From NCBI GenBank assembly GCA_910574935.1, contig CAJTCU010000026.1, positions 1 through 33,428 of the forward strand: a stretch of 33,428 nucleotides of DNA, read 5' to 3'. The notes under the pieces were generated by a model. The model was given only the letters and a program-made list of their open reading frames with translations, was not told the DNA's origin and did no database searches. Shown here piece by piece: positions 1 to 33,428 of the stretch. Origin of the DNA: Oscillospiraceae bacterium. Lineage in GTDB: Bacteria > Bacillota > Clostridia > Oscillospirales > Acutalibacteraceae. Both the position numbers and the translations under genes were made by a program. Within the stretch, counting starts at the first letter, position 1. Each line of letters opens with the position of its first letter.

Positions 1-551
1 TCATAGAAGGTAGTCGCGGCCATCCCGCAGCGCTCAGCGGCATCCTTCATCTTCAGCTTGTGGCTGCGCCACAGCATCCGGGCTTCCTCAAAATTCTCCG
101 GCAATGGTTTCCGAGGGTTCACACTGACCGGTTCCCCCAGCCGCCGCACGGCGTCATAAAAGGTGCTTTCCGGCAAACCACAATACTTAGCCGCGTCCTT
201 CAAATTCAACTCCCGCTTAAGCCACAACTGCCGGGCCTCCTCGAAATTGTCGGGCAGCGGCTTCGTTTTCCTCCCGAAGCTCACGCCCTTGGCTTTTGCT
301 TTGGCGATGCCTTCGGCCTGCTTTTTCCGGCGCTCCTCCCGGATAGCCTGTTTCGTAGCGGCGAGGAACAGTTCGGAAACAAAGGCACTCAGCAGTTCCT
401 GGCTGCCAGCTGGGGTGTACTCATTCAAATCGCACACGATTTCCTCTGCTAAATCATGGAGGTGCCGCCGCAGCTTTTCTTCTGTTATCCCTTGCCCCGG
501 AGCAGGGCTATTCCCTGCTCCGCTAATCAGGTCTAAATCCAGAACAGACAC
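1..551 (-). CDS. Hin/resolvase-C-like HTH-repeat protein, 3' end off the window
   Basis: Open on the minus strand with no stop before the window edge. The middle (AIREERRKKQAEGIAKAKAK followed by GVSFGRK) resembles the linker between the catalytic and DNA-binding parts of small serine recombinases. It is followed by two copies of a module, LP-[DE]-NFEEAR-x-LW, then DAA-x-x-C-G and TFY, which look like tandem Hin-type helix-turn-helix units. The serine-recombinase catalytic domain (Y-x-R-x-S) is absent, so this is either an accessory DNA-binding protein or a truncated recombinase. GTG 551 is chosen because AAGGGGGTGG precedes it; the frame stays open to an ATG at 686, but that start lies inside a terminator hairpin. 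Likely part of an old integrative element. Family assignment is moderate; function is inferred. Confidence 0.55.
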   Translation of the reverse strand, partial: MSVLDLDLISGAGNSPAPGQGITEEKLRRHLHDLAEEIVCDLNEYTPAGSQELLSAFVSELFLAATKQAIREERRKKQAEGIAKAKAKGVSFGRKTKPLPDNFEEARQLWLKRELNLKDAAKYCGLPESTFYDAVRRLGEPVSVNPRKPLPENFEEARMLWRSHKLKMKDAAERCGMAATTFY

Positions 552-675
552 AGGCCGCCACCCCCTTAAAAACCGTAAATCTACAGGTTTACGAAGTGAA
601 GTTTTTTCGGGTTTGGGCTTATCTTTTTTGCAAATATGCCGATACTCATGGTGTAAGACAAAAAATAGGGCACAG

Positions 676-717
676 AAAAAGCGCATCGGTTATTCGTACA
701 TTTCCGATGGGCTTTTT
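676..717. terminator. Bidirectional terminator-like hairpin
   Basis: A 14-bp stem with one mismatch (arms 676-689 and 704-717, core GCGCATCGG / CCGATGGGC) encloses a 14-nt loop and has A-tracts and T-tracts at its outer ends, so it reads as a rho-independent terminator on both strands. It separates the HTH protein at 1-551 from the fragments to its right. Confidence 0.7.
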
Positions 718-752
718 TGTTTATTTATTTGTACATTGTCTCCGGGCTTGGC

Positions 753-987
753 TTAGCGCTTCGCTATGCCTGTCCCACATCGGTATCTTGCCACCCCTAG
801 CCGCTCCCTCTCCCGCACGAGCAGCGTCTCTGGGATGGCAGGCAGCCACTTCTTGCTGAACATCGTACTGCCAAAGTAAGCGTCAAAATTTGTGACGGGC
901 AGCACGACCCAATCCGAATCGTCAGGCTTGTTGTCAAGATAGTAGGCAATCAACGTGCAGACGGCTTTCCTTGGCACTTTGTCAGGC
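753..987 (-). pseudogene. 5'-truncated hypothetical mobile-element protein
   Basis: About 78 residues are open on the minus strand (PDKVPRKAVCTLIAYYLDNK ... FDAYFGSTMFSKKWLPAIPE). The reading frame enters directly from the MITE at 988-1154, whose terminal repeat supplies the only ATG, so the native 5' end is missing or replaced. The protein looks like a conserved small ORF of clostridial integrative elements, but I cannot name it. No transmembrane segment or known motif is visible. Confidence 0.4.
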
Positions 988-1154
988 TTAAGGCAATACC
1001 GCACAATTCTAAGTACCGTATTGGGCAGTCAGATTTTTCGTGAGAGGCTACAGATTGAGCGCCGTCCATCTCACCATTGACCAGCGAAAGCTGTGCGCTA
1101 TCACGGAAAATCTGCAAGCAAGACGGTGCTTAGAATGGTGCGGGGTTGCCTTAA
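988..1154. mobile_element. MITE-like element, copy A (167 bp)
   Basis: The ends are imperfect inverted repeats: TTAAGGCAATACCGCACAAT at the left and the complement of TTAAGGCAACCCCGCACCAT at the right. The similarity continues inward through ATTCTAAG, ACCGT and AGATTTT for about 50 bp. There is no coding capacity for a transposase. A second copy, about 90% alike by eye and in opposite orientation, lies at 21032-21211. Both copies begin and end with TTAA, so TTAA may be a target duplication or part of the repeat. It separates two unrelated gene fragments whose 5' sides both abut it. Confidence 0.8.
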
Positions 1155-1323
1155 GCCAAATTCAGACATCACATATTTAAGGGAGACCGCAACCGCAATC
1201 CTGGATGGAAGAGAAATCACCTTTATGAATTCTCTTCCACAATACGATGAGCGAGAGGGAAAGAAAGCTCATACAGAAATCGAACGAGGATTATATCAGG
1301 TGTTCACGAAATATGTGAGTTGA
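1155..1323 (+). pseudogene. C-terminal fragment of a hypothetical protein
   Basis: The last about 55 codons of a plus-strand protein (motifs DGREITFMNSLPQYDEREGK and ERGLYQVFTKYVS) begin at the right edge of the MITE and end at TGA 1321-1323. Its 5' part is lost at the MITE. It overlaps the convergent gene at 1296-1955 by 28 nt. The sequence resembles short ORFs of clostridial mobile elements; the function is unknown. Confidence 0.35.
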
Positions 1324-1955
1324 AAGAAAAGCTCCGCTTCTCGGTTTTTGTGTGATTTTGCATGGCTAACTGTAATGATATTTGCAACCTTGTCCAGCTC
1401 ATTTATGCGGTCAATGAGGCAAGAACGAAGGAACTTCGTCGAAAGATTCTGTAGGTTTTCCGGCAAAGACAACACATGGCGGCATTGCTCCCGGGTGCCA
1501 TGCAGGGTGGCGTGGATTTGTACATCCGTATCGGGGTGGCTCATGAGTTTTTCTATGCTGCTGGCGGGCAGATATGAAACGCATTTTATCAATAAATCCG
1601 TTTTGTCCCAGACTACATCCATCAGCTGGTGACGAACGGCGGTGTTACCAAACTTTGCAAAGCTCTGTATCACATCTTTGTCCTGTTCACCACGTTCTAC
1701 AAGGGCAAGGGGTACCCTGTCCGCGCCGTAAATAGCCAACAGTTTTCGGATAGGGGCAATGGGGTCTCCCACAAGTTTTAGCTGATATTCCTCGCTGACG
1801 CGGCAGGTTATAGCACCACGGACTTTGCAGCTCTCATCATTTCAGAGGATTTCCCATTCCCGCTCCCCGCCCCGAAAGGCAGCGGAAACCCTGGAATCCC
1901 CATCGCTATAAGTCCATGCTTCCAAGGTGCGGTCCACAAATTCCTCCTGGGTCAT
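1296..1955 (-). pseudogene. Hypothetical ICE-type protein interrupted by an in-frame TGA
   Basis: One frame runs from ATG 1955 (MTQEEFVDRTLEAWTYSDGD...) to the stop at 1296, interrupted only by TGA at 1842-1844 (codon 38). Before the stop lies an acidic and aromatic N-terminal piece. After it comes about 180 residues rich in short helices (RKLLAIYGADRVPLAL, SIEKLMSHPDTDVQIHATLH), reminiscent of alpha-helical repeat proteins. GTG 1772 could start a shorter protein, but it has no good ribosome binding site. I read it as a nonsense-mutated gene of about 219 codons. No named family is recognised, and there is no membrane segment or signal peptide. Confidence 0.5.
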
Positions 1956-2050
1956 AGGAGGAATTATGGCTTTTGGGGGATCATTTTCACAAGGAACCAT
2001 GCAGGCGTTCTGTTTCTTGCATGGGGTTTACCTCCCCCACAAAAGTTTCA

Positions 2051-2326
2051 TCATAGGCAAGTCTCCTCCGGCTCTTTTCGGGGGGACTGTGCCTTTTCGT
2101 CATACCTCATGCAGAAATCCAGTTCCTGTGCGGCCCTGTCAAGCAAATCTTTTGTGGCTGACAGCAGATCGGAGTGATAATCACCCCAAAAGCAATCATT
2201 TCCACCCTTGCAGGCCCAAGTCACAAACTGCTTTTGTGCTGTGCTATGTACTCCCAGCACAAATTCCATCCCCCCAAAATGAATGGAGTCAGTAATGATG
2301 TAGCCCGCATTCATCCTAAAATTCAT
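2051..2326 (-). CDS. Small hypothetical protein of an integrative-element cluster
   Basis: A 91-residue protein starts MNFRMNAGYIITDSIHFGG and ends near EEPEETCL. ATG 2326 is preferred because GGAGG lies 8 nt upstream; the frame extends to 2350 without a better site. It contains a compact beta-rich first half (GMEFVLGVHSTAQKQFVTW) with a W-rich stretch, and a helical tail (SATKDLLDRAAQELD). It looks like small accessory ORFs of clostridial ICEs, with no known function. Its start overlaps the end of a 31-codon ORF at 2316-2411, which suggests translational coupling in a minus-strand cluster. Confidence 0.55.
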   Translation of the reverse strand: MNFRMNAGYIITDSIHFGGMEFVLGVHSTAQKQFVTWACKGGNDCFWGDYHSDLLSATKDLLDRAAQELDFCMRYDEKAQSPRKEPEETCL

Positions 2327-2411
2327 TTCCGTGTACCTCCATATTCTCATGCTTCCTGGGTTCCCCCCGGTACAGCAAATGCAGCGCCGTGTTCCGGTGG
2401 TCGCGTTGCAT
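2316..2411 (-). CDS. 31-residue peptide upstream of and coupled to the 2051-2326 gene
   Basis: ATG 2411 opens a short charged peptide (MQRDHRNTALHLLYRGEPRK...) ending at TAG 2316-2318. It overlaps the start of the next gene by 11 nt, the arrangement of coupled genes in small mobile-element operons. The ribosome binding site is weak (GGGATTTGAAG). It could be the C-terminal remainder of a longer gene, because the frame is also open for a few codons upstream. Confidence 0.3.
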   Translation of the reverse strand: MQRDHRNTALHLLYRGEPRKHENMEVHGNEF

Positions 2412-2431
2412 TTTCTTCAAATCCCTGTATA

Positions 2432-2550
2432 CTATAAAAGAAACTTCATGTCCCCAGTGGCCTTGTATCTGGCCTTTAACTTGGCTATCCGACTGTCTAA
2501 ATCAGCCGCCAGCCGCAGATACATCTCGCCGTCGGCGAGACTTCGTTCAT
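2432..2550 (-). pseudogene. Short helical protein with a probable frameshift
   Basis: A strong AGGAGG at 2559-2564 precedes ATG 2550, but that frame ends after 17 codons. A shift of one base after the second codon gives a clean helical product: SLADGEMYLRLAADLDSRIA, continuing KLKARYKATGDMKFLL to TAG 2432-2434. I interpret this as a 40-residue gene with a single-base indel. Function unknown; it belongs to the decayed cluster on the left of the window. Confidence 0.35.
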
Positions 2551-2575
2551 AGTCGGTTCCTCCTAAAAATTCGCA

Positions 2576-2609
2576 TAAAAATAGCCCCAATCACAAATGT
2601 AATTGGGGC
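2576..2609 (-). terminator. Rho-independent terminator
   Basis: The minus strand has GCCCCAAT - 10 nt - ATTGGGGC followed by TATTTTTA. Just upstream on the minus strand (2623-2706) is an open C-terminal-looking piece, RERWRTHVKHLCEYISKLQ and stop, which is too short to call as a gene. Confidence 0.6.
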
Positions 2610-2754
2610 CGGTAACTGTATTCTATTGTAGCTTACTGATGTACTCGCAAAGATGCTTAACGTGCGTTCTCCACCGCTCCCGGTCAGGCAGGATTCTTCC
2701 ACTTGGCTATCAACAGAGATCGTTTTTTCTACGAGAATGGGATATACAAAACAC

Positions 2755-2799
2755 AAAAAAGGCACGGCAGTATTTTCTTAAAGAAAACAGCTGCCATGC
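2755..2799 (-). terminator. Terminator of the flavin/electron-transfer operon
   Basis: Minus-strand stem GCATGGCAG / CTGCCGTGC (one G-U pair) is followed directly by CTTTTTT. It lies 12 nt after the stop of the Gx gene at 2811 and marks the 3' end of the operon that starts at 7276. Confidence 0.85.
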
Positions 2800-2810
2800 T
2801 TTTATGCGAT

Positions 2811-3335
2811 CTAGGTGAAGGGCCCCCCTTGCTTCCTTCGCGCTAATAGGTTCCGGCTCCTTCTTACCACAAGCTGCGCTGCCAGCCCGGTACAGGCCCC
2901 GGCGCAAATACCTGATACCATCAATACCGGCAAGTAAGAAACCACAGCCCAGGTACCTGTCACAAAAATTGCCGCTACAATCTGCCCGGTGTTGTGGGCA
3001 ATTGCGCCAATTACACTGCACACCCATATTTGCTTTTCTGTTACTATCCTGTGCAAAATTCGCATTACAGCATAACATAGCAACCCACCCGATAAGCTGT
3101 AGATCAACGCGGCTGCTCTGCCGGAGAAGATGCCGCCCAGAAAAATACGGGCCAGCAGGATATATGCCGCATCTCCCGGCCCCAACAGAAAAATTGCAAA
3201 AATCGTTATGATATTTGCCAGCCCCAGTTTGACACCGGGGATAGGAACAATAGACGGTATTTGCAGCTCAACAGTAAAAATTGTCAGGGCGATGGCAGTG
3301 AGCAGGGCATCTAAAGAAATACGCTTTGCATTCAT
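2811..3335 (-). CDS. Gx transporter / heptaprenyl diphosphate synthase component I-like membrane protein
   Basis: A 174-residue, very hydrophobic protein with about five membrane segments and the family stretch PIPGVKLGLANIITIFAIFL near residues 32-51, typical of the Gx/Hpre_diP_synt_I (ECF-S-like) family. Such proteins are encoded beside NusG-domain-II proteins and flavin genes; in the Listeria extracellular electron transfer locus the pair is, as I recall, EetA/EetB. The older name, heptaprenyl diphosphate synthase component I, refers to neighbourhood rather than proven catalysis. It is the last gene of the operon, 9 nt after the NusG-II gene and followed by a strong terminator. Role inferred: membrane partner in quinone/flavin electron flow or small-molecule uptake. 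Confidence 0.8.
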   Translation of the reverse strand: MNAKRISLDALLTAIALTIFTVELQIPSIVPIPGVKLGLANIITIFAIFLLGPGDAAYILLARIFLGGIFSGRAAALIYSLSGGLLCYAVMRILHRIVTEKQIWVCSVIGAIAHNTGQIVAAIFVTGTWAVVSYLPVLMVSGICAGACTGLAAQLVVRRSRNLLARRKQGGPFT

Positions 3336-3344
3336 GCCAGTCTC

Positions 3345-3698
3345 CTAACCAGCCAGAGCGTCTGTGCCGGTGTCAGTAAATTCAATCACCAATTTGTGCG
3401 GCAGGCAGATAATGGGCTGCCCGGTACTCCACCCCATGTGTACACAGGTCTGGTCCGGGCAATCGGCAGAAATCATACAGACGCGTCCTGCTTCCACACG
3501 AATGGTGTTGTTTTTATCTCCGCTTTTTACTGGTAGATCATACGGTTCCGTCACCTGGGACAAATCCACCGAGTGAATGCAGGAGCCGTCCTGATACACT
3601 TTCGCCATCGTTCCCTGAGACTTTGGAGCCAGCAGCCATCCGATAGACAGCACCAGTGCCGTTCCCAAAGCTGCGACCCATGTTTTAGTCTTTATCAC
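3345..3698 (-). CDS. NusG domain II-containing membrane-anchored protein
   Basis: A 117-residue protein with an N-terminal membrane anchor (residues 7-25, WVAALGTALVLSIGWLLA) and an extracytoplasmic NusG-II domain. The hallmark cysteines are visible: ADCPDQTCVHMG and IICLPHKLVIE. This domain is common in clostridial redox loci and has no known catalytic role; the conserved CxxxxC and following Cys may bind a cofactor or form disulfides. It overlaps the end of the apbE gene by 14 nt and is followed 9 nt later by the Gx gene, so the three are translated together. By analogy with EetA of Listeria it may take part in electron transfer; this is inference. Confidence 0.85.
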   Translation of the reverse strand: MIKTKTWVAALGTALVLSIGWLLAPKSQGTMAKVYQDGSCIHSVDLSQVTEPYDLPVKSGDKNNTIRVEAGRVCMISADCPDQTCVHMGWSTGQPIICLPHKLVIEFTDTGTDALAG

Positions 3699-4689
3699 GA
3701 TCCCGCACCTCCACCTTCATATCCACATACTTTCCCAGTGGCTCAAAGGAATCCTCTAGGCCGTCAGTAATAACAATTTTATCCTCCATGATGAAAACCG
3801 CCTCGAAATCCCCCTGCGTTTCCCAAAACGTCAAGGCACGTTCCAGTCCCATGACAAACAGCGCTGTGGACAGTCCGTCGCAGGCCATACCGCTGTCTCC
3901 AATCACTGTTACTGAGAGCAGCCCGTTTGAGGCTGGCCAGCCTGTTTTTGGGTCAATAATGTGGTGGTAGCGGTTGCCATTTTCTTCAAAGAAACGCTGA
4001 TATCCTCCGGAGGTGATAACCGCTTTACCGGATATCTCCACTGCCCCGGCATAGCCATCTTCTGAGGGGCTGCGAATTCCCACCCGCCAGGAGGAGCCAT
4101 CTGGCTTGGAGCCCAAAGCCTGCACGTTTCCGCCCAGATTTAACAGCGCACTTTCTACTCCCCTTTTCCGGAACATCTCCAGAACTTTGTCCCCAGTCCA
4201 TCCTTTTGCCACACTGCCCAGGTCGATTTGCATTCCGGGTGACAGTGACGCTGTTCCACGGTCCAGCTTGACCTTGTGGTAATCGACTAACGCAAGCGCA
4301 TCTACCAAATCAATTTCATCCGGTACCTGATACTCCCCTGTAGTAAAGCCCCAGGCCCGCACTACTGGATAAACGGTAATATCCAATGCGCCATCTGTCC
4401 GTTCGCACAGAACAAGCGCATTCTCAAGCAGCGATTCTGTTTCTGAGCTGACGGCGGCTTTACCGTCACGGTTTAGCCCGGCAATCTCACTGCTGCTGTC
4501 GGTTACTGACAGGCGCTGCTCTATGTCCAGTATCAGTTCTTCTCCCTCGGCCAGTAGACTTTCGCTACCGTATACTGCCAGTTCCATCACCGTATCCATT
4601 GCAAAGAAAGTGGCAGAATGCGGCTCCCTTTGCTGCCTGCAACCAGACAATACAGCCATCAAAACACACGCAAGTAACATCCGTTTCAC
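3685..4689 (-). CDS. apbE: FAD:protein FMN transferase (ApbE), lipoprotein
   Basis: ApbE transfers FMN from FAD to a threonine in target proteins outside the membrane. The sequence has a lipoprotein signal (LLACVLMAVLSGC), the start of the fold TFFAMDTVMELAVYG, the flavin-binding region QIDLGSVAKGWTGDKV, LNLGGNVQALG, and the metal-site motif HHIIDPKTGWPA. Length about 334 residues is normal. GTG 4689 is preferred because AGGTGG lies just upstream and it gives a 17-residue signal peptide; GTG 4704 is the longest option and ATG 4680 the shortest. Its obvious substrates are next door: the DTVTGAT motif of the preceding gene and perhaps the DAVTSAT motif of the Tp47-type lipoprotein. Confidence 0.93.
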   Translation of the reverse strand: MKRMLLACVLMAVLSGCRQQREPHSATFFAMDTVMELAVYGSESLLAEGEELILDIEQRLSVTDSSSEIAGLNRDGKAAVSSETESLLENALVLCERTDGALDITVYPVVRAWGFTTGEYQVPDEIDLVDALALVDYHKVKLDRGTASLSPGMQIDLGSVAKGWTGDKVLEMFRKRGVESALLNLGGNVQALGSKPDGSSWRVGIRSPSEDGYAGAVEISGKAVITSGGYQRFFEENGNRYHHIIDPKTGWPASNGLLSVTVIGDSGMACDGLSTALFVMGLERALTFWETQGDFEAVFIMEDKIVITDGLEDSFEPLGKYVDMKVEVRDRDKD

Positions 4690-4690
4690 T

Positions 4691-5782
4691 TCATCCACCT
4701 GCACTTTCCAGCGCAGCCTCCACCGCGTCGAGAATGCCGCCGGAGGAGTAAGTCGCCCCGGTTACGGTATCTACCTGGGTGTGGTTCGCTGCCAGGATAT
4801 CGTCTATCACATACAGGGCGTCGCTGAAATACGGCTCGTCATCCCGGCTGGAAACAATCGAAATATCTGTGATATGCCCTCCCTCCACGGTCACACTCAC
4901 CTCGATGGGAGCGTTCATTCCCATGGCACTGCCGGTATATGTGCCATCCCGATAGCCGCTTTGGCTTTCCGTGAAAGATTCAACTGGAGGAGCAGATTCT
5001 ACAGAATTCGAGTTGCTCATCCCCAGAAAAAGCGTCACGCACGCACTCAGAGCCGTACAGCATATCACTGCCCCTGCCTGCCGCTTTGCCAGAAAACAAG
5101 AGGTGTTTTTCTTTTTCGCCCACACTTTGCTTATCCGGCAGAACAGATAACTTAAAAACACGGTGCCGTAGACAAAGACAGTCAGCTGGTAGGCGCGCTC
5201 TCCATGTACCGCTTCAGGTACTGTCAACAGCAGGATATGGCAGCAGAGCAGCCCGTAAAAGCCATAGGCCAAGCGCTGGAGGGCTTTCCACCTTTTGGGC
5301 TGCATTTTCCGGCGCACTGCCATAAACGATGTGATAAACAGCGGCAGCATGATAAGCATCATCAGCACAGAGCAGACTGCCGCCAGCAGCTGGCCCGTGG
5401 GCAGGCTGGCCGGGTGGGTGAACAGCCGGACAAAATACAGCCGGCCATATGCGGCGTTATGCCCAAGGGTCAGTATGGAGGCCAGGATAGACAGCGGCCC
5501 CCGGATGGGCATAAGCTTTTTGATGGGTGCGGAGCCATTGGGAAACGCCCCGGTAAACATGACAATAACAAACATCGCTCCCGCTAATCCGCCCCGGGCA
5601 AACATAGGCCAAATATATGCCTTAAATCCGGAAGGCAAAGCCACGCCATGCCATGTTACTGTGACCACCGCCAAGGCGATAGCTGCCGCCCCCACATAAA
5701 ATGGTATTGGGTGTGCCCGAAGGACTTTGCTGAACCAGATTACAAATAATATTGAAACCCCCAACGAAAATAAAAATACCAT
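4691..5782 (-). CDS. Ferric-reductase-like membrane protein with C-terminal FMN-binding domain
   Basis: A 363-residue fusion. Residues 1-230 hold about seven membrane helices with conserved-looking histidines (LTLGHNAAYGR, CCHILLLTVPEAVHG), as in ferric-reductase/MsrQ-like haem cytochromes. After a further helix (about 235-255), residues 275-363 form an FMN-binding domain (YRDGTYTGSAMGMNAPIEVS) ending in the flavinylation motif DTVTGATYSSGG. The threonine of TGAT should carry FMN attached by the ApbE encoded next. Likely role: moving electrons from a membrane haem or quinone pool to an outside flavin. ATG 5782 follows TAGGAGAACACA. The partner gene upstream is the Tp47-type lipoprotein, separated by a 34-nt hairpin. 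Confidence 0.85.
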   Translation of the reverse strand: MVFLFSLGVSILFVIWFSKVLRAHPIPFYVGAAAIALAVVTVTWHGVALPSGFKAYIWPMFARGGLAGAMFVIVMFTGAFPNGSAPIKKLMPIRGPLSILASILTLGHNAAYGRLYFVRLFTHPASLPTGQLLAAVCSVLMMLIMLPLFITSFMAVRRKMQPKRWKALQRLAYGFYGLLCCHILLLTVPEAVHGERAYQLTVFVYGTVFLSYLFCRISKVWAKKKNTSCFLAKRQAGAVICCTALSACVTLFLGMSNSNSVESAPPVESFTESQSGYRDGTYTGSAMGMNAPIEVSVTVEGGHITDISIVSSRDDEPYFSDALYVIDDILAANHTQVDTVTGATYSSGGILDAVEAALESAGG

Positions 5783-5800
5783 TGTGTTCTCCTAAAACAA

Positions 5801-5834
5801 CTGCCGCAAAACCGCCAGGGCGGCTCTGCGGCAG
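5801..5834 (-). promoter_or_regulatory. Intercistronic hairpin after the Tp47-type gene
   Basis: The transcript would fold CTGCCGCA ... TGCGGCAG with a GC-rich inner stem, followed by TTGTTTT and then the ribosome binding site of the next gene. It may act as a partial terminator or processing stem that lets the abundant lipoprotein be made in excess over the downstream genes. Confidence 0.55.
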
Positions 5835-5854
5835 AGAATGATGGATGGTTATAC

Positions 5855-7276
5855 TTAGTGTCCGCCGTGTCCGCCTTTTTCGCCGCTGCCTGCTTCATTG
5901 CTGGTAAGCTGGGTGAGTTCGCTAATCAGCGAACCCGCCTCGGCGGAAGCAGCAGACGTATTTGCCAGCAGTTCCTCGGCTTCCCGAATATGCTCCTGGA
6001 GCGTGGCGTTGTCCGGTTCAACAGCCAGCTTTTCATTGGCTGCGGCAATCAATGTTTCCAGGGCTGCTTTTTGACCGGAAGATACGGGAAGCGCGACCGG
6101 GATATCCGCATAGGTGTCGGAGGAAATTACCGCGCCATATGCGCCGCCTGCATCCAGTCCGTCAATAGCGGAGACATCCAAAACATAATCAGCCGCGCCA
6201 CCGGCCAGCCAGGTTTCCAGCAGCGTTTTGACCTCCCGGCTGCGCCCGCTGCCCAGGGTGTAGGTAACCGTCAGCTTGCCATTTTCAAACGCGGAGAAAT
6301 CACTGGTAGAGAGAGTTACGCTATCATAGGAATCTGAAACGGCAGCGGTTATTGTCCCTTCATAGAGTGGCTTGATATATATTCCATCAAATTCATAAAC
6401 ATAAGCGCTGTCTGGCATAATGTAGGTGATCTTCGTCACTGTTTCACCCACCAGCTTGGAAAGCTCCGGAAGATTGTCAAAGCCACTGATATGTGTGTTA
6501 TGGGTGTTGTCGGCCAGTACATTAAATGACACCTCATAGGGCTGCACCCAAATACTTTGCAGGTGCTCCATTCCCACCTGCAAACCACTGCCGGTTTCCA
6601 GAATGATCCCCTGGATCTCGCCGCCAATATCAAAGCCCTCGTCCTCTCTGGTGTTTCGCAGGTGGACCTTGGCGCCATCAGTTACATTGATCTGATAATC
6701 CCCCCAGTTAGTGCCGGTTTGCAGCTCGGCGGTGGCATCGGTAACGGTGTCGGCAATATTGAACTGGGTAGCCGAGTAGACTGCCTTGTTACCTTCCATT
6801 TTGACAGTTTTGTACTGGGCCGGGGCTTCACCCTGAATGGGTGCGAAACTGTCGTTAACAGCCTGATAGGCTTCCAGTTCACTTGCCGGAACAGCGACAT
6901 TCACATTTTTAACGCCGGTAATATGGTAACCATCTGCGTTAGCAGATTCATCAACAAAATCTGTGGCCATATTTGCCATGATTTCATATTTGGATGTGGT
7001 GGCAGAGGTGACTGCATCGAAGTTCTCAGTGCTGGACACATCGCCTGAGTAAAATTCAGCATAGGTCAGGGTGGCTGTTCCAAAGACCATTGCGTTTCCT
7101 GCCAATTCCTGGCCTGCCGTTTCCTGTTCAGATGGGAGAGCACTGCTGGACTCCACCGGACTGGAACCCGCATCGGAGTTGGGTTCTGAGCTGTTTTGGC
7201 TGGGTGTGCCGCAGGCGGTGAGGAATACCGCCAAGGCCAGCGCGACTGCGGACATAGATAGCTTTCTTATACTCAT
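5855..7276 (-). CDS. Tp47-family (Treponema 47-kDa lipoprotein) homologue, possibly flavinylated
   Basis: A 473-residue lipoprotein: signal peptide with lipobox FLTAC, a Ser/Glu-rich spacer, then segments matching Tp47 of Treponema pallidum as I recall it (GTATLTYAEFYSGD and FDAVTSATTSK; Tp47 has YATLSYADYWAGE and FDAVSRATHGHG). Domain A is followed by Ig-like regions, a helical Ala/Glu-rich stretch and a GGHGGH tail that could bind metal. Tp47 has been described as a beta-lactam-binding protein, but its physiological role is unsettled. DAVTSAT fits the ApbE target pattern D-x-x-[ST]-x-A-T closely, and the ApbE gene lies in the same operon, so covalent FMN is plausible here. Family call strong; flavinylation is inference. 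First gene of the operon, preceded by MarR-type palindromes. Confidence 0.85.
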   Translation of the reverse strand: MSIRKLSMSAVALALAVFLTACGTPSQNSSEPNSDAGSSPVESSSALPSEQETAGQELAGNAMVFGTATLTYAEFYSGDVSSTENFDAVTSATTSKYEIMANMATDFVDESANADGYHITGVKNVNVAVPASELEAYQAVNDSFAPIQGEAPAQYKTVKMEGNKAVYSATQFNIADTVTDATAELQTGTNWGDYQINVTDGAKVHLRNTREDEGFDIGGEIQGIILETGSGLQVGMEHLQSIWVQPYEVSFNVLADNTHNTHISGFDNLPELSKLVGETVTKITYIMPDSAYVYEFDGIYIKPLYEGTITAAVSDSYDSVTLSTSDFSAFENGKLTVTYTLGSGRSREVKTLLETWLAGGAADYVLDVSAIDGLDAGGAYGAVISSDTYADIPVALPVSSGQKAALETLIAAANEKLAVEPDNATLQEHIREAEELLANTSAASAEAGSLISELTQLTSNEAGSGEKGGHGGH

Positions 7277-7345
7277 ATCTGTACCTCTTTCATGAATTTT
7301 GGGCGCGGAGCTGCCAGGGATTACCGCGGGTGCCTGGAACTCGCA

Positions 7346-7400
7346 ATGTGTTAGTTTAAGCTAACACATCCGGAAAGCAAACGGTTAGTATCAACTAACC
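7346..7400. promoter_or_regulatory. Two MarR-type operator palindromes upstream of the Tp47 operon
   Basis: Palindrome 1 (7346-7369) is ATGTGTTAG - TTTAAG - CTAACACAT, with perfect 9-bp arms. Palindrome 2 (7383-7400) is GGTTAGT - ATCA - ACTAACC. Both contain TTAG-N6-CTAA, a shape typical of MarR-family sites. They lie 70-124 bp before the start of the Tp47-type gene, where they could cover its promoter. A candidate regulator is the MarR protein at 10352-10960. Confidence 0.65.
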
Positions 7401-7431
7401 TTCGCCAGTATACATCATCGGGAAAGAAAAG

Positions 7432-7603
7432 TCAAGCACTTTTTCCAGCTTTTCTCTTTGCGGTGAATGGCACGTCAAAGTGCAGCAAATCCAGCACCGC
7501 GTGCCCGGCCAGCCCCATCAGGATGGCCAGCGCCATGAACCTGGGCCAAGGGCCGCACCAGCCCCACCAGTTTCAGCATGACCTTGAATCCGCTCCGTTT
7601 CAT
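7432..7603 (-). pseudogene. Remnant of a CydC-like ABC exporter gene
   Basis: ATG 7603 starts the membrane domain typical of CydC-like ABC proteins (MKRSGFKVMLKLVGLVRPLA). The frame then slips by one base; the next frame continues MALAILMGLAGHAVLDLLHF and ends in KRKAGKSA at 7432. The expected 450-500 further residues, including the ATPase domain, are missing through deletion. The start overlaps the stop of the upstream partner (TAAATG), the arrangement of paired half-transporters. Confidence 0.7.
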
Positions 7604-8029
7604 TTAGACGGCCTCCTTGAAGAATTGGGGTAGGTACGCGCCGAAATAGGTCTCCAGCTGGTCAACGCCCTCCACGGCTCCCTGGACCACCTCGGCGGTG
7701 CTGGCGCTCTGGCAGTAGCCAGCCCCCAGCCGGAAGAGCTTGCGGCAGATAAGCTCCCGCAAGGTGCGCTTGGCAGCCTTGGAGGACAGGTACCCCATGC
7801 GGGAAGCCCCCACCGTGCAGGCAAAGCGGACAACGACAGCTCCTGCCGCCACCGCTGCCGTCAGGCCGATCTGCCCAGTCTTGCCCAGAGCCAAACACGC
7901 CAAAAGGGCGGTTATGGCGGTCATCATGGCCATGTTTACCAGCAGGGAGAGCTATTACAATACTACGTTCCCGGCCACGTACTTTTTGCTTTCACGGACT
8001 GTACCGATCAGCCGCTTGTTGATCCTCAT
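7604..8029 (-). pseudogene. Remnant of a CydD-like ABC exporter gene
   Basis: ATG 8029 follows AGAGGTGAATCTGATTT and opens MRINKRLIGTVRESKKYVAG. Two adjacent stops (TAA TAG, probably once CAG TGG) interrupt it, after which the same frame continues as a normal transmembrane domain (MAMMTAITALLACLALGKTG) to VDQLETYFGAYLPQFF and an abrupt KEAV-stop. The ATPase half has been deleted. Together with 7432-7603 it is a dead heterodimeric exporter of about 0.6 kb instead of about 3.4 kb. Confidence 0.75.
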
Positions 8030-8045
8030 AAATCAGATTCACCTC

Positions 8046-8063
8046 TTAGTTAATTCACGCTAA
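8046..8063. promoter_or_regulatory. Possible third TTAG/CTAA operator
   Basis: TTAGTTAATTCACGCTAA has the same half-sites as the palindromes at 7346-7400 but with a 10-bp spacer. It lies 16 bp upstream of the start of the dead CydD-like gene. It may be a degraded MarR site. Confidence 0.3.
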
Positions 8064-8214
8064 CTGCGCAGGGATATAACAGCACTCTAATGAGCCAACA
8101 CAAACCATATCTGGTTTACTATCGCTTTTTGTCAATCAAATTTTTTCAGCAAATGCAAGGAGGAGGCGCGATAAACGCGTCCCCTCCCCTTCGCCCGAAT
8201 ATACGAAAGTACAC

Positions 8215-10170
8215 TTACCCAAGATATTTGCAAATAACTTCTGCGGCCCTCTCCGCCCCTATCGAACTGTCTACGCTCAATTCATAATGGTGAGGGTCGC
8301 CCCAGTCCTGCCCAGAGATACTTTTATAGTACGCGCTCCGCGCAGCGTCCGACCGTGCAATGCTCTTTTCCCCCTCTTGAACGGTGTCGCCGTACATTTC
8401 CATAACCTTTTTTATCCGGTAATCCTTTGGCGCGTGAATGAACACCCGCACCAGATTTTCACGCTCACGCAGCACATAATCCGCCGCCCGGCCCACAATA
8501 ACGCAGGAACCTTGGTCCGCAATCATTCGGATAGCTTTTTCCTGCGCCGTAATGGCTTGCTGCACGGCGCTGGTACTCAGGTACAAATCCCGCATGATGG
8601 CGTTTTCGTCTGCGTTCAAGCCGGAAATAAACTCTTTCGCAAGGCCGCTTTCCTGGGCCGCCAGAGCGGTCAGTTCTTTATAGTAGCAGGAAACGCCCAG
8701 CCTTTCCGCTACCAGCTGGCCTGCCCGCTTACCTGCGGAGCCATGCTCCCGCGCAATAGTGATAATGGGGCCGGGACGGCTTGCTTTTAGGGCAGTCCGG
8801 CTCTCCTGCACGTTTTCATCCGGGACATTCAGCTCTTTCCACAACTTTCCCATAACGGCAGCCGTGATAAGGATCGCAAGGACGTCCGCTGTCGGCGCGG
8901 CCCAGAAAATGCCAGTTACACCAGTAAAGATTGGGATAACAAGAGAGAAGGCGATGAGCAGCAAATCACGCAGGATGGAAAGAGGCGCGGCGGCTTTCGC
9001 ATGGCCAATGGACTGCAAAAAGATAGCGCAGACCTTCTGCACACAGGTAAACAGTATAAGTGAGAGATAAATCCGCAGGCACAGCACTGCAAACTGGGTG
9101 TACAGTTCCCCATCTGCGCCGAACATCTGGATGAACACCAGCGGGAAAGTCTCAAACAGCACCGTACAAATCAGGCAGACAATGACGGTACACTTTATCA
9201 TCAGTTTCAGCAGTTCCCGCACCCGGGCGTATTTTTTTGCTCCGTAATTGTAGCCCACAATGGGCTGTGCGCCTGCCGCAATGCCGATGGCAATATTCAG
9301 CACAATTTGGAACAGTTTCATAATGACCACGAACGCCGCCAAAGGAATGTCCGCCCCATACTCTGACCGGGCGCCATACTGCACCAACAGGATATTATTG
9401 ATGACTGTAATCACCACAATGGATAGCTGTGTCAGGAAGCTAGACGTGCCCAGAGCCATCACCTGCCGGAGAATCTTAGCCCTGAGCTTGAAGCTGCCGC
9501 CGCATATGCGGAAGGTCTTACTTCTAGCAAGATAGGCCGCGCAGATTGAGAAGCTGACAAACTGCCCTAAAATTGTGGCCCAGGCCGCACCTTTTATCCC
9601 CATGCCCAGTACAAAAATCGCCACCGGGTCTCCAATGATATTCAGTACCGCGCCCACCAGCATGGCTCCCATAGCGTACTGGGGGCTGCCATCCGCGCGG
9701 ATAATAGAGGCCAGGGTGTTTTGCACTAGGGCCAGGGGCATCATGGCGTAGATGATAAAGCCGTAGTCATGGGCCAGGGAGAGGTTTTGCCCAGTGGCCC
9801 CAATTAGCTGGAGCAGACCGTCGCCCCAGGTATAGCCTATGGCAATAATTGCCACCCCGCCAAGAAAAGAGCCAAGAATGGCGTTGGCCACGATTTTGTG
9901 GATATCCTCTGTTTCACCCCGGCCCAAAGACACGCTGAGAGCCGCTGCCGCTCCGTCGCCAAAGAACAGCGACACGCCCCAGCCCACTACCGTGACAGGA
10001 AACACAACCCCGGTGGCTGCGTTGCCCAGGTAGCCCACGCCGTTGCCCACAAAAATCTGGTCCACAATGTTGTACAGGCAGGAAATAATCAGTGAAAAGA
10101 TACAGGGGATGGCAAATTCCCCCAGCAGCCTGCCAACCTTTTCCGTGCCAAGATAGACGCTGTCTTGCAT
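8215..10170 (-). CDS. MATE efflux transporter fused to a cytidylate-kinase-like domain
   Basis: A 651-residue fusion. Residues 1-445 are a 12-helix MATE (MOP superfamily) Na+/H+-coupled drug exporter, with typical stretches such as FAIPCIFSLIISCLYNIVDQ near the N-terminus and PIVGYNYGAKKYARVRELLK in the middle. Residues about 465-651 match the cytidylate-kinase-like family: P-loop-type ITIAREHGSAGKRAGQLVAE, a lid-like arginine-rich region and a C-terminal ICKYLG. The kinase substrate is unknown. A clear AGGAGG precedes ATG 10170, and the gene has its own structured leader. The fusion is in one clean frame, so it is not an assembly artefact. It diverges from the MarR gene at 10352. Confidence 0.9.
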   Translation of the reverse strand: MQDSVYLGTEKVGRLLGEFAIPCIFSLIISCLYNIVDQIFVGNGVGYLGNAATGVVFPVTVVGWGVSLFFGDGAAAALSVSLGRGETEDIHKIVANAILGSFLGGVAIIAIGYTWGDGLLQLIGATGQNLSLAHDYGFIIYAMMPLALVQNTLASIIRADGSPQYAMGAMLVGAVLNIIGDPVAIFVLGMGIKGAAWATILGQFVSFSICAAYLARSKTFRICGGSFKLRAKILRQVMALGTSSFLTQLSIVVITVINNILLVQYGARSEYGADIPLAAFVVIMKLFQIVLNIAIGIAAGAQPIVGYNYGAKKYARVRELLKLMIKCTVIVCLICTVLFETFPLVFIQMFGADGELYTQFAVLCLRIYLSLILFTCVQKVCAIFLQSIGHAKAAAPLSILRDLLLIAFSLVIPIFTGVTGIFWAAPTADVLAILITAAVMGKLWKELNVPDENVQESRTALKASRPGPIITIAREHGSAGKRAGQLVAERLGVSCYYKELTALAAQESGLAKEFISGLNADENAIMRDLYLSTSAVQQAITAQEKAIRMIADQGSCVIVGRAADYVLRERENLVRVFIHAPKDYRIKKVMEMYGDTVQEGEKSIARSDAARSAYYKSISGQDWGDPHHYELSVDSSIGAERAAEVICKYLG

Positions 10171-10186
10171 AAAAAACCTCCTGAAA

Positions 10187-10309
10187 ATGCCAAGGGCAGC
10201 ACACGCTGGATGTGTGCCGCCCTATATTTGGCATCCCCAAAAGAACAGACACACGCCGTTTTTCCGTACCGTAATCAGGCTTACGCGCGGGAGCCGCGCT
10301 GCGTGTGTC
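10187..10309 (-). ncRNA. Structured 5' leader of the MATE gene (candidate attenuator or riboswitch)
   Basis: On the transcribed strand a 9-bp outer stem GACACACGC / GCGTGTGTC (arms 10301-10309 and 10248-10256) encloses a tight GCGCGG-CTC-CCGCGC hairpin and an A-rich internal segment. A second long hairpin follows (10187-10234): ATGCCAA outside, GGGCGGCACAC / GTGTGCTGCCC inside, and ending in CATTTTC just before AGGAGG. The second stem could stop transcription or mask the ribosome binding site. I do not recognise it as a known riboswitch class. Confidence 0.5.
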
Positions 10310-10351
10310 GTTGAATGGCTGTATTTTGTTTGTCTTTAGATTGTAGCAGAT

Positions 10352-10960
10352 TTGTGCTTGGAAAGTCAAATAGACATTTTGCACAAAGGTTTTCCTGCCT
10401 CAAAGCTGCGGGACATCAGCCACACCATGCGGGATTTATCCGAGGGGCGGGGCAGCCAGAAACGCATTTTGATTTTGCTTTTAGAGACTGGCCCCATTAC
10501 CCAGCGAGAGCTGACAGAGCGCCTGGGCATCCAGCCCGGGTCCGCCAGCAAGGTGGTCGCCAAGCTGGAAAACGCGGGACTGCTTACCCGCACGGAGAGC
10601 AAAGCCGACCGCCGCACGGTGGACGTTACCCTGACCGGGGAGGGCGAGAACCAGGCGAAAGAGGCAAAAAGTCAGCGGGATGGACGGCATGGGGAGATGT
10701 TCGCGGCTCTGTCCGAGGATAAGAAATCCCAGCTGTTGGGGCTTTTGGAAAAGGTCAACAGGGATTGGGAGTCCCGCCACAAAGAACGGCGGTGTCATCA
10801 CCATGGCCGCCATGGGAAACACAGCCCCCACAGTGAACAGGAAGGCAGTGAGCGACACCACGAGGACAGAGCTGAGGAGCGGCCCCACTGCAACCACGAC
10901 TGCCCAAACTGCCCAAACCCCTGCGGCAAAGGCAGGGCCCTTCGGGAAAGCGGCAGGTAG
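10352..10960 (+). CDS. MarR-family regulator with a His/Cys-rich tail
   Basis: Residues about 20-125 form a MarR winged helix: ILILLLETGPITQRELTERL, recognition helix region PGSASKVVAKLENAGLLTR, and wing KADRRTVDVTLTGEG. The last 60 residues are unusual: CHHHGRHGKHSPHSEQ, then HHEDRAEERPHCNHDCPNCP and NPCGKG, about 9 His and 5 Cys, suggesting metal binding. The only available early start is TTG 10352, without a clear ribosome binding site, so the true start is uncertain. It diverges from the MATE gene and precedes a broken ABC exporter, the usual setting of a multidrug repressor. Likely targets are the TTAG-N6-CTAA palindromes. Confidence 0.8.
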   Translation: MCLESQIDILHKGFPASKLRDISHTMRDLSEGRGSQKRILILLLETGPITQRELTERLGIQPGSASKVVAKLENAGLLTRTESKADRRTVDVTLTGEGENQAKEAKSQRDGRHGEMFAALSEDKKSQLLGLLEKVNRDWESRHKERRCHHHGRHGKHSPHSEQEGSERHHEDRAEERPHCNHDCPNCPNPCGKGRALRESGR

Positions 10961-10965
10961 GCTCT

Positions 10966-11700
10966 ATGTGGAAATATGTCGAAAGATACCTGCTGGCGGT
11001 CATTACCGGAGTATTCATGATGGGAGAAGTGCTGATGGATTGGGTGCAGCCCGGCATTATGAGCCGTATCGTGGACGATGGCGTGCTGGGGATAAACAAG
11101 GATGGCATAGGAGATTTATCCTTGATCTGGACCCTGGGATTGCAAATGATTGGGCAGGTATTGTTCGGCGGCCTGTGCGGCTCCATGAACAATGTGTTTG
11201 TCCATCTGTCCGGGCAAAACATCGGAAATGAAATGCACAAGGACGTTTCCGGCGCATTACGAATTTCTCCTTTTCCCAGATGGACCAGTTCGGCGCGGGG
11301 ACGCTGGTCACGCGGGTGGCAAACGACATTACCCAGGTGCAGAACTTTGTCTCCCAGTTTGTCCGGGGCATGGTCCGCTGCGTGTTTTTGACACTGGGCA
11401 GCATCACGTTTATGTTCATGCTCAACCGCGCGTTTGGGTTTATTATGCTGTGCGCGTTCCCATTTATTGTGGGCGTTTTAGCGTTCTGCCTATGGAACGC
11501 GAACCCGCTTTTCCTACGCCTTTAGGTCCAGCTTGATCGGCTCAACTCCATTATGCAGGAGGACGTTCCCGGCATCCGCATCATCAAGGCCTGCGTGCGG
11601 GAATTATACGAAAATGCCCGTTTCGGCAAGGCCAACGATGAACTGATCAAGACACAACTGGGGGTACTGGTGGTTTTCTCCTTTATGAACCTCGGCTATA
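10966..11700 (+). pseudogene. Broken ABC exporter membrane domain
   Basis: ATG 10966 starts MWKYVERYLLAVITGVFMMG and DWVQPGIMSRIVDDGVLG, the first part of a multidrug ABC half-transporter. Around 11247 a one-base loss in a T-run shifts the frame; the correct continuation is SFSQMDQFGAGTLVTRVAND in the next frame. A TAG at 11523-11525 (probably CAG once) interrupts it, and the frame goes on with VQLDRLNSIMQEDVPGIRII to about 11700, where similarity ends. The ATPase domain is absent. The break coincides with the start of the AT-rich island. Confidence 0.8.
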
Positions 11701-11838
11701 AACGCCTTGATGTACCTGACGGTGCCTTATTGTTTACACTTTGGGCGTTGATTTATTCGCCATGTCTCCGTAAGATATGTGTTGGGCGGAGATCCGCTCC
11801 ACCGCAAATTTATAAGAAGAAAAGCTGTTTTCAAAAAA

Positions 11839-11880
11839 ATTTCAAAAACCTTGTAAGATTTTTTGAAATGTGAAGTCTTA
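11839..11880 (+). promoter_or_regulatory. Candidate ECF-type autoregulated promoter
   Basis: TGTAAG (11852-11857) and GTCTTA (11875-11880) are spaced by 17 bp directly before the ribosome binding site of the sigma gene, a layout I associate with clostridial ECF sigma promoters. The -35 box lies in the loop of a perfect 10-bp inverted repeat, ATTTCAAAAA / TTTTTGAAAT (11839-11848 and 11860-11869). Confidence 0.45.
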
Positions 11881-11899
11881 TAAGGGAGGAGGTGAGAAA

Positions 11900-12400
11900 G
11901 TGGCAGATTCCAAAGAAAAATTTGAGAAAATTTATAGAAAATACTTTAATGATGTATTTCTTTTTCTCAAAAAGCTGTCCAAAGATGAAAGCATTGCGGA
12001 GGAAATCACAAGCGAAACATTCTTCAAAGCAATGCGCTCAATAGATGCTTTTCGCGGCGATACAGATATTCGCGTTTGGCTTTGTCAAATCGCAAAAAAC
12101 TGTTACTTTTCTCACTTGAAAAAGCAGCAGAGACTTGTAGATATTGATGATATTGAATTTACAGATAATATAGACACCATTGAGGAACAGATAATAAACC
12201 GCAATGATGCCATGCGAATACATCTGCTGCTGCATAATTTAGCCGAACCATATAAGGAAGTTTTTATGCTACGGGTTTTTGGAGAGTTGAGTTTCAAACA
12301 AATCGCAAAAATTTTTCAAAAAACAGATAACTGGGCCTGTGTCACTTATCACCGGGCGAGAAACAAAATACTCGAACAAATGGAGGCCACTAATGATTGA
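11900..12400 (+). CDS. ECF-type sigma-70 family RNA polymerase sigma factor
   Basis: About 166 residues. Region 2 reads FEKIYRKYFNDVFLFLKKLS, then EEITSETFFKAMRSIDAFRG and RVWLCQIAKNCYFSHLKK. Region 4 reads LAEPYKEVFMLRVFGELSFK, then QIAKIFQKTDNWACVTYHRA. GTG 11900 (VADSKEKF) is the start because GGGAGGAGGTGA sits 4-11 nt before it; the frame extends upstream to 11870 without support. It overlaps the anti-sigma gene (AATGATTGA), so both are made together. It probably drives its own operon from the site at 11852-11880. Base composition is clearly lower in GC than the region to its left. Confidence 0.92.
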   Translation: MADSKEKFEKIYRKYFNDVFLFLKKLSKDESIAEEITSETFFKAMRSIDAFRGDTDIRVWLCQIAKNCYFSHLKKQQRLVDIDDIEFTDNIDTIEEQIINRNDAMRIHLLLHNLAEPYKEVFMLRVFGELSFKQIAKIFQKTDNWACVTYHRARNKILEQMEATND

Positions 12401-13304
12401 TCGATGCAATTTAATCAAAGACATACTTCCGCTTTATGTAGAAGATATGGTAAGTATAGACACAAGAGAATTTGTTAGAGAGCATCTTGAACATTGTGCG
12501 GAGTGCCATGCGGAGTTTGAGCGTATGCAGAAAGCTACGAATTTCATCCCTGATGCTGCCCCTGATATTGATATTGTGCCGTTAAAAAGAGTAAAGCGGG
12601 ACCTATTTATCAAACGTTTGCAGACTATTTGCTTCACAGCGGTCTTGGCCTGTGCCATCGCGACGATTATTTTTGGGATTTTAACATCACCTAAATTTTT
12701 CCCCTATTCCGATAACCTGCTCAATGTGATTGATGGGCCTGATGGGGGCGTTATCATCACCTTCGATAGTGAGGTGACTGGTTATCGCTGTAACGAAGTA
12801 TTTGACAATGAAACAGAAACGGCAATTTATCGTATAAATGCTTGGACTACAACCTGGGACTTATATTCGTCTAATCGAGGAAAACAAAACATGGTGATAC
12901 CTTTTGACCGTGAAACGGAAATTCAGATTTTCTATGCTCAAAACGATGGCTCCGAGGACGTACTGATCTATGGGGCAAATCAACCCCCCGAAGAAAATGG
13001 CGTAACCCTGCCAAGACTGATCCTGATGCCGTATTTTCTATTAGCTTTTCTTGCCCTTGCTGTCCTTGCAATTTTACGATTGCTATTAAGAAATAAGCAA
13101 ACAATCATTGTGTGGATTGACAGGGCTATCCCGTTCCCAATTTCCTATATAGCAGCGCAGCTTTGCACAAAAGGCTTTAACTTCACGACATATTCATCAC
13201 AACGAGATTTTTGTATTATCATCCTGGTTGCTATGCTGCTTTATTTCGCAATGCTGACGGGGAAATCACTTTATAAAGCAAGGCTGAACACTTGGAGAGG
13301 ATAG
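12393..13304 (+). CDS. Anti-sigma factor with N-terminal zinc finger (zf-HC2)
   Basis: A 303-residue membrane protein. The N-terminal cytoplasmic part has the zinc-binding H-x3-C-x2-C motif (EHLEHCAECHAEFERM) that holds ECF sigma factors inactive. A membrane helix follows at about residues 75-98, then an extracytoplasmic domain of about 120 residues, and three more helices. ATG 12393 overlaps the sigma gene's last codons and has GGAGG upstream. The outside domain presumably senses the signal that releases the sigma factor; the signal is unknown. Confidence 0.85.
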   Translation: MIDRCNLIKDILPLYVEDMVSIDTREFVREHLEHCAECHAEFERMQKATNFIPDAAPDIDIVPLKRVKRDLFIKRLQTICFTAVLACAIATIIFGILTSPKFFPYSDNLLNVIDGPDGGVIITFDSEVTGYRCNEVFDNETETAIYRINAWTTTWDLYSSNRGKQNMVIPFDRETEIQIFYAQNDGSEDVLIYGANQPPEENGVTLPRLILMPYFLLAFLALAVLAILRLLLRNKQTIIVWIDRAIPFPISYIAAQLCTKGFNFTTYSSQRDFCIIILVAMLLYFAMLTGKSLYKARLNTWRG

Positions 13305-13314
13305 AGAAAATGGC

Positions 13315-13761
13315 ATGAAAAAATCTCTGTTTAGGCTAACGGATATGTTAGAGCTAAGTATTGCATATATTTCCTGTTTTTCTCTCAATTTGCTTTTGGA
13401 TTATGCAAAGGCTTTGGACTTGGATGCCTATATTCTAAAGGCTTTTTTGAAAAATTTTATTGATTACCAGCCATTGATTGTTTCGTTGTTTACCTTCATT
13501 GTGATCGTGTTCCATTATCAAATACTGGATAGAAAAAAGACAGAAATATTTTGCAGAATACTTGTAGGCGGCACTGTGTTTAGCATCGCCATTCGTTATG
13601 TGCTGGACTGTCTCACGGTACTGATTTCTGTTTATCTTTTATCGGCTTTGGCAAATCTCCATCTTGGTTTCAATTTAGCCAACAATTTTTATTTAGTCCT
13701 TATTTTTGTCACATACATACTAGTCAGCGCAAGGCGGGTACGGAAATATGAAAATATTTAA
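13315..13761 (+). CDS. Four-helix integral membrane protein
   Basis: A 148-residue hydrophobic protein with four predicted membrane helices (around residues 10-30, 50-68, 78-100 and 115-140) and a basic C-terminal tail (SARRVRKYENI). It lies 10 nt after the anti-sigma gene and overlaps the permease gene by 14 nt. No named family recognised. From position it may be part of the transporter or an immunity or sensing subunit. Confidence 0.75.
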   Translation: MKKSLFRLTDMLELSIAYISCFSLNLLLDYAKALDLDAYILKAFLKNFIDYQPLIVSLFTFIVIVFHYQILDRKKTEIFCRILVGGTVFSIAIRYVLDCLTVLISVYLLSALANLHLGFNLANNFYLVLIFVTYILVSARRVRKYENI

Positions 13762-14965
13762 GTTCTTTGTTTCAAAAATATTTTTGAGAAAACCGATACT
13801 TGGTATCGGTATCATGCTATTGCTCCTCATGGCGAATTACATAACCTTTACGGCTGCTCGTTCCATTTTGTCAACATTTCAGGGGTATCAGGAAACAAAA
13901 TACGTAAATCAAAAGGGGGTTTATATCGCTAACTTAGACCCGGATAGCCCTATTGATATGGGCATGGTGGACGAGAACAGAACTCAAGCAGTGTATGACT
14001 ATTTGAATAGCAGCTTTGAGTATGCTTTTTATACAGACGGATTTATTGTATCTGTTCCAAACGGTGATGATATGAAAATATCATTAGGCTATCTGAACGA
14101 GCAATATTACAGATTAAATGAATTTGAGCTTTCACAAGGGACGGATTTGGACTTTGATTACCAATTAGACGGGGAAATTCCTGTTTTAATCGGAAAAGGG
14201 CTAGGCAAAACATATCCCGTTGGAGCATCAATAGAACTGGAAGAATCTGTTTTTGGGCGGCCTTTAACGCTAAAGGTTCAGGGCGTATTGACGCAAAACG
14301 CCAACCATTCCAATTTCTATGCCCTCAATTCCAAGACATACTACAATTTCTCAATCCTCTTTCCAGTGAATGAAGAATTTATCAATCACGCCAACATGGA
14401 CATCCAATTTAATGGCCTCATGGACATTATCCTTTTGGAAACCTCAAAAGAAAAAATAGCGGATTTGAGTGAGGTTATCAAAGATAATCTGGGTTTAAGT
14501 TTCAATTTCTTTAGCCAAAAGGAAAACTACGATTATTTCAACGAATACTATCTTCATTCACTAAAAATCATATCCATAATGACCTTTATCCTGCTGATCG
14601 TCATAACTTGCCTTTCTGTTTGGAACGCTTTGGTTAGTGTTCGCTTAATGCTGAAAGATTTTACGATCAATCTGTTGGTTGGATTAAGCGACTCAACGCT
14701 GAAAAGAATTTTTTATGGTTACTTTGGGATGCTCTCCTTTGTGAATGTAGCACTGATTTCTATATTCACCGCTTTTAACCGATACGGGTGCTGGTTAAGG
14801 AAAGACGCCACCTTTGCTACTTACGGATTGTTTGGTTTGATAGGAATGGACTGGCTGGCCTTATTGGTGGTGGTCGTTTCTGATGTTGTTATCGGAATAA
14901 TTATTGTCGAAAATATGTTGTGGAAAATCAAAAAGGTTCCCATCTCCTTGGGGGTATTGCAATGA
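13748..14965 (+). CDS. ABC transporter permease, MacB/FtsX-like
   Basis: 405 residues: one membrane helix near residues 17-37, a large extracytoplasmic domain of about 230 residues, then three helices (about 275-297, 315-340, 368-392). This is the four-helix layout of type VII (MacB/FtsX) mechanotransmission permeases and of bacteriocin-associated permeases. It is translationally coupled to the ATPase gene (CAATGA overlap). It probably protects against or exports a peptide rather than importing small solutes. Confidence 0.8.
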   Translation: MKIFKFFVSKIFLRKPILGIGIMLLLLMANYITFTAARSILSTFQGYQETKYVNQKGVYIANLDPDSPIDMGMVDENRTQAVYDYLNSSFEYAFYTDGFIVSVPNGDDMKISLGYLNEQYYRLNEFELSQGTDLDFDYQLDGEIPVLIGKGLGKTYPVGASIELEESVFGRPLTLKVQGVLTQNANHSNFYALNSKTYYNFSILFPVNEEFINHANMDIQFNGLMDIILLETSKEKIADLSEVIKDNLGLSFNFFSQKENYDYFNEYYLHSLKIISIMTFILLIVITCLSVWNALVSVRLMLKDFTINLLVGLSDSTLKRIFYGYFGMLSFVNVALISIFTAFNRYGCWLRKDATFATYGLFGLIGMDWLALLVVVVSDVVIGIIIVENMLWKIKKVPISLGVLQ

Positions 14966-15633
14966 CGAAGATTATTGATCTAAGCGTTAAAGAAAAAATC
15001 TACAGGAGCAAAAAGGCGCGGATTTCAATACTAAATGATTTCAGGCTTGAAGTCACCGCTGGTGAGAAAATTGCCATTGTCGGCGAATCGGGAGCAGGCA
15101 AGAGTTCTTTGCTCAATATCATTGGATTGCTTGATCGAAATTATGCCGGTAAATATACACTTTTTGGTTCGCCGACAAATCAGTTACATACAAGCCAGTT
15201 AGCGCAATGGAGAAATCAACGGATTGGTTTTGTTCTTCAAGAGTCGGCGCTCATTAACTCTTTGACGGTTGAAGATAACATCAAACTGCCGTTTCTTTAT
15301 GCCAGTCCTGACAAAAAGAGTGTTGGGGCGATTGAGGATTTCGATACTGTCGTTAGTGCGATTGAGATTAGGCACATACTAAAAAAGAAACCTCTTGAAT
15401 GTTCCGGAGGAGAAAAGGCCAGAGCTGTATTTGCCAGAGGAACCATCATGAAACCACAACTTATTTTGGCTGATGAACCTACGGCATCCCTGGATGTGGA
15501 GAACAGAGAAAGAATTGTAACCTTGCTTTTTAACATGAACAAAGAGTTTAACACCACCATCATTACGGTAACTCATGATTTGGAAATAGCCAATCGTCAT
15601 GATAGAGTAATTCATCTTGAAAGGAGTAAATAA
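14962..15633 (+). CDS. ABC transporter ATP-binding protein, bacteriocin/peptide type
   Basis: A 223-residue ATPase: Walker A GESGAGKSS near residue 44, Q-loop FVLQESALINSLTVEDN, signature CSGGEKARAVFARG, Walker B LILADEPTASLD and switch histidine TVTHDLEIA. The sequence style resembles the lactococcin-972-group exporter ATPases. ATG 14962 overlaps the permease stop; the longer frame from 14920 runs inside the permease gene and is not needed. Confidence 0.92.
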   Translation: MTKIIDLSVKEKIYRSKKARISILNDFRLEVTAGEKIAIVGESGAGKSSLLNIIGLLDRNYAGKYTLFGSPTNQLHTSQLAQWRNQRIGFVLQESALINSLTVEDNIKLPFLYASPDKKSVGAIEDFDTVVSAIEIRHILKKKPLECSGGEKARAVFARGTIMKPQLILADEPTASLDVENRERIVTLLFNMNKEFNTTIITVTHDLEIANRHDRVIHLERSK

Positions 15634-15634
15634 A

Positions 15635-15790
15635 ATGGGATTTTTTGCGATGGTTGCGTTATTGCTGCTGGGGATATTGTTTGTTGCAATCGGGATTTCC
15701 CGCAGAAAGCAAAAGGGGTTGCCTATCATCCTTATCGCACTCGGAATTGTGTTTGTCCTCATTGCGGTTTATTGGGGATGGCCTAAATAG
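15635..15790 (+). CDS. 51-residue two-helix membrane peptide
   Basis: ATG 15635 follows AAGGAG at 15621-15626, placed just inside the ATPase gene's 3' end. The product has helix 1 (AMVALLLLGILFVAIGI), a basic turn (SRRKQKG) and helix 2 (IILIALGIVFVLIAVYW). It is the last gene of the operon. It may be a small subunit of the transporter or an immunity peptide; no family is recognised. Confidence 0.75.
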   Translation: MGFFAMVALLLLGILFVAIGISRRKQKGLPIILIALGIVFVLIAVYWGWPK

Positions 15791-16253
15791 AAGTCAATAA
15801 AAGCCAAGTCTGCCCAGCGGCAGAAAAGAAAAAACAGCTGCTGGGCAGGCCGATTCACCATGCCAACATTTGCCCCATGCGGCGTTTTTAAGGGATTAAA
15901 ACCGCCGTTCTCTTATCCCCCCAAAAGAATGATGCGGTAACGCTGGAACGCACGGCGGCTGGTATGAGGCAGCCGCCATGAACTACATCCCGTTCGACAC
16001 AATTTGACAGCATTTGAACCGTCAAAAAAGCCAGTTCCCCGTCTGGGAGAACTGCGGACACAAAGTTATACTATAAAATTATACTGAGCAACTCGCCCGG
16101 TGGGTTTGTGACCTGCCGGACGGTTTTTATCGTTTCCTGATTGGCCAAAAAAAATTGCAAATCGGGCCATTTACCGCGCAGATCGGCCCAATCACTTCGC
16201 TCTGTTAGCGGAAAGGGAGAGAACCACCACCATCCCCCGACAAAAGCGGGTGA
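15791..16253. other. Intergenic region with an inverted repeat
   Basis: No credible gene. A perfect 9-bp inverted repeat CTGCCCAGC / GCTGGGCAG (15810-15818 and 15840-15848) lies 20 nt after the last gene of the operon and may end transcription, although no T-run follows. The rest appears to be GC-richer debris of an integrative element. Confidence 0.4.
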
Positions 16254-16448
16254 GAAGATGGGATCTATTCCCGCAGCTATGACGAGTGCCGGTTTGACGC
16301 CTTTTGCAAATTGGTACTGAGGAACGAGACCCATAACTACCGGCGCGGCTTAAAGCGCCGGTGTGACCGGCAGGTGTCGATCCACGCCTTGTCGCAAGAG
16401 AACATTTGTCAAGGAGGCTTTCACCCAAAAGATGAAAGCCCCCGATAA
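16254..16448 (+). pseudogene. Fragment of a small sigma-factor-like ICE protein
   Basis: An open stretch without ATG reads SYDECRFDAFCKLVLRNETH, then NYRRGLKRRCDRQVSIHALS, and stops at TAA 16446-16448. This looks like the N-terminal half of the small sigma-70-like proteins of Tn916-type and related conjugative elements. Start and C-terminal half are missing. Its end contains the inverted repeat GGCTTTCA / TGAAAGCC. Confidence 0.35.
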
Positions 16449-16459
16449 ACTGGAAGTTT

Positions 16460-17023
16460 TCAACCTAAAACTTCCATCACTTTTATAAATTTATCCTGAT
16501 AGCATTTTTTGCTTTCAGCAGATAGTTTTTGAAAACTTCTCGTCAACTTGTCTTTTACAAATGTCTTGCCTTCTTCAATTCCCATACCTTTTTGAACGTA
16601 TGCTAAATATAAAAGACTCGGCACACTGTCAAAGTGTGAGATTGCATCGGCGTCGGCAACACATAATTCTTCAAGGCTGATTTTTTCCGAACTGACACTG
16701 CCTCTGTGATTTCTGATACATTTTTGTACCAATGAAATCTTTCTGTCATCATAACCATATTCTTTTAGAATACGATATGCTATTTCTGCCCCGTGGATAT
16801 GGTGAAGTTCATAGAGACTATAATCTGTAATAGAAGCAATATCATGCAACCAAGCCGCAATCACGACAATTTCCTTATCTGCCCCGTATTTTTCTGCCAG
16901 AATTTCTGCATTTTTAACGACTGCAATAATGTGATAATAGCAGCCCAATCCAAACTTATTCGTTGGTTTTTGGCATCTATCATATATTTCATGCTGCAAA
17001 TTTTCAAAAATATCTTCCCGCAT
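16460..17023 (-). CDS. HD-domain phosphohydrolase-like protein
   Basis: A 187-residue HD-superfamily protein. The metal-binding histidines and aspartates are visible in order: CYYHIIAVVKNAE, AAWLHDIASI (the HD pair), LHHIHGAEIAYRIL, CIRNHRG and CVADADAISHFDS. Such proteins act on nucleotides or other phosphate esters; the substrate cannot be told. ATG 17023 is chosen because GAGGTGAAACT precedes it; the frame extends upstream to 17092 without a site. It stands alone between ICE debris and the restriction-modification genes. Its last codons lie in a GGAAGTTTT / AAAACTTCC repeat that may help end transcription. Confidence 0.85.
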   Translation of the reverse strand: MREDIFENLQHEIYDRCQKPTNKFGLGCYYHIIAVVKNAEILAEKYGADKEIVVIAAWLHDIASITDYSLYELHHIHGAEIAYRILKEYGYDDRKISLVQKCIRNHRGSVSSEKISLEELCVADADAISHFDSVPSLLYLAYVQKGMGIEEGKTFVKDKLTRSFQKLSAESKKCYQDKFIKVMEVLG

Positions 17024-17289
17024 AGTTTCACCTCTGCAAATACAGATTTGTCGATTTATCACGAGCCAAGATACCTCCAACGGGAATGACATTCAACCCT
17101 ACCTATAGTCGCTGATAATAGTGGCAAGCAAGGCTTTGGTTCCCACAAATGCTCAAAATGGACTTCCAGCGTTGCCGCCGGAAATCCTTTTTTGCTTGCT
17201 GGGACAGCGTCCCAAACCCTTTGAACAGCCCTTTGTCGGGACTGGCTTGCGTTTGATTTCCGAACGCTGTCACTATGTTGAAACAAAAA

Positions 17290-18750
17290 TCATCTTGCAT
17301 AGATAACTTCATCGTTTATGATACGAAGAGCTTGTTGTTCCAGTCTGTATGCTTCATATCTTTTTGCATTTGCTTCCAGCGCAAGTGCATTGATCCGCTT
17401 TTGCATCTCCTGATTTTGCAACAACGGAATAGGGATTTGACGAACATGATTGTCGTCAATTTCATCCACCACAGAGCCGTAGATGTAGCGGGTAATCAAG
17501 GGATAGCCATAATCAGATGCCAGAAAAATATAAAGGTATCCGGCAATATCTTTATTAGCAGGAACAACACGGATAATATGGTCGGAAGGAACCCAATGTT
17601 CCCAGTGACGCGGAACAAGCATTGTTTTACCTATAGTTCCGCTGCGCGTTATCAGGGTTGTGTTTTCATGCACTTCGAGGCTACTAAAAATTTTATCATG
17701 CTTTGTATTGGACAGGTATTTCTTTCCAGATGGGTCAAGTTCACCTAACTGTTTTCCACCAACAAGGACTCTACCATATCCCTCTTCCACATAAACTCGT
17801 TTGAATCTGCCTGGTAGAATGACTGCCTTGCTGATTCGGCTGTCACCGACTGTCGTCACTTCAGCAGCGTATTTTTTCAAGTGAGCAACCATCGTGTCTA
17901 CCACCGGAATATGGTAAGAAGCATCAAGGCGCAAATCCACATTGCTTAGTTTTACATCAAATGTGCTTACAGGTGCGGATATCTTTTGAAAGTCCTGTAT
18001 CGCAGGCAGATGAAGTTCTGTGACCATCAGCTTTGTGGCTGTATCAATCAGTTTGTTGGATTCATCTCGTAAAGCATAGGAACCTACAATCAAATCATGG
18101 ATGCGTTGTTTTAACATCATGGGTGCGTCCGGAATTTGGATTTCAGCAATATGCGCCGGTTCTATCTCCGATATAACGGAACCAAAAATATTTGCTTTAA
18201 TAAGAAGTTGTCCCGTTTTAGATTTCAGGAAAGCATATACATACCCTGGAAAGTCACGGCATTCCAGGCGAATGGCATGTTCGCTGACCAGCAACTTTGA
18301 TAAAGTTTTATTTACAAATGTCAAGTTTCCTATGGTGCCAGATCGTGACAACAATATCATTCCGTAGGATACCCTCAAATCGTTTATGGCAGGAGAATTC
18401 ACCATAAACTTAATTGGCTTTGGCATTATGTCGAGCATTTCAGAACTGCCAACGAAACCAACCGAACTCTTGTGTTCCTTACTCACATAGTTTCGTTTTA
18501 ATCTTCCGCCATAATAGGCACACTTAACTGGGCTGTGTTCGCCTATCAGCGGCAGAGATTTATATCTACCACACTTCACAGTTTCCCAAGCCTGTTTTGC
18601 CTCAACATCAAACACACTGGCCTCCAAGCGTTTTTGACGGGAAAGCACATCGGACAAGGAAACCGAACACCACTTAACCGGACTTTCAGTAATATGTACT
18701 TCTGTTTCTATAGGGACGGATATTCTCCGGGCGAGATTTCCTGCTACCAT
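17290..18750 (-). CDS. Restriction-modification specificity subunit (HsdS-like / BcgI-B-like)
   Basis: 486 residues with two target-recognition domains. Each ends in the same kind of segment: LLSRSGTIGNLTFV ... SKLLVSEHAIRLE and LITRSGTIGKTMLV ... VPSDHIIRVV. Each is followed by a Y[AI]FL(x)S(x5)L(I/L) stretch and a conserved I-P-P or QIPIP boundary, then a coiled helix (RINALALEANAKRYEAYRLE). This is the type I S-subunit plan, also used by type IIB specificity subunits. ATG 18750 overlaps the stop of the methylase gene. The gene is intact, unlike its partner. Without a working methylase subunit it is probably idle. Confidence 0.9.
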   Translation of the reverse strand: MVAGNLARRISVPIETEVHITESPVKWCSVSLSDVLSRQKRLEASVFDVEAKQAWETVKCGRYKSLPLIGEHSPVKCAYYGGRLKRNYVSKEHKSSVGFVGSSEMLDIMPKPIKFMVNSPAINDLRVSYGMILLSRSGTIGNLTFVNKTLSKLLVSEHAIRLECRDFPGYVYAFLKSKTGQLLIKANIFGSVISEIEPAHIAEIQIPDAPMMLKQRIHDLIVGSYALRDESNKLIDTATKLMVTELHLPAIQDFQKISAPVSTFDVKLSNVDLRLDASYHIPVVDTMVAHLKKYAAEVTTVGDSRISKAVILPGRFKRVYVEEGYGRVLVGGKQLGELDPSGKKYLSNTKHDKIFSSLEVHENTTLITRSGTIGKTMLVPRHWEHWVPSDHIIRVVPANKDIAGYLYIFLASDYGYPLITRYIYGSVVDEIDDNHVRQIPIPLLQNQEMQKRINALALEANAKRYEAYRLEQQALRIINDEVIYAR

Positions 18751-20763
18751 GAGATACCCTCCCTTCGTTTCCAGGCCTCGAAGAGTTTCGGCACATCGGC
18801 AGTCTGATCATCTAAAACCTTACACTTTCTTTCGTGAGAAACAGTACGGTCACCTTCCCCGGTTTCGCCAAGCACTCTGATGGTGTCTGTATCAGGCATA
18901 AGGATTTCGTTGCCCTGCACATCACGCTTGAATAAGGGATTGCCTCTCTTGTCATGTCAAACTCGCTCAACCATCGCCATGAAGATATTGTAGTCAGCCA
19001 TTTGTCCTGTACGCTCCTCAGTTGCTTTCTGCTCAGCAGTTTTCTTTTGGAGAAACAGAACAGATGTCTGCGTTCCGTTACGTGGTTGGAATGTGTCTAC
19101 ATGAAGGTCAACACTGGCAATAATTTTGTGATTTTTAATCAGCCATTCACGGATATATCCAAGTCCCGGCGAGCCAAGAATGGAATCTGGTAAGACAATT
19201 CCCATGCGTCCGCCAGGGACAAGGAACTGAGTGCATCGTTCAATAAATAGAATTTCCGGCGGGACAGATGACTGCAACCGATCTGTCATTTTCCAAGTTC
19301 CGGTTTTCTTATCATTTTCCCAGATATGGGCAAGTTCAAACTGCTCAAGGATATTCTTGTCCTTAATGGGAATCTTGCTACCAAACGGGGGATTGGTTAC
19401 AATCACATCAAACAGCGCAATGGTCTTGTGGTTACGGAGGCCAACACTATCAATGTGCAGTGCTTCTGCAAGGCGTGTCCTGAACTCATTCGTCCATTCG
19501 TGTGGGAAGAAGTGAATTCGTTTGCAGAATATTTCCGCTCCCATCGTTATTCATGACCATGTTCATCTTGGTCGCTTTGACTAAATCCGGGTTAATGTCA
19601 AAGCCAAAGAAACTGGTTGCTGCCATCTCGGAAATTCGGTCTTGAAATACTTTTATCGTATCACTATCCCAATTTTTTCTGGGAATCCCCATACTGCTTG
19701 AAAAATCTTTTTCGAGCTGACCTATAACGTGTGTCATGGCCTGAACGAGGAAACCGCCAGTACCACAGGAACTGTCCAGCACCTTCTCGTCAATACGAGG
19801 ATTTATCATCTCCACAACCATTTTCATAACATTTCGGGGAGTGAAAAACTCTCCTCTGTCGCCACGGAGATTTGCACCCACGATTTCTTCATAGGCTTTT
19901 CCCTTAATATCAATGTTAGTATTAAGTAAACTGTACCGTTGCAATTCACTGACAATATAAGCCAAGCTGCGCGGTGTCAGTTTGATTTCATCATTGGCAT
20001 CAAAGATTTTTCCATGACGCTTTTTTACACGCTGAAAGATTTGAGAGATGCGTTTTTGCACAGTCAATTGTCCATCAGGATTAGAGCGTTCCTCTGATGT
20101 CGTATAAAATTCCAAAGGCTTAGGAATATTGCGCTCGTCCTCAATTTTGCAGAAAATGACTTTCAGCAGTTCAAAAAAAGCCGGCTGTTTTTGCATCCCA
20201 TCATTCACATAGATGTGATTATGGCAGGTCTTGAACACAAAGAGCAGATTATCATCAGAGGCATTGCGGAGGCTTTTCCGGCTGGGTCTGTTGACATCAT
20301 CCAGACTGCCATCGGCAGAGGGAATATCGTTGTAGTCCATAAAGGAGATATTCCCCGCATCATCTATGCACTTGCGAAAAACAAACTTCTGAACGCTGTT
20401 AGTCCACATTCCCCATTCGCAGTTTGGGCATACAGACATATAGGATTGTAACTGCGCTACCCCATCCTTGGCATTTCGAGCGTCCACAGTTTCTCTCTTG
20501 CATTCAATAATGATTTTAATAGTACCTTGCGTTTGCTCAGCAGCATCTTTATCCCAGACTACGATATCTGCCCTTGGCTTCCTTGAGCCAACTTGGAGAG
20601 TATACTCAATCTTAATCTGCGATGTAAGATATTTGTGTTCATTCACAAGACGCTTCTCTATCGTTTGGCGAACGTACTCCTCTGGAGTATCATTTCTAAA
20701 CTTGCTATCGATATAATCACAGATTTTTCCTTCTGGAATAACAATCACCTTTGTATCAGCCAT
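18744..20763 (-). pseudogene. Fused PD-(D/E)XK nuclease / N6-adenine methylase subunit (BcgI-A-like), broken by a frameshift and a stop
   Basis: ATG 20763 (with GGAGGAAACAACG) starts a subunit of about 672 codons. Residues 30-120 are an HsdR-N-like nuclease domain: PRADIVVW, IIIECKRE and AQLQSYM give D, E-x-K and Q-x3-Y. Then come a helical domain, methylase motif I (DSSCGTGGFL) and motif IV (VTNPPFGSK). A one-base indel near 19500-19507 splits it (NSLLP / HEWTNEF), and TGA 18957-18959 interrupts the C-terminus; the same frame continues HDKRGNPLFKRDVQGNE to TAG 18744. Nuclease and methylase in one chain, plus a separate S subunit and no hsdR nearby, is the BcgI-type IIB plan. Confidence in the domain calls is high; in the type IIB class it is moderate. 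Confidence 0.8.
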
Positions 20764-21013
20764 CGTTGTTTCCTCCATTTTCTCTGGAAGGACGGACATA
20801 ACGAATTATGTCAGACAAGTCACAGTCGAGGGCATAGCAAATACGAGCCAGAACATCAAGGTCTGGGCGCTTGATGTCATTCTTGCAATATGTGTTTAGC
20901 TGCGTCCGTTGCAGATTTGCATTTTCAGCCAAAAAGTTCTTACTTATATTCTTTTTCGACAAATACTCAGCTAAAACAATGTCAAAGTGACCATAGTCAA
21001 GCAACTCACTCAT
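20756..21013 (-). CDS. XRE-family HTH regulator, likely controller of the RM operon
   Basis: An 85-residue single-domain Cro/CI-type protein: AEYLSKKNISKNFLAENANL, then QRTQLNTYCKNDIKRPDLDV and ARICYALDCDLSDIIRYV. ATG 21013 follows AAGGGGGTAACGAT. It overlaps the methylase gene by 8 nt, so both share a transcript. In restriction-modification operons such small XRE proteins act as controllers that time methylase and nuclease expression; that role is inferred from position. The MITE copy at 21032-21211 starts 18 nt upstream of its start codon, so any promoter must be inside or beyond the MITE. Confidence 0.85.
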   Translation of the reverse strand: MSELLDYGHFDIVLAEYLSKKNISKNFLAENANLQRTQLNTYCKNDIKRPDLDVLARICYALDCDLSDIIRYVRPSRENGGNNDG

Positions 21014-21031
21014 ATCGTTACCCCCTTATCT

Positions 21032-21211
21032 TTAAGGCAACCCCGCACCATTCGCGGCTGGCGCCTTAAGCACCGTCTTGCTTGCAGATTTTCCGTGATA
21101 GCGCACAGCTTTCGCTTGTCAATGGTAAGGTTGACGGCGCTCAATCTGTACACTCTGAAGAAAAATCTGACTGCGCAATACAGTACTTAGAATTGTGCGG
21201 TATTGCCTTAA
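21032..21211. mobile_element. MITE-like element, copy B (180 bp, inverted relative to copy A)
   Basis: It begins TTAAGGCAACCCCGCACCAT and ends with the complement of TTAAGGCAATACCGCACAAT. Its reverse complement follows copy A (988-1154) almost base for base, apart from a 13-14-bp insertion (AGGCGCCAGCCGCG) near one end and scattered substitutions. Non-coding. It sits directly before the controller gene of the RM operon. Confidence 0.8.
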
Positions 21212-21315
21212 TAATCATATCACGGCGCTTCCAATATGTACAGCTGTAATTATCTGCACAGCTGGAGCTTTTTGACACTTCATATGTAACGTATAAAACA
21301 CCAGAGTGAGGCTTG

Positions 21316-21713
21316 CTAGTATAACAAGTCTTCTTCTGGTATCCACCGTCTCCTGCCCCCGCATTTGCAAGAGTTTTGGACCTGTAAAGCGTTGATTATC
21401 TCGCTCTTGATGACTTCCTCGTCGCGGTTGGCGATGCTATTCATCGCCTTGCCCCACTCCCACTGCGACCGCCGCTTCAATTCCTCACGCCAGCGGCTTT
21501 CATCAACTGCGGCAGGAGCGTGTCCATGCGCTGCTCTGCCATCCACTCGACACCCTTCAGGCGGTCAGCCAGCTTGCCACTGTTCATCAGCACCATCCAC
21601 AGCTTGGGCTTATGCTCCCGGAGGTAGTCGCGCCGAAGATCGCCGTACTTGCCATAGAATACATCCTGCTTCGGTTCCTCGTCAAGTATCAGATCGGGGA
21701 TGTAGTAGTCCCC
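21316..21713 (-). pseudogene. tnpV: 3' part of a tnpV-like gene split by the 21714-33152 element
   Basis: The minus strand reads GDYYIPDLILDEEPKQDVFY, then GKYGDLRRDYLREH ... LWMVLMNSGKLADRLKG, a TnpV-type protein (compare the intact copy at 32682). Near 21489-21500 a one-base shift leads into REELKRRSQWEWGKAMNSIA and ends at TAG 21316-21318. Its 5' part (MSKLKPRIHGEASDLDYILA) is at 33153-33216. Joining the two across GGGG restores LAG-DYYIPDL in frame. TnpV function is unknown. The gene was therefore dead twice: by the insertion and by a frameshift. Confidence 0.85.
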
Positions 21714-21784
21714 GCTTTACTTTACTTAAGGATAATCCTTCGGGGAACTGCCGCAAATGGCACATTCCCCATAGTTTCTATCTT

Positions 21785-23389
21785 TCAATCAATCTTTCCG
21801 ACAAAACGGTAGTAAATTTCAATATCCCATACTTTCTTACCGTTCTCGTCTTTCCTCCACTGATGGACTGCGATTTTCTCAATCAGCTCATTCAAAAGCG
21901 GGACGGTAAGCTCGTCAATGGCGCTGTATTTCTGGATTAAGTCTACCCACCGTTTTGCATCATCCGTTTCCGCTTTGGTTTCCTCAAGCCTTGCGGATAT
22001 GGTCTTTATTGTTTCGTCAAGCTGTTGCTGCTCCGTGCGGTATTTGACGGAGAGCATGGAATAGTTTTCTTCGTCAAGAAGCCCTTTTACCCTGTCCTCA
22101 TACATTTTCGCAAAAAGGTTGTTCAGTTCCTGCCTGCGTTTTTGTGCCTTTTTCAGCTCCTTTTCATCACGGGCATTCTCTGACCGCCGCTGTTTCTCGC
22201 TGCTCTGCAGCAGCCGCTCCAAAATGGCATCCTCATTCTTTTTTACTGCCATCAGCCAGTACTGTAACCTTCCGAGAACAAAAGCATAGAGCAGATTGTA
22301 AGTGATGAAATGCAGGGAACACGCTTCTTTCCCATGTGCGGAATACTGCGTGCAGCGGTAATACCTCGACTTGTTCTTTGTGTTTGCCGCCGACAAGCTC
22401 CAACCGCACTCGCCGCATTTGAGCAGCCCTGCGAATATCTGCGGCTCATCGTCCTTTCGGCTGCGTTTGCGGGAATTAATATGCCCCTGCACTAAATCCC
22501 ATGTTTCACGGTCAACTAATGGCTCGTGGGTATTCTCAATCCGCATCCAGTCCTCTTTCGGTCGCTTGACGTTCTTCTTTGACTTGTAGGAGAGTTTCTG
22601 TATCTGATAATGAACGGTGTTGCCAAGATAGATTTCATTCTGAAGGATTTTGCTTACGGTAACGATGTTCCAGAGGTATTTCTTCCCCTCTGGCTGACCT
22701 TCAAAAATGTTCGCCTTGTAACCGTTTTTCTGTGACGCCCACCATGCGGGTATCGGGACTTTCTCGGCGGCAAGGGTGCGGCAGATTTTGTTTGCCCCGT
22801 ATCCATGCGCCGCAAGCTCAAAAATCCGCTCCACAATCCACTTGGTTTCCTCGTCAACGACAAGCCTGTTCTTCTCGGCAGGGTTGATTTTATAGCCGAT
22901 TGGCACGACAGGGGCGATGTATTCCCCGTTCTTAAACTTGGCTTTCATCGCATTTTTTACCTTGCGGCTCGTTTCCTTTGCCTGCCATTCGTTGACAATG
23001 TTCTTGAATGGGGCGATGTCGTTGTCCTCCCTTATCGTGTCAACGCCGTCATGGATTGCGATGTACCTTACGCCCTTGCTTGGGAAATAAAGCTCCGTGT
23101 ACTGCCCCGTGAGGATATAGTTCCTGCCAAGCCTTGACAAATCCTTTGTGACAACGCAGTTGATTTTCCCGTCCTCTATGTCCTCAATCATGCGTTTGAA
23201 ACTCGGTCGCTCGAAATTTGTACCCGAAAATCCGTCGTCCACATACTCGTCTACGACTAAAAATCCCTGCTCATTTGCGTAATCCCTTAGTATCTGTTTC
23301 TGCGTGGAAATGCTTGCGCTCTCCCCTTCCAGCTCGTCATCACGGCTTAGACGCATATATAACGCTGTATTGTATTGCTGCTGTTTCAC
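21785..23389 (-). CDS. tnpX: Large serine recombinase (TnpX-type integrase/excisionase)
   Basis: About 534 residues. The N-terminal resolvase domain has the catalytic serine in YMRLSRDDELEGES, and FVVDEYVDDGFSGTNFERP-type and TKDLSRLGRN motifs. A recombinase domain follows (VPIGYKINPAEKNRLVVDEE), then a zinc ribbon (LLKCGECGWSLSAANTKNKS ... YRCTQYSAHGKEACS) and a long coiled coil (KRRQELNNLFAKMYEDRVKG). GTG 23389 is used because AGGAGG lies 9 nt upstream. This class recombines a short site with a 2-bp core and excises the element as a circle. The left end of the element is 71 bp beyond its stop codon. Confidence 0.93.
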   Translation of the reverse strand: MKQQQYNTALYMRLSRDDELEGESASISTQKQILRDYANEQGFLVVDEYVDDGFSGTNFERPSFKRMIEDIEDGKINCVVTKDLSRLGRNYILTGQYTELYFPSKGVRYIAIHDGVDTIREDNDIAPFKNIVNEWQAKETSRKVKNAMKAKFKNGEYIAPVVPIGYKINPAEKNRLVVDEETKWIVERIFELAAHGYGANKICRTLAAEKVPIPAWWASQKNGYKANIFEGQPEGKKYLWNIVTVSKILQNEIYLGNTVHYQIQKLSYKSKKNVKRPKEDWMRIENTHEPLVDRETWDLVQGHINSRKRSRKDDEPQIFAGLLKCGECGWSLSAANTKNKSRYYRCTQYSAHGKEACSLHFITYNLLYAFVLGRLQYWLMAVKKNEDAILERLLQSSEKQRRSENARDEKELKKAQKRRQELNNLFAKMYEDRVKGLLDEENYSMLSVKYRTEQQQLDETIKTISARLEETKAETDDAKRWVDLIQKYSAIDELTVPLLNELIEKIAVHQWRKDENGKKVWDIEIYYRFVGKID

Positions 23390-23413
23390 TTGTTTTAACC
23401 TCCTGTCCTTTGG

Positions 23414-23473
23414 AAACAGCCTGCCACAATACATTGCTTGCATGAATCTATTATAGCATGGGGCAGGCTGTTT
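23414..23473 (-). promoter_or_regulatory. tnpX promoter flanked by a 12-bp inverted repeat
   Basis: On the minus strand TATAAT (23450-23455) is preceded at 17 bp by TGGAAA (23473-23478), a plausible sigma-A promoter. A perfect 12-bp inverted repeat, AAACAGCCTGCC / GGCAGGCTGTTT, brackets the -10 and start region (23414-23425 and 23462-23473). It could be a repressor or recombinase binding site, or form a hairpin in the leader. Confidence 0.55.
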
Positions 23474-23494
23474 TTCCATCGCCAGCGGCAATTA

Positions 23495-23707
23495 TTAGGC
23501 AGATTTTTTTCTTTCGTACCGCATGACATTCTCCGCAAGCCTTTCCACGGTCTGCTTTTTATCGCTGAAATGCTCGGTAAAACAGATAACGTCTTTGCCG
23601 CAAATAAAGAATGACTGACCGTCTTTTTCTATGAAGCAGCCCTGTGGGATGCCTTTTTCCTTTGGCTTTATGCCTGTCTGTATCATCCTGTCGAACAATT
23701 TAACCAT
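23495..23707 (-). CDS. Small conserved mobile-element protein
   Basis: 70 residues (MVKLFDRMIQTGIKPKEKGI ... QSFFICGKDVICFTEHFSDK) with a basic helical end (RLAENVMRYERKKSA). It lies 7 nt after the relaxase stop and 105 nt before the recombinase start. No recognised domain. Position suggests an accessory of mobilization or excision. Confidence 0.65.
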   Translation of the reverse strand: MVKLFDRMIQTGIKPKEKGIPQGCFIEKDGQSFFICGKDVICFTEHFSDKKQTVERLAENVMRYERKKSA

Positions 23708-23714
23708 TCACTTC

Positions 23715-24680
23715 CTACCTTTCCTTTGACCTGTTTTTACTTGATTTCTGCAATTCCTCTAATACTTCTGGCGGTATCTTTTTCAATAACCTTTCCATCT
23801 GCTGATTGGTTTTCTGCAATTCAAATATCCTCTGGTTTGCTTTCTGTACCTTTCGTTCCTGCTCGTACTTCTCATCACGCATACGCCCCGCATAGTCGGC
23901 TTCCTGCCCGATTCTCTCTTTCAAGCTGTCGATATACGCCTGCTGTTTGCCGATTTCCTTAGAGAATTTCTCCACGTCTGGAAGCCATGCGGAGAGCAGT
24001 TCTAACGCCTTATCTCTTTTTTTGCCTGCGTTAAAGGCGTTGATGTCGGAGAGGGCAGACACGATTTCCGCATACTGTTTATCCAGACTGCCTCCCAGCT
24101 TATAGAGCCATGTGGGGATATGCTTGCGCTTCGTTTCCATTGAGGACTGCCCCCGTTCAAGCTGATTCCACCGTGCGGACATCCGCTCATGGTAGGCGGT
24201 CTGCCATTCGGATAGGGATTTCTGGTTGCCTAAAATAGACTTTGCTGACAGCTTGTTGTCTGGCGTAAGCGGCACAAAGCATAGGTGCATATGGGGCGTC
24301 CTCTCGTCCATATGGACGACTGCGGAGAGGATATTCTGCTTTCCCACACGCTCCGAAATAAAGTCAAGAGCCGTCTGGAAATACGCTTTTTGTTCTTCGG
24401 GCGGTAAGCTGTTCATAAATTCGGGCGAAGCTGTGATGAGCGTTTCCACCATCATCACGCTGTCTTTTCTTACCTTACAGCCCGCTTCCTTTACCATTTG
24501 GTTTATCTCTTTTTTATAGGTGTACTTTGGCGGTGCTATGAGATGGTAATTGTTTTTAGAACGTTCCGTATCAATATCTGGATTGCTTTTATAGGCTTCT
24601 TTCTTCCGCTCGTTGTGGCGTTCACAAGCCGCAACGCCGCCTGCCTTGCGTTTCTGGAAACGCAGGATTGCATAGGGCAT
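23715..24680 (-). CDS. MobV-family relaxase (Mob/Pre, TnpZ-like)
   Basis: 321 residues. The relaxase opens MPYAILRFQKRKAGGVAACE and RHNERKKEAY. The metal-binding histidine motif is VVHMDERTPHMHLCFVPLT (H-x-D-E-x2-P-H-x-H), and the C-terminal third is a coiled coil (QQAYIDSLKERIGQEADYAG ... RIFELQKTNQQMERLLKK). It would nick the oriT at 24876-24906 and lead the strand into a recipient with help from another element's transfer machinery. ATG 24680 has GGAAG upstream; the frame reaches 24716 without a site. Length is shorter than plasmid Mob/Pre proteins (about 400-490), as is common in transposon versions. Confidence 0.93.
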   Translation of the reverse strand: MPYAILRFQKRKAGGVAACERHNERKKEAYKSNPDIDTERSKNNYHLIAPPKYTYKKEINQMVKEAGCKVRKDSVMMVETLITASPEFMNSLPPEEQKAYFQTALDFISERVGKQNILSAVVHMDERTPHMHLCFVPLTPDNKLSAKSILGNQKSLSEWQTAYHERMSARWNQLERGQSSMETKRKHIPTWLYKLGGSLDKQYAEIVSALSDINAFNAGKKRDKALELLSAWLPDVEKFSKEIGKQQAYIDSLKERIGQEADYAGRMRDEKYEQERKVQKANQRIFELQKTNQQMERLLKKIPPEVLEELQKSSKNRSKER

Positions 24681-24717
24681 AGTCAATCTTCCTTTCTTCG
24701 GCGGGTAATCTTCCAAA

Positions 24718-25182
24718 GGGTGACGGTTGGTGACGGTGGTGACGGTGTTTTTGGGATACCCCCACGGAAGCCGCTAACTGTCACCGCACATTCTTCCATC
24801 CGAAGCCGCAAGGCAGAGGATGGGCAGGGCGTAAGCCCTGCTTTAAGGGAGTCCAGAGGGAACGTCTGGCACACGACTTTGCAGGGCAAAGTGTAGTGTG
24901 TTACACCCTGTAAACGCAGTCGGAAAAATCGGGGGATTTTTCTGACCGCAGGGGTGGCTTTACGAGCCGAAAAGGGCGAGTAATGCCCACGCCTGCATTT
25001 TGCGTTTATGGGGTGTTCTCCCGCAGGGATGACAGCGACGGGGGTATCCCAATATTGCCGTCATCACCGTCACCGCTGTCACCCGCAGGGCAGAACCGCC
25101 GATTTTACATACATCCGCTATGACGGTGACAGTGGCAGGGGGTATCCCAATCTAACCGTCATCACCGTCACCACCGTCACCC
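24718..25182. repeat. Three iteron-like repeats around the Rep gene's 3' end
   Basis: Unit A (24718-24763) is on the plus strand; units B (25041-25084) and C (25138-25182) are on the minus strand. Each reads GGGTGAC followed by two more TGACGG boxes, a 5-6-nt variable spacer and TTGGGATACCCCC. Unit C forms the last codons of the RepA-like gene (QSGDGGDGDDG). The repeats surround an otherwise non-coding stretch with the oriT. They are candidates for a replication origin bound by the RepA-like protein, or for a regulatory site. Confidence 0.7.
24876..24906. other. Origin of transfer (oriT) of MobV type
   Basis: ACTTTGC - AGG - GCAAAGT (24876-24892) is followed by GTAGTGTGTTACAC. This matches the layout of the pMV158/MobM origin, where a small inverted repeat precedes TAGTGTG/TTA and nicking occurs after that G. 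The equivalent nick here would fall between 24900 and 24901. It lies about 200 bp upstream of the relaxase start, as expected. Confidence 0.8.
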
Positions 25183-26147
25183 GACTGCCTTGTGAGGGAA
25201 ATCTCCCTGCCCCCTTTCTTCCTGTGGTAGCTGTAACAGATATTGTTTTCACTGAGGAAACCGGCACGGTATTCGTTGAGCCGTTTCGTCATGATGTTGG
25301 GCGGCGTTCCCGTTTCCCCCATCGCTTCCAGAAGTTCTGTTGCCGTGCCAGTCCATTCCCCCTTGTCTTGCATGAAATACACCAACCGAAAAAGAACGTC
25401 TGGTATCGCTTCTTTGGCAAGCTGTTCCTGCTCTTTCCGCTCCACCAACTCCCAACTGCAATCACGGAAACGGAGCGTAAACTCCTGATAGGGCGTATCC
25501 CTGCCCGTCACATATAACTTTGCGGCATTGGACGCACGGCTTTCCTGTTCCAGAACAAAGGTTGCGTCTGCACTCCCCGTCAATCCCGTCGTGCCAGACA
25601 CTTTGTTGAACACGTCGCTGTCATTCTGCTTTCGGATATGGTGTACGACAATGACCGCTATAGCGTGCCTGTCGGCAAAGTCTTTGATAAGGGAGATGTC
25701 CCCGTAGTCGCTTGCATAGGCGTTGTCTTTGGATGCGGTACGGACTTTCTGTAAGGTGTCAATGACAATGAGCCTGCTGTCGGGGTATTCTTTCAAATAG
25801 TCCTCCAACTGCACGATAAGACCGTCTGAGAGCTTATCGCTTGCCACCGCAAAGTGAAGCCGCCCGCTCGCTTCGTCCGTCAAATGGAACAGCCTGTCCT
25901 GTATGCGGCAGAACGTGTCCTCCAAACAGAGGTAAAGCACGTCGCCCTCCTGTGTGTGCATATCCCATAAGGGGATTCCCTGCGACACGCATAGGCAGAG
26001 CTTTAACATGAGCCAACTCTTGCCGATTTTCTGTGAGCCGCAGAACAGGATTAAGCCCGTGGGGATCAGACCGTCCACCACAAAGGACGGCTTCTCAAGC
26101 GGCTCATAAAGAAGCGTGTCGGCGTTGACTGTCTGAAGCTTCTGCAT
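25152..26147 (-). CDS. RepA-like AAA ATPase / DnaB-type helicase domain protein
   Basis: 331 residues. Walker A-like ILFCGSQKIGKSWLMLKL near residue 32, Walker B-like RLIVIDTLQKVRT, and the RecA-fold motif VIVVHHIRKQNDSD followed by SGTTGLTGSADATFVLE are those of RepA/AAA_25 replicative helicases of plasmids and ICEs. A C-terminal winged-helix-like part follows (GEWTGTATELLEAMGETGTP). ATG 26147 follows AAGGAGGAATTCT. The tail SGDGGDGDDG is encoded by the repeat at 25138-25182. The likely role is replication of the excised circle or of the mobilized strand. Confidence 0.85.
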   Translation of the reverse strand: MQKLQTVNADTLLYEPLEKPSFVVDGLIPTGLILFCGSQKIGKSWLMLKLCLCVSQGIPLWDMHTQEGDVLYLCLEDTFCRIQDRLFHLTDEASGRLHFAVASDKLSDGLIVQLEDYLKEYPDSRLIVIDTLQKVRTASKDNAYASDYGDISLIKDFADRHAIAVIVVHHIRKQNDSDVFNKVSGTTGLTGSADATFVLEQESRASNAAKLYVTGRDTPYQEFTLRFRDCSWELVERKEQEQLAKEAIPDVLFRLVYFMQDKGEWTGTATELLEAMGETGTPPNIMTKRLNEYRAGFLSENNICYSYHRKKGGREISLTRQSGDGGDGDDG

Positions 26148-26190
26148 AGAATTCCTCCTTTCGGGTGGTGTCTTTGGTTTTGTTGCGCAT
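26104..26190 (-). CDS. 28-residue peptide overlapping the RepA-like start
   Basis: ATG 26190 follows a strong AAGGAGGTCACACCT. The charged peptide (MRNKTKDTTRKEEFYAEASD...) ends at TGA 26104, overlapping the first codons of the RepA-like gene in another frame. Either a leader peptide coupling translation of the ATPase or a small regulatory product. Confidence 0.5.
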   Translation of the reverse strand: MRNKTKDTTRKEEFYAEASDSQRRHASL

Positions 26191-26299
26191 AGGTGTGACC
26201 TCCTTAAATTAGATTTACTCCCACGAAAAAGAGTGAGAGTATGTAATGCCGCCATCCCCACGCCGATAATAAGCGGATTCCTTTTTCGGGCGGTAACAG

Positions 26300-26773
26300 T
26301 CAAGGTTGAAGATACTTCCTCATTTCTGCCTTGACTTTCTCCTTTGCAACCGAAACAGACTTCTGGACAGCGGAAGCGGTGCAATGCTCCATCTCGCCAA
26401 TCTGGTAAAAATTAAAATCATACTCGTAATAGAGCAGGAAACGCCGCCTTTGTATCTCTGGCAGTCGGGCAACCGATTTGTAAAACAGTTCATTCCGTTC
26501 TTTCTCAATCATGCTTTCATCAAGCGTCTTAGGCACTCGCAACGCCCGTCTGTAAAGCGTTTCATCCCATACCTCGTTAAACTCCCTGTGCCGCTGGTTC
26601 CATTGCTGAAGGTTCCTGTTCCTGCGTTCCATCTGCCGAAATTTAAAGAATAGCTGTTCTGACACTTCCAGTTCGTGGTGTTCCCCCTGCCCGTCCTTAA
26701 AGCTGATAAAATACCTTTTGCCGCTTTCCGTGGATTCCTCCCGAAGCGTGTATGTCTTTGCCCCGTATGCCAT
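26300..26773 (-). CDS. Sigma-70 region-4-like protein of a mobile element (1)
   Basis: 157 residues. N-terminal beta-rich part (TYTLREESTESGKRYFISFK) and a basic helix (FKFRQMERRNRNLQQWNQRH), then a sigma region 4-like C-terminus: ARLPEIQRRRFLLYYEYDFN, FYQIGEMEHCTASAVQKSVS, VAKEKVKAEM. Such proteins are common in clostridial ICEs and probably regulate element genes. ATG 26773 has GGGAGGAAAGGAA upstream. It follows a second protein of the same type, separated by a terminator-like hairpin. Confidence 0.75.
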   Translation of the reverse strand: MAYGAKTYTLREESTESGKRYFISFKDGQGEHHELEVSEQLFFKFRQMERRNRNLQQWNQRHREFNEVWDETLYRRALRVPKTLDESMIEKERNELFYKSVARLPEIQRRRFLLYYEYDFNFYQIGEMEHCTASAVQKSVSVAKEKVKAEMRKYLQP

Positions 26774-26786
26774 TTCCTTTCCTCCC

Positions 26787-26817
26787 GAAAAAAATTGAGC
26801 GGGAGGATTGCCCTCCC
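26787..26817 (-). terminator. Terminator-like hairpin between the two sigma-like genes
   Basis: The minus-strand stem GGGAGGG - CAAT - CCTCCC is followed 6 nt later by a T-run (ATTTTTTT). Because it lies between two genes and just before a ribosome binding site, it may act as an attenuator. Confidence 0.5.
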
Positions 26818-26839
26818 ACCCAATAGCCCGTGGAAATGG

Positions 26840-27283
26840 TTAAATTTCCCCGAAAGGATAAAAAATAGGTTTTAATTTTTTGCGGAGCCGTTCAAGGCGT
26901 TTGTAGAGCGCCCTTTCGGTAAGCCCTGCCATTGTCGCAATCTCCCTTGTGGAATACCCCTGCATTTTCAGCAGGAGAATGAGCAGGGTATGCTTGTCCA
27001 CCGTAAGAAGTGCCTGATACAGTTTCTCGTCCTCAATCTCGTCCAGCAAGTCCGCAACGGTAGTCGGCTCTGCCTGCTGTTCAGCGTCCGCCACTCCCTC
27101 AAGGTATTCGCCGAAGTCGCTCGTCCATCGGTAAAACCGCCTGTTGGAATTAAAGTCCGCCCTGTCATCCATGCGGATTTGCTCAATGACCGCTTCATCA
27201 ACGCCATGCTCACGCAGCACTTTTTCCTCGGCTTCTTTCCAGATACGCCATTTCCTGTCCTCACGTCCGTGGTTATATGCCAT
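26840..27283 (-). CDS. Sigma-70 region-4-like protein of a mobile element (2)
   Basis: 147 residues with a charged helical N-terminus (KWRIWKEAEEKVLREHGVDE), an acidic middle and a helix-turn-helix at the end: LLLKMQGYSTREIATMAGLT, ERALYKRLERLRKKLK, the region-4 pattern of small sigma-like proteins. ATG 27283 follows GGAGGAAATAAGGA. Probably the first gene of the replication/mobilization transcript. It could be a transcription factor that responds to element excision; this is inference. Confidence 0.75.
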   Translation of the reverse strand: MAYNHGREDRKWRIWKEAEEKVLREHGVDEAVIEQIRMDDRADFNSNRRFYRWTSDFGEYLEGVADAEQQAEPTTVADLLDEIEDEKLYQALLTVDKHTLLILLLKMQGYSTREIATMAGLTERALYKRLERLRKKLKPIFYPFGEI

Positions 27284-27609
27284 TCCTTATTTCCTCCAAT
27301 CCGAATTTTTGAAAAATGTAAAAAATCCAGATTGGATAGGCGGCGAACGACAGTCAACAGCGGAAACACCCCTGCGGCACATTCTGATAAAAAACGACAA
27401 AAGAAAAACCGCAAAGGCTCTGCGACCTCTACGGTTATAAGAGATACATATTCTGTTAAGTGGAGATTCTACTTCTGGTTTCATGGTGAGAAGTAGCGTT
27501 GCATAAGCAGGGATTTTTTTAACTGGCTTCCTGCCATTCCCCGATATGCTATGTATAAGTCAATTCTGCGTTGCATGAGCAGATGGATAACTGCCCGAAA
27601 AAAGGACAT
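27284..27609. other. Non-coding region between the mobilization and cargo modules
   Basis: No gene is well supported. A 65-codon minus-strand frame (27287-27484, start MKPEVESPLNRICIS) has no ribosome binding site and a composition unlike a protein. The segment likely holds the promoter of the minus-strand genes to its left. Confidence 0.4.
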
Positions 27610-27645
27610 AAAAAATCCCTCCAAACTTAAAACAGGTCTGGAGGG
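27610..27645 (-). terminator. Rho-independent terminator of the cargo operon
   Basis: Minus-strand stem CCCTCCA / TGGAGGG with a 15-nt loop followed directly by ATTTTTT. It ends transcription coming from the ABC transporter genes at 27732-30611. Confidence 0.8.
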
Positions 27646-27676
27646 TAACGTCTATTTATTTAGGCATGGTAAAGCC

Positions 27677-27710
27677 GCCCACCGAACCTCGTTTTTTTTA
27701 TTCGGTGGGC
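27677..27710. repeat. Perfect 10-bp inverted repeat after the permease gene
   Basis: GCCCACCGAA / TTCGGTGGGC with a 14-nt loop, 21 nt beyond the stop of the last ABC gene. Probably a first, weak terminator or an RNA-stabilising stem ahead of the terminator at 27610-27645. Confidence 0.6.
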
Positions 27711-27731
27711 AAGTATCACAATGATTTTTTA

Positions 27732-28370
27732 TCAATATCTCTTTCTTCTTTCGTAAATAAAAACTACTGCAATTACCAGCAAACTTAAACCGAAAAGCCA
27801 TATCTTTGTGGAATAATTGCCTTTTCCCATTGAGAACAAATAGAAAATACTATCCTCTGATACATTCCCCAAAGAATTTAAAAGAAAATATCCGATTGAC
27901 GCCAAGTAACCTACAATAACAGAATTGCTGAATATGGCTGCTGCAAATCCAAAGCTCCCCAATGCCATTGCGCTTATCACTGTTCCCGCCACATAAGGCA
28001 CAAAGGGAAATATACAGTTTTCCCATACCATAATTCCAGAGAACAGGCATACCATCATAATTAGCAACAGCATTGACATGATGAACCGCAGCAATAAGAT
28101 TTTCCAATGTGGAAATTTCTTTGTGCAAACTACGTCCTGTATTGCCTTAGACTGTTCTGGGGCAGGCAACGGAGCTATGAGAAATACTCCTGTTAGTATT
28201 ACAGCCTGTTCCAAACATTCCGCAGAACGAACCATATCTAAATTTGCAATCCCCCTTAGTAAAGGAATTATCAGCAAATAAACCGCCGCCAAAAATAAGT
28301 TATTTTTTACTACCAAAAGAAAGTTTGTCCTGCATATGCCCAAAACACTTGTGATAGATATTCGCCGCAT
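27732..28370 (-). CDS. ABC transporter permease (second subunit)
   Basis: 212 residues with about six membrane helices (FLLVVKNNLFLAAVYLLIIP, ILLLRFIMSMLLLIMMVCLF, IWLFGLSLLVIAVVFIYERR). No periplasmic domain. ATG 28370 has AAAGGAAAAATAA upstream and lies inside the end of the preceding permease gene (71-nt overlap). Resembles ABC-2-type permeases; probably the partner of the 464-residue permease in a peptide transporter. Confidence 0.75.
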   Translation of the reverse strand: MRRISITSVLGICRTNFLLVVKNNLFLAAVYLLIIPLLRGIANLDMVRSAECLEQAVILTGVFLIAPLPAPEQSKAIQDVVCTKKFPHWKILLLRFIMSMLLLIMMVCLFSGIMVWENCIFPFVPYVAGTVISAMALGSFGFAAAIFSNSVIVGYLASIGYFLLNSLGNVSEDSIFYLFSMGKGNYSTKIWLFGLSLLVIAVVFIYERRKRY

Positions 28371-29694
28371 TTATTTTTCCTTTCCGCTTAAACTTAAGAA
28401 CCCATATGGACAGAACGACAAATAGAATACTGATTCCCGCCATAAGCAGCCTGTTCCTGCAAATCATTTGAAATTCATCTTGTATCACTTCATAGCCACG
28501 CAATGTATTGTGCCTTATCATTAAAGTCGCTGCTTTCGTGTCCCCTGACAGTCCTGTTACTCCCTTATCAACCATCCACCAAAGGAATTGAATGGCAATC
28601 GCAATCGGAGAGTCTGTGAGCAAAGTGAAAAATATTCCGATTGCGGATACCGCCATGACCTCTGGCAGAAGCCACCATAAAATGTATTTGATATACGCAA
28701 AATAGTCTACTGAAATACCTTTCTCTACGCCAAACGAAATAAGCGGCACAAGGGATTCAAAACTTAACAGCAAAACAGGCAGGAGAACCATAGTGATACT
28801 TGCCAAATATCTTGAAACCACCAGTCTTGCCGAAGATATTTTTTTGCTGTAAATCAATTCTGACGCATTGCCCATACGGTCTTTCATCCATATAAGCACT
28901 ACCAAAAATATAGGATACAAGCCTAGTTCCAATCCTATATAATCACAAAATAACCGTGCAAAACCGCCTGTCACTTTATCATTGCTGATTGTCTGGTTAT
29001 ATTCCTCACATGCTTCCTCATAAGTCATTTCCGACATGCCAAAATAGGTAATCATCATTTCGGGGGAGTACTGTGAACCGTTTTCCCCGATAATGCTTTC
29101 CATTTCCCGCATTAGCTCTTTGAAATGTCCATAAGTGACCTGTGGTATAAAATGCTTATATTTATCTTCTCCGCTTCCTGTGTCTGCCCTATTTCCCATC
29201 ACCGTATTCAAATTTCCATTTTCATCAACACTCATTGCGTCAAAGGAAATAATTGTGCCTGTGACTGCTGGAAAATAATCTTCTGGCAAATCTTTTAATT
29301 GTTCTTCCGTCAATCCCGTTATTTCACAAAGTATTTCAAGTACACGTTTTTGCTCATCATCGCTAAGCGTAATCGCTTTATAGTATCCAATGGGATATGT
29401 GGCGTAGCGGTTGCTTTCATATTCTGACAGTAACGCCCTTGTAACGCCCATCATGATTGCCGCCGGGTCATCCTCTGAAACTTTACTGCCAAAGTAATCG
29501 TCCTCCTCGGATGGTTTGGACAGTAATGGGCGTTCAAAACCTATATCTGCCGGGGGAATACCTTTTTCCCAATTGATTTCTGTTTTTGCCACTCCCCGAA
29601 AATTCTGGAACCAGCTAAAAACCAAAATAGCGAGAAAGAAATAATAAATCACACTTGCTGCAATCTTTTTACACTCTTTAAAATATAACTTCAT
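28300..29694 (-). CDS. ABC transporter permease with a large extracytoplasmic domain
   Basis: 464 residues: a helix at about 13-30, an acidic outside domain of about 230 residues (PSEEDDYFGSKVSEDDPAAI; DEQKRVLEILCEITGLTEEQ), then five or six membrane helices and a basic cytoplasmic tail. This fits ABC-2-type permeases of peptide-antibiotic sensing/resistance systems. It overlaps the ATPase stop by 4 nt (ATGA). The outside domain is the likely ligand-contact part; this is inference. Confidence 0.75.
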   Translation of the reverse strand: MKLYFKECKKIAASVIYYFFLAILVFSWFQNFRGVAKTEINWEKGIPPADIGFERPLLSKPSEEDDYFGSKVSEDDPAAIMMGVTRALLSEYESNRYATYPIGYYKAITLSDDEQKRVLEILCEITGLTEEQLKDLPEDYFPAVTGTIISFDAMSVDENGNLNTVMGNRADTGSGEDKYKHFIPQVTYGHFKELMREMESIIGENGSQYSPEMMITYFGMSEMTYEEACEEYNQTISNDKVTGGFARLFCDYIGLELGLYPIFLVVLIWMKDRMGNASELIYSKKISSARLVVSRYLASITMVLLPVLLLSFESLVPLISFGVEKGISVDYFAYIKYILWWLLPEVMAVSAIGIFFTLLTDSPIAIAIQFLWWMVDKGVTGLSGDTKAATLMIRHNTLRGYEVIQDEFQMICRNRLLMAGISILFVVLSIWVLKFKRKGKINAANIYHKCFGHMQDKLSFGSKK

Positions 29695-30611
29695 CGTTCT
29701 ATCCCTCCCTCTGTCTGGCTTAACAGATACATATACCCATCTTCCAACGTAGGGGGTTGAAGCATATATTTTTCTTCTGGCTCCACGTCTGACAATACCC
29801 TGTACTGTATGTCTGACTGTGAAGAAATGATATTTAAGACAGCATACTTTTCCTTGATATGTTTATCCTGCTTTTTTGCCGCTGAAATAAGGTAAACTTT
29901 TCCCTCTGCCTGTCCCACCAGTTCTTCCGTACTGCCATTCCATATCATTTTCCCATTGTTCAATACTCCTATATTTTCACAGCACGATTCAACATCCGAA
30001 GAAATATGGGTAGAAAGAATCACTATCCTGTCTTCTGCAAATTCACTTAGCAGATTACGGAAACGAATACGTTCCTCTGGGTCAAGCCCTGCTGTCGGTT
30101 CGTCAACAATAAGGATTTGCGGGTTATGTAACAGTGCCTGTGCAATCCCCAGCCGTCTTTTCATCCCTCCCGATAAAGCCTTTACTTTCGTCCGCATATC
30201 TTCTTTTAGATTTACCTGTTCAAGTAATGCGGGTATTCTTTCTCTTCGGATTTTATCTGGAATTTCCGACAGCAGCCCAAGGTAATCCATTGCGCCATAA
30301 ACGCTCATACCTCTGTAAAAAGAAAAATCCTGCGGGAGATAACCTACGATTTCCCGTATTTTACCTGTTTCTTTGATTGGGATACCATTCATACTGATTT
30401 CCCCGCCTGACGCTTCTGATAGCGTCGCCAAAATTTTCATAAGGCTTGTTTTCCCTGCGCCATTCCGCCCAAGAAGCCCGTACATTCCAGAATGGATCGT
30501 AACGGATACATTTTCAAGGGCTGTCTTTTTTCCATAGTTTTTGGAAAGATTTCTTATTACAATTTCATTGTTTTTGCCGTATGGCATAAAGGTATCCTTT
30601 AGGATTTCCAT
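29691..30611 (-). CDS. ABC transporter ATP-binding protein (peptide resistance type)
   Basis: 306 residues: Walker A GLLGRNGAGKTSLMKI, Q-loop VGYLPQDFSFYRGMSVY, signature LSGGMKRRLGIAQALL, Walker B ILIVDEPTAGLDPEERI, switch ILSTHISSDVES, and a C-terminal extension of about 80 residues typical of drug/peptide exporters of the CcmA/BcrA type. Two starts are possible: ATG 30611, with GGAGG 11 nt upstream inside a hairpin, and ATG 30587 (MPYGKNNEIVIRNL) with AAAGGA at normal distance. Follows the two-component system and leads the transporter genes. Confidence 0.9.
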   Translation of the reverse strand: MEILKDTFMPYGKNNEIVIRNLSKNYGKKTALENVSVTIHSGMYGLLGRNGAGKTSLMKILATLSEASGGEISMNGIPIKETGKIREIVGYLPQDFSFYRGMSVYGAMDYLGLLSEIPDKIRRERIPALLEQVNLKEDMRTKVKALSGGMKRRLGIAQALLHNPQILIVDEPTAGLDPEERIRFRNLLSEFAEDRIVILSTHISSDVESCCENIGVLNNGKMIWNGSTEELVGQAEGKVYLISAAKKQDKHIKEKYAVLNIISSQSDIQYRVLSDVEPEEKYMLQPPTLEDGYMYLLSQTEGGIER

Positions 30612-30623
30612 AAATACAAAAAC

Positions 30624-30646
30624 CTCCTTACTTGTGTTGTAAGGAG
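30624..30646 (-). promoter_or_regulatory. Hairpin that buries the ribosome binding site of the ABC ATPase gene
   Basis: On the transcript CTCCTTAC - AACACAA - GTAAGGAG forms a perfect 8-bp stem whose 3' arm contains the AGGAGG used by ATG 30611. An AT-rich TATTATAA box lies just upstream. The stem may limit translation or end transcription weakly (GGTTTTTG follows). Confidence 0.55.
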
Positions 30647-30683
30647 ATTTTATAATAGAAAAGCCAATTTTCCGAAAAGGATA

Positions 30684-31862
30684 TTAAAAACTTTTTAATT
30701 TGGCGGTTACACATGCCCCCTTTTCTTTCTGATTTCCGACATACAATAAACCGCCATGTTTTTCACAAAGTATTTTACATACGCTTAAGCCTATACCAAA
30801 ATGCTGTTTTTCCTTATCATTACTGTAAAATGCAGTGGTTGCTTTTTCCAAATCTGCCGCTGAAAAACCTTTCCCATCATCCTTTACCGTAAGAATGAGA
30901 AAATCTTTTTTGTGTGAAAGGTTTATGCTTACTTGTTTTTCTGCATATCTTAATGCGTTCTGCAGGAGATTTTCTAAAATCCGAAAAAACACGCCCTTAT
31001 CTATTTGAATTTTGTCCACCGTAATATCGTTTGAAATAATGATTTCTTTATTTCCCGCAATCTGCCGCACATTACTTCTTAATTCATTCAATAATAGCTT
31101 CACATTTTCAGACCGTTTTTCAATTTCAATAATTTCAATCTTCTCAATATCCCGAACGCTCTCCACATATAGCTCCAAACGGTTTACCGCCCCCTGCATA
31201 GATGATACCGTATCTAAAAGCATATCTTCCGTAAGCTTATCCTGTGGGATATTTTTCTCTAAATAGTCTAAATATCCTTTGAGGACGGTAATCGGCGTCC
31301 TTAAATCATGAGATACCGAAGCATTCAATAATTTCCTTTGTTCTAAGGATTCCCACAACGCTTTGTGTTTTTGCCGAAGCTCCCCGCGCATTTTTTCCAT
31401 AGAACAGCATAACCGCCCTAACTCATCATCACCGTCATATTCAATGTGAAAGTCAAGATTATCCTCCTGTATTCTTTCCACGCCATTCTGTAACTGTGTG
31501 ATAGGCTCCCGAAGCTTTTTTCGGTAATATACCGCCGCAGCCGCCCCAATCCCGACAGCAATATAAAAAACAGGCAGACCAACCATAGCAGCATAAGAGC
31601 CATAATAGATGACAGTATCCCATCTGCTTAAAGGCTGCCATGTGATATTGTTGTTATCAATATCCAAAATATAATTGCCTGTGTTCTCATCCATCTGAAA
31701 ATCAGGGGAATTTATCGTCATATACCGTTTCTTTAATATTTCATGCTGCACTTGGTTTGCCGTAAAGATAGTGATAGACGATAACAGGGCAGTCACACAT
31801 ATCGTAATGAAAAAAGTAACTGCCATAGATGTCTTAAGCGACTTTGTTTTTATTTTGCCCAT
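30684..31862 (-). CDS. Sensor histidine kinase
   Basis: 392 residues: two membrane helices (about 13-34 and 88-112) around a 50-residue outside loop, a HAMP-like linker, the phospho-acceptor SVSHDLRTPITVLKGYL (His185), N box ENLLQNALRYAEK, G1 VKDDGKGFSAADL and G2 HFGIGLSVCKILCEKHGG. Start ATG 31862 overlaps the regulator's stop by 13 nt. The small outside loop suggests that it senses at the membrane or through the ABC transporter, as in bacitracin-type (Bce/Psd) modules. Confidence 0.92.
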   Translation of the reverse strand: MGKIKTKSLKTSMAVTFFITICVTALLSSITIFTANQVQHEILKKRYMTINSPDFQMDENTGNYILDIDNNNITWQPLSRWDTVIYYGSYAAMVGLPVFYIAVGIGAAAAVYYRKKLREPITQLQNGVERIQEDNLDFHIEYDGDDELGRLCCSMEKMRGELRQKHKALWESLEQRKLLNASVSHDLRTPITVLKGYLDYLEKNIPQDKLTEDMLLDTVSSMQGAVNRLELYVESVRDIEKIEIIEIEKRSENVKLLLNELRSNVRQIAGNKEIIISNDITVDKIQIDKGVFFRILENLLQNALRYAEKQVSINLSHKKDFLILTVKDDGKGFSAADLEKATTAFYSNDKEKQHFGIGLSVCKILCEKHGGLLYVGNQKEKGACVTAKLKSF

Positions 31863-32527
31863 TTATAACCGACTCCCCATACTGTTTCAATATAGTTTTT
31901 ATCCGTATAAACTGACAGCTTATTCCGTATCTTTCGGATATGTTCTTTTACTACAATGCTATCGCCCTCGCCATTATATCCCCAAAGTTTTTCATAGATG
32001 GTTTCCCTGTCAAAAACCATGCCTGCATTTTGGGAAAGAAAACGGATAATCTCAAATTCTTTATTTGAGAAGTCTAACTGTTCCTTACCATAAAATACAG
32101 TTCGGCTATTGTAATCAATAATCAATTCTTCATCAAACCTTAGATTTTCTGCTGTGCCATTTCTTTCTTCACGCCGAAGGTGCGCCGAAATTCTTGCCAA
32201 TAATTCATCCATGCTAAAAGGTTTTGTAATATAATCATCCCCGCCGACAGACAGCCCCTTTATCACATCCCGTTCCGTTACCCGTGCTGTCAAAAAAATA
32301 ATTGGGCAGGATATATGCCCTCGGATAAGCTGGCACAATTCCAATCCGTCCATTTCTGGCATATTGATATCCAACAATATAATATCTGGTATTACGTTTA
32401 ATAGTTCTAACGCTTTTTTTGCATTTTCCGCTGTATATACGGAAAATTCTTCTCCTAAACATTTTTCCATCATGGATAATATCATTTCTTCATCATCAAT
32501 AATCAGTATCTTGTATTTCATAGGCAA
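31850..32527 (-). CDS. OmpR/PhoB-family response regulator
   Basis: 225 residues. Receiver domain with DDEE (residues 11-14), phospho-acceptor D53 (ILLDINMPEMDG), T-loop FLTARVTERD and KPFSMDELLARI. C-terminal winged helix: LDFSNKEFEIIRFLSQNAGM, VFDRETIYEKLWGYNGEGDS, VVKEHIRKIRNKL, ending VWGVGYKW. ATG 32527 follows AAGGAGCATTGCCT. First gene of the cargo operon; its likely target is the promoter before the ABC genes. Confidence 0.93.
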   Translation of the reverse strand: MPMKYKILIIDDEEMILSMMEKCLGEEFSVYTAENAKKALELLNVIPDIILLDINMPEMDGLELCQLIRGHISCPIIFLTARVTERDVIKGLSVGGDDYITKPFSMDELLARISAHLRREERNGTAENLRFDEELIIDYNSRTVFYGKEQLDFSNKEFEIIRFLSQNAGMVFDRETIYEKLWGYNGEGDSIVVKEHIRKIRNKLSVYTDKNYIETVWGVGYKWAK

Positions 32528-32643
32528 TGCTCCTTATCAGTTAATCCCTTTATCGTAGCCGATAAAAGACAAATTTTCGACAATTTCACGCCAAGTGATT
32601 ATAATTATACCCGTTATTTCCATTGCTATCAACAGCATTGCAT

Positions 32644-32675
32644 ACGGGCGGCAGAAATCACTTTCTACCGCCCGT
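32644..32675 (-). terminator. Hairpin after the element's tnpV gene
   Basis: ACGGGCGG ... CCGCCCGT with AGAAA / TTTCT inside, 7 nt past the tnpV stop. No T-run follows, so it may stabilise the transcript or need another factor to terminate. Confidence 0.5.
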
Positions 32676-32681
32676 GTATAG

Positions 32682-33053
32682 CTATGCAAAAATAATTTCC
32701 TCGTTCACAATTTCCCTCGCACACGCCCTTATGTTATTTAGGCATTGCACCCATTCTAAGGCATTTTCTTCCTTTAGGCGTTCTGTTATTCCCTGTGCCT
32801 GTTTCATGCCCTCTATGAGCCTGTGGGAGCGTTCCTGTGCCTGCCTGTCTACATCTACAAGATAGGCGTTGAGCCTGCCGCTTGTAAGAAGATTGGTGTA
32901 TGTAACCTTATGGTACTGTTTCAGATAGTCCAAGTGCCGCTGTCCCCATGTGCCTATCGGCTGTTCTTCTTCGGCGGGTAATCTTAAATCTGGAATAAGA
33001 TACCCATTTTCTTCGTGGTATGTGCCGCCTAACTGTTCAAATAGTGATTTCAT
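32682..33053 (-). CDS. tnpV: TnpV, intact copy carried by the element
   Basis: 123 residues: MKSLFEQLGGTYHEENGYLI, PDLRLPAEEEQPIGTWGQRH, LDYLKQYHKVTYTNLLTSGR ... LKEENALEWVQCLNNIRACA and REIVNEEIIFA. This is the TnpV family of Tn4451-type transposons, whose role is not known. ATG 33053 has GGAG upstream; the frame extends to 33107 without support. It sits 99 bp from the right end of the element and is a distant relative of the tnpV gene that the element disrupted. Confidence 0.88.
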   Translation of the reverse strand: MKSLFEQLGGTYHEENGYLIPDLRLPAEEEQPIGTWGQRHLDYLKQYHKVTYTNLLTSGRLNAYLVDVDRQAQERSHRLIEGMKQAQGITERLKEENALEWVQCLNNIRACAREIVNEEIIFA

Positions 33054-33152
33054 CTGCAAAAACTCCTTTTCTGTATGGTTTGGTTTTTGCGGGGTATTTG
33101 CAAGCAATGTATCAGCAGGCTGTATGTATATACTATCTTTAAGTTAAGTAAA

Positions 33153-33216
33153 CCCCAGCAAGGATATAGTCAAGGTCGCTTGCTTCGCCATGGATTCTCG
33201 GTTTCAATTTGCTCAT
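33153..33216 (-). pseudogene. tnpV: 5' part of the split tnpV-like gene
   Basis: ATG 33216 (GGAGGTGCACATA upstream) encodes MSKLKPRIHGEASDLDYILA then G, where the inserted element begins. The rest of the gene is at 21316-21713, and joining at GGGG gives LAGDYYIPDL. Read into the element, it stops after four more codons (VYLT-stop). Confidence 0.85.
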
Positions 33217-33397
33217 TATGTGCACCTCCGTGTGAGAGTCTGGTTCGATTATCGGTAGCCGCTACCAATAATCCGCTATGCCATCTTGCCGGAGGTAATC
33301 GACTGTTTTCATGTCATTCTTTATGTAAGAACCTGTTTAGTATCTAGCCAACCATCCGGTCCAGTGATAAAATAGAGGGGATGAGGGGGGAAGACAG

Positions 33398-33428
33398 GTG
33401 AGGAAAAGCTATCCAAGTGACATCAGTC
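33398..33428 (+). CDS. Start of a probable IS5-family transposase, cut by the window edge
   Basis: GTG 33398, with GGGGGG a few bases upstream, reads [V/M]RKSYPSDIS before the window ends. This opening is typical of IS5-group transposases (MRKSYPSDIS-x-E-x-F). The left end of the insertion sequence may be near 33327 (GAACCTGTTTAGTATCTAGC). Only ten codons are visible. Confidence 0.45.
   Translation, partial: MRKSYPSDIS

Follow-up and report, generated by a model that had tools for sequence, protein, structure and literature searches.

An integrative mobilizable element resembling Tn4451/Tn6104 at a GG core in tnpV, the preferred target of its clade

The window, i.e. the whole stretch of DNA analyzed here, is an entire contig of 33,428 bp and part of a 4.17-Mb genome. 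We observed that it carries an inserted element flanked on both sides by parts of a tnpV gene. In the order of transcription on the minus strand, the element contains its own tnpV, a response regulator, a histidine kinase, an ABC ATPase, two membrane proteins, two sigma-70-region-4-like proteins, an AAA_25 ATPase, a MobV relaxase, a 70-aa ORF and a large serine recombinase (Table 1). The recombinase, which carries DUF4368, is 38% identical to plasmid records annotated tndX. As in elements of the Tn4451/Tn6104 type, this recombinase is accompanied by a TnpV and by a mobilization protein, here the MobV relaxase, without a conjugation machine of its own: no leftover ORF of the element is long enough for a full one (by eye, with part of the ORFs scanned). 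For the scanned element proteins no drug-resistance model of NCBIfam reached its cut-off among the matches listed. Scans for tRNA and Rfam families gave no match, and the one tandem repeat detected is short and irrelevant to the question. Judged by its sequence, the window element belongs with the Tn4451/Tn6104-like integrative mobilizable elements.

Table 1. Features of the inserted element and of the tnpV gene around it (window positions)
Feature	Position	Strand	Basis
3' part of split tnpV, mosaic, frame broken near 21,487	21316..21713	-	Pfam TnpV
Inserted element, 11,443 bp including one copy of the GG core	21712..33154	-	ends equal in relatives; core by codon-3 variation
GG core, recombinase-side junction	21712..21713	-	codon-3 variation among relatives
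Large serine recombinase (Resolvase, Recombinase, Zn_ribbon_recom, DUF4368)	21785..23491	-	domain search
70-aa ORF	23495..23707	-	without family match; kept in relatives having the same module
MobV-family relaxase (Mob_Pre)	23715..24716	-	domain and NCBIfam search
AAA_25 ATPase	25152..26384	-	domain search
Sigma-70 region 4-like protein	26300..26773	-	Pfam, barely above cut-off
Sigma-70 region 4-like protein	26840..27283	-	Pfam, barely below cut-off
Cargo: probable membrane protein of ABC system	27732..28370	-	position and ORF; without NCBIfam match
Cargo: probable ABC permease	28300..29694	-	weak NCBIfam match, far under its cut-off
Cargo: ABC ATPase	29691..30611	-	general ABC similarity; no curated cut-off reached among the matches listed
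Cargo: sensor histidine kinase	30684..31862	-	domain search
Cargo: response regulator	31850..32527	-	domain search
Element's own tnpV	32682..33107	-	Pfam TnpV, 147.2 bits; ENGY in place of the targeted genes' GDY
5' part of split tnpV (ATG to ...DYILAG)	33153..33216	-	translation; resembles L027, L083, L084
GG core, tnpV-side junction	33155..33156	-	codon-3 variation among relatives

On the minus strand the 5' piece of the split gene (ATG...DYILAG) enters CCCC at 33153-33156 and the 3' piece (GDYYIPDL...) begins at CCCC at 21710-21713, so that the junction reads GGGG and the crossover is ambiguous from the window alone. In the right ends of relatives, conservation past the recombinase stop extends up to GTAAAGC, followed by GG and then by divergence; their left ends show GG and then GG[AT]TTACTTAA[CT]TTAAAGA. 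Since the codon at the right junction varies among the relatives (GGA, GGC, GGT or GGG), GG alone is common to both junctions. With the crossover on the first GG, the insertion therefore has the length and the two cores given in Table 1. An earlier note, made from the window alone, had removed 11,439 bp while keeping one GGGG and had held that no outside data were needed; its ends were approximately right, but the true length (4 bp more), the GG core and the nature of the target only emerged from the relatives and their codon variants. Its distance of 71 bp between the inserted DNA and the recombinase stop is correct, as the ORF ends at 21785, 71 bp from 21714. With the 4-bp correction, a mobilizable element with these ends is confirmed: relatives that have both ends sit in other genes, and the two flanks of other insertions are found joined in uninterrupted tnpV genes. 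The elements of the relatives range from 2,419 to 11,443 bp, with size and cargo varying and boundaries constant; neither the same genes with other boundaries nor an uninterrupted homologue with the two fragments apart, each a possible refutation, was seen. The 2-bp core, known from Tn4451/Tn6104-type elements, is GG here, with exact overlap in six insertions. The element would be expected to excise as a circle; the exact pattern of the predicted circle joint (right end to GTAAAGC, GG, left end GG[AT]TTACTTAAC) is absent from viral_contigs. The collected locus L025 was considered as such a joint and rejected: the alignment reveals a window-type right end (94%) fused to an L016-type left end (99.9%), so that L025:1300-1400 is either an assembly join or a place where two different elements stand in tandem and share one core.

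Next to the ends, the split gene itself deserves attention. The two fragments had been taken for one tnpV-like gene with an uninterrupted LAG-DYYIPDL frame. Pieces of tnpV type do flank the element and the frame is open locally over the join, but it is lost near 21,487, where the tnpV subtype switches. The Pfam TnpV matches of the 3' part lie at 21480-21719 (65.8 bits, above cut-off) and at 21394-21489 (22.7 bits, below cut-off). Before the switch the 3' part belongs to the L087 subtype (93% over 229 nt) and beyond it to the L084/L027 type (74-77%); the 5' piece is of the L084/L083/L027 type, and intact relatives exist for both subtypes. By these comparisons two tnpV subtypes are combined in the split gene, which is thus a mosaic with a broken frame and no single intact gene. 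The search for empty sites, also proposed in the earlier note, succeeded in 6 of the 13 other two-ended insertions (L010, L015, L016, L017, L018 and L052), where uninterrupted tnpV genes show an exact 2-nt GG overlap; for the other seven no uninterrupted relative matching both flanks was found among the collected loci. For the window's own gene there was no exact empty site: the flanks meet on its uninterrupted relatives (L027, L084) only within 2 nt, with an offset of -3 versus -1, a shift predicted by the frame break.

Recombination between two insertions in two tnpV genes, leaving left and right flanks of different origin, would also produce a mosaic target. The 5' piece of L084/L027 type adjoining a 3' segment of L087 type agrees with this, as does L025, where neighbouring elements appear joinable at the core. 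However, the last third of the 3' piece is back to the L084/L027 type, and the first ~14 bases past the core are compatible with either tnpV type. Because of this reversion a tract replaced inside one gene is the simpler explanation, and we regard recombination between two insertions as unlikely. In the vicinity we recognized a dispersed repeat of ~180 bp (window about 21031-21214), present in at least 17 more places in the genome at 84-97% identity and in weaker copies in same-genus genomes, which is possibly a miniature mobile element. Beside the split tnpV, ORFs at 17290-20799 (minus strand) resemble type I restriction-modification genes, with HsdM in two overlapping ORFs and HsdS (named from residues). 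With 66 serine-recombinase and 16 TnpV matches, the host genome is heavily loaded with mobile elements.

We investigated the insertion sites of the relatives by scanning contigs with the window recombinase, which gave 60 loci in genome_contigs, and by searching 128 loci for the end motif, which occurs 29 times on either strand, window copies excluded. Subtracting L072 (repeats L016) and L073 (repeats L053) and adding the window results in 28 distinct right ends. We observed that 22 of them enter tnpV at one codon and six lie elsewhere. Of those in tnpV, 21 give an in-frame match that begins at model position 29 (G in GDY) and one (L018) matches in shifted frames; the targets cluster into 21, 19 and 12 groups at 95, 90 and 80% identity, respectively. 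Behind the right ends of L023, L038, L051, L053, L061 and L067 no tnpV was found in six frames over 1.2 kb. Among the left ends, 18 of 21 carry a short tnpV-type N-terminus (by eye; L025 set apart) and L053, L060 and L066 do not; L064 and L065 share one flank. Serine integrases join their partners at a 2-bp core, and as GG differs from its own reverse complement the orientation of insertion is fixed; all 22 tnpV insertions share one orientation. The elements of L015-L018, each of 8,765 bp, differ from one another at 6-111 positions and sit in tnpV genes that are 84-87% alike; L015 and L017 differ at 6 positions and their host tnpV genes are 87% alike. In 27 of the 28 cases the recombinase is 79-99% identical to that of the window over the best segment, the window being counted as identical. 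The recombinase of L052 (L052:10001-11175) is 56% identical in residues 108-454 but 85% in the last 86, a pattern for which an exchange of the C-terminal end is possible; since L052 keeps the usual ends and target although most of its recombinase is at 56% identity, the target is not explained by the recombinase sequence as a whole. The named hosts of the relatives include Lachnospiraceae, Eubacteriaceae and Acutalibacter, among others. Few genomes of the window's own family carry the right-end pattern (3 of 398, counting this one).

Low-specificity transposition, as for Tn4451, would mean that many GG sites are used and that tnpV is met frequently because it is common, dispensable and surviving in mobile DNA. 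Six right ends outside tnpV, a possible survival bias and the description of DUF4368 recombinases as multi-targeting (accessible text of PMC10083194) all speak for it. However, tnpV makes up ~0.13% of this genome and holds 22 of the 28 right ends, all at one codon, which has a binomial probability near 1e-58 under random sites, and we therefore consider low-specificity transposition highly improbable. It is hardly credible that the tnpV pieces are part of the element, as an old duplicate or a misplaced end, and that no target was split: such elements do carry tnpV and this one's own adjoins the left end, but tnpV genes that differ from each other hold nearly the same element, six insertions have uninterrupted tnpV counterparts that fit the two flanks with an overlap of 2 nt, and three left and six right ends outside tnpV leave the element ends unchanged. 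The gene set, the ends and the core can be read directly from the DNA, as can the fact that close relatives have repeatedly entered different tnpV genes in one orientation. We conclude that this is very probably a Tn4451/Tn6104-like integrative mobilizable element whose own large serine recombinase inserted it within tnpV at the Gly-Asp-Tyr codons, on a GG core of 2 bp. The clade prefers tnpV, a gene typical of other mobile elements, which is its preferred and no accidental target; the preference is strong and not absolute, as six right ends and three left ends lie outside tnpV.

Some of the targeted tnpV genes, not all, lie in other mobile elements. In L015, the clear nested case, the target stands at the head of a sister element that has regulators (89-91%), an ATPase (87%), a MobV (92%) and a different recombinase. 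Behind the target of L052 a different recombinase and a regulator follow; a further recombinase occurs within 10 kb in L010, L014, L017 and L019, and in L045 we found a MobA/MobL protein and a phage-type integrase. Downstream of other targets we observed DUF3849 proteins (L009, L012), a large polyvalent protein (L010) and methylase or restriction-type genes (L013, L041, L063). At the remaining targets and at the window's own, no surrounding mobile element was identified in this annotation, which covers 20 of 69 listed ORFs.

By description, Tn6104 of Clostridioides difficile R20291 resembles the window element in its TnpX-related serine recombinase, TnpV and mobilization gene, and likewise in its two-component system, ABC transporter, sigma-like proteins and 2-bp end repeat (accessible parts of PMC3158075 and PMC5704250). 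It is listed in traG of a Tn5252-related ICE, whereas the window element and its relatives prefer tnpV (PMC5704250, in part). Tn4451 and Tn4453 share with it the TnpX-type serine recombinase, TnpV, the mobilization gene and a 2-bp core, but are reported there with low specificity and a GA core; the window clade uses GG and mostly one gene family, and with 22 of 28 right ends in tnpV the element does not fall within Tn4451 sensu stricto, defined by a GA core and numerous targets. IMEs are known in conserved ICE genes (traG, Maff2-like and SNF2-like) and in the oriT of ICEs (PMC5704250 and PMC7563843, both in part). Like the window element, these land on other mobile elements, but with other recombinases or targets; here the gene entered is tnpV, which in one clear case at least (L015) belongs to a sister mobilizable element. 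The DUF4368 serine recombinases described as multi-targeting have their C-terminal domain in common with the window recombinase, whereas here mostly one protein family is cut at one codon (PMC10083194, in part). Our literature search, with most subscription papers outside its scope, found no report of tnpV as an insertion target. As far as these sources go, IME insertion into ICE genes and oriT and multi-targeting by DUF4368 recombinases are known, and tnpV as a preferred target is new.

A sister group of loci, with recombinases 49-55% identical, mostly enters XRE-type regulators; the site is a run of W-E-x-G codons, and the insertion is at GG here too. In this group 20 right flanks are readable, of which 15 resemble the remainder of an XRE regulator (by eye); L033, L034, L043 and L069 are unlike XRE, L039 is doubtful and L050 masked. 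Nine left halves all match HTH_3, the matches reaching profile positions 32-37 of 55; this count is biased because the left halves were picked by SKWE/SRWE-type motifs. With one clade on tnpV codons and its sister group mostly on XRE regulators, both at GG, nature has performed an experiment on targeting, and the contrast makes the specificity determinants of DUF4368 recombinases testable.

The recombinase may read the DNA sequence and not the gene, with a motif around GG-NGAYTAY to which tnpV genes would be a very good match. A matrix built only from the six right halves outside tnpV gives this weak support: compared with 18,432 background GG sites, every one of the 22 tnpV sites ranks within the top 16%, and the best of them within the top 0.1%. 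Insertion would cut the resident tnpV after 9-23 codons and leave the element's own tnpV pointing the same way, presumably with the first in-frame ATG of that gene ~100 bp behind the junction; judged by its gene, the MobV relaxase would move the element with a conjugation machine that another element provides. We tentatively offer a bolder reading, which we hold to be rather doubtful: the recombinase clade homes on tnpV as a hallmark of other mobilizable transposons, a parasite of parasites that breaks the resident tnpV, may capture its promoter and has changed its own codons (ENGY versus GDY). A consensus scan of the minus strand between the junction and the element's own tnpV gave no promoter- or terminator-like site, a chance-level result that is weak evidence. 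The TnpV motif was read in 27 of 39 rows from this genome and family members (23 GD, 2 DG, 1 DD and 1 NG), 12 being unread by the pattern, and the single NG is the element's own; with 23 of the 27, GD is common in any case. The relatives' own TnpVs have ENG except in L013 and L022 (other or partial ORF), and that of L025 is incomplete yet ENG; since they share descent, the change counts as one event. These observations lend weak support to breakage of the resident tnpV, promoter capture and self-avoidance, and if this were true, ENGY in place of GDY would prevent the element's insertion into itself. By likeness to lambda Xis, TnpV has been postulated to act in excision (PMC3158075, in part). 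We suggest that mobilizable elements may compete by inserting into each other's tnpV.
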